64,000 nucleotides of DNA, taken from contig NZ_CP027860.1 in assembly GCF_003015185.1 (NCBI RefSeq), positions 682,001 to 746,000 on the forward strand, in the 5' to 3' direction. Below are positions 1-64,000 of this stretch, one piece after another. The position numbers and the translations under genes are program-made. The stretch comes from Ahniella affigens (GTDB lineage: Bacteria > Pseudomonadota > Gammaproteobacteria > Xanthomonadales > Ahniellaceae). The notes below the pieces were generated by a model that did no database searches, was not told the origin of the DNA, and saw only the letters and a list, made by a program, of their open reading frames with translations. Position 1 is the first letter of the stretch; every line of letters starts with the position of its first letter.

Positions 1-150
1 CTGTCGACGTACCTGTTCGCTCAGAAACGACGCCGCATGGGCCACTCGTTCCAGCGCATCGGGTGCCAGATGAACCGCCGCGCCGTCAGCGAGTGCGGCA
101 ACTTGCGAGCGGCTCAGCGAGAGCCCATTCAGTTCGATGATTGGACGCAT
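1..150 (-). CDS. Histidine/aromatic ammonia-lyase family protein, N-terminal fragment
   Basis: Fifty codons are open from an ATG at 150 to the window edge, so only the N-terminus is visible. The fragment reads like the start of HAL/PAL-family lyases: a short beta segment (IIELNGLSLS), then SQVAALADGAAVHLAPDA and a helix. Family members have leucines, a Q-V pair and a V-x-L motif in the same places. Histidine ammonia-lyase converts histidine to urocanate using an MIO cofactor, but the MIO Ala-Ser-Gly triad lies outside the window and cannot be checked. The ATG overlaps the hisS stop codon (TGATG), so the two genes are probably translationally coupled. The assignment rests on the N-terminal pattern only. 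Confidence 0.5.
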   Translation of the reverse strand, partial: MRPIIELNGLSLSRSQVAALADGAAVHLAPDALERVAHAASFLSEQVRRQ

Positions 151-1532
151 CACAGCCCCTTTGGCATGGCTTCGGATTGTTCGATTTCAACGCGCAGGCT
201 TTGCGTGAGCTCGGCACGGGCGACCTCAAATTGCTCACCCCGCAGCATGTCCTTGACGGCGACCACGCCTTTGGCCTTTTCATCAACGCCCAGCATCAGC
301 ACAAAACGGATGCCGGCCCGATCGGCGTATTGGAATTGCTTGCCGAGCTTCTTCGGCTCCAACTGCACCTCGGTATTGATCTGCGCCGCACGCAGCTGAT
401 TCGCGAGCTCCAGGTAGAGCGGCAGGTCGGCATCGTCCATCATCGCTACCATGGCTTGCACGGTGCTCTTCGCGGTGCCAATCAGACCCGCCTTGCGCAG
501 TTGGTAGAACAGCCGCGTGGCACCAATTGACACGCCCACTCCGGGGAGTTTGGACTTGGTGTAGTGCGAGGCCAGGTTCTCGTAGCGACCGCCCGAGCAG
601 ACCGAGCCGATATCCGGATGCTCGGTCAGAATCGTTTCGAACACGGAGCCGGTGTAGTAATCGAGTCCGCGCGCGATCGAAAAATTCAGCACGTAGAACG
701 CTTCCGGAACACCCAGGGCTTTCAACAGGCGAAGCACTTCGCGGACCTCGGCGATGCCAGTGTCCAGAGTGCTATTGCCGCTGCCCAGAGCGTCCAGCAT
801 CGCCAAGGCGCTGGCATGCGAGTCCGAGCGTTGCGCAACAAAATGCATCAGTGCATCCGCCTGCTCGATCGGCAGCGAAAATGGCGCGTTCGTCAAAGTT
901 TCGCGCACGGCTGCAGCCCCGCGTTTGTCGATCTTGTCAACTTCGCGCAGAACCAGGGTTTGTGCCTCGCCATCGGCAATGCCGAGGCGTTCGAAGAAGC
1001 CGCGCAGTATCTTGCGGTTATTCAGCTGGAGGGTGAACGGGCCGACGTTCAGTTCGCGGAAGATCGCGTAGATCGCAGCCGGCAGTTCGGCGTCATAGCG
1101 GACCGACAGCTGATCCTTTCCGATCACATCGATGTCGCATTGATAGAACTCGCGATATCGCCCCTCCTGCGCCGACTCGCCCCGATAGACGCGCTGCATT
1201 TGGTAGCGGCGAAACGGAAAACTCAGACTATGCTCGTGCTCGGCAACGTAGCGGGCCAAAGGCACAGTCAGATCAAAGCGCAGGGCTAGGCTTGGTTCCT
1301 CGCCTTTCTTCAGGCTGCCGGTCGACTGCACGAAGTACACCTGACGCTCGGTTTCGCCACCCGATTTGGTCAGCAGCACATCGGTGAACTCGATTGCCGG
1401 CGTTTCGATCGGCAGAAAGCCGAAGCGTTCAAAATTCCGGCGGATTGTTTCCAGCATGTTCTGGAAAGCAATTTGATCGAGCGGTAAGAGCTCCATCACA
1501 CCGGGCATGGTTCGGGCTTTGGCAAGACTCAC
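150..1532 (-). CDS. hisS: Histidyl-tRNA synthetase
   Basis: Class II aminoacyl-tRNA synthetase that charges tRNA-His in the cytoplasm. The 460-residue product has motif 2 at about 107-135 ([13 protein letters not shown]), the histidine-specific block [10 protein letters not shown] at about 290-299, motif 3 at about 331-340 ([10 protein letters not shown]) and a C-terminal anticodon-binding domain. The start chosen is a GTG at 1532, preceded by GGAG five bases upstream, giving [17 protein letters not shown], close to the usual N-terminus. The frame stays open another 71 codons upstream, but that part looks unlike the family. The stop overlaps the start of the ammonia-lyase-like gene. Confidence 0.95.
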
Positions 1533-2211
1533 AAGCACTCCGTTCTGGTTCAGTTCGTGGCGACAGGTTGGGGATTGGGCTGGCCCGACCGGAGCGGGGT
1601 CATTCCTCCCAGCCCGCAATTGTTGCGCGACTGACGTGAAAAACAACCCAACAGCGCCGAAATCAGGGGATTGCCTTGATCCAGAAGGCATCAAAGCGCG
1701 GTCGCGACTCCAAAATCCCAGGCGTGGCAGCCATGTCAATGACAAGGGTGCTCGTTTCTGTGGACGTGCGGCAAGGGGCCGCGCCCGCTACTTCGCAAGC
1801 ACAATGTGGCGTTTTGCGCGGATGATTGATTTCCGAACAGCACGTCGCATGCCGCTCAGGCCGGAACCCGGTCGCTGCTTGGTGTTCGGCCTGACGGCAG
1901 AAGTTGGGTTGCGCTACCAAATAATTGAGCGCGATTTTGCGGATTTTACGCGTAACGCAATGCATGCCGCGAAGGATTCGCAGATCGCACCGTTTTGGAG
2001 TCCCGAAAAGAGCGTCATGACAGGTTGAAGAACACTTGAGCCAAGGCGACAACGTGATTCCGAGTCGTCCAAGGTTCTCTCGCGACAACAAGGAGCGTGT
2101 CGCGGGCTCACGTTGCAATCAACCTGTCTCGTCGCGTTTCGGGACCCCTCGCGGAGACCCACGGATGGCTGCAAGTCATGCCAACCCTGTACTCAACCGA
2201 AGGAGCAAATC
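1533..2211. other. Non-coding stretch between hisS and the small exported protein gene
   Basis: I see no convincing gene here. Open frames on both strands lack ribosome binding sites and protein-like composition. The stretch should carry the hisS promoter (leftward) and the promoter of the small gene at 2212 (rightward), but no clear -35/-10 pair stands out. Confidence 0.4.
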
Positions 2212-2430
2212 ATGAAGAAGTCGCACACATTCCTGTTGTCGCTTGCTGCCACGATGACGATCGCTGCCGGTGTTGCCTATGCTGGTATCGGCCAAAGCAT
2301 CAACCGCTTCTACTATTCGAGCGCCGCGCACACCGAAGTAGTCGGCGAGGAATTCATCAGCTGTGGGGGCACCCGTATTCTCGACGGCGTGCGCACGGCT
2401 TATTACACCGAGACCCGCACGTCCTGCTGA
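2212..2430 (+). CDS. Small exported protein, DUF6289-like
   Basis: A 72-residue protein with a clear signal peptide (MKK, hydrophobic core, cleavage near AYA at residue 24) and a mature part of about 48 residues. The mature part is rich in Tyr, Ser and Thr and has two cysteines that could form one disulfide. The phrase YYSSAAHTEVVGEEFISC resembles small exported proteins common in Xanthomonadales that are grouped as DUF6289; this is from memory of the pattern. AGGAG lies six bases before the ATG, which fixes the start. Function is unknown. It stands alone, facing the sulfurtransferase gene convergently. Confidence 0.75.
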   Translation: MKKSHTFLLSLAATMTIAAGVAYAGIGQSINRFYYSSAAHTEVVGEEFISCGGTRILDGVRTAYYTETRTSC

Positions 2431-2476
2431 AAAAGCCGGACTGGCACATTCGCTGATTGAGCGGCATGGATGCCAG

Positions 2477-3334
2477 TCAATCACCGCGGCTGATGGGGCG
2501 GCTGGGATCTGAAATCCAGCCGCTCCACGATGGTGCAAAGAGCTTCGAGCCCACCAAGCCGGCGTGCGTCATTGCCAGCAGGTTGTGACACGCCGTAATA
2601 CCAGACCCGCATTGATGTACGACCTGCTCGGCGCTACGTGCGCCCAGCAAAGTCTGGAATTGCATCCGCAGTTCAGCGGGCGGCAGGAAGCGCTGCTCGC
2701 TGTCCAGATTCTGGGTAAATGGGCGATTGATCGCGCCAGGAATATGGCCGGCGACCGGGTCAATCGGCTCGACATCACCGCGATAGCGTTCGGCGCCGCG
2801 AGCATCGATCAGCAGCCAGCTGGGGTCTTGTCGGGCTTGATCCAGTGCTAGATAGTCCAACACGCTGGACGTCGTTCCGCGCAGATCCAAAACTTGGGAC
2901 GGCACGACGCTGACCGCGCCGCTGGTCATGGGCAGACCGGCCTTTTGTGCTGCCTGAAAGCCACCATTGAGAACTGCGACTTGGCGATGCCCGATCCAGC
3001 GCAGCATCCACCATAGTCGGGCGGCATAGGCGCCATTGCCTTGATCGTAAACGACCACGGCCTGCTCTGGCCGAAAGCCAAGCCTGGACAGGGTCTCGGC
3101 GAAGTGGGCGGGCGTTGGCAATGGATGGCGCCCAAGGCCCGTAAGACTCTGGTCCGACAAGTCCTGGTTCACATCCGCATAAACTGCGCCTGCAAGATGC
3201 AACTGCTCGAACGCTTGCCGGCCCGCGTCGGGCTGCATCAGGTCAAAACGGCAATCCACGAGCAATAGATCGGTTTGGCCAAGCAATGGTTTCAGCGCCG
3301 TGACGTCGATCAAGGTCTCGGTATTCAGGTCCAT
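2477..3334 (-). CDS. sseA: 3-mercaptopyruvate sulfurtransferase (two-domain rhodanese)
   Basis: A 285-residue tandem rhodanese. The N-terminal domain (about 8-130) is inactive. The C-terminal domain (about 165-280) carries the active-site loop CGSGITAC at 242-249, with Cys242 as the likely persulfide carrier. A CG[S/T]G loop is typical of mercaptopyruvate sulfurtransferases, whereas thiosulfate sulfurtransferases usually have CRKG. It would move sulfur from 3-mercaptopyruvate to thiols or cyanide. Its start overlaps the end of the NudL-like gene by 10 bases, so the two are probably co-expressed. Confidence 0.88.
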   Translation of the reverse strand: MDLNTETLIDVTALKPLLGQTDLLLVDCRFDLMQPDAGRQAFEQLHLAGAVYADVNQDLSDQSLTGLGRHPLPTPAHFAETLSRLGFRPEQAVVVYDQGNGAYAARLWWMLRWIGHRQVAVLNGGFQAAQKAGLPMTSGAVSVVPSQVLDLRGTTSSVLDYLALDQARQDPSWLLIDARGAERYRGDVEPIDPVAGHIPGAINRPFTQNLDSEQRFLPPAELRMQFQTLLGARSAEQVVHQCGSGITACHNLLAMTHAGLVGSKLFAPSWSGWISDPSRPISRGD

Positions 3335-3930
3335 AGCTCAATCCGTTTGCGCAGGTTCAATAACATGGCAGCCGTCGCGCCCCAGACGCGTCGGCCTTCA
3401 ACGTCGAACTCGTGGATGTTGCGGAGTTTGCCGCGGTAGTCCACTTCCCGAGAGATCAGCGCCTCGGGGTTCAGGAATTGGGCCAGCGGCGCCTCGAACA
3501 CGTCGGCCACTTCACCGATTCGGGGCGTGACCGTAAAACCCTCGCGCACGCGCGCGACGACCGGGGTGACTCGAAAGCGCGTGATCGTGTCAAACAAATC
3601 CAAATAGCCGAGTGGCTCGACAAACTCCCGTGCAATGCCGACTTCCTCTTCCAGTTCGCGCAGGGCTGCGGCCAATGCGGAACCGTCGTCGGCATCGATG
3701 CGCCCGCCCGGAAAGCTGACCTGGCCGCCATGGTTTGCGAGGTTTTCATCGCGCTCGGTCAACAGCACGGTCAACACGCCGTCGCGATCGATGATGGGCA
3801 CCAACACCGCGGCCGGAATCAAGCCTTCTTCGACGTCGAGAATGTCGGCAAGGTCGGCATGATTCCAGCCTTCGCCACTCGGCGGACGCTCCAAGTCATG
3901 CAGCGCCTTCTGGATGCGCTCAAAGTTCAT
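3325..3930 (-). CDS. nudL: Nudix hydrolase, CoA pyrophosphatase NudL-like
   Basis: A 201-residue Nudix protein. The Nudix box lies at about 75-99 (GGRIDADDG then ALRELEEEVGI) with the slightly displaced spacing seen in the YeaB/NudL group. The downstream LGYLDLFDTITRFRVTPVV and EVADVFEAPLAQFL also match that group, which hydrolyses coenzyme A and acyl-CoA to 4'-phosphopantetheine and 3',5'-ADP. The ATG at 3930 is preferred because residues upstream in the same frame do not fit the family. It overlaps the DUF1289 gene upstream by 11 bases and sseA downstream by 10, forming a three-gene unit. Confidence 0.88.
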   Translation of the reverse strand: MNFERIQKALHDLERPPSGEGWNHADLADILDVEEGLIPAAVLVPIIDRDGVLTVLLTERDENLANHGGQVSFPGGRIDADDGSALAAALRELEEEVGIAREFVEPLGYLDLFDTITRFRVTPVVARVREGFTVTPRIGEVADVFEAPLAQFLNPEALISREVDYRGKLRNIHEFDVEGRRVWGATAAMLLNLRKRIELWT

Positions 3931-4126
3931 GCCGGCGCGCCTCGCGTTCGGGCAGCACCACCTGCATGATGTGCGCACGCTCGGCATCGGACATGCTGGC
4001 CCAGCGCGCGATTTCGGCAGACAGTCTGAGACAGCCCTCGCACAAGTCGTTGGCGGCCAACATGCATACGCCGATACATGGTGTCGGAATTGCGCGCGCA
4101 GGGCGCGTCCAAGTCAAACTGGTCAT
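3920..4126 (-). CDS. DUF1289 domain protein (small cysteine-rich)
   Basis: A 68-residue protein with the DUF1289 pattern: TPCIGVCMLAANDLCEGCLR followed by EIARWASMSDAERAHIMQ. Four cysteines in a CxxxC...CxxC arrangement suggest metal or Fe-S binding. No function is established for the family. The start is the ATG at 4126 with AAGGA four bases upstream; an in-frame TTG 12 bases further up is less likely. It is the first gene of the DUF1289-nudL-sseA unit. The terminator of the upstream FKBP gene sits just before its ribosome binding site. Confidence 0.85.
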   Translation of the reverse strand: MTSLTWTRPARAIPTPCIGVCMLAANDLCEGCLRLSAEIARWASMSDAERAHIMQVVLPEREARRHEL

Positions 4127-4142
4127 AACTTCCTTCAAAACG

Positions 4143-4176
4143 ACAAGACCGATGCGGGCATCCGCATCGGTCTTGT
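4143..4176 (-). terminator. Rho-independent terminator downstream of the FKBP gene
   Basis: A perfect 15-bp inverted repeat (ACAAGACCGATGCGG at 4143-4157, complement at 4162-4176) with a 4-base loop, followed on the minus strand by CGTTTTG. It lies between the FKBP stop and the DUF1289 start and would end transcription of the FKBP gene. Confidence 0.8.
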
Positions 4177-4229
4177 GGGGTGTGGCGTTTGCAACAGCGG
4201 CCGAGACCGCTGTGTGCCGACGGCGTCGA

Positions 4230-4907
4230 TTACTTGACGTCGATCAGCTTGATTTCGAACACCAGGGCCTGATTCGGACCGATCGGACCATTGCCGCGCA
4301 TGCCATAGGCCTGCTCTGCCGGCAGGAAGATCTGCCAATGGTCGCCGACCTTCATCATCGGGATGACTTCCTGCCAACCCTTCAACACTTGGTCGACCTT
4401 GAACTTGGCCGGCGTGCCGCGCGCGAACGAACTGTCGAACTCAAGACCGGTGGTCAGCGAACCACGGTAATGCATGGTCACTTCGCTGGTCTTCAGCGGA
4501 CGCTTGCCGGTACCTTCTTCAATGATGCGGTACTGGATGCCCGACGGCAGGGACACAATGCCCTTCTTGACCTTGTTCTCGGCCAGGAACTTGTCGCTCG
4601 CGGCCTTGTTGTCACGCGCCAGGGCTTCGTACTTGGTCTTGGCTTCGTTGTAGAGACGCTCTTTCATCTTGTCGAGCGCTTCGGCCATCTGCTCATTGGC
4701 CACGGCCGGCGCCTTCTTCGCGTAACCGTCCTGGATCGCACGGATCACGGTGTTCACGTCGATGTCCATCTTCTTTTCGACGAAATCGTTGCCGATTTCA
4801 TAGCCGATGGCGTAACTCAGCTTGCCTTTTTCAGACGTCGTGTCCTGGGCATGGGCAGCACCCACCAGCATGGCCGCCAACATGGCAGCGCGCAAACCAA
4901 ATTTCAT
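4230..4907 (-). CDS. FKBP-type peptidyl-prolyl isomerase, periplasmic (FkpA/Mip-like)
   Basis: A 225-residue protein with a signal peptide (cleavage near AHA-QD at 20), an N-terminal helical dimerisation region (about 25-115) and a C-terminal FKBP domain (about 120-225). FKBP landmarks are HYRGSLTTGLEFDSSFARG, the VLKGWQEVIPMMKVGDHW strand-helix, and the closing QALVFEIKLIDV. This is the architecture of FkpA and Mip, periplasmic prolyl isomerases and chaperones. It is a single gene with its own strong terminator. Confidence 0.92.
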   Translation of the reverse strand: MKFGLRAAMLAAMLVGAAHAQDTTSEKGKLSYAIGYEIGNDFVEKKMDIDVNTVIRAIQDGYAKKAPAVANEQMAEALDKMKERLYNEAKTKYEALARDNKAASDKFLAENKVKKGIVSLPSGIQYRIIEEGTGKRPLKTSEVTMHYRGSLTTGLEFDSSFARGTPAKFKVDQVLKGWQEVIPMMKVGDHWQIFLPAEQAYGMRGNGPIGPNQALVFEIKLIDVK

Positions 4908-5490
4908 CCAATCTCTCCAATGAGCGTCAAAAAATTGCCGGCCGGTTCTGAAACGAGCCCGGGTCGGGCAAACAGCCTTCTATTCTACCGATCCGGACTG
5001 AATCCGGGCAATCTGGTCGGCAAGCGACCGCCCGATCCCGGAAAAGTTCCCGGATTCGGGGCGATTTCGGCAGGGGAAACGGCAATTTCGGGCGGAAAAG
5101 GGGTGGCAGCGTTCCATCAGGCGGCTTGCTGCGAGCATGAGCCCCGCACCTGATTCCGTCTCGGGCGACGAAGGGCGAGGACGCGCGTCGGCGCAGAACC
5201 GCAGATTGAGATGCGCGGAAGGGTCGGTTTTCCCCAGGAATTCCAATCCACCGCTCGTCGCCCCGGACTCGATCCGGGGTGTGTTCGATCGTTCCTGACC
5301 AGCCAATGGCGATCCTGAAGCTTTGGATGCGGGCCACGACGAGCACGTGCTCGGGTTTCCCAAAGACTTCTGCACCACCGCTCGTCACCCCGGACTTGAT
5401 CCGGGGTGAGTTTGATCTTTCTATGTCAGCCCTCGGCACAACTGATCCAAGTCAAAAGTACAGGCAGGCCCGGCTGGCATCCTGGCCAGC
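4908..5490. repeat. Intergenic region with two copies of a CCCCGGA palindromic repeat
   Basis: About 580 bases without a convincing gene. Two related palindromes stand out: CCCCGGACTCGATCCGGGG at 5261-5279 and ACCCCGGACTTGATCCGGGGT at 5387-5407. Both are preceded by accgctcgtc and followed by a similar gtg(t/a)gttcgat tract, so the direct repeat is about 50 bases. The pattern resembles dispersed CCGGA...TCCGG extragenic palindromes of many Proteobacteria. A 170-codon open frame on the minus strand is made of these repeats and has no ribosome binding site. Confidence 0.6.
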
Positions 5491-6573
5491 ATGGACACGA
5501 ACCGACTCTGGATTCACAAAGCCCTGACCTGCCTGGAGCGCGAAGCACTGCGTTCGGCCGACACGCATTTGCTGCGACTCGATCTGCCGCCGTTCCCGGG
5601 AATCAGCTTTTATCTGAAGGACGAGGCCTCGCACCCGAGTGGCAGTTTGAAACATCGCTTAGCGCGCTCGCTGTTCCTGTACGCGCTGTGCAACGGCCGG
5701 CTGCGCGAAGGGCAGGTCGTGGTGGACGCGTCCTCCGGCAGCACCGCAATTTCCGAGGCTTGGTTTGCCCGCCTCCTCAGCCTGCCCTTTGTTGCCGTGA
5801 TGCCCGAGCAGACGGCGGCGGCAAAGATCACGGCGATCACGGCACTTGGCGGGCGATGTTTATTGCTGCCCCCAGGCGAGCGCTGCGCGCCGTTTGCGCG
5901 GCAATGGGCCGAAACCGAAGGCGCGTGTTACCTCGACCAATTCGGATTGGCCGAACGGGCGACCGATTGGCGCGGCAACAACAATATCGCCGAGTCCATT
6001 CTCCGGCAGATGGCACTGGAGGCGCATCCTGAACCGCGTTACGTCGTCTGCGGCGCCGGCACTGGCGGCACATCGGCGACGATTGGTCGCTACTTGCGCT
6101 ATCGGCGCCTGCGCACGGCGCTTTGCGTCGCCGAACCGACTGGTGGCGCGTTTGCGGAAGGGTTTCGTACGCGCAGTCGAGATGCCGTACAAACGCGGCC
6201 AAGCATTATCGAAGGCATTGCCCGTCCGCAGGTCGAAAGCGGATTTCTGTTCGACATCGTCGATCTCGTTGAAGAAATTAACGACGTCGACTCGATCGCC
6301 GGCATGCGATTTCTCGAATCGGCGCTCAATCGGCGCTGGGGTGGCTCGTCCGGTTGCAGCTTTGTCGCTGCCATCCGATTGGCTCGTGGCATGCGCGCGG
6401 CGGGGCAGCAAGGATCGATTGTGTTGCTGCTGTGCGACGAGGGAGATCGCTACGCCGACACGCTGTATGACGCCGGCTGGCTGCATGCGCATGGTTACGA
6501 TCTCGCAGCCGCCAGTGTGCGTCTGCATGAACTGATTGGCGGCGATGCCAACGACGTCGCGGACGCTCACTAA
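5491..6573 (+). CDS. PLP-dependent cysteine synthase-fold enzyme, Cds1 (cysteine desulfhydrase)-like
   Basis: A 360-residue fold-type II PLP enzyme. HPSGSLKHRLARSLFLYAL places the Schiff-base lysine at Lys54. SSGSTAISEA (81-90) is the substrate loop and GAGTGGTSATIGRYL the phosphate-binding glycine loop. These blocks resemble the Cds1 group (mycobacterial and fungal cysteine desulfhydrases) more than CysK or CysM. The expected reaction is cysteine to H2S, pyruvate and ammonia, but a related beta-replacement cannot be excluded. The ribosome binding site is weak. Its stop overlaps the rtcR stop by four bases on the other strand, so the two are tightly convergent. Confidence 0.72.
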   Translation: MDTNRLWIHKALTCLEREALRSADTHLLRLDLPPFPGISFYLKDEASHPSGSLKHRLARSLFLYALCNGRLREGQVVVDASSGSTAISEAWFARLLSLPFVAVMPEQTAAAKITAITALGGRCLLLPPGERCAPFARQWAETEGACYLDQFGLAERATDWRGNNNIAESILRQMALEAHPEPRYVVCGAGTGGTSATIGRYLRYRRLRTALCVAEPTGGAFAEGFRTRSRDAVQTRPSIIEGIARPQVESGFLFDIVDLVEEINDVDSIAGMRFLESALNRRWGGSSGCSFVAAIRLARGMRAAGQQGSIVLLLCDEGDRYADTLYDAGWLHAHGYDLAAASVRLHELIGGDANDVADAH

Positions 6574-8171
6574 TTCAATCGGTGCAGCTGCTCGAACTGC
6601 AAGTCAAAGCGAGCCAAGTATTTGCGCAGCCGATCGGCATCGTTGGTCTTTGCCTTTTTCTCCCGACTCGCCTGAAATAACGTGCGGCCGGCATCGCTGA
6701 GTGTGCGACTGGCGCGACAGACGCGAACGACTTCAGCAAGCTGCACGGCATCAAAGCGATCGAGATCGGCATAAGCGTCGCCGAGCAGGTCCGCGAGGCT
6801 GGTGTCGGTTGGCGTGTCCGATTGCTGGTCGCCCCAATGTCGTTTCAGGCGTTGGATTTCCTCCTGCACTACGTCCACGGTAATCCGGCCCGATTCGGAT
6901 AACGTCGCCATGCGCGTGATCGACGCGCCCAGATCGCGGAAATTGCCGGGCCAGACCGCATCGGCGCTCGTTGCAAAGCGCAGATAGGCTTGACGCGCTT
7001 CGCGGTTGAAACGCACTTGCTCATTGTAGTTGCGCGCATAGCGCGACAGTTCGAACTCGAGGTTCGGTTCGATGTCCTCGGCGCGCTCCTTGAGTCCGGG
7101 TAGATAGAACGTCCAGAGATTCAGGCGGGCGAACAGATCGTCGCGAAAGCGGCCTTCGCGCACGGCCACGGCGAGATCGCGATTCGTGCCCGCGATCAAC
7201 TGAAAATCGCTGCTGACTTCCTTGTCCCCACCCAAAGGCGGAAAGCGCTTGTCTTCGATCGCCCGCAACAGCATGGCTTGCTCATCAAGACCGAGTTCGC
7301 CGATTTCGTCGAGGAACAGCAGGCCGCCATCGGCACTCTTCAACAGACCGGCGCGATCACTCTGTGCGCCCGTGAAGGCACCGCGGACATGCCCGAACAG
7401 CGCGCTGCCGGCGCCATCGCCACGCAGCGTTGCGCAGTTCACCTCGACAAACCGGCCGCTCAAGTCCTGGCGCTGCTTTTTCAGCTCGAAGATGTTGCGC
7501 GCGAGTTGGCTCTTGCCCGCGCCAGTCGGACCCATCAGCAGCATGGGCGCGCGCGAACGCATGGCGACACGCTCGATCTGCTCGATCATCCGGTTGAACT
7601 TCGGACTTTGGGTGTTGATGCCGCTCTTCAGAAACTCGGTCGTTTCCTGACTGGCCTTGGAGAACCGCTGCGCGATCTGGTCATAGCGGGCGAGATCCAG
7701 GTCGATGATCGCGTATGAGCCTTGCATGCCTTGGGCGCGATCGCGGGGTGGCGAGGTTTGAATCAATCGTGCGGGCAGAAAGCGCGCCTCGGCCAGCAGA
7801 AACCAGCAGATCTGCGCGACGTGCGTGCCGGTTGTGATGTGGATGAAATATTCCTCGTGCTCCAGATCAAACGGATACCGACGCGAAAAATCGAACAAGG
7901 CCGAGTACATCAGCTCGAAGTCCCAAGGGTCTTTGACATACACGTCGTGCACGCAGACGTCTGTCTGCGGGCTCAGTTGGCGCAGGTCCGTCTGCACAGT
8001 CTTGACGAGGTTGTTGAATCGACGCTGGTCGACCAGCAACTCAATACGGTCTGCCTGGAAGTCCTCGTGTTGCCCGAGCGCAACCGTGGGGCGCCATTTC
8101 TCCCAACGGCCCGGGCCGGCACCCAAATCCATCTGCGTACCGAGGAATCCGATCACGACTTTGCGCTTCAT
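6570..8171 (-). CDS. rtcR: RtcR, sigma-54 activator of the RNA repair operon
   Basis: A 533-residue bacterial enhancer-binding protein. The N-terminal RtcR/CARF-type sensor domain (about 1-180) includes FIHITTGTHVAQ near 109-120. The AAA+ domain has Walker A GPTGAGKS at 214-221, GAFTGA at 264-269 and Walker B GGLLFLDEI at 282-290. In E. coli and Salmonella RtcR senses RNA ends with 2',3'-cyclic phosphate and switches on rtcBA through sigma-54. No Fis-type helix-turn-helix is obvious at the C-terminus; family members use a shorter winged region. The start is the ATG at 8171; a TTG four codons upstream is less likely. It diverges from rsr, its probable target. Confidence 0.93.
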   Translation of the reverse strand: MKRKVVIGFLGTQMDLGAGPGRWEKWRPTVALGQHEDFQADRIELLVDQRRFNNLVKTVQTDLRQLSPQTDVCVHDVYVKDPWDFELMYSALFDFSRRYPFDLEHEEYFIHITTGTHVAQICWFLLAEARFLPARLIQTSPPRDRAQGMQGSYAIIDLDLARYDQIAQRFSKASQETTEFLKSGINTQSPKFNRMIEQIERVAMRSRAPMLLMGPTGAGKSQLARNIFELKKQRQDLSGRFVEVNCATLRGDGAGSALFGHVRGAFTGAQSDRAGLLKSADGGLLFLDEIGELGLDEQAMLLRAIEDKRFPPLGGDKEVSSDFQLIAGTNRDLAVAVREGRFRDDLFARLNLWTFYLPGLKERAEDIEPNLEFELSRYARNYNEQVRFNREARQAYLRFATSADAVWPGNFRDLGASITRMATLSESGRITVDVVQEEIQRLKRHWGDQQSDTPTDTSLADLLGDAYADLDRFDAVQLAEVVRVCRASRTLSDAGRTLFQASREKKAKTNDADRLRKYLARFDLQFEQLHRLN

Positions 8172-8207
8172 GATGCTATCCAAAAATATAAAGTGCGATC
8201 TAAGCGT

Positions 8208-8238
8208 ATCTTAAAGGGCGGCTTCGAGCTAGTGACAA
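8208..8238 (-). promoter_or_regulatory. Possible sigma-70 promoter of rtcR
   Basis: On the minus strand TTGTCA (8238-8233) lies 17-19 bases before TTTAAG/TAAGAT (8215-8208). The position, 37-67 bases ahead of the rtcR ATG, fits, but the spacing is not optimal and the call rests on motif reading only. Confidence 0.35.
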
Positions 8239-8298
8239 TTTTTGCTGGGTTCGAAACATGTTCAATAAAAACAATGCGGTAATCAAGATCTTCCGAAG

Positions 8299-8315
8299 TT
8301 GGCACGGGACTTGAT
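8299..8315 (+). promoter_or_regulatory. Sigma-54 (-24/-12) promoter of the rsr-rtcBA operon
   Basis: TTGGCACGGGACTTGAT matches the -24/-12 consensus (TTGGCACG-N4-TTGCW) except that the -12 GC reads GA. It ends 51 bases before the rsr ATG, with rtcR divergent upstream, as expected for an RtcR-controlled promoter. Activator sites should lie in 8172-8290, but I could not define a convincing one. Confidence 0.75.
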
Positions 8316-8366
8316 ATAGACCAGCTATGGATGCGGCGTTCCGCATCGGAGTCAGGAGAACGTGTG

Positions 8367-9899
8367 ATGTTGAACAAGGCATTGAAGCCCGCCCAGAAGC
8401 AACTGTTGACGCCCAACCAGGCTGGCGTGCCAGCGTACGGGTTTGGACCGAAACAGGCGCTCGCGCAGCTCGCCATGACCGGCTGTTTGAACAGCACGTT
8501 CTACAGCTCGGCCGAAGCCCAGTTATCTGAGCTCCTGAAGCGCTGCTTTGAAGTGGATCCGGATTTCGTGGCCAAGACCGCGCTGTATGCGCGCAAGCAC
8601 GGCTACATGAAGGACACGCCGGCATTGTTGGTGGCTTGGCTGGCCAGCTTCGCGGGTGAGCTCGGTGAGCAGGTGTTTCCGAGGGTCATCGACAACGGCG
8701 GCATGCTGCGGAACCTGGTCGGCATCCTGCGGTCTGGTTTGGTGGCGCGCCAGAGCCTTGGTTCGCGACCGAAGCGCTGGGTGCAGCGTTGGCTGGAGCA
8801 GGCTTCGGACGAATCGTTGATCAAGGCCATGGTTGGCAACGATCCGTCGCTGGCCGACGTGATCAAGATGGTGCACCCGCGTGCCCCGTCGCGTGAGCGC
8901 AACGCCTTGTTTGCCTGCATTCTGGGTAGGCCGTGCGATGCCGAGTTGTTGCCAAAAGCCTTGCTCGAATTGGAACGGTTTCGCTTGAATCCGAACCAGC
9001 CGGTGCCGAACGTGCCGTTCCAGTTGTTGACGGGACGCCCGCTCGGCAAGGAGCACTGGATCCAGATCGCCCGTCAGGCCAGTTGGACCATGACCCGCAT
9101 GAATCTCAATACGTTCATGCGCCATGGCGTGCTGGAAGACGAGCCGACGGTGCGCTTGATTGCGCGGCGTCTGGCGGATCGCGATCAGGTGCGACGCGCC
9201 AAGGCGATGCCGTACCAGTTGCTGACCACGTACCAAGCAGCGCTCGCGATTCCCGAGAAGATCCGGCAGGCGTTGCGCACTGCGACCGAGCACGCGATCG
9301 AAAACGTCCCGCGAATCCCCGGTTCCGTGGCGGTGCTGGTCGACGTTAGCGGTTCCATGGAATCGGCCGTGACTGGCTACCGTAATGGTGCGACGTCGAC
9401 GACGCGTTGTGTGGATGTCGCCGGCTTGATGGCGGCGGCCGTGCTGCATCGGAATAGTGGTGCGATGGTGATGCCGTTCAACGATCAAGTGCGGAACTGG
9501 CGGCGACCCGCTCACGGCGGTGTGCTGGAAACCGCGCAGGCGTTGGCGGCTTTGCTCGGCGGTGGCACGCAGTGCAGTGCGCCGTTGGCAGCGTTGAACC
9601 AGATGAGCGTGGCCCCGGATACGGTGATCATGTTCTCGGACAACCAGAGCTGGATGGATGCCCGCCTGGGCGAAACCGAATACCAGCGCCAATGGCGCGT
9701 GCTGAAGCAGCGGAACCCAAATGCCAAGTTGATTTGCGTGGACTTGCAGCCGTACACGAACTCGCAAATCAAGGACCAGCGCGATGTGCTGAACATCGGC
9801 GGTTTCAGTGATGAGATGTTCAAGCGCATTGCTGAGTTCGCAGCTGGGAACTCTGATGGCAAGTTCTGGGTCGATCAGATCGATTCGATGCAGATCTAA
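8367..9899 (+). CDS. rsr: Ro60/TROVE-domain RNA-binding protein (Rsr)
   Basis: A 510-residue Ro60 orthologue. Residues about 1-310 form the TROVE HEAT-repeat ring (QAGVPAYGFGPKQALAQLAMTGCLNSTFY at the start). Residues about 320-510 form a von Willebrand A domain with MIDAS D326-V-S-G-S. Bacterial Rsr binds Y RNAs and helps exoribonucleases such as PNPase degrade structured RNA. AGGAG eight bases before the ATG at 8367 sets the start. It is the first gene after the sigma-54 promoter and is followed by about 800 nt of structured non-coding DNA and then rtcB, the order known from Salmonella (rsr, Y RNA genes, rtcB, rtcA). Confidence 0.95.
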   Translation: MLNKALKPAQKQLLTPNQAGVPAYGFGPKQALAQLAMTGCLNSTFYSSAEAQLSELLKRCFEVDPDFVAKTALYARKHGYMKDTPALLVAWLASFAGELGEQVFPRVIDNGGMLRNLVGILRSGLVARQSLGSRPKRWVQRWLEQASDESLIKAMVGNDPSLADVIKMVHPRAPSRERNALFACILGRPCDAELLPKALLELERFRLNPNQPVPNVPFQLLTGRPLGKEHWIQIARQASWTMTRMNLNTFMRHGVLEDEPTVRLIARRLADRDQVRRAKAMPYQLLTTYQAALAIPEKIRQALRTATEHAIENVPRIPGSVAVLVDVSGSMESAVTGYRNGATSTTRCVDVAGLMAAAVLHRNSGAMVMPFNDQVRNWRRPAHGGVLETAQALAALLGGGTQCSAPLAALNQMSVAPDTVIMFSDNQSWMDARLGETEYQRQWRVLKQRNPNAKLICVDLQPYTNSQIKDQRDVLNIGGFSDEMFKRIAEFAAGNSDGKFWVDQIDSMQI

Positions 9900-10060
9900 G
9901 CCGCGTGCGCGCAAATGAAGTAGAGGAACAGGGGCCAGCGTGACCTTCACCACGCTGGAGCCAAACGCAAATGATCGGACCTTGACTGATCAGCCGTGCG
10001 TGTCGGTGAATGAGGTGAACGGGTTGCCAGCAATGGGGCAGGCAACCGGGAGTAGGTGGT
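9900..10060 (+). other. Structured leader of the non-coding segment after rsr
   Basis: No gene. Two clear hairpins are visible: an 8-bp stem CCAGCGTG/CACGCTGG (9935-9942 with 9951-9958) and a 7-bp stem GGTTGCC/GGCAACC (10022-10028 with 10041-10047). They would be part of the rsr-rtcB transcript, either as a further Y-RNA-like piece or as processing and stability elements. Neither has a T-tract, so neither looks like a simple terminator. Confidence 0.45.
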
Positions 10061-10219
10061 TAGGGAGACTCTGAACAAGTTCAGAGTCGATGCGGGCCAT
10101 GGATGGCCCGCCCAGAATCAAGCGCGCAAGTGCTTGATTCTGGGCACCGAGTCCGGACATGTGCCGGACTCGGTGCGGGTCTGAAAGTCCAGGATGGACT
10201 TGTTCAGACCCTCCTTAGG
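10061..10219 (+). repeat. Multi-hairpin repeat element, copy 1
   Basis: This 159-nt unit folds into five consecutive hairpins: GACTCTGAAC/GTTCAGAGTC, GCGGGCCAT/ATGGCCCGC, CCAGAATCAAGC/GCTTGATTCTGG, CACCGAGTCCGG/CCGGACTCGGTG and GGTCTGAA.AGTCC/GGACT.TTCAGACC. A second copy at 15553-15712 keeps the same order. Its ends (tagggag...ctccttagg) form an imperfect terminal inverted repeat. No coding capacity is evident, and it reads as a non-autonomous palindromic element. Here it sits inside the RNA repair transcript. Confidence 0.8.
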
Positions 10220-10220
10220 A

Positions 10221-10390
10221 AAGCGTGATTGGCAGATTGCAGTCGAATGCCGTCGGGACTACATGGGATCCGCCCGTTCGAACCGGGCACCTGCGCACGC
10301 CGAAAGGCCTGTGCAGGCAACAGGAGCAGCTGAACTCGTTCAGATGTTTCCGAGACGTCTCGAAAATCCTCGTCGAATGCAATCTGAAAG
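10221..10390 (+). ncRNA. Y-RNA-like RNA 1 with tRNA-type T-arm
   Basis: An enclosing stem CAGATTGCA/TGCAATCTG (10233-10241 with 10378-10386) closes a structured domain. Inside are a perfect T-arm (GCCCG-TTCGAAC-CGGGC, 10272-10288), a GAAA-capped hairpin at 10290-10317, small hairpins CTGAA/TTCAG and CGAGA/TCTCG, and CTACAT at 10259-10264 closed by GGA/TCC. Bacterial Y RNAs of the YrlA type pair a Ro-binding stem with a tRNA-like module, and this lies between rsr and rtcB where such RNAs are found. The ends are approximate. A second TGCAATCT at 10413-10420 could compete for the same 5' arm. Confidence 0.7.
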
Positions 10391-10420
10391 TCATGATTTG
10401 CCAAGCGCGTGTTGCAATCT

Positions 10421-10512
10421 CGCGGTCTTGGCCGATCGGCAAATGCAAATGGGACTACATCTTTGAAATGTCCGTCTCGTTGAAACCTTGTTGCCGATCG
10501 GCCAAGCCTGCG
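10421..10512 (+). ncRNA. Y-RNA-like RNA 2 with 16-bp stem
   Basis: A perfect 16-bp inverted repeat (CTTGGCCGATCGGCAA at 10427-10442, complement at 10491-10506) extends by CGCGG/CTGCG (10421-10425 with 10508-10512) after one mismatch. The 48-nt interior holds GGGACTACAT (10451-10460), the same phrase as in RNA 1, closed by GGAC/GTCC, and a TTGAAAC stretch recalling a T-loop but without a good T-stem. The long stem would suit a Ro-binding stalk. There is no T-tract after it, so it is not a plain terminator. Confidence 0.6.
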
Positions 10513-10600
10513 GGCTTAACCAGCATCAGGACGAATGCTCAGCGGTCTACATCGTAATCTGCAGGTTGCTGGTGCAAATCCAGCCATCTGGACGCATCCG
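10513..10600 (+). ncRNA. Y-RNA-like RNA 3, tRNA-like D-arm and T-arm
   Basis: In tRNA order there is a D-arm-like hairpin AGCAT-CAGGACGA-ATGCT (10522-10539), a weak anticodon-like arm GCGG/CTGC enclosing CTACAT (10547-10552), then AGGTT and a T-arm GCTGG-TGCAAAT-CCAGC (10568-10584). The loop differs from a canonical T-loop by G in place of T at position 55. No 7-bp acceptor stem is visible, so this is a mimic, not a tRNA gene. CTACAT is shared with RNAs 1 and 2. Boundaries are uncertain. Confidence 0.55.
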
Positions 10601-10702
10601 CGTGCAGGTGTCGCTCAATGAGATAGAGCAGCAGCAAGACTGCCAACTACTTGTCGTTCGGGTGTGTTGACTGAATCAATGAAAGCAAAGGAGTGGACGA
10701 CC

Positions 10703-11923
10703 ATGACAACTTATAACGAACTGAATGAACACGGTGGCGTCCCAGTCAAGATGTGGACGAAGGGCGTGCCGGTGGAAGACGATGCGATTCGACAGCTGCA
10801 GCAGTTGTCGCGCCTGCCGGTCGTATGGCCGCATGTCGCGGCGATGCCGGACGTGCACGTGGGTATTGGCGCAACCGTTGGCTCGGTGGTGCCGACTCGA
10901 CATGCGATCATTCCGGCGGCGGTTGGTGTCGATATTGGCTGCGGCATGATTGCGGCGCGAACGTCGCTCAAAGCGAACGACTTGCCTGACCAGTTAGGTG
11001 GGGTGCGGACGGCGATTGAGCGCGCGGTGCCGCACGGTCGGTCCGGTAACCACGGCACCCGCGACAAAGGGGCCTGGAACAAGGCGCCAAAAGCGGCCGA
11101 GCAGGCGTGGTCGGCATTGGAGAGCGATTTCCGACGACTGTGCGAGCTGCATCCGCGATTGAAGAACACGAACAACTTGAGCCATCTCGGCACGCTCGGC
11201 ACCGGCAACCACTTTGTGGAATTGTGTTTGGACCAAGTTGACCAGGTCTGGGTCATGTTGCACTCGGGTTCGCGTGGCGTCGGCAATGCCATCGGCACGC
11301 ACTTCATCGAGTTGGCGCAGGCCGACATGCGGAATCATGTCGCCAACTTGCCGCATCGTGACCTCGCGTACTTTCAGGAAGGCTCGCCGCACTTTGCCGA
11401 CTATGTGTTCGCGGTCGACTGGGCGCAGCGATTCGCCCGGGAGAACCGCGCGATCATGATGCACAACACGCTGGCTGCACTGGCCAAGGTGATCCCGAAA
11501 CCGTTCACCCTCACGGAGGAGGCGGTCAACTGTCACCACAACTACGTGCAGAAAGAGACGCACTTCGGTGAGTCCCTATTCGTGACGCGGAAGGGCGCGG
11601 TCAGCGCGCAAAAGGGCCAGCTCGGCATCATCCCAGGTTCGATGGGTGCGAAGAGCTTCATCGTGCGCGGGCTTGGTAACGAAGCGGCGTTGTGCTCGTG
11701 CTCGCATGGTGCGGGTCGGGTGATGAGCCGGACTCGGGCCAAGCAACTGATCACGCTGGAAGCGCACGTCGAGGCGACCAAGCATGTGGAATGCCGAAAG
11801 GACGTCCACGTAATCGACGAATCACCCGCGGCGTACAAGCCGATCGATCAAGTCATGGCGGCGCAGTCCGACCTGGTCGAAATTGTCCATACCTTGCGCC
11901 AAGTGGTGTGTGTCAAGGGTTGA
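10703..11923 (+). CDS. rtcB: RNA 3'-phosphate/5'-OH ligase RtcB
   Basis: A 406-residue GTP- and Mn-dependent RNA ligase that joins 2',3'-cyclic phosphate or 3'-phosphate ends to 5'-OH ends. It shows VKMWTKGVP near the start, metal-binding MPDVHVG (about 48-53), VGVDIGCGM with Cys80, HFVEL, HSGSRGVGNAIG, CHHNYV and SCSHGAGR, whose His335 corresponds to the E. coli guanylated His337. AAAGGAG lies nine bases before the ATG at 10703; an ATG eight codons upstream lacks a comparable site. It follows the Y-RNA-like segment in the operon. Confidence 0.97.
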   Translation: MTTYNELNEHGGVPVKMWTKGVPVEDDAIRQLQQLSRLPVVWPHVAAMPDVHVGIGATVGSVVPTRHAIIPAAVGVDIGCGMIAARTSLKANDLPDQLGGVRTAIERAVPHGRSGNHGTRDKGAWNKAPKAAEQAWSALESDFRRLCELHPRLKNTNNLSHLGTLGTGNHFVELCLDQVDQVWVMLHSGSRGVGNAIGTHFIELAQADMRNHVANLPHRDLAYFQEGSPHFADYVFAVDWAQRFARENRAIMMHNTLAALAKVIPKPFTLTEEAVNCHHNYVQKETHFGESLFVTRKGAVSAQKGQLGIIPGSMGAKSFIVRGLGNEAALCSCSHGAGRVMSRTRAKQLITLEAHVEATKHVECRKDVHVIDESPAAYKPIDQVMAAQSDLVEIVHTLRQVVCVKG

Positions 11924-11929
11924 GTGAAA

Positions 11930-11959
11930 GAGGCAGGCAGGCGCGGACGCGCCTGCCTC
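11930..11959 (+). other. Intercistronic hairpin after rtcB
   Basis: GAGG and CAGGCGCG pair with CGCGCCTGCCTC around a 2-base loop, with a 4-base bulge. No T-run follows, so it is more likely an mRNA stability or processing element than a terminator. The operon appears to continue into the next two genes. Confidence 0.5.
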
Positions 11960-12017
11960 AAGACCGCTGCAAGCTCCCCCAGACATCGAACGCGAATCGA
12001 TTATCAGGAGTGCGCTC

Positions 12018-12737
12018 ATGCGAGCGGATATGAAACAAGTCTTGATTGAGCGGCCGAGATCAGGCTGGCGACTCAAGCACAAACGAACCAACAAGCCCCG
12101 TGCCAGCGATTGGAACGGCGAAGATCTCGATATTGAACGGCAGGCGCCCCGCTTGCGTCAGAGCAAGCACTTTGACGATCTGCTCAGCCCGCTGCGCAAA
12201 TACTTGCGAGCCCAGGTCGGTCGGCCATGGGACAACGTCTATTCGGAGATGTGCGCCACGATTGACCGACGCACCGTATCGGGGCGGCATTTGTTTGAGC
12301 ACGTCGAATGGGAGGTCTTGATTGACGCCGTGCTTGACGAGCAAGGGAAGCCTTGTTACCCCGCGCATCGCCATTGGCGGCAGGGCCGGGCTGTCGGATT
12401 GTTCGTGCATCCGCGAACGCGGCTGTTGTGCTATCAAGCTGGTGATTCGGCGCGTGAGCGCAAACGAAAAAGGGAAAGCAAGCACGCCGAGTTCGTGGCG
12501 AATCATCGCGATCTGGGGCAGGGGGCATTTCTGCTCAAGCGACGCGGGATCTGGCATTGGGTTTTGGGTGCTCGGGTTGATGACCACCTTCAACCGAATC
12601 AACGGAAGCGCACGCAACGGGTCGACTTTATGATCGGGTCGAGTGCGTACATGTTGCTGAAAGCGCGCCAGTTGAACACCAAAGAGTTGCGTCAGCTCGA
12701 ACTCAGTAACGATCCTTGCGACGCCCATACTGATTGA
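12018..12737 (+). CDS. Conserved hypothetical protein of the RNA repair operon
   Basis: A 239-residue, basic, soluble protein with no signal peptide or membrane segment. It starts MRADMKQVLIERPRSGWR and has a central LSPLRKYLRAQVGRPWDNVYSEMC block and a second one, HLFEHVEWEV. From memory, proteins with this ERPR start and VGRPWDKVxSEIC block recur near TROVE and RtcB genes in diverse bacteria, but I know no assigned function. The high Arg/Lys content and the place between rtcB and rtcA suggest an RNA-binding role; this is inference. AGGAG seven bases before the ATG supports the start. Confidence 0.8.
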   Translation: MRADMKQVLIERPRSGWRLKHKRTNKPRASDWNGEDLDIERQAPRLRQSKHFDDLLSPLRKYLRAQVGRPWDNVYSEMCATIDRRTVSGRHLFEHVEWEVLIDAVLDEQGKPCYPAHRHWRQGRAVGLFVHPRTRLLCYQAGDSARERKRKRESKHAEFVANHRDLGQGAFLLKRRGIWHWVLGARVDDHLQPNQRKRTQRVDFMIGSSAYMLLKARQLNTKELRQLELSNDPCDAHTD

Positions 12738-12842
12738 AGCAGGACTTATCTCCGGCGAAGATCGCAGTGCCACTGAGTTCTGCAAGATTAGGATGTACCA
12801 CCAAGCTGTGACTTTGTTGTCGACGCGTTGAAGGAGTTGAAG

Positions 12843-13880
12843 ATGCAAGCGCAAGGACGGTCCAATATTGAAATCGACGGCAGCGTCGGCGAAGGCGGCG
12901 GGCAGATCCTGCGCACGTCTTTGAGCTTGTCGGTGATCACCGGTCGGCCGATTCGAATCACACGGATTCGGGCTGGGCGCGAAAAACCCGGTCTGATGCG
13001 GCAACATCTGACCTGCGTGAAAGCGGCACAGCAGATATCAGCTGCGGAAGTCGAAGGCGCGGAGCTGGGTTCGTCCACGCTCGTGTTTCGGCCGCAAGCA
13101 CTCGTGGGCGGCAGTCACCATTTTGCGATTGGCACAGCAGGCAGCACGTCGCTCGTGCTGCAGACGGTGCTGCCGGCGTTGCTCTGTGCGAAAGAGATCA
13201 GTCGCATGACGGTCGAGGGTGGCACGCACAACATGCTTGCGCCGAGTACCTGCTTTCTGCAGCGGGCGTTTCTGCCGCAACTGCGACGCATGGGCGCGGA
13301 TGTGAGCCTGGAAGTGGTGCGCGAGGGCTTGTTCCCGGCTGGCGGTGGTGCGGTCGTCTTGCAAGTTCGGCCCGCGGCATTGCATGGGCTGTCGTTGTGC
13401 GAGCGCGGGACCAAGCAATCGATACAGGCTGAGGCGTTGCTGGCATCGGTGCCAGAGCACGTCGGCTTGCGCGAGATCACCGCGGTGGCCGATCACTATA
13501 AGCTGCGCCGCGAGCATATTCGTCACCGCGTGCTGGGCTCACGGACGGGGCCAGGCAATGTGCTCAGTGTGTGGGCCGAGTTTGAGAACGTCGTGGAACT
13601 GGTGACGGTGCATGGCGAGCGCCGTTTGCCTGCAGAGCAAGTTGCCGCGAAAGCTTGTGCCGAGTTGGATGCTTACCTCGACAGCGGCGCCGTGGTTGGT
13701 GAGTATCTCGCCGATCAATTGTTGCTGCCGATGTGGCTCGCGGGCGCAGGGCGGTTTCACTGCCTGGCGCCTAGTCTGCATACGACCACCAATTTGCAGA
13801 CCTTGAGTCTGTTTGGGGGTCCGAGCTTGGTGTGCGAAAAGTTGGCCAATGGCGCGCATGAAATCCGAGTAGCGGGTTGA
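12843..13880 (+). CDS. rtcA: RNA 3'-terminal phosphate cyclase RtcA
   Basis: A 345-residue cyclase that uses ATP to convert RNA 3'-phosphate to 2',3'-cyclic phosphate, making ends for RtcB. It has the N-terminal EIDGSVGEGGGQILRTSLSLS, REKPGLMRQHLTCV, the glycine-rich GTAGSTSLVLQTVLP, and HTTTNLQTL with His313 at the adenylation position (E. coli His309). AAGGAG six bases before the ATG at 12843 sets the start; a TTG five codons upstream is possible but weaker. It is the last gene of the operon, followed directly by a REP array. Confidence 0.96.
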   Translation: MQAQGRSNIEIDGSVGEGGGQILRTSLSLSVITGRPIRITRIRAGREKPGLMRQHLTCVKAAQQISAAEVEGAELGSSTLVFRPQALVGGSHHFAIGTAGSTSLVLQTVLPALLCAKEISRMTVEGGTHNMLAPSTCFLQRAFLPQLRRMGADVSLEVVREGLFPAGGGAVVLQVRPAALHGLSLCERGTKQSIQAEALLASVPEHVGLREITAVADHYKLRREHIRHRVLGSRTGPGNVLSVWAEFENVVELVTVHGERRLPAEQVAAKACAELDAYLDSGAVVGEYLADQLLLPMWLAGAGRFHCLAPSLHTTTNLQTLSLFGGPSLVCEKLANGAHEIRVAG

Positions 13881-13904
13881 TCCATTAGCCACCGTGGTTC
13901 GGAG

Positions 13905-14640
13905 CGCAGGTTTTTGTGGGAGCGGCTTCAGCCGCGAACGGACCGCGGCAAGCTTGATTCGGGCGGTGGTTTTTGTAGGAGCGGCTTCAGCCGCGAACGG
14001 TGATGCGGCAAGCTTGGTTCGGGCCTGAAGGCCCTCCTACAATCGGTAGGTAATCTCGCGGCGAGCTTGGTTTGGAGCGGTGGTTTTTGTGGGGGCGGCT
14101 TCAGCCGCGAACGGTGATGCCGCAAGATTGGTTCGGGCCTGAAGGCCCTCCTACAAAAAACGAACGGTGATGCCGCAAGCTTGGTTCGGGCCTGAAGGCC
14201 CTCCCACAATCGGTAGGTAATCTCGCGACAAGCTTGATTCGGGCGGTGGTTTTTGTAGGAGCGGCTTCAGCCGCGAACGGTGATGCGGCAAGCTTGGTTC
14301 GGGCCTGAAGGCCCTCCTACAAAAAACGAACGGTGATGCCGCAAGATTGCTTCGGGCCGGTGGTTTTTGTAGGAGCGGCTTCAGCCGCGAACGGTGATGC
14401 CGCAAGCTTGGTTCGGGCCTGAAGGCCCTCCCACAAGAAGCGAACGGTGATGCGGCAAGCTTGGTTCGGGCCTGAAGGCCCTCCTACAAAAAGCGAACGG
14501 TGAAGCCGCAAGAATGGTTCGGGCCTGAAGGCCCTCCTACAAAAAGCGAACGGTGATGCGGCAAGATTGGTTCGGGCCTGAAGGCCCTCCAAAAAAACAA
14601 AATCCGGCTTGCAGCAGGCTTGGTCGGGGCATCAAGGCAA
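13905..14640. repeat. Array of GTAG-headed REP palindromes in both orientations
   Basis: About thirteen short palindromic units. Five read GTAGGAGCGGCTTCAGCCGC (near 13916, 13976, 14089, 14257, 14370). About eight are the inverse-orientation variant, GGGCCTGAAGGCCCTCC followed by TAC or CAC (near 14020, 14131, 14185, 14299, 14412, 14465, 14518, 14571). The stems differ by paired changes (GCGGC/GCCGC versus GGGCC/GGCCC) but keep the TTCA centre and the GTAG(G/A)AG head. Linkers such as gaacggtgatgccgcaagcttg repeat too. This matches GTAG-type REP (SMAG-like) elements of Xanthomonadaceae and Pseudomonas. No genes are visible inside. Confidence 0.88.
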
Positions 14641-14678
14641 TCCCACAAAGTTGCACTGTCCGCCAGCTAATACCATGA

Positions 14679-15548
14679 CTACAACCGCACTTGCCCTTCG
14701 CTGATCAGAAATGCACCGCCGCCGATCTCGATTCGGCGATCGGCATGAATCTGCACCTGCACGCGACCATCGCGATGGCAGGCGCGGCCTTGGCGTGCTG
14801 CATAGGCGGTTGTGAATCGGGGTTGTTTCGCCGCGGCCTGCAACACCGCCGCCACCGATGCATTGCCACTGCCGCAAACGGGGTCTTCGTCGATGCCATC
14901 CGCAGGTGCGAACGAGCGCACTTCGTATTGATCTGCCGACTTGCGACCATAACTGCCAAACACCGTCACGCCGGTTGCGCCGCCGTCATTGGAAAGCGCC
15001 GCTAGCGCAGAGAAGTTTGGTCGCAACGCCAGCACCTGATCAGCTTGTTCCAGGTCCAATACCAACCACTTCGCTCCGACATTGACATGTTGCACCGGGC
15101 GCGATGCGCAACCTAGCGCAGAACAGATCCGCTCCGCTTCAGCCGGATCCACGGGTGTGATTTTCGGGCTCGGTGCCTGCACCAGATACTGGCGATCACT
15201 CAAATTTCCGATGGCACGCAACGGCATCAGCCCAGCCCCACATTCCTGCACGACCTGTTTTTGGCGCGCGCCAATGCGCCGGTTCCACAGCATCGCGAAC
15301 GCCGAGCCGATCGACGGGTGTCCGGCAAAAGGCAACTCGGTGCGCGGTGTGAAAATCCGCACGCGATAATCCGCACCAAATTGGGTTGGCCGCTGGATAA
15401 ATGTGGTTTCGGAAAAATTTGTCCAGCGCGCGAAATCCTGCATGCGCTCGGTGCTGAGACCATCGGCATCAAGTACCACGGCCAGCCCATTGCCTTGTAG
15501 CGGCTTCAGCCCAAAGACATCGACTTCCAGCAGGGTTCGAGTTTTCAT
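14679..15548 (-). CDS. PhzF-family isomerase/epimerase-like protein
   Basis: A 289-residue protein with the two-lobed PhzF fold. Landmarks are the GNGLAVVLD strand, NFSETTF with the catalytic-type Glu47, FTPRTELPFAGHP, and EDPVCGSGNASVAAVL near 217-232. PhzF isomerises a phenazine precursor, but most homologues are outside phenazine clusters and have unknown substrates, and no phenazine genes are near. The start ATG overlaps the stop of the copper chaperone gene (ATGA). The only Shine-Dalgarno-like bases (AGAGG) come from the end of the inserted multi-hairpin repeat. Confidence 0.88.
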   Translation of the reverse strand: MKTRTLLEVDVFGLKPLQGNGLAVVLDADGLSTERMQDFARWTNFSETTFIQRPTQFGADYRVRIFTPRTELPFAGHPSIGSAFAMLWNRRIGARQKQVVQECGAGLMPLRAIGNLSDRQYLVQAPSPKITPVDPAEAERICSALGCASRPVQHVNVGAKWLVLDLEQADQVLALRPNFSALAALSNDGGATGVTVFGSYGRKSADQYEVRSFAPADGIDEDPVCGSGNASVAAVLQAAAKQPRFTTAYAARQGRACHRDGRVQVQIHADRRIEIGGGAFLISEGQVRL

Positions 15549-16138
15549 TGATTGGGGAGCCTCTGAACAAGTTCAGAGGCGATGCGCGCCATGGATGGCC
15601 CGCCCAGAATCGAGCACGGAAGTTCTTGATTGTGGAGCCCCGAGTCCGGACATGTGCCGGACTCGGGGCGGGTCTGAAAGTCCAGGATGGACTTACTCAG
15701 ACCCTCCTTAGGCGGATAGACGCGCAGGCGGACGCTGACGTCGCCGGCACTGGTATGAAAGGTCACAGTCGCCTCGGTGCCTACCGGCATTTTCTGTTTT
15801 GGCCCAATCAACATCAGGTGCCAGCCACCAGGCGCGAGCTTCAAGGTGTCGTTTGCCTTGATTGTGTAAGGATCGGCCCGGCGCATTTTCATCATGCCGC
15901 CCGCCATACTCATCTCGTGCAATTCAACTTTCTCGAACTCCGGGCTCGCCAGCGACTGAATGAGCAGATCGCGGTTTGAGCCGTTGCGGAGCTCGCCATA
16001 ACCGGCCAGCACTTCAGCAGTCGGTGGCGCCAGCCGAATCCAAGGGTCAAACACGGTTAGTGCCGGCGATTCAGCGGTCGTGGCGGCATTCGCCATGATC
16101 GAGCAACCAAGGAGCAGTGTAGCGAGCAGTCTTTTCAT
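15545..16138 (-). CDS. Periplasmic copper chaperone PCu(A)C with repeat-derived C-terminal tail
   Basis: A 197-residue exported protein with a signal peptide (cleavage near ANA, residue 18). The PCu(A)C motif H(M)x10Mx21HxM is complete: His74, Met76, Met85, His107, Met109. Such proteins bind Cu(I) and help load the CuA or CuB site of cytochrome oxidase. The conserved domain ends near residue 142 (VRLRVYPP). About 53 further residues (143-195) are translated from the 160-nt multi-hairpin repeat, so the original stop was probably lost when the element inserted. The new stop overlaps the PhzF start. Confidence 0.88.
   Translation of the reverse strand: MKRLLATLLLGCSIMANAATTAESPALTVFDPWIRLAPPTAEVLAGYGELRNGSNRDLLIQSLASPEFEKVELHEMSMAGGMMKMRRADPYTIKANDTLKLAPGGWHLMLIGPKQKMPVGTEATVTFHTSAGDVSVRLRVYPPKEGLSKSILDFQTRPESGTCPDSGLHNQELPCSILGGPSMARIASELVQRLPNQ
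15553..15712. repeat. Multi-hairpin repeat element, copy 2
   Basis: A 160-nt unit homologous to 10061-10219. Relative to copy 1, the first stem has A-T replaced by C-G on both sides (GACTC/GAGTC to GCCTC/GAGGC), and the fourth changes CACC/GGTG to CCCC/GGGG. These are compensatory changes. The third hairpin has decayed. The element lies inside the 3' end of the copper chaperone reading frame and abuts the PhzF start. Confidence 0.82.
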
Positions 16139-16212
16139 AGGGCAGGCTGAATGGAGGGAGCCGGTAACCTCGCTATGATAACCACCCTCTATCCGAACCG
16201 AGACTGTCTGCC

Positions 16213-16983
16213 ATGATCGAAGTGCTGAAACATGATGCCATTTGGGAATTGCGGTTCAGTCGTCCGCCGGTGAATGCGATTTCGCCCGAGTTCGCCACCA
16301 CGCTCCGTGACTTGATTCGCCGTGCTCCGGCCGAGGGCGCCCGCGCAATCGTCCTCTCCGGTCAGCCGAACATGTTCTCGGCCGGGCTGGATGTGGTCAG
16401 CCTACTCAAGCTTGATCGGAACGGGACTCTGCAGTTCTGGCGCGACTTCTTTGATCTGATGGCCAGTATCGCGCGTTGTCCTGTACCCGTGGTCGCCGCC
16501 ATTACCGGGCATTCGCCGGCCGGCGGAGCGGTACTCGCGATTTTCTGTGATTACCGCGTGATGGCGGCGTCCGCTGATCCGGCCAAGCCATTCCGCATTG
16601 GGCTGAACGAAGTGCAAGTCGGCCTGACCGTTCCGGCCGTCATTCAAGAGGCGTTCGGGCGCCTGATTGGCAAGTATCGCGCCGAGCGCCTGATGGTGCA
16701 GGGCGCGATGATCACGGCCGAGGAGGCCGTCCAGATCGGCATGGTCGACACACTCGCGCCGGTTTCCGAGGTCGTCAATACCGCACTGGATTGGTGCCGC
16801 CGACATCTGGCGTTGCCGCCGGTCGCGATGAGCACGACTCGTCGTATCGCCCGCGCCGATCTGGCTGACCTAATGGGCGACCCGGCACGTTTCCCGGCTG
16901 AAGACTTTGTCAACAGCTGGTTCGGCGACGAAACGCAAGCAACCTTGCATGCATTGGTCGCCAAACTGAAGGCCAAAGGCTGA
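16213..16983 (+). CDS. Enoyl-CoA hydratase/isomerase family protein, likely delta3-delta2-enoyl-CoA isomerase
   Basis: A 256-residue crotonase-fold protein. The oxyanion hole is formed by FSAGLD (55-60) and GHSPAGGAV (99-107). A single acidic residue sits at GLNEVQVGL (Glu133), with no partner glutamate at the hydratase position. The GLNE-x-Q-x-G pattern recalls mitochondrial-type delta3-delta2-enoyl-CoA isomerases that shift double bonds during oxidation of unsaturated fatty acids. Isomerase activity is inferred. It diverges from the copper chaperone gene and is followed by a bidirectional terminator. Confidence 0.82.
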   Translation: MIEVLKHDAIWELRFSRPPVNAISPEFATTLRDLIRRAPAEGARAIVLSGQPNMFSAGLDVVSLLKLDRNGTLQFWRDFFDLMASIARCPVPVVAAITGHSPAGGAVLAIFCDYRVMAASADPAKPFRIGLNEVQVGLTVPAVIQEAFGRLIGKYRAERLMVQGAMITAEEAVQIGMVDTLAPVSEVVNTALDWCRRHLALPPVAMSTTRRIARADLADLMGDPARFPAEDFVNSWFGDETQATLHALVAKLKAKG

Positions 16984-17021
16984 GTCGTTCGATTCTGCAA
17001 CGAGCTGGTTTAGCACCAACA

Positions 17022-17050
17022 AAAACGCCGGGCTTTGGGCCCGGCGTTTT
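17022..17050. terminator. Bidirectional terminator between convergent genes
   Basis: A 12-bp inverted repeat AAAACGCCGGGC/GCCCGGCGTTTT with a 5-base loop has an A-run on one side and a T-run on the other, so it works on both strands. It separates the enoyl-CoA isomerase gene from the convergent BNR-repeat gene. Confidence 0.88.
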
Positions 17051-17073
17051 GGTTTGCAGAGGCAGTTGTTCAG

Positions 17074-19467
17074 TTACGGCGTCAGTTCCCAGAAGCCGCG
17101 ACCGAATGTTGAAACGCGCATCTTGTCGGAGGCCGGCGAGATGTAGAAGTCGGTCGTGTTGACCAATGGCAGGCCTGTGCCGAAGCGTGTCCAGGTTGCA
17201 CCGCTGTCGGTGGACTTGTAGACGCCCAGGTGGGTGGCGGCATAGACAACGTTGCTGGCACCTGGATCGGTGGTCACTTCATTCACCGGCACGCCAGTCG
17301 GGAAGCCCGAGCCTGAGCCATCAATGGCAGTGAACGTCGTGCCGCCGTTGGTTGACTTCCAGAGATGTGTCGCCGTTGCCACTGGCGCAACCGAGGCCAC
17401 ATAGATGGTGCTCGGATTCGTGCGGTCATAGGCAATCGAGTTGATCGACGAGCTATTGTTTGGCAGCGTGCCGCCCAAGGTCCACGACGTGCCACCGTTA
17501 GTGGTGAAATACACGCGACCGCCGCTTGCTGAAATGCCCACGTTGTTGACGTTGCTCTGCGCAACGTCGACATTGCGGATCACGAAGCTCGTGGTCGGCA
17601 AACCAGTTGTGCCAAGCGCCGTCCAACTGGTCGCATAGTTGGTCGACTTATAGACCTTCAGGTTCACGTGCGTAAACACCGTATTGCCCGTGCTGTCGCC
17701 GTCCCATGCGGTGATATGGGTGATAAACGGCGCCGAGGCAGAGTTGTTCGACTCCGTAATACCACTCGATGCAGTGGCGAACGTCGTACCACCGTTCGTG
17801 CTCTTGTAAATGCGGGCGTAATAGAGCGAGCCGAGCATCTGGCTGCCGTTGACCTTGTGGATGTGCGAGCCGAAGCCGTCACCGCCGATGTACTGATTGA
17901 ATGTGCTCGTAGTCCCCGAACGGACGCGCGTGCCGTTGTCCTGGAAGCCGCCGATCACGGCATTCGGCGCGGCGGGCGATGAGCCCACTGAGTAGATCAG
18001 GTGCGAGGCGATGCCGACATTCAGATCATCCGTCCAGGAGGTGCCGAAATTTGTCGACTTGAAGATGCCACCGTCGCTGCCGACATACATGGTGCCGTTC
18101 GACGCGAACGCCGCCGCGTGCATATCAGCGTGGACATACGGCAGGCTGAACTGGGCGAGCCAGTTGCTCATCTGCGTGAACGTGGCCGACGTGCCGGATG
18201 TCGCCGTCACGCCCTTCGCCAGCAGCAGTGAGCCGCCGAAGAAGAACGTGTTCGAGTCGGTCGGGTGCACGATCAGCATGTGGTTGTACCAACCCTGGCC
18301 GTTCAAGATGGTCACCGGCTTGGTCGATTCGGTGTTTGTGTTGCTGTAGCGCGTCGCTGTTTTGGCTGCGCCGAGTGACGTCCAGGTCGTGCCACCGTTC
18401 GTGGAACGAAGAATGTCGGCGAGGTCAGAGCTCGTGGTTGCAAGCGGTTTTGCCGCCATGGCGTACACAATCGAGCGATTGCTTGGTGCCGAGGCGATCG
18501 AGACGCGACCAATGCCGCCAGAAACCGTTGGCGTCGATTGCGTCCAGGTGGCGCCGTTGTCGGTTGAACGCCAGTACTGGCCCGAGGTGGTGCCAGAGGT
18601 CGCGGCCGGGTTGGCTTCCAAGGTTACCCCGAAGCTGCCTGTGCCAATGTTCTCCAGATCCCAAACGGAGGATGCCACGGCGAAGCCTGTGCTCAGGCTG
18701 ACCTGAGTGAAGCTGCTGCCGCCATTGGTGGAGCGGAACAGCCCCGCGTCGGTTGCGGCGAGGACGATTTGGTTGTTGCTGGCGGAGACGATCAGATCAC
18801 GGATCTGCGTAGCGCTTCCGAGGTACACCGGCGCGCTCCAGGTCTCGCCGCCATTCGTCGACTTGACGAGGCCAAGACCGGTGCCGTCAAACGCATCGCC
18901 GAGACCCAGGTACAGCGTTTGCGAATTCGTTGGGTCCATGGCCAGCGACCCGGCTGACAGCGAGCCCAGCGTCTCGGTCTTTGGCTGCCAGGACACACCG
19001 CCATCCGTGGTCTTCCAGAGACCGCCACCGGCCGTCGCCAGATAAATCGTGTTGACATTGCTCGGATCGACGATGATTTCGACCGGTCGGCCAGAGTCGG
19101 CGACATTGTTCAGCGTGCTGGAACCGTTTTTGATAACCGTGGCATTCGTCGGGCCGATGTTGACCCAAGTATTCCCCGGAACCGGCGCCAGAATCTGGTC
19201 TGGCAAGGTTGACGGCTGAAACGCTGTCCCGACAGGCATCTGGCGCGCCCACCGGCTGCGCTCGCGTGCCGCCGCGTCGTTCATGAAGCGCTTGAACTTG
19301 GCGTCATACGGCGTTTCGTAGAACGATTCCATGGCTTTGCGGCGTGCCGTGGCGTCGTCAGTTTCCGGTGCGTCCCGAGACGCGGACATACTTTGCGCCA
19401 ACGTGAAGCCAGAGAGCAGGCTCAGCGTCAAACCGGCAGCGATGGGTGTTACACGCACGTGCTTCAT
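17074..19467 (-). CDS. Exported BNR/sialidase-type beta-propeller protein
   Basis: A 797-residue exported protein. The signal peptide ends near TLA-QS (about 25). Most of the mature part is BNR-type repeats of the form (W/F/Y)KSTNGGxTWT followed by a DPTNxxTLYxG strand, from about residue 125 to the end, as in VPS10 and sialidase-like propellers. I see no catalytic sialidase residues and do not infer hydrolysis. No C-terminal sorting domain or anchor is visible; it ends FGRGFWELTP. The ATG at 19467 follows GGGGAG by seven bases. A shorter relative begins at the right edge of this window. Confidence 0.8.
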   Translation of the reverse strand: MKHVRVTPIAAGLTLSLLSGFTLAQSMSASRDAPETDDATARRKAMESFYETPYDAKFKRFMNDAAARERSRWARQMPVGTAFQPSTLPDQILAPVPGNTWVNIGPTNATVIKNGSSTLNNVADSGRPVEIIVDPSNVNTIYLATAGGGLWKTTDGGVSWQPKTETLGSLSAGSLAMDPTNSQTLYLGLGDAFDGTGLGLVKSTNGGETWSAPVYLGSATQIRDLIVSASNNQIVLAATDAGLFRSTNGGSSFTQVSLSTGFAVASSVWDLENIGTGSFGVTLEANPAATSGTTSGQYWRSTDNGATWTQSTPTVSGGIGRVSIASAPSNRSIVYAMAAKPLATTSSDLADILRSTNGGTTWTSLGAAKTATRYSNTNTESTKPVTILNGQGWYNHMLIVHPTDSNTFFFGGSLLLAKGVTATSGTSATFTQMSNWLAQFSLPYVHADMHAAAFASNGTMYVGSDGGIFKSTNFGTSWTDDLNVGIASHLIYSVGSSPAAPNAVIGGFQDNGTRVRSGTTSTFNQYIGGDGFGSHIHKVNGSQMLGSLYYARIYKSTNGGTTFATASSGITESNNSASAPFITHITAWDGDSTGNTVFTHVNLKVYKSTNYATSWTALGTTGLPTTSFVIRNVDVAQSNVNNVGISASGGRVYFTTNGGTSWTLGGTLPNNSSSINSIAYDRTNPSTIYVASVAPVATATHLWKSTNGGTTFTAIDGSGSGFPTGVPVNEVTTDPGASNVVYAATHLGVYKSTDSGATWTRFGTGLPLVNTTDFYISPASDKMRVSTFGRGFWELTP

Positions 19468-19803
19468 CAACGAACTCCCCTGTGTGGATCTTGATTTGCA
19501 GCGAGCCGGCCGGCCTTTTGCAGGTCGGCTGCGGTGCTGATGGTGTGGAATTGATGCTGGGATCCCGGATCCCCCTGGCGGCCGACACTCTAATCAGTCC
19601 TAAGGCGGAGTCACGCGGCAACGCAACAATGTAAACGTTTGTTTTTACAGGCTTTGCTGCCGGGAATCAGGCGCAGCGAGATGACAGCGCTCCCAGCGGC
19701 CATCGCGAATTTGGCGCCGCCGGCCCCCACATCCGCGCACTAAAGCGCCATTTCTGAACGAGCCGGTTTGCAGTGGCGAAAACAGGCGGGCTATGCTGCG
19801 GGT

Positions 19804-20463
19804 ATGTCCATGCCCCAATTTTCCGCCACGCTCTCCGAACGGTTTCGTGGCTATCTGCCAGTGGTTGTCGATGTCGAAACCGGTGGCTTTGACAGCGAAC
19901 GCGACGCGCTCCTTGAGATCGCAGCCCAACCGATTCTGATGAAAGCGGACGGGCAGGTGTATCCGGGCGAGTTGGTCAGTACCCATGTCATGCCGTTCCC
20001 GGGCGCGAACATCGATCCGCGTTCGCTCGAAATCAACGGCATTGATCCCACGCATCCGCTGCGCGGTGCCCGCGACGAGCGGGAGGCGCTCGATCACTTG
20101 TTTGCGCCGATTCGCAAAGTGATGAAGCAGCATGACTGCACGCGCGCGATCCTGGTTGGTCACAATGCCAATTTCGACTTGAGCTTTGTGAACGCCGCAA
20201 TTCGGCGGACGGGGCACAAGCGGAGTCCGTTTCACCCGTTTTCGTGCTTCGATACCGTCACGTTGGCCGGATTGGCGCTCGGCCAAACGGTGTTGTCCAA
20301 AGCCTTGTTTCAAGCGGGCCTTGACTGGCGTGGTGAAGAAGCGCACTCGGCTGTTTACGATACCGAACGCACTGCGGAACTCTTCTGTGTCATTGTGAAT
20401 CAATGGAAGCAGTTCCTGGATGGCGGTATCCAGGCGGTGGCCGAACAAAAGCTGGAGGTCTGA
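19804..20463 (+). CDS. rnt: Ribonuclease T
   Basis: A 219-residue DEDDh exoribonuclease that trims tRNA and other small RNA 3' ends. Exo motifs are VVDVETGG (Asp23, Glu25), HNANFDLSF, and [14 protein letters not shown] with the catalytic His and Asp. [13 protein letters not shown] and [14 protein letters not shown] match E. coli RNase T closely. The ATG at 19804 (or 19810) is preferred over the upstream in-frame codon at 19768 because the family starts about ten residues before the FRG block. The fmdB-type gene follows after 4 bases. Confidence 0.95.
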
Positions 20464-20467
20464 GCGA

Positions 20468-20752
20468 ATGCCTATCTACGAATATGTGGCTGCCACAGCA
20501 GGCGAGGCTTGTGATCACTGCCGGAACGGGTTTGATGAACTGCAACGGCTGTCCGACTCCGATCTCAAGTTCTGCCCGATCTGCACGCAGCCGGTGGTGC
20601 GGCGGATATCGGCGCCTGCGCTCGCTACCAGCGGCAGCCATTTGCTGAAGGAAGACCATTTCTCGAAGCGTGGCTTCACCCAGTACAAGCGCGTGGAGAA
20701 GGGGCGGTACGAGAAAACCGCTGGCAATGGTCCGGATACCTTTTCTGCCTGA
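20468..20752 (+). CDS. FmdB-family zinc ribbon protein
   Basis: A 94-residue protein starting MPIYEYVA, the typical start of the FmdB/regulatory-protein zinc ribbon family. CDHC and CPIC pairs (about 17-20 and 38-41) form the ribbon. The C-terminal tail is polar and basic. The function is unknown; some relatives were annotated as regulators of formamidase or amidase genes. It is four bases downstream of rnt and likely co-transcribed with it. Confidence 0.85.
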   Translation: MPIYEYVAATAGEACDHCRNGFDELQRLSDSDLKFCPICTQPVVRRISAPALATSGSHLLKEDHFSKRGFTQYKRVEKGRYEKTAGNGPDTFSA

Positions 20753-20928
20753 ATGTGGCGACAACGATTAGCGCGCCATGGTGGCGCTGGTCTTGTCAGA
20801 AGGGCGCGATTCATTCACACTATCGGACTCACTCCAGCGACCGCTGGCAGGTGCCTACCCGATTTTCCCCTCCTTCCGCCAGGTGACTGGCGCCGGTTGG
20901 TGATTGGCTGCGGCGCTGCTCGCCGGTC

Positions 20929-20957
20929 TTGCCGTCAGGCAAGAAAACCGTTATAGT
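20929..20957 (+). promoter_or_regulatory. Sigma-70 promoter of rplM-rpsI
   Basis: TTGCCG (20929-20934) and TATAGT (20952-20957) are separated by exactly 17 bases. The pair lies 36 bases ahead of the rplM ATG, which suits a strong ribosomal protein promoter with a short leader. Confidence 0.75.
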
Positions 20958-20992
20958 CGCCGGCCTTTTTTCCCAAACCTTACGAGTTTCCT

Positions 20993-21424
20993 ATGAAGAC
21001 CGTCAGCGCCAACGCCCAAACCGTCAAGCGCGACTGGTATTTGGTCGATGCGACAGATAAGACGCTCGGCCGATTGGCCAGCGAGCTCGCTTTCCGCTTG
21101 CGCGGCAAGCACAAGCCGACCTTTACCCCGCATGCCGACGCTGGCGATTACTTCGTGGTCGTGAACGCCGAGAAGATTGCTGCTACTGGCAACAAGATGC
21201 AGGACAAGATGTATCACCGGTTCACCGGTTACATCGGTAACCTGCGCACGATCTCGCTGCGCGACCTGCTCGCCACCCACCCGGAGCGCGCGATCGAAAT
21301 CGCCGTCAAGGGCATGCTGCCGAAGAATCCGCTCGGCCGTTCGATGGCACGCAAGCTGAAGATTTACCGTGGCGCCGAGCATCCGCATCAGGCGCAACAA
21401 CCCCAAGCCCTCAACCTCGGCTAA
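20993..21424 (+). CDS. rplM: 50S ribosomal protein L13
   Basis: 143 residues with the L13 landmarks: [30 protein letters not shown], the [12 protein letters not shown] strand, [12 protein letters not shown] and [25 protein letters not shown]. It is an early-assembly 23S rRNA binding protein. rpsI follows 15 bases later, the conserved rplM-rpsI operon. Confidence 0.98.
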
Positions 21425-21439
21425 TTGGTAGCGATACGC

Positions 21440-21832
21440 ATGGCAACCACTCAAAATTACGGCACCGGCCGTCGCAAGTCCTCCGCCGCTCGCGTGTTCC
21501 TGCGCCCGGGTAAGGGTCAGATCACGGTTAACGACAAATCGTTGGACGAGTTCTTCGGTCGCGAAACGTCGCGCATGATCGTGCGCCAGCCGCTCGACGT
21601 CGTGAACATGGGCGACAAGTTTGACATCCTGGTCACCGTCGAAGGCGGCGGTATCACGGGTCAAGCTGGCGCGATCCGCCTCGGCCTCGCCCGCGCGCTG
21701 GTCGAATACGATGAAACGCTGAAGTCGCCGCTGCGCAAAGCCGGCTACCTGACCCGCGACGCCCGTGAAGTCGAGCGTAAGAAGGTCGGTCTGCACAAAG
21801 CCCGTCGCGCGACGCAGTACTCCAAGCGCTAA
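21440..21832 (+). CDS. rpsI: 30S ribosomal protein S9
   Basis: 130 residues with [25 protein letters not shown] near the N-terminus and the universal basic tail ending [11 protein letters not shown], which reaches the P-site tRNA. The ATG at 21440 gives the standard [13 protein letters not shown] start. An 8-bp hairpin ATGCCAGG/CCTGGCAT (21850-21871) lies between the stop and the tRNA gene without a T-tract, so read-through into the tRNA is possible. Confidence 0.98.
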
Positions 21833-21883
21833 TCCCGCCGAGTACCAAGATGCCAGGCCCAGCCCTGGCATCCCCCGATCCAA

Positions 21884-21957
21884 TGGGGGATCGTTCAACG
21901 GTAGGACAACGGACTCTGACTCCGTTTATCTAGGTTCGAATCCTAGTCCCCCAGCCA
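21884..21957 (+). tRNA. tRNA-Gln (CTG)
   Basis: A complete cloverleaf: acceptor TGGGGGA (21884-21890) with TCCCCCA (21947-21953), anticodon stem ACGGA/TCCGT around loop CTCTGAC with anticodon CTG at 21916-21918, T-arm CTAGG-TTCGAAT-CCTAG (21930-21946), discriminator G and encoded CCA (21955-21957). Confidence 0.96.
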
Positions 21958-22470
21958 CACAGCAAAGAGCCCGCGCAGCGGGCTTTTTGCTGTGTGGCTG
22001 GGGGACAGCTTTGAGCCTACGCGCCAGTGCCAGCAAATCAAGAACGTGCGACACGGATCGATGCGCTGGCGCGTAGGTTCGACGCCGAAGGCAGGATGCC
22101 GTAGGCGGACGGCGTAGCCGGCCCGAAGGGCGCAGGCCAGGAAGGCCTGCGCATATCCTAGTCCCCCAGCCACACAGCAAAGAGCCCGCGCCAGCGGGCT
22201 TTTTGCTGTGTGGCTGGGGGACAGCTTCGAACCTACGCGCCAGCGCCCACAAAGCCTGATCATGCGAAACAGCTTAGTGCGCTGGCGCGCAGGTTCGACG
22301 CCGAAGGCAGGATGCCGAAGGCGGACGGCGGAGCCGGCCCGAAGGGCGCAGGCCAGGAAGGCCTGCGCATATCCTAGTCCCAGCGCCTGAGCAAAGAGCC
22401 CGCGCAGCGGGCTTTTTGCTGTGTGGCTGGGGGACAGCTTCGAAGCTACGCGCCAGCGCCGATTAAGCAA
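21940..22470. repeat. Tandem repeats carrying the tRNA-Gln 3' end and terminator
   Basis: Units start at the phrase atcctagtccc near 21940, 22155 and 22371, a period of 215-216 bases; the third is incomplete. Each contains the tRNA 3' end (degenerate in unit 3), the terminator palindrome, an inverted repeat ACGCGCCAG...CTGGCGCG around a variable spacer, and, in units 1 and 2, a GCGCAGGCC/GGCCTGCGC hairpin just before the next unit. No tRNA 5' half is present after the first gene. The array looks like repeated duplication or insertion at the tRNA 3' end; no integrase is near. Confidence 0.8.
21946..22006 (+). terminator. Long terminator palindrome overlapping the tRNA-Gln 3' end
   Basis: The terminator core is AGCCCGC/GCGGGCT followed by five T (21968-21988). 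The palindrome continues outward through AGCAAA/TTTTTGCT, and then GTCCCCCAGCCACAC (21946-21960, the 3' acceptor strand plus CCA) pairs with GTGTGGCTGGGGGAC (21992-22006). The whole inverted repeat is 61 nt with a 3-nt loop. The hairpin can therefore pair with the bases that must form the tRNA acceptor stem. Confidence 0.85.
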
Positions 22471-22479
22471 GAGCCTGGC

Positions 22480-22959
22480 GTGAATATCATCAGAGCCGAA
22501 TAGCCCTTCTTGTGTCCGCAACGCCCCTGATTGACAGAGGGGGCATCAATCCCATCCCGAATCACGTCCGGGGGAACGAGCGTCGGATTGGGAACCCTTG
22601 CGAGACTGCTTCTTCAGTAACCGCAAACAGAAAGCAGCCAGCCCACTTCGCCGCGGAGCGGGTCGACCACGGGCAAGGCTGCCGCATTCACCGGTCAAGT
22701 GCTTACCGGGCAATGAATTTCTCCTGAATGCCAGGGCGGCCGATCGCGCTAGTCGGCAATTTTGAATTGACGGCTCTCCCCGAAACTTGAAATCATCATG
22801 TAACAAACATTCATGATCGTTGCGCCGGCCTTTTCCGAGTAAATAAAGGCAGTGGCGCAGAACCTTAGTTTTTGAGCAGTCGCAATCCTCCAGTGACGGT
22901 GTCTGACCGTCCTACCAGCTTGGGGGCCCCGAACATGGCGCGCGCCTTCGCCAGGAGGC
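22480..22959. other. Non-coding stretch before the exported-protein cluster
   Basis: No gene, tRNA or strong palindrome is visible. It should carry the promoter of the 27-kb cluster downstream, but no clear -35/-10 or -24/-12 pair is evident by eye. Confidence 0.35.
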
Positions 22960-23004
22960 ATGGGTCTGTTTGCGGTCGACCGGGCGCAACCCAAAGGCGT
23001 TCGA

Positions 23005-26000
23005 ATGACAAGTGCACGGAATCAACAACTGCTCGAACGGCCCTATGTGTCGCTGCCCGTATGCGCAGTAAAGCCCCGGCACCCGATCTGGGTTGGGGCG
23101 CTTCGGCTGCTGGCGCTGCTCGGGTTGCTTCTGGCGCTGTCAGCGCCGTTGGCAGCGCAGGTTGGCGCACCGCCGTCAGGCGCGTCGTGCATCGTCAGCG
23201 CAGGCAATCGAAATGCGCCCCTGGCAGCAGATGGCTCCTACACGATTTTCGGCATTCCGGGAAATCTGGGTGCCATACGTGCCCGAGCCACCTGTTCGGA
23301 CGGCAGTGTGGGCCAGAGCAGTGTCGGTTTCACGAATCCGTTCCAGCCGGACACGATTCCGTTGGGGCCGATCGTCTTTGGCAGCATCGACCCCGTCCCG
23401 GTCGCCGTGACGCTCAATGCCGAGAACCGTTACTTGACGACCGGTCAGACCGCGCAGCTGAGCGCGACTGCCGTCGCGTTGGACGGAAGCACCTATGACG
23501 TAACACCGCGTAGCCAAGGCACGGTGTATTCCATTTCCAACGACTTGCTGGCCACCGTCAGTGAGAACGGGCTGGTACAGATCTATCCGCAGTTTGCGCC
23601 CGGTTCGTCCAGCCGCGTGGTGGTCAGTTCCATCAGCGAAGGCGGGGTGGCATCGACCTACATGTTTGTGTTGGGGCCGCGCGGCATTCTTACCGGCACG
23701 GTATTCGCGAGCGATGGCGTGACGCCGATCCAAGGCGCGGAAGTCAGCGTGTTGCGGATACAACCCATGGAGCAAGCGGGGACTGCCCTGACCGACGCAC
23801 AGGGGCGGTTTCGGCTCGAAGGTGTGAATGCCGGCAACTTTGTGGTGTCGGCGATTTCGCCAGCGACTGGTGATCGCGCGATCGGCTATGCGCAGATTGC
23901 CACCGAAGGTGAAGTGGCCGACCTGGCGCTGCGACTGAACGGCCTCGGGACGGTTGAGGTCACGGTGCTCGATGCACAAGATCTGCCCGTTCCGAACACG
24001 GAAGTGACGTTCACGGCGCTCGGCGCATACCGCGACGTGCGTGCGCTGTCGACCGGCGCGAATGGCATGGTTGGATTCGCCAACGTCGCGGCGGGCGACT
24101 TTACCGTTTCCGCGCGCCAACCGGCCACGCGGCTGATCGGAACAACGGTCTCTGCCGTGGCGCCAGGCCAGCTGCAATCGATCATTCTGAAGCTGCAACC
24201 GATTGGCGACATCCGTGGCCGCGTGTTGGACGTTGACGGCGTGACGCCACGCGCTGGCGTGCAAGTACGGATCATCAGCAGGCAACGAGGCATCCTGACT
24301 CAGATGCTGAGCCGCAGTGACGGCAGTTTTGCGTTCGATACGTTGCCGATCGCCGACAGCCCCTACACGCTTGACGCCTTTGTCGACGGACGGCTGCGCG
24401 CCCGTCTCCCAGGCAACGTTCTGGCACAGCCGAACGAGATCCTGAATCGCGACATCGTGCTGGCGCCAAGTGGTGTGGTGCGTGGAGAAGTCCGGCGCGG
24501 TGCCGGCCTGGTTGCCGATGCAGCGCTTCGTCTGCAATCGCTGGAGGGGTTGCGGCTCAGCTTCGAAACACGCGCCGGTCCTGACGGCCGATTCCGCTTC
24601 CCAGCCGTTCCCGTGGGTGACTACGAATTGACCGCAACCGCCCCGAACGGCCAGACCGCGCGCGTTCTGGGTCGCGTCGATTCCGACAGCCAAGAGGTCG
24701 TACAAGACGTCGTGATCGCCGACGACACGCTGGCCGGCACCGTCTTTCTGCGCGATGGCGTGACGCCGGTGGGTGCTGGCATCAAAGTGTATTTGGCGCG
24801 CAAAGCGCTGGGCGCGCGCTACACCTACGAGAATGCTCCGGTCAGCGATGGCGTGTTGGTCACCGAGACCGATGCTCAGGGACGATTCGGTTTCTTGGTT
24901 CAGCAGACCAGCGCCTACTATGTGCAGGCCGAACAGGACTTGGAGCGCGGCCGCTCAGAAGCAACCGTGATCAACCTCAATCCAGCGCAACCGCTCGAGA
25001 CGCGCGTGGTGTTCCTGGCGAAAGGAACGGTGCGCGGTGTAGTTCGGAATGTCGCAGGCACGGTGCAGTCGAACGCGTTGGTCAATGTTCGCAGCGAAGG
25101 CGCGTTCACGTTGGATCGCAGCACGCACACGGCGCCCGATGGGTCGTATCAGATCGACGGCGTGTTTGTGGGCGATCTGAGCGCGTTTGCGCGCAATGAA
25201 GTGACCCAGTTGTCAGGTGTCAGCCAGGGGCGGCTCAACGCCGAGGGCGATGTTGCCGTTCTCGATGTCACCCTGGCTGCGACCGCGAGCGTTCACGGCC
25301 TGGTCTTGAATCGACAGGGTCAAGCGGTCACCGGAGGAGTCCGAGTCACGCTGCGACGGGACGGCCAGCCGCTGAAGACTGAGGATTTTCCGAATGCCAA
25401 CTATGAATTCACGCTGGTTCCGGCGGGCTTGATCGAGATCGAGGCCGAGTCGATCAGTACCGGCGACCGCGGTCTGGCCACGACCCGAATTGCCGGCGCG
25501 GGCGATGACCGACTCCTCAACGTCACGCTGATTGGACAAGGCAATCTTGCGATTCATCTGGTCGACGAACTCGGCAACCCGGTTGTGGGTGCCCGCGTGT
25601 CTGCTGCCAATGCAAGACCGTTCCCGCTGCGCCGTGAAGGCATCAGTGACGCACAGGGCAACGTGCTCTTGGAACGTCTGTTTGCGGGGGATTACACGGT
25701 GTCGGCCAGCAAGATACTGACGCTCGGGACGCTGTCTGGCTCGGCCAATGGCACCTTGCTTGCCAACGCCACGGATTCGGTCACGATCACGATGCAAAAC
25801 TTGGTGCTCGGCGCAATCGAGGGGCAATTGCTGATGCCCGACGGCGTCACGCCGGCCGGTGCGGGGATGGTGATTCGGATGTTGCCCGAGCCGTTCCTGG
25901 ACGCGTTCGTCACGACGACCGACGCAGACGGCCGCTATCACTTCGATCAAGTGCCAGCAGGCTCCTACACGATCGATGCCTTGCGCTTCTACACACCGAC

Positions 26001-29000
26001 GTTGTGTCCGCGGCAGGACCGCGTACGGGCGCGTGCCAACAATGTGACCGTAAGTACTCAGGATGAGGTGGTCACCGCCAATCTCATCCTGATCGGCCAA
26101 GGTCAGGTCCGCGGTCAGATCACGCTTGCCAACGCAACGCCCATTGCCGGCGCCCAGGTGACACTCACCAATCCGGATACGGTTTATGGCTCCAATGTGA
26201 CGTGTAACGGCAATCGGACTTTCGTGGTCAGCACCAACAGCAATGGCGATTATCAGTTTGACGATGCCCCGCCGGGCAACTTCACGCTGGACGTGAGTGT
26301 TGCCAACGGCAACCTAATGGCTGAGGGCTTTGGTCGCGTCCGCTTTGATGGCGACATCGTCACGGTCGATCTGCAACTGGTCGACAGTGCAATCACCATG
26401 CCGAAGACTTTGTATGACGCCAACGGCTTTGCGTTCGACGTTCAAGGCTATGGCGGCATCGGTACCGGCACCAACACGGTATTTGCCGGGTCTGGTCCCG
26501 ACAATGGCGGCATGCGCCTGGAACTCGTCAAGAATGGCGTGGCGGTCCCGTTCGTCAATGGCGATGGCACGATCGGTCGGCTGGGCCGCAATGGTCAGCA
26601 GATCGACGTCGATGACCTGACCGCCTCCGGGCTGATGGTGCGCCGCGAGACCTACGTGCCGCGATCTGGTTACTTTGCGCGGTATATCGAGGTTCTCCGC
26701 AATCAAAGCAATGATCCGATCACGGTCGATGTGCTGGTGAAGTCGCACCATCGCGCGGCGCAGTCGAATCCGCGCGTGGTCGACACATCGGATGGCGATC
26801 AGATTCTGAACGTATCGGCCGGCCAGGCTCGCGATCGCTGGGTCGTCATTGACGATCAGGTCGACTCCGATCCGTTCGTCAACACTGGCTCAATTCCGGC
26901 AACCATTCACTTGTTCGATGGCGATGGTGCCGCGACGCAAGTGGCTCAGGCCAGCTACGAACTGATCGGACAGACCGGGCGGCTGACCTATCGCTGGAAC
27001 CAGATCACGGTGCCGGCCGGTGGCGAAGTCAGGCTGATGCATTTTGCCCTGAACCAGTTGAATCGATTCAGCGCGCGGGCCGCAGCCATGCGCTTGGCGT
27101 CGCTGCCGCCAGAAATGCTTGAGTACCTCAGTTCGGAAGAGAAGCTGAGCGTGCTGAATTTTGTGCTGCCGGAGACCTCGGTCGTCGCGCCGCTGCCGAA
27201 TCTCGATGCTGGCAGTGTGTCCGGTAGCGTGTTCAGTGGTGATGGCGTCACGCCGATCGCGGGCGCTGAAGTGCGGTTCCAGAGCAAGCACCCGCTGTTT
27301 GGTCGAATTCGCTTCAAGACCAGCAACGCCCAAGGGCAATTCGAATACCGTTCAACGCTCGATGGAACCGCCCAGAACTACGTCATTCCAGTGTTCGGCT
27401 TCGATCTGTCGGCCCGTTACCCGATCACGCTGGCGCAGACTGCGGTCGCGCCGGGCGACTTCGCCGCTGAGCAGACCGCGACGCAGCAGGATCTGATCAT
27501 GGTTGGCCATGGCGATGTTCTTGGCACTGTCAAACGCCACAACCAATCTGCTTTGGCTGCAGCAAGCGTCAAACTGTGCCGTCTGAACGATCGATTCGCG
27601 TGCACCGACACACCGCCGAACCCCTCGAATCAGACGCTGAGCGCCGCTGACGGCGGCTACCTGCTCGTGGCGAATCCACCGCGGCACTACTTCCTGTTCG
27701 GTCAAAAGAGCCATCCGCAAAATCCGCGCCATGTCACTGCCCGACCGATCTATGGCCAGGGACAGGTGACTGTGACCGCCGGCGACCGGGAAGTAGCCGA
27801 CATCGTGATGGAGGAAACCGGCTCGATTGCGGGCATCGTGCGTGGCGCGGATGGCACCCCGATTGTCGATGCGTATGTCGAGATCTTGCCCACCGCAAGC
27901 GCCCAACCATGGCGCGGCACACGTACCGATACGTCCGGACACTATCGCTTCTTTGATGTGCCCCTGGGCGACTTTGTCGTGAAGGCCGAGGACGAGTCGA
28001 GCAACGCCTATGGCACGGCCAGTGCGACCGTGACGGTCGATCTGGAAACCACGGCCGACATCATGCTCCGGCCGTTTGGCTTGGCGCGGGTGCTGGTCAA
28101 TCATGCTCGCGGCATCCCCGCGAACGGCGCCACGGTCTACTTTGGTTCGATCACTGTGGCCGCTACGGACAGCAATGGTCGCGTCAACATTCAGGCTCCG
28201 GAAGGCGCCCATCAGATTGTGGCCAAGCACCCTGAGGGCGGTCATAGTGATCTCGACGGTCATGCCACGGCGACCATATCGACTCCAGGTGAGCAGATCG
28301 ATGTGGTGGTCACGCTCGGTTCGGCGGGCGCCGTGTTCGGGACGATCGTACGTCCCGACAACAGCACGCTGGCCGGTGGGTTCCCTTATCAGATTCGTCG
28401 CCTCAGTGGCGGGAGTTCGGCTAATCGCTCCGGCAGCACGAGCGCGGCAGGCGGCTTCCGGCAGAGTGGCCTGCCCCTCGGCCAATATTTGCTGACGGCC
28501 TATGATGCCGGTCAGGACCGCTATATCGACGCCGAGTTCGAGCTCAGCGCCGATGGCCAAGAAGTGGAACTGAATCTGGTGCTGCTCGAGAACCGCATTG
28601 CGTTGCCGGCCGATCTGCGTGATGCCAACCGCTTCCGCTTCGATGTGCAATACAGTGGCGGGATCGCAGTCGGTAGCGGCAATTTCAATGGTGGTGCCGC
28701 CCGCCTCAGTGTCAACGGGAGCGCCTATACTGGTGAAACCAGTGCGCGTCTGGAAGCGGATCGCCGACAGTTTCTGATTGCACAACCGGCGCTCATGGAC
28801 GGACTCAAAGTGTCGCGTCGAATCTACGTGCCTCGTGGCGCATACTTCGCGCGTTACCTGGAGATCATCGAAAACCCGGGGGTCGACACACGCACCGTGG
28901 CCGTCTCGCTGAAGCATCGCCTGGCCTCGGGCACCGTCCTTGCGACCTCGAGTGGCGATACGACGATTGGTACCGACGATCGTTGGATCGGAATCGACGA

Positions 29001-32000
29001 CGGCACCGACGAAGATATCTTGCTCGATCATTTCCAAATCGCACCGACGGGATTCTTGTTCAAATCGGCAGATGGCACGCAGACCCCGGACCAGGTCAGT
29101 GAGGCCATGGTCAGCGGTCGCCGCGAAATCAGTGTCAATTGGAACACTCTGACAGTGCCCGCTGGTGGCCGCGTGGTGCTGATGCACTTCATCGTCCAGC
29201 AAATCAATCGGGCCGGTCTCGATGCCGCTCTTGAGCGCCTGCAACAATTGCCGCCCGAGGCGCTGAATGATCTTGGTACCGAAGATCGCCTTGGGATCGC
29301 GAACTTCGTGATGCCGCCACCTGGCACTGAGACGGTGCCGCCTCTGCCGAGCTTGACCGCCTCCGTCAATGGCCGCGTCTACGAAGGTGATGCTCGCACG
29401 CCAGTGCGCAACGTACGCGTCACGGTGCAATCGACGCACCCGTTGTTCAATCGCATCTGGGGCAAAGCCCGTGACCCGTCGCCGGACTGCCCACCGGGCA
29501 CCATTGTGCCGAGTCTCAATTCTGTTGCGACGGTGCCACCGAACCAACAGAACCCGCCGGCATTGGGCAGCTATTCGCTCGCTGGGCAGCTGACCGCCAA
29601 CGATTCGATCGCCTTGCCCGCTGGCGTGCCGGTGCGCCTGACCGCCCAGGAAGCTACCGCCTGTTTCAGTGTCTATTCCGGACACTCCTGGACGAATGTG
29701 CCGTCGCGGGTCGAGAACCCGACGCCGAGCGCGACTCAGGATCTGATATTCGACACGGGTGTGTTGACTGGTACTGCCATCGGTGCCCCTGATCTCTCGG
29801 TCACTTCCGGGCGGATGTATTTGTCGATCGACGACCCCGATCCCTTGGTGTCGCGATACATCCCGATTGCTGCCGACGGCACCTGGACGTACCCCGGATT
29901 GCTGGCGGGCTCGTATGACGTGCTGTTTGATACGCGCCATCCGAACGGCACGGGCAATGACATCCTGCGTGGGCATGTCGCTGCCGCCGCCGTCAACGTG
30001 GGCCAGATTCTGGTACAGGACGTCAATTTGCAGCCGACCGGTCGCGTCGAAGGTGCGATCGTCAGTGCAACCGGTGAGCAATCGGTGGCAGCGCGGGTGA
30101 TCTTGAATGGCGCCGCTGCGGATCAAGTCTATGACCGCTGCGCGACGGGCTGTGACCCGGCGACGCTGACCAAGCACAAGGGCAAGCGCCTCGTCAGTCG
30201 CGAAGTGCTGACTGACAGCCTTGGTCGCTATCAGTTCTCGGCCGTCCCGCCTGGGCAATATACGCTGACGGTCATCGATCCGATCTCAGACGGACGCAGC
30301 ACGCGATCGTTGTCGGTGTCGGCCAATCAGACCGCGGTCCAGAACGTTACGCTGCTACCGCTAGGCCGCGCCGAACTGGTCGTTTTGAGTCGAAACGGTC
30401 AGCCAGTTGTCGATGCCTTTGTGTATCTCCAATCAGATGCACAAGGATTCGAGAAGGTCGTCGGCCGTACCGATTTCCTGGGCCGCTTGACGGTGGCCAA
30501 CATCGCGGCGAGCAATTACCGTTTGCGCGTTACCGATCCTCGCAATGGCAACCTCCGCTATTTGGATCGCACCGTGAATGGCACCATCAGCCTGCAAGGG
30601 CAGGTTGATCCGCAGACCGTGTCAATGCTGGCCGTTGCCAACTTGAATATCACGGTGATCAATGGTGCGGTCGGCAGCGTCGGTATTCCAGGCGCCTTGG
30701 TGCGCTTGACCGATGCGCGCGGCAACTTGAGTTTGAATAGCACCAATGCGCAAGGACAAACATCGGCAACGTTTGTACCCGAAGGCACACCGCTGATCCA
30801 TGCTGCTGCTGAAATCGCCGGCGTCACGCGCGAGGGTGAGCTGCCGGTCACCATCGGCGCGGCCGAAGACAATCAAACGTTGTCGGTTGTGGTCAATCTG
30901 GCCGAGGCGCTGATTCCGCTGCCGAACTCGTTCCGGGATGCCAATCGTGCCTACTATTACGTGCAGCCTGATGGTGCTGGAACCTACCAGCCAGCACTGC
31001 GCATCTCCGGTACCGCTTTTGTTGGTGCGACCAATGCCGCAAGGCAGTTGCAGCAACGGCAGTTTGTGATCTCCCAGGCCAACCCGATTGCGGGGCTCAA
31101 GGTTACGCGTAAGATTTTTGTGCCACTGAACGGCTATTTTGCCCGCTATCTCGAAATCCTGGAAAACGAGGGCAGTAATCCTGTTTCGGTGGATGTCGAA
31201 GTGACCACGCCGCGCCAATACGATCGCTGGATCTACGAGACCAGCAGTGGCGATGACCAAGTCAATAACGACACATGGCTGACTTGGACGCAGGGATTCA
31301 GCAACGACTATCCGACTGACGGGGCACTTTATGCCGATGCACCGGAACGTGCGCCGCTTCTCGATCAAGTCGAAGACAATGGCGCCACCAGTTTGCGTGC
31401 ACGCTGGAACAACGTCGTCGTACCGGCCGGCGGCCGCCGGATCGTCATGCATTTCCTGGCCATGCAGTATGGGCAAAGCGCGGCGCGCGAGTCTGTGCTC
31501 CGGCTCCAGCAGCTGCCGCCGGAGGCATTGGATGGACTGCTCTCGGAAACGCCCGGCGCGATCCTGAATTTCGCAGTGCCAAGTGACGCCAGCAGTGGCG
31601 TGCCAGCTTTGCCAAGCCTGCTTGGCCGGGTTCGCGGCGTCTTGCGTGAAGGCGATGGGTCAGCCATAGCCAACACCAATGTCACGATACAAAGTCAGCA
31701 TCCGTTGTTCGTCCGGAAGTGGAGTTATTCGACCGTCTTAGGCTTGCGTACCGACGGCGACGGGCACTTTGCGATGGATGGCTATCTGGATGGCGATACC
31801 GGCGGCCTGCCGCTGCCAATCGATGCCCCCGTCACGCTGACCGCGCAGCACCCACAGGCCGTGAACCTGAGCGCGACGGCGACTGGGAATTTTGTGGCCG
31901 ACCTCGCCGAGCAAGATCTCGTATTCGAGTCCGCGGTCGTGCACGGTGTGGTCACCGGCGCCTTCCAGGTCCCGAGTTACACGGGCTCCGTAGTCATTCA

Positions 32001-35000
32001 GGGGGCTGCATCCGGTTCGATGAGCAGCGATGGGTCGTATCGAATTGGCGGCGTGCGCGCCGGAACTTGGAGTATCAGGGCGACCCTGGTGCATCAGGAC
32101 GGCGACGACTTGGTCGCCTTCGTGAACGGCGTTGTTGTGGCTGCCGGGACGAGCCAGCGGCTCGATATCGCGCTGCCACCGAATGGTGCGGTTCGCGGTG
32201 TGATTCGTTCGGCCACGGGTGTGCCGTTGGCATCGGCAACGGTGCGTCTGCAGTTGCCTGGAATGAATCGCGTCGTCGTCACCGATAGCGACGGCGAATA
32301 TCAATTCAATGGTGCTCTGGCGACAACGGGCACGATTGCCGTCGTTGATCCGCGTTCGCAGGCTATTACAACCCAGCCACTCACGATCAATGCCAACCAG
32401 GAAACGGTGCTCGACTTTGCGCTGCCATCGGTTGGCACCGTGAACGTTGCGCTGGCTTATGCTCGGGGTGCTCCGGCGGCCAACGTTGCGGTCTACCTGT
32501 CGGCGCCATCGATTCAAGGTCGCGTGCTGATCGGGTACACCAATGCGCAAGGTCAGGTTTCGGCGACGGCTCCGGTGGGCAATCTGACCGTCGAGGCCGA
32601 CCATCCGCAGACCTTCGAACGCGCCAGTGCCAGCGGCGCACTGCAGCAAGACGGCGAGACACTGGCCTTGCCGCTGACACTGCCTCCGGCGGCGCGCGTC
32701 CAGGCAAACGTGGTGCGTGCGGGCCTCGCCGTGCCGGGCGCCACCGTCCTGATCCGTCGCGCGAATGGGGTCAATAACGTGCTGTCCAATGGCAATACCA
32801 ACAGTGTGGGACAGTTTCAGAGCGGCTGGCTGCGCGCAGACGAACTGTTGCTGCTGGCAGCGGGTGCCCCGGATGCGGCACAAGCCCGCACGCGGATAGA
32901 CGCCAGCAATGACGGCACCACGATCGCGGTACCGATGACGCTCAGCACCGAAGGGTCGTCGAGCGGCGTGCTCGCGTTTGACGGCGAACGTCATCTGCAT
33001 GCGGTCACGCTCACGGCAGGCGAACGTTTGTCCTTGGCCGCGATTGGCACAGCAATTGGTGCCGAGCCCGCTATCTGCGGTGTCCGGGTGGTTGTCTATG
33101 GTCCGAACCGAAACCGCATTGCCGAAGGCGTTGGCTTGGGGCCCAATAACTACACGCAGGCCAATTACATTGGTGACCTTCGGAACATCGTTGCCAGCAC
33201 TAGCGGTCAATACCTGATTCGCGTCATTCGGGAATACAGCTACTGTCCGCTTGGCGGATACCAGTTGCTCGGCTATGGCGACGCCGCGCCCATCAGCATT
33301 GATCGAAGCGTTGGCACGGCGCGCGTTGAAGGCCGAGTGCTGCGCGCCGACGGGGTGACGCCGATAGCGGATGCCATCGTCCGCTTGCGTACGTTCAGCA
33401 CGCCTGATCGCTACGAGCAAGTTCGTGCCGATGCGGCGGGGCAGTTCGCATTCGATCATCTCGAAGTCGGCGGTTTCGAGCTCGCCTATTGGACAGATGC
33501 CGCGAGCGGACCGGTGGTCGTCGCCAATGCTTACGTGAATAACCCCGGCGATGTCGTGATCCAGAACCTGACCGTTTCCCCCACGACCACTGTGAATGTC
33601 ACGGTGCTGGAAGGTGGTAACCCCTTGCCCTACGCGCAGGTCCTGTTCACCAGTTCGTCCGTCTACGTGGTGCGCAATGCCAATCAGCAGGGTCAAGTCA
33701 GCTATTCGTATCGCGGTAGCAGCGATCTGACTGTGTTGGCGATGCACCCGAACTACAGCGCCGTGAAAGCCAGCACGATCGTGACGGCAGCGGATGGGCA
33801 AGTCCGGGATGTGACGCTCGACCTGGCTCACGGCGGCGTTGCCGGTACCGTTCGCGATTCCGGCGGCACTGCGGTGGCCAACGTCCAGATCGAAGCCTTC
33901 CTGGGCAACGAGTATCTGGCCTTTGCGCAGTCCGATGAGTTCGGTGCATACAGCTTCCCGCAATTGGTCGCTGGGGCATCGATTCAGATTCGCGCGCGCG
34001 ATCCGGTCAACTACTCGCAATCCGTGGAACAGGTCACGCTGGTCAGCGGAACGACGGTACAGCGCGACTTGATCTTGCCTGCGCATGCCAACATCCAGCT
34101 CCAGGTTGTGGATCAAGACGGACATCCGGTGCCGAATGCGACCAACTTTACGGAGTTCGAAATCCTGATTGGTTCGGGCAACGTCACAACCTACGCTTAC
34201 GGCTCTACCGATTCGAGCGGCGCGCGTCTGATCGAAGGGCTGCCTGTGGGCCGACCGATTCGGGTCGTGGCCGAGTACTACTCAGGTGGCGGCGCCGTTG
34301 CTGGCGAGACTCCGAAGGGTGAAGGGGGCGGTGGCTATGTTCAGGCCGAGACGACCGTGACTCTGGACACCGCTGGGCAAGTGCTGCCTGTGGAACTCGT
34401 GCTCACGCTGCCAGAAGTGACCCGACTGATCGCCGATATCACCGCCGCCGACAGTCAGCCGATCGACCAGTACTGCGAGCTCTACCTCGAGTCCGGCAAT
34501 GGCAACAACGCCTACGGCTATTGCGATGACGGGTTGGTCCTGACTGATGCGCCGAGCGGCGAACAGACCTTGCATCTGCTGATGGGTGGCAACGAAATCT
34601 ACAGTGGACCCATCACGTTGACCGAAGGCGAAGACAACGCGTTTTCGTACGTGACGTCGGTGCTGCGCGGACAAGTCACGCATCCGGAAGGGGCACCGGT
34701 GACCAATGCATGGGTCGAGGTCGAGAACAGTCTCGGCGATACGGTCTACACCGGCACGAACGGTGACGGTCACTATCGCTTCCTCAACGTGCTCCCAGGC
34801 GCACTCACCGTTAGGGCGGGCGACAACGACAGCACCCTGCGTATCGAAGCCAGTAGCACCATGCCGACCGCGTCGTCCCTGGTAACACTCGATCTCGTCA
34901 TGCCACCGTCTGGGTTGGTACAGGGAATCGTGCGCGATGCCGGCGGCAACCCGGTTCCCGACGCACAGATCGTGATTCGCGAAGTGCTGACCGATTCCTA

Positions 35001-36174
35001 TCGATCCGTCTACGCGAATCAGTCTGGTGCGTACGAGATGGCGCGCGTCGCCGTTGGCACGTTCGAGATTTCGGCGATCAAGCCCGGCACGGCCTTGTAC
35101 GCGGTTGCCGTCGGCGCGCTGACCCAGCACGGTGAGAGCGTGACGATTGACTTGCAATTGCCGGTGCCGGGCTCGGTCAGCGGTGAGGTGCGCGACGATC
35201 AGAGTGCTCCGATGTCGTCGCAGTGCGTCGAAATCCGACCCGTGCGTATCGGTGCCGGCCACAGTGATGCCATTGCACAGACGCAGACGGATGCGCTCGG
35301 CGCATACAGTTTTGCTGAGGTGACGCCGGGGGATTACATTCTGTCCGCGTTCACCTGTGGACAGCCTGATCAGGGCGCGATGACCCTCGCATCGGTCGCC
35401 AGTACGCAAAACGCTACGGTCGCGCTGACGTGGGGCACTGCCCAAAGTTTGCCGCGCGACTTCGCTGATGCGGTCAGTGGTTTGACCGTGTCCCTGTACA
35501 ACGACGGCAGCATTGGTGCGCGGCAGCCACTGGAATGGCTGAACTTCCCGTTCTACGCGTCGCCCACATTGATCGTGACGCAGCCTGCCATTGGCCCGGT
35601 CTGGTATCCGTGGCGTGTACTGGCGTATCCGTTTGACTCCGGCCAGACCTACGAGCTGCCCCCAGCGCGGGCTGGCGATCTGCTGATCGTCCGGAAACTG
35701 CATGTGCCGAGTGCCGGTGGCTACGTACGGATTCTCGAAACGGTGACCAATCTCGGCGCTACCAGCATCAGCCCCGAACTGCATATCGAAGGCGAGCATG
35801 GCAGTGGGGCGGTGTTGCTGCCTGCGCCGCCAGCGCTACCCAGCGCGTTCGCGGTGCAGGCGACCAATGCGCCGAGTGACTACAACGCGCCAGCAGTCGC
35901 CGGCTACGTCTACGCGGGTCCTTCGGCATTGGTTCCGGCTGCTGCCGATTTCGCACCCGGACGGATGGCATTCCGGTATGGCTGGACGCCAACCGTTGCA
36001 CCTGGCCAGTCGGTGTCGCTCCTGCACTACGTGCTGTTCGGTCAGCCGGGCGATAGCAGCGCCGTCGGGGCAAGAGCCGAGGCACTCAGCACGCTCACCG
36101 AGACGAACATGTTTGATGGTCTCAGCCCGGCCGAACGCAGCCGTATTGTCAATTTCCAGGTGCCGACCCCATGA
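23005..36174 (+). CDS. Giant exported carboxypeptidase-regulatory-like repeat protein
   Basis: About 4,389 residues. After a long N-region a hydrophobic segment (LRLLALLGLLLALSAPLAAQ) acts as signal peptide. Most of the rest is a chain of carboxypeptidase-regulatory/SdrD-like beta-sandwich repeats of the form GxVxxxDGVTPxxGAxVxV...TDAxGxFxFxxVPxGxY. Interspersed are four copies of another roughly 250-residue module (DNA 26391-27210, 28597-29355, 30913-31620, 35445-36174). Each has a VPxxGYFARYLEILEN-type block, a VPAGGxVxLMHF strand and a closing LPPExL...NFxxP. No protease, anchor or autotransporter barrel is visible. Start: ATG at 23005 preceded by AAAGGCG; an ATG at 22960 has AGGAGG almost touching it. 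First gene of the cluster. Confidence 0.8.
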   Translation: MTSARNQQLLERPYVSLPVCAVKPRHPIWVGALRLLALLGLLLALSAPLAAQVGAPPSGASCIVSAGNRNAPLAADGSYTIFGIPGNLGAIRARATCSDGSVGQSSVGFTNPFQPDTIPLGPIVFGSIDPVPVAVTLNAENRYLTTGQTAQLSATAVALDGSTYDVTPRSQGTVYSISNDLLATVSENGLVQIYPQFAPGSSSRVVVSSISEGGVASTYMFVLGPRGILTGTVFASDGVTPIQGAEVSVLRIQPMEQAGTALTDAQGRFRLEGVNAGNFVVSAISPATGDRAIGYAQIATEGEVADLALRLNGLGTVEVTVLDAQDLPVPNTEVTFTALGAYRDVRALSTGANGMVGFANVAAGDFTVSARQPATRLIGTTVSAVAPGQLQSIILKLQPIGDIRGRVLDVDGVTPRAGVQVRIISRQRGILTQMLSRSDGSFAFDTLPIADSPYTLDAFVDGRLRARLPGNVLAQPNEILNRDIVLAPSGVVRGEVRRGAGLVADAALRLQSLEGLRLSFETRAGPDGRFRFPAVPVGDYELTATAPNGQTARVLGRVDSDSQEVVQDVVIADDTLAGTVFLRDGVTPVGAGIKVYLARKALGARYTYENAPVSDGVLVTETDAQGRFGFLVQQTSAYYVQAEQDLERGRSEATVINLNPAQPLETRVVFLAKGTVRGVVRNVAGTVQSNALVNVRSEGAFTLDRSTHTAPDGSYQIDGVFVGDLSAFARNEVTQLSGVSQGRLNAEGDVAVLDVTLAATASVHGLVLNRQGQAVTGGVRVTLRRDGQPLKTEDFPNANYEFTLVPAGLIEIEAESISTGDRGLATTRIAGAGDDRLLNVTLIGQGNLAIHLVDELGNPVVGARVSAANARPFPLRREGISDAQGNVLLERLFAGDYTVSASKILTLGTLSGSANGTLLANATDSVTITMQNLVLGAIEGQLLMPDGVTPAGAGMVIRMLPEPFLDAFVTTTDADGRYHFDQVPAGSYTIDALRFYTPTLCPRQDRVRARANNVTVSTQDEVVTANLILIGQGQVRGQITLANATPIAGAQVTLTNPDTVYGSNVTCNGNRTFVVSTNSNGDYQFDDAPPGNFTLDVSVANGNLMAEGFGRVRFDGDIVTVDLQLVDSAITMPKTLYDANGFAFDVQGYGGIGTGTNTVFAGSGPDNGGMRLELVKNGVAVPFVNGDGTIGRLGRNGQQIDVDDLTASGLMVRRETYVPRSGYFARYIEVLRNQSNDPITVDVLVKSHHRAAQSNPRVVDTSDGDQILNVSAGQARDRWVVIDDQVDSDPFVNTGSIPATIHLFDGDGAATQVAQASYELIGQTGRLTYRWNQITVPAGGEVRLMHFALNQLNRFSARAAAMRLASLPPEMLEYLSSEEKLSVLNFVLPETSVVAPLPNLDAGSVSGSVFSGDGVTPIAGAEVRFQSKHPLFGRIRFKTSNAQGQFEYRSTLDGTAQNYVIPVFGFDLSARYPITLAQTAVAPGDFAAEQTATQQDLIMVGHGDVLGTVKRHNQSALAAASVKLCRLNDRFACTDTPPNPSNQTLSAADGGYLLVANPPRHYFLFGQKSHPQNPRHVTARPIYGQGQVTVTAGDREVADIVMEETGSIAGIVRGADGTPIVDAYVEILPTASAQPWRGTRTDTSGHYRFFDVPLGDFVVKAEDESSNAYGTASATVTVDLETTADIMLRPFGLARVLVNHARGIPANGATVYFGSITVAATDSNGRVNIQAPEGAHQIVAKHPEGGHSDLDGHATATISTPGEQIDVVVTLGSAGAVFGTIVRPDNSTLAGGFPYQIRRLSGGSSANRSGSTSAAGGFRQSGLPLGQYLLTAYDAGQDRYIDAEFELSADGQEVELNLVLLENRIALPADLRDANRFRFDVQYSGGIAVGSGNFNGGAARLSVNGSAYTGETSARLEADRRQFLIAQPALMDGLKVSRRIYVPRGAYFARYLEIIENPGVDTRTVAVSLKHRLASGTVLATSSGDTTIGTDDRWIGIDDGTDEDILLDHFQIAPTGFLFKSADGTQTPDQVSEAMVSGRREISVNWNTLTVPAGGRVVLMHFIVQQINRAGLDAALERLQQLPPEALNDLGTEDRLGIANFVMPPPGTETVPPLPSLTASVNGRVYEGDARTPVRNVRVTVQSTHPLFNRIWGKARDPSPDCPPGTIVPSLNSVATVPPNQQNPPALGSYSLAGQLTANDSIALPAGVPVRLTAQEATACFSVYSGHSWTNVPSRVENPTPSATQDLIFDTGVLTGTAIGAPDLSVTSGRMYLSIDDPDPLVSRYIPIAADGTWTYPGLLAGSYDVLFDTRHPNGTGNDILRGHVAAAAVNVGQILVQDVNLQPTGRVEGAIVSATGEQSVAARVILNGAAADQVYDRCATGCDPATLTKHKGKRLVSREVLTDSLGRYQFSAVPPGQYTLTVIDPISDGRSTRSLSVSANQTAVQNVTLLPLGRAELVVLSRNGQPVVDAFVYLQSDAQGFEKVVGRTDFLGRLTVANIAASNYRLRVTDPRNGNLRYLDRTVNGTISLQGQVDPQTVSMLAVANLNITVINGAVGSVGIPGALVRLTDARGNLSLNSTNAQGQTSATFVPEGTPLIHAAAEIAGVTREGELPVTIGAAEDNQTLSVVVNLAEALIPLPNSFRDANRAYYYVQPDGAGTYQPALRISGTAFVGATNAARQLQQRQFVISQANPIAGLKVTRKIFVPLNGYFARYLEILENEGSNPVSVDVEVTTPRQYDRWIYETSSGDDQVNNDTWLTWTQGFSNDYPTDGALYADAPERAPLLDQVEDNGATSLRARWNNVVVPAGGRRIVMHFLAMQYGQSAARESVLRLQQLPPEALDGLLSETPGAILNFAVPSDASSGVPALPSLLGRVRGVLREGDGSAIANTNVTIQSQHPLFVRKWSYSTVLGLRTDGDGHFAMDGYLDGDTGGLPLPIDAPVTLTAQHPQAVNLSATATGNFVADLAEQDLVFESAVVHGVVTGAFQVPSYTGSVVIQGAASGSMSSDGSYRIGGVRAGTWSIRATLVHQDGDDLVAFVNGVVVAAGTSQRLDIALPPNGAVRGVIRSATGVPLASATVRLQLPGMNRVVVTDSDGEYQFNGALATTGTIAVVDPRSQAITTQPLTINANQETVLDFALPSVGTVNVALAYARGAPAANVAVYLSAPSIQGRVLIGYTNAQGQVSATAPVGNLTVEADHPQTFERASASGALQQDGETLALPLTLPPAARVQANVVRAGLAVPGATVLIRRANGVNNVLSNGNTNSVGQFQSGWLRADELLLLAAGAPDAAQARTRIDASNDGTTIAVPMTLSTEGSSSGVLAFDGERHLHAVTLTAGERLSLAAIGTAIGAEPAICGVRVVVYGPNRNRIAEGVGLGPNNYTQANYIGDLRNIVASTSGQYLIRVIREYSYCPLGGYQLLGYGDAAPISIDRSVGTARVEGRVLRADGVTPIADAIVRLRTFSTPDRYEQVRADAAGQFAFDHLEVGGFELAYWTDAASGPVVVANAYVNNPGDVVIQNLTVSPTTTVNVTVLEGGNPLPYAQVLFTSSSVYVVRNANQQGQVSYSYRGSSDLTVLAMHPNYSAVKASTIVTAADGQVRDVTLDLAHGGVAGTVRDSGGTAVANVQIEAFLGNEYLAFAQSDEFGAYSFPQLVAGASIQIRARDPVNYSQSVEQVTLVSGTTVQRDLILPAHANIQLQVVDQDGHPVPNATNFTEFEILIGSGNVTTYAYGSTDSSGARLIEGLPVGRPIRVVAEYYSGGGAVAGETPKGEGGGGYVQAETTVTLDTAGQVLPVELVLTLPEVTRLIADITAADSQPIDQYCELYLESGNGNNAYGYCDDGLVLTDAPSGEQTLHLLMGGNEIYSGPITLTEGEDNAFSYVTSVLRGQVTHPEGAPVTNAWVEVENSLGDTVYTGTNGDGHYRFLNVLPGALTVRAGDNDSTLRIEASSTMPTASSLVTLDLVMPPSGLVQGIVRDAGGNPVPDAQIVIREVLTDSYRSVYANQSGAYEMARVAVGTFEISAIKPGTALYAVAVGALTQHGESVTIDLQLPVPGSVSGEVRDDQSAPMSSQCVEIRPVRIGAGHSDAIAQTQTDALGAYSFAEVTPGDYILSAFTCGQPDQGAMTLASVASTQNATVALTWGTAQSLPRDFADAVSGLTVSLYNDGSIGARQPLEWLNFPFYASPTLIVTQPAIGPVWYPWRVLAYPFDSGQTYELPPARAGDLLIVRKLHVPSAGGYVRILETVTNLGATSISPELHIEGEHGSGAVLLPAPPALPSAFAVQATNAPSDYNAPAVAGYVYAGPSALVPAAADFAPGRMAFRYGWTPTVAPGQSVSLLHYVLFGQPGDSSAVGARAEALSTLTETNMFDGLSPAERSRIVNFQVPTP

Positions 36175-36662
36175 AGACCCATCCCCGATTTGTCCGGATC
36201 GTCTGTGGACTGATGCTGTGTCTGGCCGGTGACAGCGCGCTCGCGAATGGCGACCTGCGTCAGCTGTCGGTGCACGGGATGGCTCGCCGTGCCCCAGCGC
36301 AGACACTGGGTGCCATGCTGCCAGAACGTGCCCATGTCCTGATATTCGTCGACTTGGGCAGCGCCCAGAGCCTGTCGTTTCTGCAGGTGCTGCGGCGCGA
36401 TGGATACCCGGGGTACCGGACGACGATTGTGCTGTTGTCTCGGAATGAGTTGGCGGGCGCCGGGGCGATCGATTTGCGCCAATGGCCGGACGCCCAAATC
36501 GTTCGTGCCGACCGCGACGCTGCGCGTGCGGCGCTTGGTCTCCAATCCTTTCCGGCCGTGGTCGCTGTTGACGACACGCAAGCGGTTGTCTGGCAGCGTT
36601 CGGCGCCCTCGCAACGGCGGTCGCTGGCACTCGTCGCAAAGATGCTGGAATGGCTGCAATGA
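36171..36662 (+). CDS. Exported thioredoxin-fold-like protein without catalytic cysteines
   Basis: A 163-residue exported protein (signal peptide to about 26, ALA-NG). The mature part reads like a thioredoxin fold: a strand AHVLIFVDLGS, a helix SLSFLQVLRRDG, and a LGLQSFPAVVAVDD segment with a likely cis-proline. Where thioredoxins have CxxC this has SAQS, so it has no redox centre and more likely acts as a scaffold or chaperone. Its ATG overlaps the stop of the giant gene (ATGA) and its own stop overlaps the next start, so translation is probably coupled. Fold assignment is by pattern. Confidence 0.65.
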   Translation: MKTHPRFVRIVCGLMLCLAGDSALANGDLRQLSVHGMARRAPAQTLGAMLPERAHVLIFVDLGSAQSLSFLQVLRRDGYPGYRTTIVLLSRNELAGAGAIDLRQWPDAQIVRADRDAARAALGLQSFPAVVAVDDTQAVVWQRSAPSQRRSLALVAKMLEWLQ

Positions 36663-39600
36663 AGGGTGCGCCAGACCCGGCCACCCGTGATCAGGCATAC
36701 CGTCGTTTCGGCCATCGACTCTCGGCCTGGTGGCACTTCAGGTTGCAACATGTCGTCATTGTGTGTTGCTGCCTGATCAGTTCGGGATTGGCCAACGCCG
36801 GATCGATCGACAGCGCCTTTGCCGATGGTTTTGAAAACCGGATTGCCGGAACCCTGATCGCTGGATCGCAGGAGCCCGCTCCGGGAGCGGTTCGTGCCGC
36901 CGACAGCCGGCCGACCATTTCGGCGACATTCATCGCCTTTGCTGGCGCAAACATTCCGGCACTGGAGTTGCTGATTGACGGCCAGGTGGTCGACTCGGTT
37001 GTCGTAGGCGCGGACTCGTTTTCGTGGACACCTTCCCAGGCACTTCCAGAAGGCAATCATGTCGTGGAAGTTCGCATCGGCGCACCACCTCAGGCGATCG
37101 TGTCGACGTGGACGTTCCGGACCGCTACACCACCCAGAATCTTTGGGATCGTACCGGCATACGAGGTCATCGCACCCGCAACACCCGTTTCAGTGACCGC
37201 GCGGTTTGAGGACATTGGAAGTGGCATCGACCCTGCGACTGCGCGGATTCACGTTGATGGGATCGATCAAACCGCAGCCGCGACGATCACACCAGCGGAG
37301 CTCACACTGCCCAATCAAGTTTTTGCGGCCGGCGCACACGAATTGTTCATTCAAGTCGATGACTTGGTCGGCAACCGGAGTCAGGTTGAAGTACCGATCG
37401 ACGCTGGGGTGGCGCCGACACTGACGGCTCTCATGCCAGCGCCAGGCGCGATCTTGACCGCTGGTACCGAGCCGGGCATCGATATCGCCTACGACGGCGC
37501 GGGTCTACCCGTCTCGGCAGAAAGCCTTCGGTTGTTTGTCGATGGCACGAACCTCAGTGCCGGGGCTGCACTGGTGCCGGGTTCGGGTCAAGCCGGTCAT
37601 ATCACGCACCCGGCGCTGGAAGGGCTCCAGCCTGGCTTGCATACCGTGTTTGTCGAGATTGCCCAAACTAGCGGCGTCCGCCAGACGCTTGAATGGCAGT
37701 TCGAGATTGCCGTGCCGAGGGATGATCACATTGCGTTTGTGTCACCGACGCCCGGCACTGTCAGTGCCGCACCGACGGTCGAGGCCGTGGTTCGTATTGC
37801 ATCCAATCGCGCCGTGCCCAGAATCGTGTTGGTCGATTCCGTCCCAGCCATACTTCAATCTGCCGACGCAGAAGGCGCGACATTCGTCGCAGAAGTGCCG
37901 CTCAGCGATGGTTTGAATACGCTGACCGCCAGTGCCGAATTCGAGGGGCCGGTGACGCTCACAACCGACGTTTCGATCTCGTATGACGCGCCCATCCGGA
38001 TCGCGCTGGAATCGCCGCAGGATTTCGCTGCATTCGGGCCGATGACGCGTACCGCAGGCGCACCCGGTGCTGCCATCAACTTGAGTGGTGACGTGGCGCG
38101 ACCGATCGAAATACGGGGCTCACTCAGTGTCCCCGTCACCGAAGTCTGGGTCAATCAGCAGGCTGCGACGGTCGTGAACGACGGTCGCCAGTTTGTCTTT
38201 GCGGCATTCTTCCTGCATGAAGGAACCAATCTGCTGACGATCGTTGCCAAAGATGCCCGCGGTCGCGCTGCATCGTTGAGTCGAACTGTTTTCGTTGACC
38301 AGACGGCGCCCATCGTCACGATTGAATCGCCGGAAGTGGATGCCACCACATCCAGCGCCACCATCAATGTCCGCGGCGTGGTCAATGACGCCGTCGAACC
38401 CGGATTGCTGGCGCCGGAAGTGCGCGTGCGGGTCCAGATAGAAGGCGGCGGCCAGGTCATCGATGCGATGGTCAGTGATCGCTATTACTTTGCGCAGGAT
38501 CTCCAATTGCAGCCTGGTATGAATCGGATTCTCGTGCAAGCCGAGGATGCGCTTGGGAACATCCGAACCGCGCATACCCGGATTGCCCGCACCATGGTGG
38601 GTACCGAACGTCTGGTACTGATCGACGGGGACAGCCAGATGGCGTCCGTCGATACGTTCGCGAGTCGACCACTGACGGTGCAGTGGCTGGACGCCCAGGG
38701 TAATCCCCGTGCCGACCAGGACGTGCGCTTCGATGTGACCCGCGGTTCCGGGACAATCAGTGAGACGTCAACGGGCGGCACGAACGTGAATGGCGCCGAG
38801 CCGGCGCGCAATCTCAAGATTCGGACCAATGCCGAAGGGCTCGCACAAGTGTGGTTGCGATTAGGCAACGAAGCATCGCCAGCAGGCAACAGTGTGCGAG
38901 CGAGCGCCAACGGTGTTCCGGAGGATGTTTACTTCGTCGCAACCGGACTGCGGGGTGTGCCGTTCGCGGTGTTGGCGGACGGTGCCGGCGCCACCCAATA
39001 TGCCCAGACCGACGCTCAGCCAATTGAAGCGCTGGTAGCCGTCGTTCTGGATGCGCAATACAACCGGATCATCGGAACACCCGTTCGCTTTCGCATCGAG
39101 TCGGGCTCGGCGAGATTTCTGCCGCATCCAAACGGAACGGCGCAGCCGAGTCCGGATGGCCAAGAGATCGACGTCCAGACCGACAAGAATGGACTGGCGG
39201 CCGTCAGACCCATGATTGGCGCCGCGCCTGGTTTGATCCAGATCTCTGCCGAAGCGGTGATGCTGAATGCGCCGTCAGTCGGTCGTGCCGATTTTCAAAT
39301 CGTCGCCGAGGCACCGCAGAGCGGCGCCACCGGATTCTCCGGGGTGGTCATGGACCACACTGGCACACCCCTTTCAGATGTTCGCGTCTCGATTACGCGA
39401 ACCAATCTGACGACGCTGACCGATGCTTTGGGTCGATTTGCATTTGAGTCGGATGTGCCGGCTGGAAAGATCGATTTGCAGCTGGATGGCCGATTGACGC
39501 CCGCACCGGCAGGGCAGGAATTTCCGAACCTGCACTTTGAAACCGCCATTGTCCCGGGCCGCATGAACCAGCTGCCGCACGGGATCTATTTGCCGCCCAT

Positions 39601-41242
39601 CAATGCCCAAGCCGCGCAAATCGTTGGCGGTGACGCCGATGTGCGATTGACGATTCCCGGATTTGACGGCTTTGAGCTGCTGGTCAAAAAACACAGTGTG
39701 ACCTTTCCGGATGGCGCTCGGGAAGGACGTCTGGTGGTGAGCCCGGTCCACAATGATCGCCTGCCCATGGTGCCACCTGGCGGCAGTGCGGCGTTTGGTA
39801 CCGTGGGTTGGACGATCCAGCCGAGCGGCACGCGATTCGACCCTCCGGCCGAAGTGACGATTCCGAGCCCAGGTGGCATGCGACCTGGTGAAACCGTGCA
39901 GATCGTGCAGTGGGACCATGACCTCGCCACGTTTGTGCCAATGGGGCAGGGCACGGTCAGTGAAGATGCCGCGCGCATCACGACGGATCCTGGCGCGGGT
40001 ATCACGAAGGCAGGCTGGGGCGGCTGTATCGGCCCTGATTGCCCGCCCGATCCCGGGAATCCGAATTGTGGTGAGTTCAACCCGCTCGGTTGCAACGTCA
40101 ATGCCTGCATGAAGATCGATAGCACCGGATCGGGGTCCGGTTGCCCGCGTTGTGTGCCGAAAGAGCCGCAGGAGGTCAACAATACGCTGCTGATCACCAA
40201 TCCAGGGCCCGAACTGGGGCCAGCGCCGGAATTGCGTTTCAACGCCGATGACATCACACCAGAGCGACATCTGTTCGATATTGATGTCATCAATCTGGGT
40301 AGCGGGCAGTACTTTCTCCAACTCGATTGGTTTGCCGAGAGCGAGACTGAAATCCAAGTCCGATCTGCCAATGCGTTGAAATGCAAATCAGATACCGATC
40401 ATCAGCCAATGGAACAGGCACATGGTGAGGCGCAGTATCAGCACTTCTACATCCAGCAAACCGGAACGACCGGGGCTGGTTCCTACTTCAAGGCAACCAC
40501 TGCGCGGTATGGATTTCTGCCGATCACCAATGCGACCGACGCCACCGTGCATGTAACGGCATGCGGTCTGGATGAGGTCGACAAGAATGTTCCCGTCACG
40601 TTCCGTCTGGAAAATCCCGGTGCCGCCGCCGTTCGAACCTATCTTGGCCAGATCGAGAGCGATGCCGGCCGCTACGCCATTCTGGACAGCATTGCGTGTC
40701 ACGAACCGGCATTGCCGCCGAACCCGGCGTACTCGCAGTTCCGCGCCAGCGGCTTGCCGGTGCTGAATGGCACGTTGGACGGCGGCGTTGGCATGTTTCA
40801 GATCACGGGTGCGGGCATGAACAACTGCGACACCTTGTGGGATTGGCGTGCCAATGCGCGTGCCGGCCGCGATGTGTTCTTGTCCAAATTGAATTCAGGA
40901 ATTGTCCGCAACTACCATTTGCAGGAACCCAACGGCCATTCCGGAACCCTTTATCCAAACGTGCCGCTGCAGCAGTGCCTTGCCCGAACGGGGGAAACGT
41001 GGTCGGCGATCGCGAGGCCCCTGACCGACGCGCAGAAGCTTCGGGCAGCCCTGAAGTTCTACAATGGCGGGCGAGAATTTGAATGGGTGCTGACCCCAAC
41101 GCCAGCCGGTCAGGCTGAATCATGCGCGCGTGGCACCTGGGTTGAGAATCCGAGCCGTGTCAGGGCCTGCCAGCTCAACCCGTCACACTCCTCTTGCCAC
41201 TACGTCGAATCCGTGTTGGCGTGCCCCGCCAGCCATCCTTGA
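36659..41242 (+). CDS. Exported modular Ig-like protein with C-terminal lysozyme/transglycosylase-like domain
   Basis: About 1,527 residues. After a signal peptide (VVIVCCCLISSGLANA) comes a short AFADGFE motif, then several Ig/cadherin-like beta domains, a carboxypeptidase-regulatory-like unit (SGVVMDHTGTPLSDVRVSI), a ZU5-like region ending in QWDHDLATFVPMG...GITKAGWGG, and a cysteine-rich linker (DNA about 40021-40180). The last 200 residues resemble the lysozyme-like superfamily: IACHE (candidate catalytic Glu, codon 40703-40705), GGVGMFQIT, WDWRANARAG and LKFYNGG, in the order of transglycosylase motifs. Everything before the linker is collinear with the product of 42995-47008. The ATG at 36659 gives an ATGA overlap; 36650 is an alternative. 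Confidence 0.75.
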   Translation: MKGAPDPATRDQAYRRFGHRLSAWWHFRLQHVVIVCCCLISSGLANAGSIDSAFADGFENRIAGTLIAGSQEPAPGAVRAADSRPTISATFIAFAGANIPALELLIDGQVVDSVVVGADSFSWTPSQALPEGNHVVEVRIGAPPQAIVSTWTFRTATPPRIFGIVPAYEVIAPATPVSVTARFEDIGSGIDPATARIHVDGIDQTAAATITPAELTLPNQVFAAGAHELFIQVDDLVGNRSQVEVPIDAGVAPTLTALMPAPGAILTAGTEPGIDIAYDGAGLPVSAESLRLFVDGTNLSAGAALVPGSGQAGHITHPALEGLQPGLHTVFVEIAQTSGVRQTLEWQFEIAVPRDDHIAFVSPTPGTVSAAPTVEAVVRIASNRAVPRIVLVDSVPAILQSADAEGATFVAEVPLSDGLNTLTASAEFEGPVTLTTDVSISYDAPIRIALESPQDFAAFGPMTRTAGAPGAAINLSGDVARPIEIRGSLSVPVTEVWVNQQAATVVNDGRQFVFAAFFLHEGTNLLTIVAKDARGRAASLSRTVFVDQTAPIVTIESPEVDATTSSATINVRGVVNDAVEPGLLAPEVRVRVQIEGGGQVIDAMVSDRYYFAQDLQLQPGMNRILVQAEDALGNIRTAHTRIARTMVGTERLVLIDGDSQMASVDTFASRPLTVQWLDAQGNPRADQDVRFDVTRGSGTISETSTGGTNVNGAEPARNLKIRTNAEGLAQVWLRLGNEASPAGNSVRASANGVPEDVYFVATGLRGVPFAVLADGAGATQYAQTDAQPIEALVAVVLDAQYNRIIGTPVRFRIESGSARFLPHPNGTAQPSPDGQEIDVQTDKNGLAAVRPMIGAAPGLIQISAEAVMLNAPSVGRADFQIVAEAPQSGATGFSGVVMDHTGTPLSDVRVSITRTNLTTLTDALGRFAFESDVPAGKIDLQLDGRLTPAPAGQEFPNLHFETAIVPGRMNQLPHGIYLPPINAQAAQIVGGDADVRLTIPGFDGFELLVKKHSVTFPDGAREGRLVVSPVHNDRLPMVPPGGSAAFGTVGWTIQPSGTRFDPPAEVTIPSPGGMRPGETVQIVQWDHDLATFVPMGQGTVSEDAARITTDPGAGITKAGWGGCIGPDCPPDPGNPNCGEFNPLGCNVNACMKIDSTGSGSGCPRCVPKEPQEVNNTLLITNPGPELGPAPELRFNADDITPERHLFDIDVINLGSGQYFLQLDWFAESETEIQVRSANALKCKSDTDHQPMEQAHGEAQYQHFYIQQTGTTGAGSYFKATTARYGFLPITNATDATVHVTACGLDEVDKNVPVTFRLENPGAAAVRTYLGQIESDAGRYAILDSIACHEPALPPNPAYSQFRASGLPVLNGTLDGGVGMFQITGAGMNNCDTLWDWRANARAGRDVFLSKLNSGIVRNYHLQEPNGHSGTLYPNVPLQQCLARTGETWSAIARPLTDAQKLRAALKFYNGGREFEWVLTPTPAGQAESCARGTWVENPSRVRACQLNPSHSSCHYVESVLACPASHP

Positions 41243-41254
41243 GTATCGCCAGAC

Positions 41255-42322
41255 ATGCGTGTCCGTTTGCTTTTTATCCTGCTCATGTTGACCGTGTCAG
41301 AGGTGGTCGCTGCGCCCGGGCGCGCCCTGTTCGCGGACGGCACCGTGATTACCTGGGCGCACAGTCCCAATGCCTTTCAAACTTTGGATCGGCGACTGCC
41401 TGCCCATCGCGTCGTGGTGGCAGATGTGACTGCGCGACGTGTGTACCTCACGCGCGCCGGGTACGACTATTCGGCGCGTGCCGTCGAGGTGTTCGAAGTC
41501 GAGTCGTTGCGGCATGTGGCTACCCTTCCTGGGGTCGAGCGCGTGTTGATCCCGGCCGATCAGCGCGCCGACGTCGTGCTGACGGAATCGATGATCGTGA
41601 CCGAAGAGACGCTGGAGCCTTACGACCCGGACAATGGGTTTCAAGGGCTGGCGTCCGAGTTCCAGATCGTGGATCGCGAGCGTTTGCAGAATCGTTCTGG
41701 CAACCCCGTCCCAAGGAGCGCGTCTGCTGGCTGGTCACCCACCAATTGCGTCAGCAACGGCGCGTTTCTGATCCAGACTTGGGCGCGCCAAGCAGTGTTA
41801 GGCCGCTCGGGCTTGCAGGAACGTGATGCAGATGCTGGGATTCCGACTCTGGGATTGCAAGGTTGTTGGCGCAATGGGTTCGCATGGACTAAGACCGACG
41901 TCAACCGCTTGTTTGACCCCGGTCAACGCCAGGACGCCAAGGCGGAAATGCCGATCGATGCGCGGGAGAACTGTTCGATGGTCCCCGAGCTTGCCGCAGA
42001 CATCCTCTGCATTCGGCGCGAACGCGATGGTGCGCCGGCGTTTCGGATTCGCCGTGTGAATCTCGCGAGTGGCGGCAGCGTAGCCGCGATCCTGACCGAC
42101 CGACAATTTGCGGACGCCGACCTGCTCGACGAAATCGGTGCCTCTGACGATGGCAAGATTCGCTTCTTCCGAGCCATGATGCTCCAGCGCCAGGAGCGGC
42201 TGCGGCCTACTGGCGCGATCGTTCGAGTCGATCTGTCGGGATCGGCGCTGATCGTCGAGCGCCTCGACACGTCTGATTGGCCGAGCCTGGACGTCACCTG
42301 GATCAGTCAATCGGCGAAATGA
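41255..42322 (+). CDS. Exported protein of unknown function
   Basis: A 355-residue exported protein (signal peptide about 1-19, VVA-AP). I do not recognise the family. Visible features are early beta strands (ADVTARRVYLTRAGYDYSARAVEVFEVES), four cysteines clustered in the middle and C-terminal half (NCVSNG, GCWRN, ENCSM, ILCIRRE), and no membrane segment. It begins 13 bases after the lysozyme-like protein gene and could act on or with it; an immunity role is conceivable but unsupported by motif. No strong ribosome binding site is visible. Confidence 0.6.
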   Translation: MRVRLLFILLMLTVSEVVAAPGRALFADGTVITWAHSPNAFQTLDRRLPAHRVVVADVTARRVYLTRAGYDYSARAVEVFEVESLRHVATLPGVERVLIPADQRADVVLTESMIVTEETLEPYDPDNGFQGLASEFQIVDRERLQNRSGNPVPRSASAGWSPTNCVSNGAFLIQTWARQAVLGRSGLQERDADAGIPTLGLQGCWRNGFAWTKTDVNRLFDPGQRQDAKAEMPIDARENCSMVPELAADILCIRRERDGAPAFRIRRVNLASGGSVAAILTDRQFADADLLDEIGASDDGKIRFFRAMMLQRQERLRPTGAIVRVDLSGSALIVERLDTSDWPSLDVTWISQSAK

Positions 42323-42402
42323 ATGCTTGGACGTGAGGCGATGACCGCCTTCTGGAGCGCAGCCATGAGGTTGCCGACTTTACTTGTTAGCAGGATGCAT
42401 TG

Positions 42403-42987
42403 ATGTTTGTTCGGTTGCTTTTGTTGTTGCTTCTCGGCTTGGTTGCCAGCATCGGTCGGGCGCAGTCCCTGACCCCTGACGTGCAGTCACCCGAGGTGGC
42501 GGTTGTGGTGTTCTCGTCGTACGCATGCCCGTATTGCGCAGCTTGGGCCAAGGATCTGGATCAGATCGTGCAACAGCATCCAGGACGCGTCGCATTGATG
42601 GTGGTGCCCTATCCGTTGGACCCCGATCGCGAGGCCAGAATCATCGCATTTGCCGATGAGGCCGCGCGTCAGGGTGCCTTCCGCTACGTCCATCCGATGC
42701 TGTTTGAGTTGGCTTCGGGCCGGCTCAGTGAAGCCGCGTTCCGGACGCGCGCTGAGATGGTTGGGGTCGATTTGCGCGACTTTGATCCGGCACGCGCCGA
42801 CGCGACCGAATCCCGGAATGCAGCGACTGTGCAAGCGAAAGCCATGGGTGTGAGGGTCGCGCCCACGACGTTCGTCAATGGCATGCGGTTTGAGGGACTG
42901 CCGTCGCGCGCCGCTTTTGAGACGGTGGTGCAGAGCGCGCTCATGCAGCAGGAACCAACCGCCTCTGGCCAAAGCCAGCAAAAATGA
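42403..42987 (+). CDS. Exported DsbA-like thiol-disulfide oxidoreductase
   Basis: A 194-residue exported thioredoxin-fold protein. The signal peptide ends near GRA-QS (20). SSYACPYCAAW carries the redox pair Cys42-Cys45. A helical insert follows, and VAPTTFVNGMRF holds the cis-proline and final strand, as in DsbA/DsbG-type proteins with a thioredoxin_4 domain. It would oxidise or isomerise disulfides in the periplasm. The cysteine-rich linkers of the neighbouring large proteins are plausible clients. AGGA seven bases before the ATG at 42403 supports the start. It ends 7 bases before the second modular protein gene. Confidence 0.85.
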   Translation: MFVRLLLLLLLGLVASIGRAQSLTPDVQSPEVAVVVFSSYACPYCAAWAKDLDQIVQQHPGRVALMVVPYPLDPDREARIIAFADEAARQGAFRYVHPMLFELASGRLSEAAFRTRAEMVGVDLRDFDPARADATESRNAATVQAKAMGVRVAPTTFVNGMRFEGLPSRAAFETVVQSALMQQEPTASGQSQQK

Positions 42988-42994
42988 GTCTGCC

Positions 42995-45900
42995 ATGAGA
43001 CCGACGATGTTTCGCTTTCTGAACGTGCTGACACTGGTATTGCTTTTCAACACGCCGGTGCGGGCCGAAGAGGCCCTGATCTTTCGTAGTTCCTTCGAGG
43101 CACTGCCGAGCGCGCAGATTGAGCTTTCGTCCCGACAACCGATTCCGGACAGCCAAACGGCCCCGAGGCCGGATCTGTGGGTGGGCGCGAACTTCAGTGT
43201 GCCAGGGCCCCTGACGCCCGGACTGGTCAGTCTCCGCATTGATGCAAGCGACGTCACTGAGTCCGCTGAAGTCACCGAGTCCGGCATACGATACCTCTGG
43301 CCGTCGCCGTTGGCGCTCGGCACGCATCAGGTGCAATTGCGGGTCGGCGCCAGCACCGAGAGCTGGTCGTTTGTCGTGATCGATGGGCCCACACTGAGCG
43401 ACATCAGTCCCAGTGGCGTTTTGTTGCCGGGTCAGTTTCCATCGCATATTCGTGCGCGCTTCGAGGATGCTGGATCAGACATTGCGACTGCTTCGGCGCG
43501 TGTGCTGCTCGACGGCGTTCAGTTGACCGACGTGCAGGTGACGCTGGATGACCCGCGCTCCGGCACGTTGTCGGCAACGCTACCCGATACGCTGGCAGTC
43601 GGCGAACACGCCATCACCATCGCGCTGGCTAATGCTGCGGGCGCGCGTACCGAGTTCGCCGGGGCGTTCTCAGTAGACTCGCCGGCGACTTACGACGTGA
43701 GCACGCTGTCGCCCCTCCCAGGCGCGATCAGTCTGCAAGACTCCGTGATTTGGCAGGTGCAGGCCGATAGCAATCACGCGGTGGCGGAGTCCCTGCGCTT
43801 GGCAAACGGCGATGTTTGGGTTCCCGAGGATTATGCAGCCAGGCCGCGGGTGTTCCGCGTGCCGGTGCGCTTGGCGCCGGGACCGAATGCGCCGACCGCC
43901 ACGGTCGTGTTCGATGATGGCACCACTCGCGATGTGAGCTTTTCTGCGGTGTATGACGCGGCGCCGGTGGTCTTCATTGACGAGCCCGCGGACTTTGCCA
44001 GCTTTGGTCCGCTGGTTGGCCCAGGCGGAGCGACCAATCTCACCGGCACCGCCGCCCGGGCGGTTCGCGTCGCCGGGAGCCTGTCCCGACCGGTTCAGAC
44101 CGTGACGATCAACCAACAGCTCGCCGAATTAAGTGCCGATCGAACGCACTTTCAGTTTCCAACATTCTTCCTGCACGAAGGGACGAACTTGTTGACCGTC
44201 AGCGCCGTCGATGAGTTCGGCCGCACGGGCGTCGCCCAGCGGACGTTGTACGTGGATCAGACGGCGCCGATTCTGAGCGTCGAATCGCCGGCTGAGGGTG
44301 CGATCACCGCAAGTGCCAACGTGAGTATCAGAGGCATTGCCAATGATGCGGTGGAAGCTCAAGTCGGAGCCTTGGAGCCGTCCGTGCGGATCACCAATCA
44401 GAGCAATGGTGCCTCGGTCCAGGCAACGGTCAGCAATCGCTATTTTCGTGCCACCGAGCTGCCGTTAGCGCTGGGGTTGAACCGTCTCGATGTATCAGCC
44501 GAGGATCAGCACGGCAATGTGCGACACCAGACGTTGACGGTGACGCGCATCGCTGGAGGCACGCCACAGCTCGCCATCGTGTCTGGTGACACGCAACGTG
44601 CTCCGACCGACGTGGTCTTGGCGGCACCGCTGGTGGTGGCGGCGTTGACTGCCGACGGTAGTCCGCTTACCGACGCGAATGTGCAGTTTGACGTGGTGCG
44701 CGGCTCAGGGCTCATTGCGACCGATGCCTCGGTGCCGGAGGCGCAGCCGGGGCAATTGCCGTCCCGACATCTCTCGGTGCAAACGGATGATCAAGGCCTG
44801 GCTCAAGTCTGGTTTCGATTGGGCAATGAGGCGGGCGCGTTTGCGCAAGTGATTCGCGCCCGATTGGATGGCGCTCCGGAAGAACAGGTGTTCATGGCGC
44901 AAGCCGAGACTGGGGCGGCGGCCTGGGTGCTGGTTCATGGCGCCAGCGGCACGCAATATGTCCAGGCTGGTGCGGAGCCCGTGGAAGCCTTGTCGGCGCT
45001 GGTCATTGATGGCGAACGCAACCCGATTGTCGATGCCAGCGTCCGCTTTCTGATCGAGAATGGCGATGCGCAGTTTCGGTCAGCGCCGCCTCACGGCACG
45101 ATTGGCGACGACGGTCGCAGTCTGACCGTGCAGACCGACAAGAATGGTGTGGCGAGTGTCCGGCCAACGGTTGGCACGGATGCCGACACGGTGCGCGTAC
45201 GGGCACAGGTGCAAAGCAATGGCGGCTGGTTTGGTGCCGCTGATTTTCAGTTGGTGGTGTTGCCAGCCCGTGATGGGCCGACGGCGTTTTCCGGCGTTGT
45301 TTTGGATCACACGGGGCAGCCGTTGCCGGGTGTGCGGGTGTCGATTGGTCGAACGGCTCAGGTCACGACAACGAATGCGGCAGGTAAATTCCGATTCGAA
45401 GATCAGGTGCCGGCAGGGAAGATCGACTTGCACGTGGATGGGACCGGTTTGCAAACCGTGCGGAGCGGCCAGCCTTTGCAATATCCCGGCCTGCATTTCG
45501 AAGTTCCGGTGATCGCGGGGCAGGAGAATCAGTTGCCGCATGCGATCTATTTGCCGCCCATCAATGTGTCGGCGGCAGCAACGGTGGGGGGCGACGCGGA
45601 CGTGTCGCTTCGTATTCCCGGAATCGAAGGGTTCGCGATGGTGGTCAAGGCTCATAGCGTCACCTTTCCGGATGGATCGCACACCGGTCCCTTGGTGGTC
45701 ACGCCGGTTCACGGCGACCGCTTGCCCATGGTGCCGCCGGGCGGATTCGCCACGTTTGGCGCCGTCGCGTGGACGATTCAGCCCACCGGTACGCGATTCG
45801 ATCCGCCGATCGAGGTTCATTTGCCGAACAGCGCTGGGCTGAAGCCGGGTGAAACCTTGCCGATCGTGCAATGGGATCATGACCTGGCCAGCTTTGTCCC

Positions 45901-47008
45901 GATGGGGCGTGGCACCGTCGATGAAGCGGGGGCCAGCATCGTCAGTGATGCGGGATCTGGGATTACCAAGGCTGGTTGGGGCGGGGGGCCGCCACCGGTG
46001 CCGCCCAATTGCGGCGAAAATCCGCCCCCCAGCTGCCGTGGCGCGACTTGTGGCGGCTGCCCGCAATGTCAGGTTTCGGAGGCCCAGCCTGGGCAGCAAT
46101 GTCCGGCGTGTCGGCCGGATCTCGCGCAAGCGGGCAAGCAGTGCGGATCGAACTGGTGCCATCGCTGCAAGAGCGGCCGCTGCGGGCCAGATCCCGTCAA
46201 TTTCCCCACTACCGCGCCTGCTGGGGTGACCGAGGTGACATTTACGGCACCACGGGTCGAGGTTGGCTTTACAACGAACAAGGGCGAGTTCCACGGTCAT
46301 CGAAACGGCTCGCAACCTGCGGAATGGGATTTCAAGCTGGACGCCTACTGCAATCCCGATGGGCTCTGGCGATTCAAGTTGAAAAAGGCCGAAATCAAGA
46401 GCGTGATCGTGCGCCCAAGCTTGCCTGGCTGGCGCGAGTATTCCACCGGCGACATGCTCGGATTCGGGCCAAGCGCGGGCCAGACGCAATGCCAGTTTTA
46501 CGATTCGGTCGAACGCCAGCTTCGCTATGCCGCGTCGTCGCACTATTACCTGGGCACGGCTTACCATCCCAACAACAATCCGGATATTGTCAATCTGAAC
46601 GCCGCGGGCTGGAACGCCGTCTGGGTGCCGAATTGGGATACCTGGACGGAAGTGTATGCGCATGAGTCGCTGCACTATCGTCGCTTCAAACGCTACGCTG
46701 CCCAGAGTTTTGCGGCGCTGGAGAACTACATTTCGCGTTTGACCCAGCGTGTCGACCGATTCCCGTCCAAGGAAGAGGCTTTGAATTCCGATTTTGTCGT
46801 GCAGCAATTCGATCAGATTCTCAATCAGTTTTCGCGGGATATTGGCGACCTGCAAACAAATTCTGGTTTCGGCGACCATGACCCGCCTGATGAATTCTAT
46901 GCGTGCTCGATGGGCGCCCTGCTGCCAGACCTCACGGCGCTCGACGTCTGGCGGCAATCGGCCAGTTGTCCGCTGCCGAGCCGGCCGCTCGGCGCTTGTC
47001 CGAATTGA
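42995..47008 (+). CDS. Exported modular Ig-like protein with C-terminal HExxH zincin-like domain
   Basis: About 1,337 residues. After the signal peptide (VLTLVLLFNTPVRAEE) comes FRSSFE, then Ig-like beta domains, FFLHEGTNLLTV, a carboxypeptidase-regulatory-like unit (SGVVLDHTGQPLPGVRVSI), a ZU5-like region with QWDHDLASFVPMG and GITKAGWGG, all collinear with the product of 36659-41242. It then diverges: a linker with many cysteines (DNA about 46006-46200), beta strands, and YAHESLHYRRF at about 1221-1231, whose His1223-Glu1224-x-x-His1227 is a zinc metalloprotease motif. A third ligand is not certain. Start: ATG at 42995, the first that gives a normal signal peptide. Confidence 0.75.
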   Translation: MRPTMFRFLNVLTLVLLFNTPVRAEEALIFRSSFEALPSAQIELSSRQPIPDSQTAPRPDLWVGANFSVPGPLTPGLVSLRIDASDVTESAEVTESGIRYLWPSPLALGTHQVQLRVGASTESWSFVVIDGPTLSDISPSGVLLPGQFPSHIRARFEDAGSDIATASARVLLDGVQLTDVQVTLDDPRSGTLSATLPDTLAVGEHAITIALANAAGARTEFAGAFSVDSPATYDVSTLSPLPGAISLQDSVIWQVQADSNHAVAESLRLANGDVWVPEDYAARPRVFRVPVRLAPGPNAPTATVVFDDGTTRDVSFSAVYDAAPVVFIDEPADFASFGPLVGPGGATNLTGTAARAVRVAGSLSRPVQTVTINQQLAELSADRTHFQFPTFFLHEGTNLLTVSAVDEFGRTGVAQRTLYVDQTAPILSVESPAEGAITASANVSIRGIANDAVEAQVGALEPSVRITNQSNGASVQATVSNRYFRATELPLALGLNRLDVSAEDQHGNVRHQTLTVTRIAGGTPQLAIVSGDTQRAPTDVVLAAPLVVAALTADGSPLTDANVQFDVVRGSGLIATDASVPEAQPGQLPSRHLSVQTDDQGLAQVWFRLGNEAGAFAQVIRARLDGAPEEQVFMAQAETGAAAWVLVHGASGTQYVQAGAEPVEALSALVIDGERNPIVDASVRFLIENGDAQFRSAPPHGTIGDDGRSLTVQTDKNGVASVRPTVGTDADTVRVRAQVQSNGGWFGAADFQLVVLPARDGPTAFSGVVLDHTGQPLPGVRVSIGRTAQVTTTNAAGKFRFEDQVPAGKIDLHVDGTGLQTVRSGQPLQYPGLHFEVPVIAGQENQLPHAIYLPPINVSAAATVGGDADVSLRIPGIEGFAMVVKAHSVTFPDGSHTGPLVVTPVHGDRLPMVPPGGFATFGAVAWTIQPTGTRFDPPIEVHLPNSAGLKPGETLPIVQWDHDLASFVPMGRGTVDEAGASIVSDAGSGITKAGWGGGPPPVPPNCGENPPPSCRGATCGGCPQCQVSEAQPGQQCPACRPDLAQAGKQCGSNWCHRCKSGRCGPDPVNFPTTAPAGVTEVTFTAPRVEVGFTTNKGEFHGHRNGSQPAEWDFKLDAYCNPDGLWRFKLKKAEIKSVIVRPSLPGWREYSTGDMLGFGPSAGQTQCQFYDSVERQLRYAASSHYYLGTAYHPNNNPDIVNLNAAGWNAVWVPNWDTWTEVYAHESLHYRRFKRYAAQSFAALENYISRLTQRVDRFPSKEEALNSDFVVQQFDQILNQFSRDIGDLQTNSGFGDHDPPDEFYACSMGALLPDLTALDVWRQSASCPLPSRPLGACPN

Positions 47009-47097
47009 AGGTGGCGACTATGTGCATGGGTTCAGATCAAGACGATGCCACTGGCAGCAGGCCAGTGCCGACGGCATTTACCAAAGGCGATCGTGCC

Positions 47098-47661
47098 ATG
47101 ACGACCCGCATTGCTTTGATCCTGTTCGTAATGGCTGCAATCTGGCCATCGGCTCACGCCCGATGCGTGCAGCAGGCAACCAGCCTGCGCCTGGAGGTCC
47201 TGAAAACAGAGTCGTGCCTTTGGGCGAAATCGGCCAAAAAGCCGATCGTGACGGAGCTCCGCGAGACGCTGACAAATGTTGGTGATGGCGACATCATTTT
47301 GGAACTGCGCCGGCCTCCAACCCTTCGGTTCAGCGTGTCAATCGAGGGTGGCGGTAGCGGAAATCTGGCGATTGTGCCGCCGCCACCGGTGTTGCACAGT
47401 TCGGATGATCCGTGGTTTGCACCGCCGGAATCGATCCGGCTCGCGCCCGGACAAAGCACGGTTTTGGCCGTTCACATTACCGAACTGATGCGGGTTCTGC
47501 CCGAGAAGAAGGTGTCCTATCGATTGGGCGTCACCCACAACTATCCCTGGCGGCGACCAAATGAACCTGAGGGCCAGGCATTTCGCCTGCGTCAGGAGGA
47601 GGGCAATGCCAAGCAGAGTTTTCGTGAAACAGTATGGTTTGAAGGAGTTCGACTGCAATGA
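47098..47661 (+). CDS. Small exported protein of unknown function
   Basis: A 187-residue exported protein (signal peptide about 1-22, AHA-RC). The mature part looks like one beta-sandwich: TELRETLTNVGDGDIILELRRPPTLRFSV and ESIRLAPGQSTVLAVHI resemble an immunoglobulin-like or DUF-type domain with a proline-rich loop (VPPPPVL). I do not recognise the family. AAAGGCGA lies eight bases before the ATG at 47098; an ATG at 47020 is possible. Its stop overlaps the ankyrin gene start (ATGA). Confidence 0.6.
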   Translation: MTTRIALILFVMAAIWPSAHARCVQQATSLRLEVLKTESCLWAKSAKKPIVTELRETLTNVGDGDIILELRRPPTLRFSVSIEGGGSGNLAIVPPPPVLHSSDDPWFAPPESIRLAPGQSTVLAVHITELMRVLPEKKVSYRLGVTHNYPWRRPNEPEGQAFRLRQEEGNAKQSFRETVWFEGVRLQ

Positions 47662-48254
47662 ACAGACGTTTCTGGCTGCTTTGGATGTGCATCATGTCGG
47701 GCACCATCGTGCCATTGAGTTATGCCGCATCGACGTCGATTGCGGCCAATGCGCGCCCGGCGCGCACCGCGGCGCAGGAACTCGTGGATGCCGCGGCGAG
47801 TGGCGACATGGCCACCGTCAAGCGATTGCTCGATGCGGACACGCCCGTGGCGAGTGCGATGCCGTTGACGGCAGCCCAGGCATTGCATCACGCGGCTGCA
47901 AACGGTCATCTGAGCCTGGTAGATTTGTTGCTGAAGCGCGGTGCTCCGGTGAATGGCGAGGACGCCGACGGGGCGACCCCGCTGATCTATGCCGCTTACG
48001 CGGGCCGAGTCGAGGTGGTGAAACGGTTGCTTGCCGCAGGCGCGGCGGTGAACCATGTGCCCAACCGGCAAGTCCATGCGCTGAATGCGGCGATGATGTC
48101 TGGCTCGTTGGACACCGTGGTCGCATTGCTGCACGCGGGCGCCGATCCAAAGCTGCCCGATCAGTTTGGCAAGAACGCGCTCCAATACGCCGCGCAGATT
48201 CATCGCACAGACCTGCAGGCCGTGCTGGCCGTCGACAATAAGGCAACGCCATGA
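47658..48254 (+). CDS. Exported ankyrin-repeat protein
   Basis: A 198-residue exported protein. The signal peptide ends near SYA-AS (23). It has four to five ankyrin repeats from about residue 40: LVDAAASGDMATVKRLLDAD, ALHHAAANGHLSLVDLLLKRGAPVN, TPLIYAAYAGRVEVVKRLLAAGAAVN, ALNAAMMSGSLDTVVALLHAGADP and a degenerate last one. Periplasmic ankyrin proteins usually bind a partner protein, for example as protective or immunity-type factors of catalases or effectors. The gene overlaps both neighbours by ATGA, so it is made together with them. Confidence 0.85.
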   Translation: MNRRFWLLWMCIMSGTIVPLSYAASTSIAANARPARTAAQELVDAAASGDMATVKRLLDADTPVASAMPLTAAQALHHAAANGHLSLVDLLLKRGAPVNGEDADGATPLIYAAYAGRVEVVKRLLAAGAAVNHVPNRQVHALNAAMMSGSLDTVVALLHAGADPKLPDQFGKNALQYAAQIHRTDLQAVLAVDNKATP

Positions 48255-49558
48255 ACCGTTTCCGTATCGTGCTGAGTACGCTGATGTTGCTGTTCGCAAT
48301 GGGGGCGACGGCTCAGGAGCATCTGGATCTGGAGCCGATCATGACGGCAGCGGACCCGCCGAGTCCCGAACCGGTGCCACGGGCTGAGTCCGTGTTCCAT
48401 GATCACACCGAAGCCGATGCCGACGCCGCGGTGCTCATTGAGTCATGGCAAACCGAGCCGGCGAGTCTTGGTTGGACCCGCATTCAGATCGCCCGGCACA
48501 TCAAACACAAAGCCATGCCGACGCGCGCCGCACGTGGGCTCGCGTTGGTGCATGTCGCGATGCACGACGCCTATGTGCGGGCACCAAATTTGCCGTTGAC
48601 CCGACGATTCGCCCTGTCCCAGGCCGCGGCGGACGTTCTCAGCTACTTGTATCCGGCGGAAGAAGACGCGTTTCAGCGGATCGTCGACCAATTGATCGAT
48701 CGCCTGGGCGGCGACACGCCGCCGGCTGACATATCGCTTGCTCAAAGAATAGGTCGAAACGCAGCGCAAACCGTGATTGCGCGCGCCGAACGTGATGGTG
48801 CCCAGCGCGGCTGGAACGGTTCGCGGCTGCAATGGTACGGCGATGCGCGCCAATACCAGCCCGGCACTTGGGAGCCAACGGGTCCTTACTTCTACTACCC
48901 GCCGGATGAGCCGTTCGCACCAAAATGGAAACCCTGGATCCTGACCAGTCCAGGCCAGTTTCGCCCGCCACCACCGCCCGCGTTTGGCAGCGACGACTAC
49001 CTCCGGGCCACCGAAGAAGTGTTGGCCGTCAACGCCGCGCTCACGCCCAAGCAGCTGGAAATTGCGAAATACTGGGTCGATGGCCATGGCTCTGCCACGC
49101 CCTCCGGACACTGGAATCGGCTGGCAATGGAGGAGGTCAAGGCTGCGAAACTGGATGAGCCGACGACCATCCGCCTGTTTGCCGAGCTGAATATCGCCCT
49201 GGCAGACGCCTTCATTGCCTGCTGGGATTCGAAGTACTACTACTGGACCATCCGGCCGACAACGGCGGCGAAGCGATTGCTGGGCAAACCCTTTACGCCG
49301 CCAATCCTGACACCCCCGTTTCCGTCCTACACCTCCGGCCACGCGACGTTCAGTGGCGCCGCGTCGCGGGTTCTGGCGCGATACTTGCCGAACCGCGCCA
49401 AAGCGTTGGATGCCATGGCTGAAGAAGCAGCACAATCGCGGCTCCTCGGCGGCATCCATTTCCGCTTTGACAATGATCAGGGGTTGATCTTGGGACGCAA
49501 CATTGCCGCGTGGATCGGTGAGCAGGGCCTCCACCCGGTACCGATTGACGAGCAATGA
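48251..49558 (+). CDS. Exported PAP2/vanadium-haloperoxidase superfamily protein
   Basis: A 435-residue exported protein (signal peptide ends near TAQ, 22). The full acid-phosphatase/haloperoxidase signature is present: KYYYWTIRP (Kx6RP), PSYTSGH and SRLLGGIHFRFD (SRx5Hx3D). Bacterial relatives are phosphatases or vanadium haloperoxidases, and the sequence does not separate these. An AT(T)ARP-like block and SLAQRIGRNAAQTVIARAERDG typify the VCPO-like group of Proteobacteria. It is the last gene of the cluster. A REP palindrome follows at 49734. Confidence 0.85.
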   Translation: MNRFRIVLSTLMLLFAMGATAQEHLDLEPIMTAADPPSPEPVPRAESVFHDHTEADADAAVLIESWQTEPASLGWTRIQIARHIKHKAMPTRAARGLALVHVAMHDAYVRAPNLPLTRRFALSQAAADVLSYLYPAEEDAFQRIVDQLIDRLGGDTPPADISLAQRIGRNAAQTVIARAERDGAQRGWNGSRLQWYGDARQYQPGTWEPTGPYFYYPPDEPFAPKWKPWILTSPGQFRPPPPPAFGSDDYLRATEEVLAVNAALTPKQLEIAKYWVDGHGSATPSGHWNRLAMEEVKAAKLDEPTTIRLFAELNIALADAFIACWDSKYYYWTIRPTTAAKRLLGKPFTPPILTPPFPSYTSGHATFSGAASRVLARYLPNRAKALDAMAEEAAQSRLLGGIHFRFDNDQGLILGRNIAAWIGEQGLHPVPIDEQ

Positions 49559-49733
49559 GGGCGCCATCAGTTTGCCGCCGCCCGCCCGGACGCCCCTGCG
49601 GGCGCGGTCGGCGTCAATACGTGCCGCCTCAGATCAAACCCGCACGCCACGATCGAATACCTGGCAGCCGGGTGCACGATTGTCAGGGCGACGCGGGCTA
49701 GAGCGATTGCCGGGACGTGCTCTCGGTCTCGCT

Positions 49734-49765
49734 GTAGGAGCCGGTCATCGGTCTTGACCGGGCGG
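49734..49765 (+). repeat. Solitary GTAG-headed REP palindrome
   Basis: GTAGGAG followed by CCGGTCA-tcggtct-TGACCGG (49741-49761). It has the same head as the array at 13905-14640 but a different stem. It lies in the 268-base gap between the exported-protein cluster and the algR-like gene, where no other element is evident. Confidence 0.6.
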
Positions 49766-49826
49766 GGAGTTTCACTTGCGCGGCTGAGTGACCATAATGG
49801 CGGCCTGTTGCTGAGCCGCACCGCGC

Positions 49827-50567
49827 ATGAACCTATACATCGTCGACGACGAATTCGCTGCCCGACTCCGAATGCGGACGTTGATCCGTGAGCTGGACGA
49901 TCGCAGTCTGCAGATTCTGGGCGAAGCGGATCGAGGCGATCAGGCTTTGGCCGAGATAGAGCGCCTGAAACCTGACGTGGTGTTGGTCGATATTTCGATG
50001 CCCGTGATGGACGGACTGGAGTTGGCGCGGCATTTGTCCGGACTCGAGGTGCCACCAGCGGTGGTGTTTGTGACGGCGTACGATGAGTTTGCGTTGGCCG
50101 CTTTCGAAGCCAAAGCCATCGACTACGTCTTGAAGCCAGTTCGCGTTGATCGGCTGCGCCAAGCCTTGGACAAAGCGGCGCGCTTCAGTCCCGAGCGCGC
50201 CCGTGAGCTGACCGCGGCAATTGGCAAGCCGCGTTCACGTTCACATCTCTGTGCGCGCGTGCGCGGCAACCTAAAGCTCGTGCCCGTGCGCGACGTCGTC
50301 TACCTGATGGCAGAAGACAAATACGTGGCGGTCTACAGCGACCACGGCGAGATCCTGCTTGATGAATCCTTGAAGAACCTGGAAGCCGAGTTCGAAGGGA
50401 TTTTCGTGCGCCTGCATCGCAACTGCCTGGTGGCCGCTGATCGGCTGACCGCGATCGAAAAAAGTGCCGAGGGCGACTACGTGGCCAGAGTGCGCGGCGT
50501 GGACCGGACCTTTGAAATCAGCCGACGTTGCCTGGCCAGCGTGCGAGCGGCCGCGAGACAACTCTGA
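49827..50567 (+). CDS. algR: LytTR-type response regulator, AlgR-like
   Basis: A 246-residue regulator. The receiver domain (1-120) starts MNLYIVDDE, has phospho-acceptor Asp55 (VVLVDISMP), the Thr switch (VTAYDEFAL) and Lys (DYVLKPV). The C-terminal LytTR DNA-binding domain (about 145-240) has [14 protein letters not shown] and [11 protein letters not shown]. AlgR-type regulators with this architecture lie just before hemC in Pseudomonas and Xanthomonas and control twitching, pili and exopolysaccharide. The minor pilin operon about 5 kb downstream is a plausible target. No sensor kinase (FimS/AlgZ) gene is adjacent in this window. Stop overlaps hemC (TGATG). Confidence 0.88.
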
Positions 50568-51481
50568 TGACCCTGACCATTGCCACCAGACAGAGCCCGC
50601 TGGCGCTCTGGCAGACCGAATTTGTTGCCGACCAGCTGCGCGCCCTGCACCCAGGGCTGGAGGTTCGGCTATTGCCGATGAGCACCCGCGGCGACCTGAT
50701 CCTGGATCGCTCACTGGCCGCGATTGGCGGCAAGGGTTTGTTCCTCAAGGAGCTTGAGGAGGCCATGCTCGCGGGCCAGGCCGATTTGGCCGTGCATTCC
50801 ATGAAAGACGTGCCCATGACCTTGCCCGAGGGCTTTGAGCTCGCCGCCATTCTGGAGCGTGCCGATCCGTTTGACGCGTGGGTGAGCAACCGGTATCCGC
50901 GGTTCGCCGACCTGCCCGTGGGCGCCGTGGTCGGAACCTCCTCACTGCGGCGGCAAGTGCAACTCAGGTCGGTGCGACCGGATCTGGTCCTGAAAGACTT
51001 GCGCGGCAACGTCAATACCCGGCTTCGGAAGCTGGATGACGAGGAGTACGACGGCATCGTGCTCGCCGTGGCCGGATTGGCGCGTCTTGGATTTGACGAT
51101 CGGGTTGCTGAGCGCCTGACGCCGCCGCGAATGTTGCCAGCGGTGGCACAAGGCGCGATCGGTATTGAGATTCAGAGCGCTCGGGCCGATCTGCGCGCGC
51201 TGCTTGCGCCGTTGGGCCATGATCTGACGACGCGATGTGTGCTCGCGGAGCGCGCGATGAACCGGCTTCTGGAAGGCAATTGCCAGGTACCGATTGCGGG
51301 GCATGCAGCGGTCGTCGGTGACCAACTGCACTTGGCTGGCCTCGTCGGGGCTTTGGCCACGCAGACTGTGATCCGTGCCGAGGCGACGGGCGCCCTGGAT
51401 GCGCCGGAAATGCTGGGCGAGCGTGTCGCTCAGGATTTATTGGCACAGGGCGCCGCAGCGTTGCTTCGCAGTGCGCACTGA
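50567..51481 (+). CDS. hemC: Hydroxymethylbilane synthase (porphobilinogen deaminase)
   Basis: A 304-residue heme biosynthesis enzyme that joins four porphobilinogens. Landmarks are [66 protein letters not shown] and [14 protein letters not shown] with the dipyrromethane cofactor attachment Cys239. The ATG at 50567 overlaps the algR stop. hemD, which often follows hemC, is absent; kup follows instead. Confidence 0.97.
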
Positions 51482-51674
51482 CGGGTGCGGAAACCGCGCG
51501 CGAACGCGTGTGCCGGTCGTTTCCAGCGGCTTTCGCGCGCGCCCGCAACACTCTGCAACACCCGGCGCGAGCCAGTTTTGGGCGTTAATGCGTTGATCGC
51601 CCTTTATTGGAGTCGCATTTCCATTCGATCTGGCTACACTACGCGCCTTTTCCGGCACGGGCAGCGAAAGCCGC

Positions 51675-53561
51675 ATGGCCAACGCACATACTGAGCAAAA
51701 AGGCGCTGCCCTCCTGGCGACGGCGGTGGCCGCGATCGGCGTCGTTTTTGGCGATATCGGCACCAGCCCGCTTTACACCATGAAAGAGTCCTTCAGCGGC
51801 TCGCATGGGATGCCGATTTCCGAGACGAACGTGCTCGGCATTCTGTCGCTCGCCACCTGGGCATTGATCCTGGTGGTTTCGATCAAGTACGTGATCTTCA
51901 TCATGCGCGCCAACAACCGCGGCGAAGGCGGCATCATGGCGATGATGGCCCTGGCGCTGCAGTCGGTGGGCGAGAATCGCAACTTGCGTCGGGTCATTGT
52001 GACCCTAGCCATTTTTGGCGCGGCGCTGTTCTACGGCGATGGCGTGATCACGCCTGCCATGTCGATTCTCGGCGCAGTCGAGGGCATGAAGGTGATTGCG
52101 CCTGAGTTTGAGCGCTACATCGTGCCTGCGACGATTGTCATTGTGCTCGGTCTGTTCGCGATGCAGCGCTCGGGTACGGCCGGCGTTGGCCGAGTATTCG
52201 GGCCGATCATGACGATCTGGTTCTTGGTCATCGGGGTACTCGGTCTGGTTGAGATTCTCGTTGCGCCGACTATTTTGCGGGCGGTCAATCCTTGGTACGG
52301 CGTGCTGTTCTTCTTGGCGCATCCGCTGATTTCGTTTGTCGCTTTGGGTACCGTGGTGCTGGCCATTACCGGTGCGGAAGCGGTTTACGCGGACATGGGC
52401 CATTTCGGCATGAAGCCCATTCGGATTGCTTGGTTCGTCTGGGTGTTTCCGGGCCTCTTGCTGAACTACTACGGTCAAGGTGCGCTGCTGCTCAATGATC
52501 CGACTGCGGCCGCAAACCCCTTCTATTTGCTAGCACCCGATTGGGCGCGCATCCCCTTGCTGATTCTGGCCACCTGTGCCGCCGTCATTGCGTCGCAGGC
52601 CGTCATCTCCGGGGCATTTTCGGTGACCCGACAAGCGATCCAGCTCGGCTTTGCGCCGCGCATGCGAGTACTGCACACGTCGGACGAAACTGCGGGCCAG
52701 ATTTTCGTGCCCTGGGTCAATCGCTTTCTGCTGATTGCGATCATCCTGACGGTCATCGGCTTCCAGAATTCGACCAATCTTGCTGCGGCTTACGGCATCG
52801 CCGTCACCGGCGCCATGCTGATCGACACATTGCTGGCGTTGATCGTGGCGGTGAATCTCTGGCGCTGGAGCAAGCCGCTCGCGATCCTCGCTGGCTTCGT
52901 ATTCATCAGCATTGATCTCGGCTTCTTCCTGGCCAACGCAATCAAGATTCCGCACGGCGGCTGGTATCCACTGGTGCTCGGCGCGCTGGTGTTCCTGTTC
53001 ATGACGACCTGGCGCAAGGGGCGCGTGTTGATCGGCGCCAAGATGAAGGCCGAGGGCCTGTCGCTCGCGCCGTTCATTTCGTCGATCGCCGCGCATCCAC
53101 CGTTGCGCGTGCCGGGCAGTGCCGTGTTCATGACGACGAGTCTGGACTCCGTTCCGCACGCGCTGCTGCACAATCTGAAGCACAACAAAGTGCTGCACGA
53201 CCGCAATGTGCTGCTCACGGTGGAAGTGCAGGAAATCCCCGTAGTCGACAAGGGCGACCGCCTGATCATCGAGGCGCTGGGCAACGAGTTCTATTCGATC
53301 AAACTCCGATTTGGGTTTGCCGAAGACCCGAATGTGCCCCGCGTGCTGGAGTCCTGTGAGGCCTGTGGTCTGCCGTTTGACATGATGGACACCACGTTCT
53401 TCCTCAGTCGGGAAACGTTGGTGCCGACCGCCGACAAGGGCATGCCGTTGTGGCGCGACAAGATCTTTGCATTCATGCATCGCAATGCCGAGCCGGCCAC
53501 CGCGTACTTCCAGATTCCCGGCAACCGCTTGATTGAACTCGGAACCCAGGTGGATATCTGA
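51675..53561 (+). CDS. kup: Low-affinity potassium uptake protein Kup
   Basis: A 628-residue inner-membrane K+/H+ symporter of the KUP/HAK/KT family. It opens with the family signature [21 protein letters not shown], has about twelve membrane segments to residue 450 and a cytosolic C-terminal domain of about 170 residues ([30 protein letters not shown]). [11 protein letters not shown] and [19 protein letters not shown] are family blocks. The last bases overlap ruvB (TGATG). The 193-base gap after hemC may hold a promoter but no clear motif is seen. Confidence 0.96.
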
Positions 53562-54598
53562 TGGCCGACCACCGCCTGACGTCGGCCAGCGCGACCCGCG
53601 AGGATGACGTCGTGGAAGCGACCATCCGACCCAAACGGCTGAGTGAGTACCTGGGCCAGCAAACGGTTCGCGAGCAGTTGTCGATCTACATCGAGGCAGC
53701 GCGCGGGCGGGGCGAACATCTGGATCACGTGCTGATCTTTGGTCCGCCAGGGCTTGGCAAGACCACGCTCTCGCATGTCATCGCCAACGAGTTGGGCGTC
53801 AGTGTCCGCCAGACGTCGGGGCCAGTGCTGGAGCGTGCCGGCGACTTGGCGGCGTTGCTGACCAATCTGCAGCCGCGCGACGTACTGTTCATCGACGAGA
53901 TTCACCGTCTGTCGCCGGTCGTTGAAGAAGTGCTGTACCCGGCGATGGAAGACTTTCAGATCGACATCATGATCGGCGAAGGGCCTGCCGCCCGTTCGAT
54001 CAAGCTCGACCTGCCGCCGTTTACCCTGGTTGGCGCAACGACGCGCGCGGGTCTGTTGACCGCGCCGCTGCGCGATCGCTTTGGCATTGTGCAGCGACTG
54101 GAGTTCTACACGCCTGCCGAGCTGACGCAGATCGTGCAGCGCTCCGCGCGCATTCTGGGTATTGCCTGTAACCCCGATGGGGCGGCCGAAATCGCCCGCC
54201 GCGCGCGTGGCACGCCACGCATTGCGAATCGACTGTTGCGTCGGGTTCGGGACTTTGCCCAAGTCCGGGGGGATGGCGACATCACGCAAGCCATTGCAGA
54301 TGCTGCGATGGTCATGTTGAAGGTCGATCATGAGGGCTTTGATGCCCTGGATCGGCGCATGCTCAAGATCATGATCGAGAGCTTTGACGGCGGCCCCGTT
54401 GGCGTTGAGTCGTTGGCGGCGGCATTGAGCGAAGAGCGCGGCACAATCGAAGACGTGATCGAGCCATACCTCATCCAACAAGGATTTCTGATCCGCACCG
54501 CGCGCGGCCGCATGGCCACGGCCAAAGCGTATCGACATTTCGGACTCGCCGCGCCAAAGCCGCAGGAGTCGGTCGGGGATTTGTTCGGGGACGGCTAG
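53561..54598 (+). CDS. ruvB: Holliday junction branch migration helicase RuvB
   Basis: 345 residues. AAA+ core with Walker [14 protein letters not shown], Walker [10 protein letters not shown], the RuvB loop [21 protein letters not shown], sensor 1 [20 protein letters not shown], and a C-terminal winged helix ending with the RGR motif [15 protein letters not shown]. It drives branch migration with RuvA. ruvA and ruvC are not in this window. Its start overlaps the kup stop. Confidence 0.98.
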
Positions 54599-54874
54599 GG
54601 CGCGGGCTCGGCTTAAGCCGTTCGGGTCGCGCAAATCCATTCGGTGGCCGGGACAGATCAGGTAACGACAGTCCAGGGGCGGTGATGCATCTGACTTGTT
54701 CGGGTTGGTGCATCCACGCGCGCCTTCGGTGCGACCGGTGCGTCATCCAATCAACTTATGGATGCTTGAAGCAAGCCATCTGCGAGTCTGGCCATCAGGG
54801 ATCGTTGCTCTCGTTCCGGTACCAGATCACACCCTCGGCATACTGGTGCCGATCGCCGAATTGAGTCTCCCAAA

Positions 54875-54906
54875 TGAAAGAGCCGCACATTGGTGCGGCT
54901 CTTTCA
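54875..54906. terminator. Terminator hairpin between ruvB and the pilin operon
   Basis: A perfect 14-bp stem TGAAAGAGCCGCAC/GTGCGGCTCTTTCA with loop ATTG. It sits just past the pilE stop (minus strand) in a 325-base gap that otherwise shows no gene. With A/T-rich stem ends on both sides it may serve both convergent units, though the T-tracts are short. Confidence 0.7.
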
Positions 54907-54924
54907 GTGACTACAACGGCTGAA

Positions 54925-55350
54925 TTACCAACACGGTCCGTTCGTTTCGGAACCTGATTGCGTCTTCAGGCCAGTACTCGACAGCACCAATCGCTCACAT
55001 GCATCGTCGACTTGAATGCCTGCCGGCGAAGCACGCAACGTATAGCTCTGATTGTTGCCTGACGGTCCGGCAGCGACCGAAACGGTGTAATAGCCATTAT
55101 CAGAATCGAGTGACGTCATCCCGAGACCCGCTGGAGGTGCTGCGGTCAGGTCCTGCGCGTAACGATTGAACTGGGTGTAAAAACGCTCTTGCTCCGCAGC
55201 GACGCGGATCAAGACATTCTGCCCATCGGCACGGCGCGCCCGAAACGTGTACTGGGTGTACGACGGATAGGCGATCCCCGCAAGAATCGCCATGACGATC
55301 AACGCCACCATCAGCTCGATCAGCGTGAACCCATACTGAGAATGCTTCAT
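54925..55350 (-). CDS. pilE: Type IV pilin-like protein PilE
   Basis: A 141-residue class III-signal pilin: MKHSQYG/FTLIELMVALIVMAILAGIAYPSY, with cleavage after Gly7 and Glu at mature position 5. The C-terminal part has Cys pairs (DDACERL and GPCW) forming a D-region-type loop. PilE-type minor pilins are the last gene of the fimU/fimT-pilVWXY1E operon and help start pilus assembly. The gene starts 14 bases after pilY1. Confidence 0.92.
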   Translation of the reverse strand: MKHSQYGFTLIELMVALIVMAILAGIAYPSYTQYTFRARRADGQNVLIRVAAEQERFYTQFNRYAQDLTAAPPAGLGMTSLDSDNGYYTVSVAAGPSGNNQSYTLRASPAGIQVDDACERLVLSSTGLKTQSGSETNGPCW

Positions 55351-55364
55351 GTTCTGGCGCTCCG

Positions 55365-58300
55365 TTATTGCGGATTGAGTTCACGCCAGTAGCGTCGGCG
55401 CCACTGGTAATCGATCACGACGATGCACTGGCCGTTTGCCGATGATACACAACCGCCGCCCGTGCCATCGTTGGCATTACCCGGCAAAACGATTTCGGCC
55501 AAACCGCCACCAGGGAGTGAGATGGGCGTGACTGCCGGCAGGACATCAGAGAATTTCTTGCCGACTGCACCGGTCGTATCAGAGGAATTGATTTCACGAT
55601 CGCCATTCGTATCAAATGCCGGTCCGAGCAAGGAACTGTCCGTGTAATCCAGAACGCCGTCATTGTTGCTATCGATACCCGCAGCAAACGTACCCGGCGC
55701 GCCGCCGGTCTGGCCGTCCAGGATCATCACCCAACTATCAACGGCCGGCTGGCATGGGTCATCCGATTTCGGAACGAGCGTCGTGAAGATGACCGACCGA
55801 TCGACGTTTCGGAACACCGGTGTCGTAATGCTGCGTTCGCCAGCAGCTGGGAGATTGACGTACCAGCCCACCTTGGTGGACGGAATCTGGTTGGTGCTCG
55901 CGGTGCGCAGGTTGCCCGACTCCGTGATGGTCTGTTGCGTCAGCTGGGCTTGAGTAATTGGGTAGCTACCGGCCTTGCCTTGGTCAAACAAGCCATAGAA
56001 CGATTGCTGACCGCCCGAGCCCGGAACGCGGTCTGCGGGTTCGAGATACTTGCCGGTACCAAACATCACGACAAATGCGCGCTTGGCCTGCTCATAGCCC
56101 GTGCCCATGATGCGCGGTTGCACGGTGATAGCCTGGCCCGCCGGAGCATCAAAGAATTTTACGACTGACCAACTGGCCGGGTTGGTGTTCTGGAAATCAA
56201 AGCGCCACAAATCGCCGTTCAGATCGCCAGCGAATGCCAAGTCGGTGACTTCGGTGTAGTCGCCGCCGGGAAGCGGGTTCGTGTCGCCATCGATCGAATA
56301 GTCACCTGCCATCGGCGTGGTCAGACCCTTGGAGCCTGAACCCAGATCAAACTTGCGCAGTACCGCACCGTCACGGAGTCGCAACACGAACAGCACCGCA
56401 TTGCCGGTTCCGATCGCCGTATCTGTCGACTCGCTGTTATAGCCACCCGGGACCAATGCGGCCCAGTCGCCATTCGGCATGCGCGTGATCAGCGGGTTAC
56501 CAAACGTGAAGCCCAGATCGGCGCCCCCGGCGGAGGTGTCGTTGAACTCCCACAAGACTTGACCTGCCAAGCCCGATTCGCCGGCTGGATTGGCGTTGGT
56601 AATGTCGAGCGCGTAAACGCTCTGCCCACCCAAGCGCATGGAGCCAACCAGAATCTTCCGCCAAGAGCCGTTGATAAACGCATCGCGGATCGAGGGCGGC
56701 GCGTCCACATATGACTGGAAGTCGACGGTGCGATCGTCAGTCAGCTTATTCAAGTTGGCAATCGCCTTATTCGGCACATAGGCATAGCGCTCGCGGCCAG
56801 TCGCACGATCGAACGCGTGCAGCATGCCGTCATTGGTGCCCACGTACAGCAAGTCATTTGGAATCGGTTGGTAGCCCGCACCGCTTTGGAACAAGCGCTC
56901 CGCCGACGTGGGCTCAAAAGCCTGGTTGATCATGCCCGGGCCGGCGCGTTCTTTGATGAAGTAGGTCTCGCGATATTCCGGAATCACCGCGAACGAGTTG
57001 ACCGCCGAACCGAGCAGATTGCTGCGATTGCGGAACGTACCACCTTGGCTCTTTTCGCGACTCCGCACGCCACGGATGTAATCGACCCGCTGCGAACCCA
57101 AGCTGTCGTTTGAGCCGGAATAAGGATTCAGATTTAGGGCGGTTTGGTCAGCGCTACTCAAATTCGCCCACCGGAATTGACGACCAGCGCCGCCGCTAAA
57201 TGTGGCGATCAGGCGGGTATTCGGATCCTGGGCCGCAACCGTCGGGCCACCAGCCATGTCCGCGCACGGACCACCGGTCAACAGGCAGTTCGCCGCCCAA
57301 ACGACCGTACCGTCCGCATTGCGCGTGGCAATGACTTTGCCGCTCCAATCCGACGAATCAAACGTCGTCTGGTAGCGAATCGTGTCCGGCAGTACCAGCC
57401 CTGAAGAGAATGAAATCGACGTGTTCTTGGCTTGGCGGCGTTCGACGGAATTGAAGACCTCGCCGAGCGCATTGATCAGTTCGGCTGGGTCGCGAACGCT
57501 ATAGAACTCACCGCGACCATTCAGCGCCGCATGCCAGGTGTCGTCCACCTTCTGCGTATTGGCGGTGTCATCGTCTTCCCACCACGGCCACGTGTAGGTG
57601 CCGGTGCGCAGACCTGTTAATGCCGACGGAAACGGAATCGTGCCGCCAATACCAAATCCGACGATGTATTGCGTGAGGTGCTGCCAAGTGGCTGGATCGT
57701 TTGCCGGATTCCAATAGATTTCCTGCTTGTTGCGGGGGTCTTCGCCGGCACCCAGCGCGGATTCCGAACCGGTTACGCCGATCGTCAGATCTTCCATTGC
57801 AGCGGGAACATTATTGGTCAAACTTGGACGCAGGTCGCGCGACCAATAGTAGAACGCACCATCAGCCAAGCCGTCATCGGTGCGCGAGTCCTGCTTCGAG
57901 TACGCAAACGTATGGGCCGTATTCGGCGTGAAAGACTTGCCGTCCGGAAGCGTGAACGTCACGTTATCGTAATTGCCGGTAATGCCGGCCGTGCTGTTCC
58001 AACCGCCGTCGGTGATTAGCAGGTGGTAGTTCTGACGACACGAGAGCTCACGTCCACCGGTAGCTGGAGGCAGCAACGGCTCGTAATACGGGTTGGTCGT
58101 ATTCAAGTCGTTGTTGGTATTGTTGCCGCCGCCAAAGTAGTTGCCCATTCGCTGCAGGGCAGCACGGTTCGGTGTGCTACCAGAATGCTTGGTTCCCATC
58201 AAAAAGCTGAACAGGTTCGTGCGCTGGGTCGTACCAGTCTTGATGGAAGAAATGACCTTGTCGTTGTTCAGCTGATTTGCGTTGAGGTTCTGCCAGACCA

Positions 58301-59117
58301 CGCGGAGGTTCTGCTGCGTGTCGAACGTACGGGTCAGTGCCGTGCGCGCCAGAAAATTGCGCAGACGGTAGTAGGAATACCAGTTCGCAAAGTTCGTCTG
58401 CTGCGTGGCACTTGCCGTAGTCATATCCACCGCAACATAGTTCGCGTTATTGTAAACCTGCGAACCGTTGTTCGGATCGGACCCGGTAAAGCGGTAGTAG
58501 AAGGCCTTGTTGCCGAACGGGAAGACGCGGTTGCGCGTGGCATTGCCCGTACAGCCGGTACTGGCCGTATTGTTATGGCTAATGTACTGCGGGTCATTGA
58601 ACGACGCGCCCCAGTTGATTCGGTAGGCGCTGGAGAGGTTGCGAGTAGTCGTTTCGGTGCCCAAGAAGTTGTCGATGCCGTCTTCCCAGGCGTTGGTGAA
58701 CGACGACGCCGCCAAACTAGTGCCGTCGGCCTTCTTCGGCGGATCGTAGGTAATGTTCGGATTGTAATAAAGCGGGTTACCGGACGACGAGTACACCCAG
58801 TTCGCGTCGCGCCACCAGCAGCGGGTGTCAATGGTGTCGCCAGCGGTCGTGCTCGGGTTGCTATCCGGGTAGTCCGGCACAAAGGCTCTGATCGGGGCCG
58901 AGTCATCGTCCGCTTCGTCGGGGATATAGCCGAGCTCCATACTGCCGGAGTCGTCGAAAGTCAGCGCGAAGTTGGCTTCGACTGACGAGTTCAGAAACAG
59001 CGGCGTTTTCGAAAGGGTCAATGGCACGGCAAGCGATGCCGAACTGCCAACCAGACCGACAAAGGCGCCCAGGGTCAGAGACAGGCCCAAGGCTTTAGAT
59101 GGATGAAGGCGAGACAT
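55365..59117 (-). CDS. pilY1: Type IV pilus tip adhesin PilY1
   Basis: A 1,250-residue exported protein (signal peptide about 1-30). The N-terminal von Willebrand A-like part has LTFDDSGSM with MIDAS Asp55-x-Ser57-x-Ser59. The C-terminal half (about 560 on) is the PilY1 beta-propeller with DGMLHAFDRATGRERYAYVPN and a calcium-binding loop region near DLAFAGDLNGDLWRFD; a second Asp-rich loop is DSNNDGVLDYTDSS. PilY1 sits at the pilus tip and acts in adhesion, mechanosensing and retraction control. AGGAGG five to six bases before the ATG gives a strong start. Confidence 0.95.
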   Translation of the reverse strand: MSRLHPSKALGLSLTLGAFVGLVGSSASLAVPLTLSKTPLFLNSSVEANFALTFDDSGSMELGYIPDEADDDSAPIRAFVPDYPDSNPSTTAGDTIDTRCWWRDANWVYSSSGNPLYYNPNITYDPPKKADGTSLAASSFTNAWEDGIDNFLGTETTTRNLSSAYRINWGASFNDPQYISHNNTASTGCTGNATRNRVFPFGNKAFYYRFTGSDPNNGSQVYNNANYVAVDMTTASATQQTNFANWYSYYRLRNFLARTALTRTFDTQQNLRVVWQNLNANQLNNDKVISSIKTGTTQRTNLFSFLMGTKHSGSTPNRAALQRMGNYFGGGNNTNNDLNTTNPYYEPLLPPATGGRELSCRQNYHLLITDGGWNSTAGITGNYDNVTFTLPDGKSFTPNTAHTFAYSKQDSRTDDGLADGAFYYWSRDLRPSLTNNVPAAMEDLTIGVTGSESALGAGEDPRNKQEIYWNPANDPATWQHLTQYIVGFGIGGTIPFPSALTGLRTGTYTWPWWEDDDTANTQKVDDTWHAALNGRGEFYSVRDPAELINALGEVFNSVERRQAKNTSISFSSGLVLPDTIRYQTTFDSSDWSGKVIATRNADGTVVWAANCLLTGGPCADMAGGPTVAAQDPNTRLIATFSGGAGRQFRWANLSSADQTALNLNPYSGSNDSLGSQRVDYIRGVRSREKSQGGTFRNRSNLLGSAVNSFAVIPEYRETYFIKERAGPGMINQAFEPTSAERLFQSGAGYQPIPNDLLYVGTNDGMLHAFDRATGRERYAYVPNKAIANLNKLTDDRTVDFQSYVDAPPSIRDAFINGSWRKILVGSMRLGGQSVYALDITNANPAGESGLAGQVLWEFNDTSAGGADLGFTFGNPLITRMPNGDWAALVPGGYNSESTDTAIGTGNAVLFVLRLRDGAVLRKFDLGSGSKGLTTPMAGDYSIDGDTNPLPGGDYTEVTDLAFAGDLNGDLWRFDFQNTNPASWSVVKFFDAPAGQAITVQPRIMGTGYEQAKRAFVVMFGTGKYLEPADRVPGSGGQQSFYGLFDQGKAGSYPITQAQLTQQTITESGNLRTASTNQIPSTKVGWYVNLPAAGERSITTPVFRNVDRSVIFTTLVPKSDDPCQPAVDSWVMILDGQTGGAPGTFAAGIDSNNDGVLDYTDSSLLGPAFDTNGDREINSSDTTGAVGKKFSDVLPAVTPISLPGGGLAEIVLPGNANDGTGGGCVSSANGQCIVVIDYQWRRRYWRELNPQ

Positions 59118-59137
59118 AGTGTCCTCCTGAGTTGACT

Positions 59138-59752
59138 TTAGTCGGCGGCAACGATGGTGAAGGTGCTTTCAGCGGTGCGAACCACATTGTCGGAGCCGCC
59201 CGTACTTCGTCCCGTAATTCGGTAGTAACGCAACACGCTATTGCTGCCGCCACCGCCAGTCGTTGCACCACCAAGTCCGTGCGATTCGCCTGGGATGAAG
59301 CGGGAGCTGCCCGATGCGGCCACGCCCAGCACTTCGATCATGAACGCGGGGACCCTGGTCATCGACTGGTAATCAGAGCTCGAAATTGGGTTGCTACCCA
59401 CACTGCTCTGGCCTTGATAAGGCCTGCCGGCAGCGACCCAGCCCGAGCTGGTGCGGAAATTCCGGATATCGGTGCCCGCCAGATTGGAGGATTCCGGCGT
59501 GGTGACGAACGAGGTGGCACCCGGCAGCAGCGGTACCGGGCTCGAAACAGTGTAGTCGAAGATCCAACGCTCGCCATTGCGAAGCACGCTGTCCGCGCCA
59601 CCTTCCGCAATTGACTCGTTGCGCGCAGCGCCCGCCATCTTCTCCTGCATGACGGACCCGCTCATCGCAATTATCGTGGTCATCGTTATGACGAGGATCA
59701 GCATCAAACCGATCGCCAGCGCAGCGCCTTGGGGTTTTCGCTTGATTTGCAT
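59138..59752 (-). CDS. pilX: Minor pilin PilX
   Basis: 204 residues starting MQIKRKPQG/AALAIGLMLILVITMTT. The hydrophobic helix follows a Gly but lacks the usual Glu5, as in PilX proteins of other gammaproteobacteria. MQEKMAGAARNE is the typical block after the helix. GAAGGAG six bases before the ATG at 59752 sets the start; an in-frame TTG five codons upstream is rejected. It lies 11 bases after pilW. Confidence 0.9.
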   Translation of the reverse strand: MQIKRKPQGAALAIGLMLILVITMTTIIAMSGSVMQEKMAGAARNESIAEGGADSVLRNGERWIFDYTVSSPVPLLPGATSFVTTPESSNLAGTDIRNFRTSSGWVAAGRPYQGQSSVGSNPISSSDYQSMTRVPAFMIEVLGVAASGSSRFIPGESHGLGGATTGGGGSNSVLRYYRITGRSTGGSDNVVRTAESTFTIVAAD

Positions 59753-59763
59753 TGAAGACTCCT

Positions 59764-61035
59764 TCAAATCCCAAAATTTCTGACCGTGACCGTGGTCCGG
59801 AATTCGCGGCGGAACAGCCGGCCGCGCGGCAAACCAGAGGGCAGGGTGCCAGGCGGCGCGACTTCGATTTGGTTGTCGAACGTGAACGAATAGCGTTCGG
59901 TCTCAGACGGCGCATTGTTGTCAACCGAATTCATCAGCAGCGACACATCGATCGCGACGACGGAGCGCCAGCCGCAACCGGGCTCCATCGCGCGCACCCC
60001 AACCGGGAACGGTTGGCACAGTGCCGTGTTCATGCCTTGAACCTGTTCTGCCGTGAGATACCGCGTTTGGCCATTGACGTCTTCGATGGCATAGCGGAAC
60101 TCCAGACGCTCGACACCGTCGGCGATGATCTGCGCATTGCCGTTGACCTGTCGAACGAGAGAGCTAATGCGTCGACCCGGTGTTGTGCTGTCGTTGCGGA
60201 TCTGCAAATAGTAGGTCGATGTGATGAAGTTGCGTGTGAAGTTGAATACGCGTGAGTCGGCTCCGCGCGTGAAAGCACTGATGTCATTGTGCGCGGTAGG
60301 CGAATCGTCGGTCGTATCGTTCGGCGTGATCGCGACGCCAGCAGCCGCGGCCTCAAAGACCTGAGCATTGTTGCAGTCAGAGATCATGGCCAAATCACCC
60401 GCGACAAATGCCAGTGTGCCAGCGGTGGCATTGGTGGTGTACGTGTTGTTCAGCGCAATGGCTGCCGGACCGCCTGCATAGTCTGCGCCAATCGGCACAC
60501 CAGGCGCAGCAAGGTACCGAACGGTCAGCACATCCGCACCCGCCGCCCGGTTGCCGGCGGCCGTGCCTGCTGCGGGCGGAGTTGGTGTGGCGCCACCGAG
60601 CACATTCAACGCCGGCACGCAGGCCGAATTGGTCGTGCACTCGTGGCCTTGCATGAAGAACCGCGTGCTGATCGGGTAAGGCTCGGCGTCGGCAACGGGT
60701 TGCAACCCTTTGATCGCCGCGCGCGTTGGGAAGCCGTAAAGCATCCCACCGTCGGCGTACACCATCAGCGCGCGATGTCGGTTATTGCGGCCGACTGGCG
60801 CGATGTTGGCGAGCGTGGCGCAGTATTGCGCGCCGGTCATGCGCAGGTCGCCAACAATTCGCGACATCGCAAAGCGGCCATTTTCTTGCAGTCGCTGCAG
60901 GCTCTGCTGGGTGGTGTTCGAACGGGTCGTGCGCGCTACCAACTGGGTCAGCGCAAATATGACCAGGACACCGAGCGTCATCGCAATCATCAGTTCGATC
61001 AGCGAGAAGCCGTTATGAGGACGAATCGGTTTCAT
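59764..61035 (-). CDS. pilW: Minor pilin PilW
   Basis: A 423-residue large minor pilin with prepilin site NG/FSLIELMIAMTLGVLVI (Gly9/Phe10, Glu at +5). After the helix, LQENGRFAMSRIVGDLRMTG is typical of PilW. The globular part includes several cysteines. Its ATG overlaps the pilV stop (ATGA). Confidence 0.92.
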   Translation of the reverse strand: MKPIRPHNGFSLIELMIAMTLGVLVIFALTQLVARTTRSNTTQQSLQRLQENGRFAMSRIVGDLRMTGAQYCATLANIAPVGRNNRHRALMVYADGGMLYGFPTRAAIKGLQPVADAEPYPISTRFFMQGHECTTNSACVPALNVLGGATPTPPAAGTAAGNRAAGADVLTVRYLAAPGVPIGADYAGGPAAIALNNTYTTNATAGTLAFVAGDLAMISDCNNAQVFEAAAAGVAITPNDTTDDSPTAHNDISAFTRGADSRVFNFTRNFITSTYYLQIRNDSTTPGRRISSLVRQVNGNAQIIADGVERLEFRYAIEDVNGQTRYLTAEQVQGMNTALCQPFPVGVRAMEPGCGWRSVVAIDVSLLMNSVDNNAPSETERYSFTFDNQIEVAPPGTLPSGLPRGRLFRREFRTTVTVRNFGI

Positions 61036-61556
61036 GGATTGAACACCCAGTCAAAGCGGCCGAGACGCGTGCCGGTATTGCCGCCGCGCATGTTTGATTC
61101 CGTGACTTCGCCCCAGGTCACGACCACCGTACACAGACCGCGGGGCGTCGGGCGCACGCCCACCGTGACCGGCGGAGGGGTCAGTGCGCAGTTGATCGTT
61201 GCCGTGCCATTTGGCAATGAGCGACTCAAAAACTGGGCAACCACAGCCATGTCATAGGTGGCCAGCTGGCTAGTGCTGCAGCCGCCGCTGCAATCATTGG
61301 ATGGCGCTGCCGTTGCCGAGCTCAATGTGCCGGTGTACTGATTGTCGATGACGCCTTGTGGATTGGCTCGCATACGATCCTCCAGCATCGTGGCCGCCAA
61401 CGTCGCCTGAGTGCGTGCCGTGGAGATGTTCCCGGCGCGAATAGCGACCGACATGGCGCCCGCGAATCCAATCAATGCAATCGAGAACACGACGAGGGCA
61501 ATCAGCACCTCAAGGAGCGAAAACCCCACATTCAATTTTTGTAGTCTTACGTGCAT
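61032..61556 (-). CDS. pilV: Minor pilin PilV
   Basis: 174 residues with prepilin site VG/FSLLEVLIALVVFSIALIG and the following ATMLEDRMRANPQG block typical of PilV. Two clustered cysteines (CSGGC) lie mid-protein. The start overlaps the end of fimT by 10 bases and the stop overlaps pilW. Confidence 0.92.
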   Translation of the reverse strand: MHVRLQKLNVGFSLLEVLIALVVFSIALIGFAGAMSVAIRAGNISTARTQATLAATMLEDRMRANPQGVIDNQYTGTLSSATAAPSNDCSGGCSTSQLATYDMAVVAQFLSRSLPNGTATINCALTPPPVTVGVRPTPRGLCTVVVTWGEVTESNMRGGNTGTRLGRFDWVFNP

Positions 61557-62077
61557 GGCGTCACCGATCCACTTTGAACTTCGGCCCGACCACTCAGCGC
61601 AACCGCCACGCGGCGGCAGTGCGCGGCGTTACCGTCGGGCGTACGCAACTGAAACAAGAGGGTCTGATTGCCTGACAGATAGCCGTTGCCACCGTAAAAG
61701 ACATTGGAAACGGGTCCGGCAGGCGTCGCCGTCAGGGACCAACTGAATCCTTGAACGGCTTCGGGAGCTTGCCGCAACAAGACGTCGGTCCCGTCAACGG
61801 TGCCGTTTTGATTGCTATCGGTCGCGACGACCCAGCCGTTGTTCCAACTGCCGCTCACCGGCGAGACGCGAACAAAGCTCGCCAGTTTGACCGCCTCGAC
61901 CCGGGCAGCGTTGAGGTCCGAAACTAATTGGTTAGCCTGCGCTGCGACGTTCTGGTTCTGGCTGAAAAGCCGAAACGAAGGCAGCGCGATGCCGACCAGA
62001 ATGGAAGCCACTGCCAACGTCACCAACAGTTCGGTCAGACTGAACCCCGCTGACGCTACCTTGCTTGCTATTCGCAT
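61547..62077 (-). CDS. fimT: Minor pilin FimT/GspH-like
   Basis: 176 residues with prepilin site AG/FSLTELLVTLAVASILVGIALPSF (Gly11/Phe12) and the GspH/FimT pattern of a globular domain with NGWVVATDSNQNGTVDG. It is the first gene of the minor pilin operon. The ATG at 62077, with AGAGGA upstream, is chosen because the pilin signal starts there; the open frame upstream is unrelated. Confidence 0.88.
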   Translation of the reverse strand: MRIASKVASAGFSLTELLVTLAVASILVGIALPSFRLFSQNQNVAAQANQLVSDLNAARVEAVKLASFVRVSPVSGSWNNGWVVATDSNQNGTVDGTDVLLRQAPEAVQGFSWSLTATPAGPVSNVFYGGNGYLSGNQTLLFQLRTPDGNAAHCRRVAVALSGRAEVQSGSVTPCT

Positions 62078-62548
62078 ACCTTGTCCTCTGCATCGGTCGT
62101 CGCCGGAACACGCGTAGCCCGGCTTCTGATCCGATGGCCGACAGTATTTGCCATTGAAACGGGCAATCGCCGCGGGCCATCGAGCACTGTGCTGATAAAC
62201 CAAGCGAAATTCCACCACCAAGCCCTGCGCCATGCAATCGAATCCGGCCGTTAGTGACGCGTAAGTCACAGTTTTTCCAAGGCAATCCGACGAGCGGTCG
62301 AGGCCCTGGGGCGAGTGGAACGGGGCGATTTGGGCGATCGGTCGAAAATGTCCGACAAGCGGTTTGACCGATTTTGCTGCGGCGCGACGTGCGATTTTTT
62401 CAAAACCGATGAAACTGCGGGTCCCCGGCCGGTCGGCCTGAGGGGAGGGCAAGCCCGCTGCAGGTTACTGCAGCGGGCTTTTTGATGGGCGGACCAATCT
62501 CACGTCCCGCGTCGATTGGGAAGCCTCAGAGCGTCCCATCAGTTGCCT
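62078..62548. other. Intergenic region upstream of fimT with terminator and palindrome
   Basis: About 470 bases without a convincing gene. A 13-bp terminator-type stem AAGCCCGCTGCAG/CTGCAGCGGGCTT (62451-62463 with 62468-62480) is followed on the plus strand by TTTG, so its T-tract serves plus-strand transcription although both flanking genes are on minus. A 16-base palindrome GTGACGCGTAAGTCAC (62254-62269) lies about 180 bases ahead of fimT and may be an operator. The promoter of the pilin operon should be here. Confidence 0.5.
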
Positions 62549-64000
62549 TCAGGGCGGATAACAGCTTGCCACCGGCGTTTCGGTATTCTCGAAACTGTTC
62601 TGTGTCAGCCGATCATCCGGTCTGCACGCCGGCACCCCGACAAAGCGGATCGCGTTATCGGATGCGGGTCGGTAGTTGCCCAGTTCGGAGTTGCTCAAGG
62701 ACAGCTGCCAGGTGCTTGCGCCCAACCGACGAACCCGGTTTGCCGGCAGCGTAAACCAGCCAATCGAATCCGAATCTCCGGGTACCGAGGGGCCAAAGTA
62801 GCGGAACTCCCAGCCGTAGCCGCCATAGGTCTGGCCATGGAACGTGACGTTGACCGTCGCCTGCAGACAGTCCTGGATCTCGAACGTGTGCAGGGCGTCC
62901 TGGCGATGGAACGTATCGCCGCTGATCGGTTCGATGTCCTCGCCATACTCGCCGAGCGGCTGGCGCTGTACGTCAACGGACTGGGTGCAGCCGACGCCGC
63001 CTGGGCCGGTCCCATTGACGACATCGACGGTTGAGGCGCCGCTCCCACCGCCACCGCCCCGGAGCGCGACGCCGATCGAACCGACATCACCCTGCAGTGC
63101 GTCGAGGGTCCCGTCGTTGTTGGAGTCACCATTGTTTGGGCCGCTATTTTCGACCGAATCCGGGATCCCATCATGGTCTGTATCCTGCAACAGGTTTAGC
63201 GACCAGACGCCATTGTCGGTCGCGACATGCAGGTAGGAGCCAACATGCGGATCGACCGCAATGGAATACGCTGACTCAGCCGGCAACCCGACGCTGATCG
63301 AGTACCAGTGTTGGCCACTATCATCGCTCCGAAACACGGCGCCCGGGTTCGCTTCAAAGCCGCTGCCTACGGCGTACATCAGACTCGGATTGCTCGGATC
63401 GATGGCCAAGCCGCGCAGATAGACGCTGTCATTGAGGCCGCGGTCGGTCTCGTCGAACGTCAAACCGCCGTCGGTGCTGACGTAGATCGTCGATCGACTC
63501 GAACTGGCAAAGTCCGTGGCAGCCAGAAACACCGTGTTCGGCTGCGTCGGATGAAAGGCGATGGCGGTGATGTCCAGGTAGGTGTTGTTCAGCCCATGCT
63601 TTTGGTCCAAGCCATTGGTGATATGGGTCCAGGTCGCACCGCGATCCGTGCTGCGGAATAAACCGCTGTGCAAATCTGCCGGGCTGTTGCCGCTGCCGGG
63701 ACTCGTATCGAGATACTCGGATCGGGTGCCGACCAGCAGCAGGTTCGCGTTGACGGGACTGACCGCCATGCTGATCGGCACGACTTTCTCGACAATTTCG
63801 GCATCGGCGGCACTGATCGGAAAGCCGGGGTTTTCGGACAGACTGACCCAGTTCGTGCCGCGGTTGTCGGATCGGATGATCTGGTGGGAAAAGCGATACT
63901 GGCCCGGAATGGGTTGCAGCAACTGACCTTCGGCCAGCGCATAGATCGTATTCAGCGGACCACTCACGCATGGGCCACTGACTGGCGGGCTCGTGCAGGA
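62549..64000 (-). CDS. Exported BNR-repeat protein, N-terminus beyond the window
   Basis: 484 codons are open to the right edge, so the N-terminus is missing. The visible part has BNR-like repeats (IIRSDNRGTNWVSL, LFRSTDRGATWTHI, IYVSTDGGLTFDE, VFRSDDSGQHWYSI) with DPSNPSLMYAVGSG strands. Then come a calcium-binding thrombospondin-3-like stretch (DTDHDGIPDS, DSNNDGTLDAL), a Gly-rich linker, and a C-terminal beta domain resembling the choice-of-anchor U type (WQLSLSNSELGNYRPASDNAI). It ends with NSFENTE and a final Cys. It resembles the propeller of the 17074-19467 protein. Likely exported; ligand unknown. Confidence 0.75.
   Translation of the reverse strand, partial: SCTSPPVSGPCVSGPLNTIYALAEGQLLQPIPGQYRFSHQIIRSDNRGTNWVSLSENPGFPISAADAEIVEKVVPISMAVSPVNANLLLVGTRSEYLDTSPGSGNSPADLHSGLFRSTDRGATWTHITNGLDQKHGLNNTYLDITAIAFHPTQPNTVFLAATDFASSSRSTIYVSTDGGLTFDETDRGLNDSVYLRGLAIDPSNPSLMYAVGSGFEANPGAVFRSDDSGQHWYSISVGLPAESAYSIAVDPHVGSYLHVATDNGVWSLNLLQDTDHDGIPDSVENSGPNNGDSNNDGTLDALQGDVGSIGVALRGGGGGSGASTVDVVNGTGPGGVGCTQSVDVQRQPLGEYGEDIEPISGDTFHRQDALHTFEIQDCLQATVNVTFHGQTYGGYGWEFRYFGPSVPGDSDSIGWFTLPANRVRRLGASTWQLSLSNSELGNYRPASDNAIRFVGVPACRPDDRLTQNSFENTETPVASCYPP

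What the first reader, a model, noticed from the sequence alone, without database searches (positions are those of the whole stretch)
9900..10702. A run of up to three tRNA-mimicking Y-RNA-like modules between rsr and rtcB
The 803-nt gap contains three separate structures that each carry CTACAT in a small closed loop (10259-10264, 10455-10460, 10547-10552). Two are followed by a perfect 5-bp/7-nt T-arm. Known bacterial operons carry one or two Y RNAs here. Three related modules plus an inserted repeat would be an unusually expanded set. The shared motif is seen directly; the Y RNA assignment rests on position and tRNA-like shape.
Basis: partly seen in the sequence, partly recalled or inferred. 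Interest (0 to 1): 0.85.

Follow-up and report, generated by a model that had tools for sequence, protein, structure and literature searches.

The report
Run of three Y RNAs
Between two RNA-repair genes this bacterium carries three small RNAs built on the same predicted protein-binding handle, one imitating a transfer RNA, one imitating part of one and one bare; relatives carry such runs too, so the run is ordinary, but in some relatives the imitation extends to the anticodon loop, the part of a transfer RNA whose breakage switches on the related repair system of Salmonella.

Summary
In detail: three CTACAT motifs at the stated places, each inside a separate Y-RNA module on the + strand between rsr and rtcB of an RtcR-type RNA-repair operon. 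Covariance models built without the window find all three: 10238-10381 (50.7 bits, T-arm model), 10434-10499 (59.4, mini model), 10526-10662 (75.7, tRNA-like model). They are Y RNAs, but the middle one has no tRNA-like part (YrlB-like plan), the first has a T arm without D arm, and three is not unusual: in 74 rtcB-bounded gaps (window included) the median is 3, range 1-8; in its own order the median is 2. The 'inserted repeat' is a 151-bp MITE-like element; 40 near-full copies were listed. Unexpected: tRNA-like modules extend to the anticodon arm. In relatives, 34 of 51 modules with room for it close a 3-bp stem around a 7-nt loop (5.4 by shuffling), with U33 in 27 of 28 distinct loops. In open forms, as in module 3 here, the handle leaves through the anticodon loop and the anticodon stem covaries. 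Rsr binding, transcription and function are inferred, not shown.

The parts
6573..8183 (-). rtcR, sigma-54 activator of RNA-repair operons, divergent from rsr
   Evidence: Pfam RtcR 269.9 bits; NCBIfam NF038308 816.1 bits, cut-off 650
8300..8313 (+). sigma-54-promoter-like site TGGCACGGGACTTG, -12 C missing (weak)
   Evidence: the relaxed pattern is in 24 of 75 rtcR-rsr gaps examined (duplicate loci included), background 0.031 per 300 bp; the strict pattern, in 17 of 75, is absent here
8331..9899 (+). rsr, Ro60-like ring protein
   Evidence: Pfam vWA_Ro60 51.4 bits and TROVE 25.7 bits, both above cut-off; NCBIfam Rsr equivalog only 52.2 bits of 900 needed
10060..10218 (.). MITE-like repeat 10064-10214 of several hairpins, flanked by the 4-bp duplication TTAG (10060-10063, 10215-10218)
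   Evidence: 40 near-full copies listed at 91-100% including itself (285 candidates, only 40 scored); 16 of 17 copies compared have identical 4-bp YTAR flanks
10238..10381 (+). Y module 1: long outer stem (arms up to 10214-10246/10373-10405), GAATGC, CTACAT, T arm 10272-10288, acceptor-like hairpin; the D arm is replaced by a plain hairpin
   Evidence: R3 (T-arm model) 50.7 bits, E 3.8e-12; R2 43.1 bits, E 1e-10; Rfam YrlA only 22.1 bits, at noise level
10428..10505 (+). Y module 2: mini form, 15-bp perfect outer stem, AATGC, GGGAC/GTCTC inner stem, CTACAT, CCTTGTT, no tRNA arms
   Evidence: R1 59.4 bits, E 1.5e-14 for 10434-10499, the only R1 hit in 64 kb at E up to 10; Rfam YrlA core 30.6 bits, E 2.2e-5 in a 111-base search
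10526..10662 (+). Y module 3: YrlA-type permuted tRNA mimic (T arm 10568-10584, acceptor hairpin, D arm 10613-10629)
   Evidence: R2 75.7 bits, E 1.8e-20; Rfam YrlA 50.4 bits, E 5.6e-10
10552..10562 (+). 3' half of an opened anticodon arm in module 3: U33 10552, CGT 34-36, AA 37-38, stem strand 10558-10562; CTGC 10559-10562 pairs with GCAG 10631-10634 after the D arm
   Evidence: the two strands covary across open-form modules (21 of 40 unique pairs fully paired versus 1.75 by shuffling)
10706..11923 (+). rtcB, RNA ligase
   Evidence: Pfam RtcB 419.5 bits; no NCBIfam RtcB model reaches its cut-off
12828..13880 (+). rtcA, RNA 3'-phosphate cyclase
   Evidence: Pfam RTC 248.3 bits; NCBIfam PRK04204.1-2 410 bits, cut-off 352

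Best explanation
The gap encodes a run of three Y RNAs, co-directional with rsr and rtcB in an rtcR / rsr-(Y)n-rtcB-rtcA RNA-repair operon. Each RNA has a constant handle (outer stem, GAATGC, inner stem, CTACAT, CTTGTC) that Rsr should bind. The variable inner part decides what else is held: nothing in module 2, a T-arm fragment in module 1, and in module 3 a tRNA circularly permuted through its anticodon loop. When tRNAs are broken in the anticodon loop, RtcR would switch the operon on. Rsr loaded with the different Y RNAs would then recruit or fend off tRNA-handling enzymes (PNPase, modification enzymes, nucleases) while RtcA and RtcB mend the tRNAs. Shown here: gene order, three modules, their predicted structures, covariation and linkage to rsr. 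Inferred: Rsr binding, transcription and every functional step.
For: Three models trained without the window find all three modules; after them the next hits in the 64 kb are at most 12.2 bits. Covariation: 13 of 14 pairs in the mini alignment and 24 of 32 in the tRNA-like alignment have changes on both sides. Linkage: among 61 relative genomes the mini model has 7 hits, all at rsr loci, in 6 genomes, and none in the 53 genomes without any Rsr match. All 74 rtcB-bounded gaps carry at least one module. RtcR as sensor of 5' tRNA halves, and the Y stem and tRNA-like part as Rsr and PNPase contacts: passages of PMC7790460 and PMC8394870.
Against: No expression or binding data. None of the three reaches Rfam's gathering score. 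R2 is not specific: outside rsr loci it scores up to 45.0 bits in other genomes, above module 1's 43.1. R3 was built for module 1 after this was seen; it gives module 1 50.7 bits and at most 15.6 on a tRNA cluster of this genome, but it was not run on whole genomes. The whole-genome R1 search used strict filters and scored 84 candidates per genome, and modules of 3 of its 6 hit genomes were in the training set. The -12 element of the promoter-like site is imperfect.
Confidence: 0.78

Rival explanations
1. The structures are decayed tRNA genes or chance tRNA-like hairpins, not Y RNAs.
For: Y-RNA models cross-react with real tRNAs: RF02553 scores 30.9 bits on a tRNA cluster of this genome, above module 1's 22.1, and R2 matches in 57 of 61 genomes although only 8 have any Rsr match.
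Against: ARAGORN finds no tRNA in the gap. The mini model has no tRNA arms and its whole-genome hits lie at rsr only. On the tRNA cluster of this genome R2 reaches 29.7 and R3 15.6 bits, below all three modules. Strand bias 354 versus 3. Handle pairs covary.
Confidence: 0.04
2. The gap's hairpins mainly tune rtcB expression in cis, as processing sites, attenuators or RNA-stability elements, and are not separate Rsr cargo.
For: They lie between two co-directional genes of one operon; the gap also holds a MITE-like element of several hairpins.
Against: Conserved GAATGC and CTTGTC residues and the tRNA-like domains are not needed for a cis hairpin. Mini modules recur near rsr in viral contigs in whose held flanks no RtcB match was found, for example L112 and L134.
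Confidence: 0.12
3. The run is an unusual expansion special to this genome.
For: The three modules differ in architecture and an extra repeat is inserted; in its own order the median count is 2.
Against: Median 3, range 1-8, in 74 rtcB-bounded gaps; 9 of the 23 gaps of its own order have three or four, itself included.
Confidence: 0.03
4. The tRNA-like Y RNAs are decoys: they show anticodon-loop nucleases, RtcR or RtcB a mock tRNA, intact-looking in closed forms and cut-looking in open forms.
For: Closed anticodon hairpin in 34 of 51, shuffle mean 5.4; U33 in 27 of 28 unique closed loops; the anticodon stem covaries in open forms. PMC7790460 raises competitive inhibition of the nuclease by YrlA (passage).
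Against: The same paper saw no YrlA fragments and concludes that it is not a substrate of the nuclease (passage). Triplets are diverse and 10 of 28 unique closed loops have A34, which argues against a single nuclease target. Minis have no anticodon loop to offer.
Confidence: 0.25

Closest known systems
YrlA (Rfam RF02553)
   Same: Module 3: same handle, T arm before D arm, acceptor hairpin, and a four-pair stem in the consensus where a tRNA has its anticodon stem (the comparison is my reading)
   Different: Below gathering score (50.4 of 69); 10 more bases between CTAC and the T arm, which look like the 3' half of an anticodon loop; the Rfam consensus has only 7 nt there
YrlB (Rfam RF02565)
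   Same: Module 2: a short handle without tRNA arms; the Rfam consensus, shown on L098, also reads GAAUGC...GAUUACAU...UUGUC
   Different: 17.7 bits, E 0.21, gathering 97; in the same 111-base search a microRNA family scores higher (21.9 bits), so the score is no evidence and the likeness is one of plan
rsr-yrlBA-rtcBA operon of Salmonella (PMC7790460, passages seen)
   Same: RtcR, Rsr, Y RNAs, RtcB, RtcA in one locus
   Different: Three modules instead of two; an unassigned 239-aa ORF (12018-12737) between rtcB and rtcA; a MITE-like insertion
Deinococcus Rsr / Y RNA / PNPase (passages of PMC8394870 and PMC7790460 seen; primary papers not held)
   Same: A Rsr ring with a Y RNA as tether
   Different: No PNPase link tested here; runs of up to 8 modules in relatives by my descriptor

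Membership tests
Bacterial Y RNA (Rsr-linked) | Encoded beside rsr on the same strand | tested here: met
   relatives:
Bacterial Y RNA (Rsr-linked) | Outer stem with GAATGC and CTTGTC (handle), covarying in relatives | tested here: met
   module 2 reads CAAATGC/CTTGTTG, an A-U pair where most have G-C
Bacterial Y RNA (Rsr-linked) | Bound by Rsr as a discrete RNA | not testable with these tools
   needs pull-down or RNA-seq
YrlA RF02553 | Covariance score above the gathering score of 69 | tested here: not met
   module 3 50.4, module 2 30.6, module 1 22.1 bits
YrlA RF02553 | T arm, acceptor hairpin and D arm in permuted order | tested here: met
   met by module 3 only; module 1 lacks the D arm, module 2 lacks all
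YrlB RF02565 | Covariance score above the gathering score of 97 | tested here: not met
   17.7 bits for module 2
tRNA gene | Cloverleaf called by ARAGORN | tested here: not met
   the only tRNA in the window is at 21884
Twister-sister ribozyme RF02681 | Score above the gathering score of 34 | tested here: not met
   25.7 bits, E 0.0068, overlapping module 3; its GGUGCAA...CC block coincides with the T arm

The most novel reading that the evidence does not exclude
Y RNAs of RNA-repair operons are a repertoire of stand-ins held on one Rsr handle, and the best-developed ones copy the whole tRNA, anticodon arm included, opened where anticodon nucleases cut. Runs of them with different loops would let Rsr sense, bait or sort the very lesions that RtcR detects and RtcB repairs. 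Other members copy class-II (Leu-like) tRNAs permuted in the D loop, and possibly helix 69-71 of 23S rRNA.
Probability: 0.3. Interest if true: 0.85.

Novelty: new variant of a known kind. Interest (0 to 1): 0.55.

Why it matters
The window's run is ordinary for its relatives, yet all three of its RNAs fall below Rfam's YrlA and YrlB thresholds, so such runs are probably under-annotated. The anticodon arm found in tRNA-like Y RNAs would link the RNA part of the operon directly to the lesion the operon answers to, cuts in the anticodon loop. It gives a simple test of what these RNAs do: swap or delete the loop and ask whether nuclease protection, RtcR signalling or Rsr cargo changes.

Tried and rejected
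Real tRNAs as the source of the Rfam hits: three RF02553 hits at G000:C1:4392.9-4393.6 kb lie in a tRNA cluster, so bit scores alone were not trusted. R2 matches in 57 of 61 genomes. Beyond the rsr loci the only cross-hit I checked is that same cluster (29.7 bits); that the others are also tandem tRNA pairs, the 3' half of one followed by the 5' half of the next looking like a permuted tRNA, is inference. Specificity is argued from R1 and, for module 1, from R3. In the genome search R2 returned modules 1 and 3 but not module 2, under stricter filters.

Twister-sister ribozyme: below its gathering score, coincides with the T arm. Module 1's Rfam score of 22.1 is no better than another family's 21.2 in the same search and was not used. 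A second Y locus in the genome: none shown; of the ten RF02553 hits the last two were not examined and two others (L005, L007) only by tRNA calling, which found none.

23S-like Y module: a loose 14-letter pattern scan of viral contigs gave 120 matches, stopped at its limit, with no discrimination, and was dropped. Among loci held before that scan the pattern is in 3: L094, L098 and L103. Rfam reported no rRNA match in L098 at E 0.5 or less.

Rows dropped before counts: loci whose Rsr match ended before residue 500, three loci that repeat the window, flanks shorter than 250 nt, duplicate loci (same first 300 nt, plus six short copies of loci fetched again) before the class counts, leaving 155 flanks, 98 cellular and 57 viral. 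Of the 98 cellular flanks 3 had no module (L029, L092, L184); of the 57 viral ones 45 had none by the descriptor. Of 123 modules classed T+D, 122 passed the stricter T-arm pattern; 51 had 20-24 nt before the T arm, 54 had 13-19, 14 fewer and 3 more; 113 passed the D-arm pattern used. R1 was built on 53 of 72 mini modules, R2 on 55 of 123 T+D and R3 on 28 of 62 T-only modules, the window in none. Relatives of the window's own family or order (L019, L020, L023 and others) are in the training sets. The count of 305 includes training sequences. Class counts rest on my descriptor; its 'other' group (60) and a few very long modules include chance matches, and it misses modules seen by eye (L022 and L170 show more than the one it counts). 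The 74 gaps include 26 with a distant RtcB (40% identity or less). The Rsr search kept the best 80 of 511 relatives.

Full report
OBSERVATION. The 803-nt gap between the rsr stop (9899) and rtcB holds CTACAT at 10259, 10455 and 10547. Two are followed by 5-bp/7-nt T arms (10272-10288 and 10568-10584). ARAGORN calls no tRNA in the gap.

SETTING. The genes are rtcR (6573-8183, divergent), rsr (8331-9899), rtcB (10706-11923), an unassigned 239-aa ORF (12018-12737) and rtcA (12828-13880). Rsr passes Pfam's Ro60 vWA and TROVE cut-offs but not NCBIfam's Rsr equivalog (52.2 of 900 bits), and RtcB passes Pfam but no NCBIfam cut-off. A sigma-54-like TGGCAC-N5-TTG lies at 8300, lacking the -12 C; the strict form is in 17 of 75 rtcR-rsr gaps examined (duplicate loci included), the relaxed one in 24 of 75, against 0.005 and 0.031 per 300 bp of background. 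I recall that Ahniella would fit the genome size; this was not tested.

ARE THEY Y RNAs? Rfam YrlA (RF02553): 50.4 bits for 10528-10663 and 22.1 bits for 10240-10382 in a 1.5-kb search, where another family reaches 21.2; 30.6 bits, E 2.2e-5, for 10436-10500, with the tRNA-like part deleted, in a 111-base search. None reaches the gathering score. I therefore collected Rsr loci: 80 of 511 from named genomes, 66 from viral contigs, and 27 of 398 genomes of the order. I scanned their 3' flanks with a descriptor drawn by eye from the window and six relatives. It found 354 modules in 219,996 bp (duplicates included), against 6.0 per mononucleotide shuffle and 3 on the antisense strand; in the window itself it also gives three hits outside the gap. 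Three covariance models were then built without the window: R1 from 53 mini modules, R2 from 55 tRNA-like ones, R3 from 28 T-arm-only ones. R1 has one hit in the 64-kb window at E up to 10: module 2, 59.4 bits, E 1.5e-14. R2 hits module 3 (75.7 bits), module 2 (44.8) and module 1 (43.1); the next is 10.7. R3 hits module 1 (50.7 bits, E 3.8e-12), module 2 (43.6) and module 3 (42.4); the next is 12.2. Pairs with changes on both sides: 13 of 14 for the minis and 24 of 32 for the tRNA-like set.

LINKAGE AND SPECIFICITY. On 61 relative genomes R1 has 7 hits, all at rsr loci, in 6 genomes (modules of three of them, G005, G028 and G055, were in the training set). Rsr matched in 8 of the 61: the two without an R1 hit are G008, whose rsr runs off the contig end, and G007, a weak 83-residue match with stops. 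None of the 53 genomes without an Rsr match has an R1 hit; the search used strict filters and scored 84 candidates per genome. In viral-contig loci R1 finds 84 matches at E 0.01 or less in 66 loci, all on the rsr strand (seven modules from five of these loci were in the training set). R2 is less specific: it matches in 57 of 61 genomes, up to 45.0 bits outside rsr loci. In this genome its best such match is a tRNA cluster at 29.7 bits. R3 gives that cluster 15.6 bits at most.

IS THREE UNUSUAL? No. After removing duplicates, 74 cellular gaps bounded by rtcB, the window among them, carry 1 (12), 2 (18), 3 (23), 4 (9), 5 (6), 6 (3), 7 (2) or 8 (1) modules; 44 of 74 have three or more. In the 23 gaps of G-handle genomes of its own order the counts are none 1, one 5, two 8, three 8, four 1, median 2. 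The counts come from a strict descriptor that misses some modules; R2 gives 305 matches in 80 loci at E 0.001 or less, training sequences included, and 1 of the 300 rows listed is on the minus strand. Across 98 cellular flanks, 44 have at least one mini, 69 at least one T+D module, and 36 combine a mini with a T or T+D module, as the window does.

ANATOMY OF THE THREE. Module 2: a 15-bp perfect outer stem (10428-10442/10491-10505), AATGC, inner stem GGGAC/GTCTC, CTACAT; it is the bare handle. Rfam's YrlB consensus, shown on L098, has the same plan, GAAUGC...GAUUACAU...UUGUC. I call module 2 YrlB-like by plan; by score it is not a member. Module 1: handle plus T arm plus an 8-bp acceptor-like hairpin; the D arm is replaced by CTGAAC-TC-GTTCAG. 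Module 3: T arm, acceptor hairpin, D arm in permuted order.

THE ANTICODON ARM. Counting back from the T stem with a 5-nt variable loop, the stretch after CTACA in tRNA-like modules looks like an anticodon loop: T at 33 in 73% of 96, A or G at 37 in 90% of 108, A or C at 38 in 92% of 108. Of 122 modules, 51 have 20-24 nt before the T stem and so room for positions 29-31; 34 of these form three pairs 29-31/39-41 around seven bases. Shuffling the 5' triplets among modules gives a mean of 5.4 and a maximum of 16 in 10,000; sliding the frame by 1-3 gives 0 or 1 of 51. Counting identical arms once: 28 of 43, shuffle mean 3.7, maximum 12, with nine different stems. In those 28 loops position 33 is T in 27, 32 is C or T in 26, 37 is A or G in 26; 23 of 28 meet all three. 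By record titles closed forms come from Pseudomonadota, Planctomycetota, Verrucomicrobiota and Myxococcota (phylum names partly recalled) and one viral contig. Open forms, such as module 3, pair 40-43 with the strand after the D arm: 21 of 40 unique cases have all four pairs, shuffle mean 1.75, maximum 7, all 21 different. In closed forms that four-pair stem is not made (2 of 28 unique, shuffle 0.6), but its outer pairs are (27-28 with 42-43: 11 of 12 unique, shuffle 2.2; three pairs: 12 of 20, shuffle 1.9), as expected if the handle enters within the anticodon stem there. In module 3 the stem is CTGC 10559-10562 with GCAG 10631-10634, preceded by T-CGT-AA. So the tRNA is permuted through its anticodon arm and the handle leaves there. 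The shuffles do not correct for shared descent; removing identical arms only reduces it. A review passage describes the YrlA mimic as D, T and acceptor arms (PMC8394870), and the Rfam consensus has only 7 nt between CUAC and the T stem. The primary papers (Chen 2014, Wang 2018, Sim and Wolin 2018) are not held, so I cannot say that the anticodon arm is unreported. My searches of the held library listed no paper on it that I recognised from titles and abstract starts. From memory, Chen 2014 says that at least one Y RNA per species is tRNA-like, which would allow for minis and for several per genome.

THE INSERTED REPEAT. 10064-10214 is one copy of a dispersed element: 40 near-full matches at 91-100% including itself were listed, of 285 candidates with only 40 scored. 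Sixteen of 17 copies compared are flanked by identical 4-bp YTAR sequences, TTAG here. A second copy lies in the window at about 15552-15712. That is a MITE-like insertion; from memory YTAR duplications are typical of IS701-type elements, not tested. It lies just upstream of module 1 and interrupts none of the three modules as the models bound them.

MECHANISM. Passages of PMC7790460 report that RtcR's CARF domain binds 5' tRNA halves with cyclic phosphate ends made by cleavage in the anticodon loop, and that the operon then switches on. PMC8394870 (passage) describes the Y RNA stem as the Rsr-binding part and the tRNA-like part as the PNPase-binding part. Putting these with the anatomy, I think it most likely that the run supplies Rsr with several adaptors. 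Whether the anticodon-bearing ones also act as baits is open: the same paper saw no YrlA fragments, but Rfam's YrlA consensus has no room for the loop.

VERDICT. Real, correctly located, mostly correctly named, but a typical run rather than an expanded one. The interest lies in what the comparison showed about the family.

Noticed in passing
window 10060-10218 and about 15552-15712; copies across G000: A 151-bp MITE-like element of several hairpins with 4-bp YTAR target duplications (16 of 17 copies compared); 40 near-full copies listed including this one, some in tandem.
   Followed up: partly
L094 about 8558-8690, L103 about 8557-8690, L098:8238-8443: Modules with a Y handle whose inner part resembles 23S rRNA helix 69-71: L098 29 nt at 89.7% identity to E. 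coli 23S 1909-1937 (E 0.001), L094 22 nt to 1916-1937 (E 0.14). A possible rRNA-mimicking Y RNA; Rfam saw no rRNA in L098 at E 0.5 or less.
   Followed up: partly
L054:7870-8003, L071:7818-7961, L087:7822-7959, L090:8166-8308: Y modules that look like class-II (Leu-like) tRNAs permuted in the D loop: GGTAGACGC or similar after CTACA, a long variable arm, T arm, then TGGCG(G)AA (by eye).
   Followed up: no
L082:7562-8148 and L094:7562-8153: Undibacterium runs of five mini Y RNAs in a row followed by one T-arm module; R1 gives 6 hits in each locus in this stretch.
   Followed up: partly
L020 (G028 contig 5, rsr-rtcB gap): Tandem array of roughly 120-nt units, most carrying the 5' half of a Y handle (GCCGAGTGGCGAATGCTGTTGGGG), ending in one complete mini module.
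   Followed up: no
L023:4604-4680: An ARAGORN-called tRNA-Asp gene lies between Y modules in a rsr-rtcB gap.
   Followed up: no
window 12018-12737: 239-aa ORF between rtcB and rtcA without a Pfam or NCBIfam match at E 0.001; among the loci held only L023 has a near-full-length relative (40% identity), between its rtcA and rtcB.
   Followed up: partly
tandem tRNA genes, e.g. G000:C1:4393438-4393538: Y-RNA models score on the junction of adjacent tRNA genes, because 3' half plus next 5' half is a permuted tRNA: a source of false YrlA calls and a conceivable origin of tRNA-like Y RNAs.
   Followed up: partly
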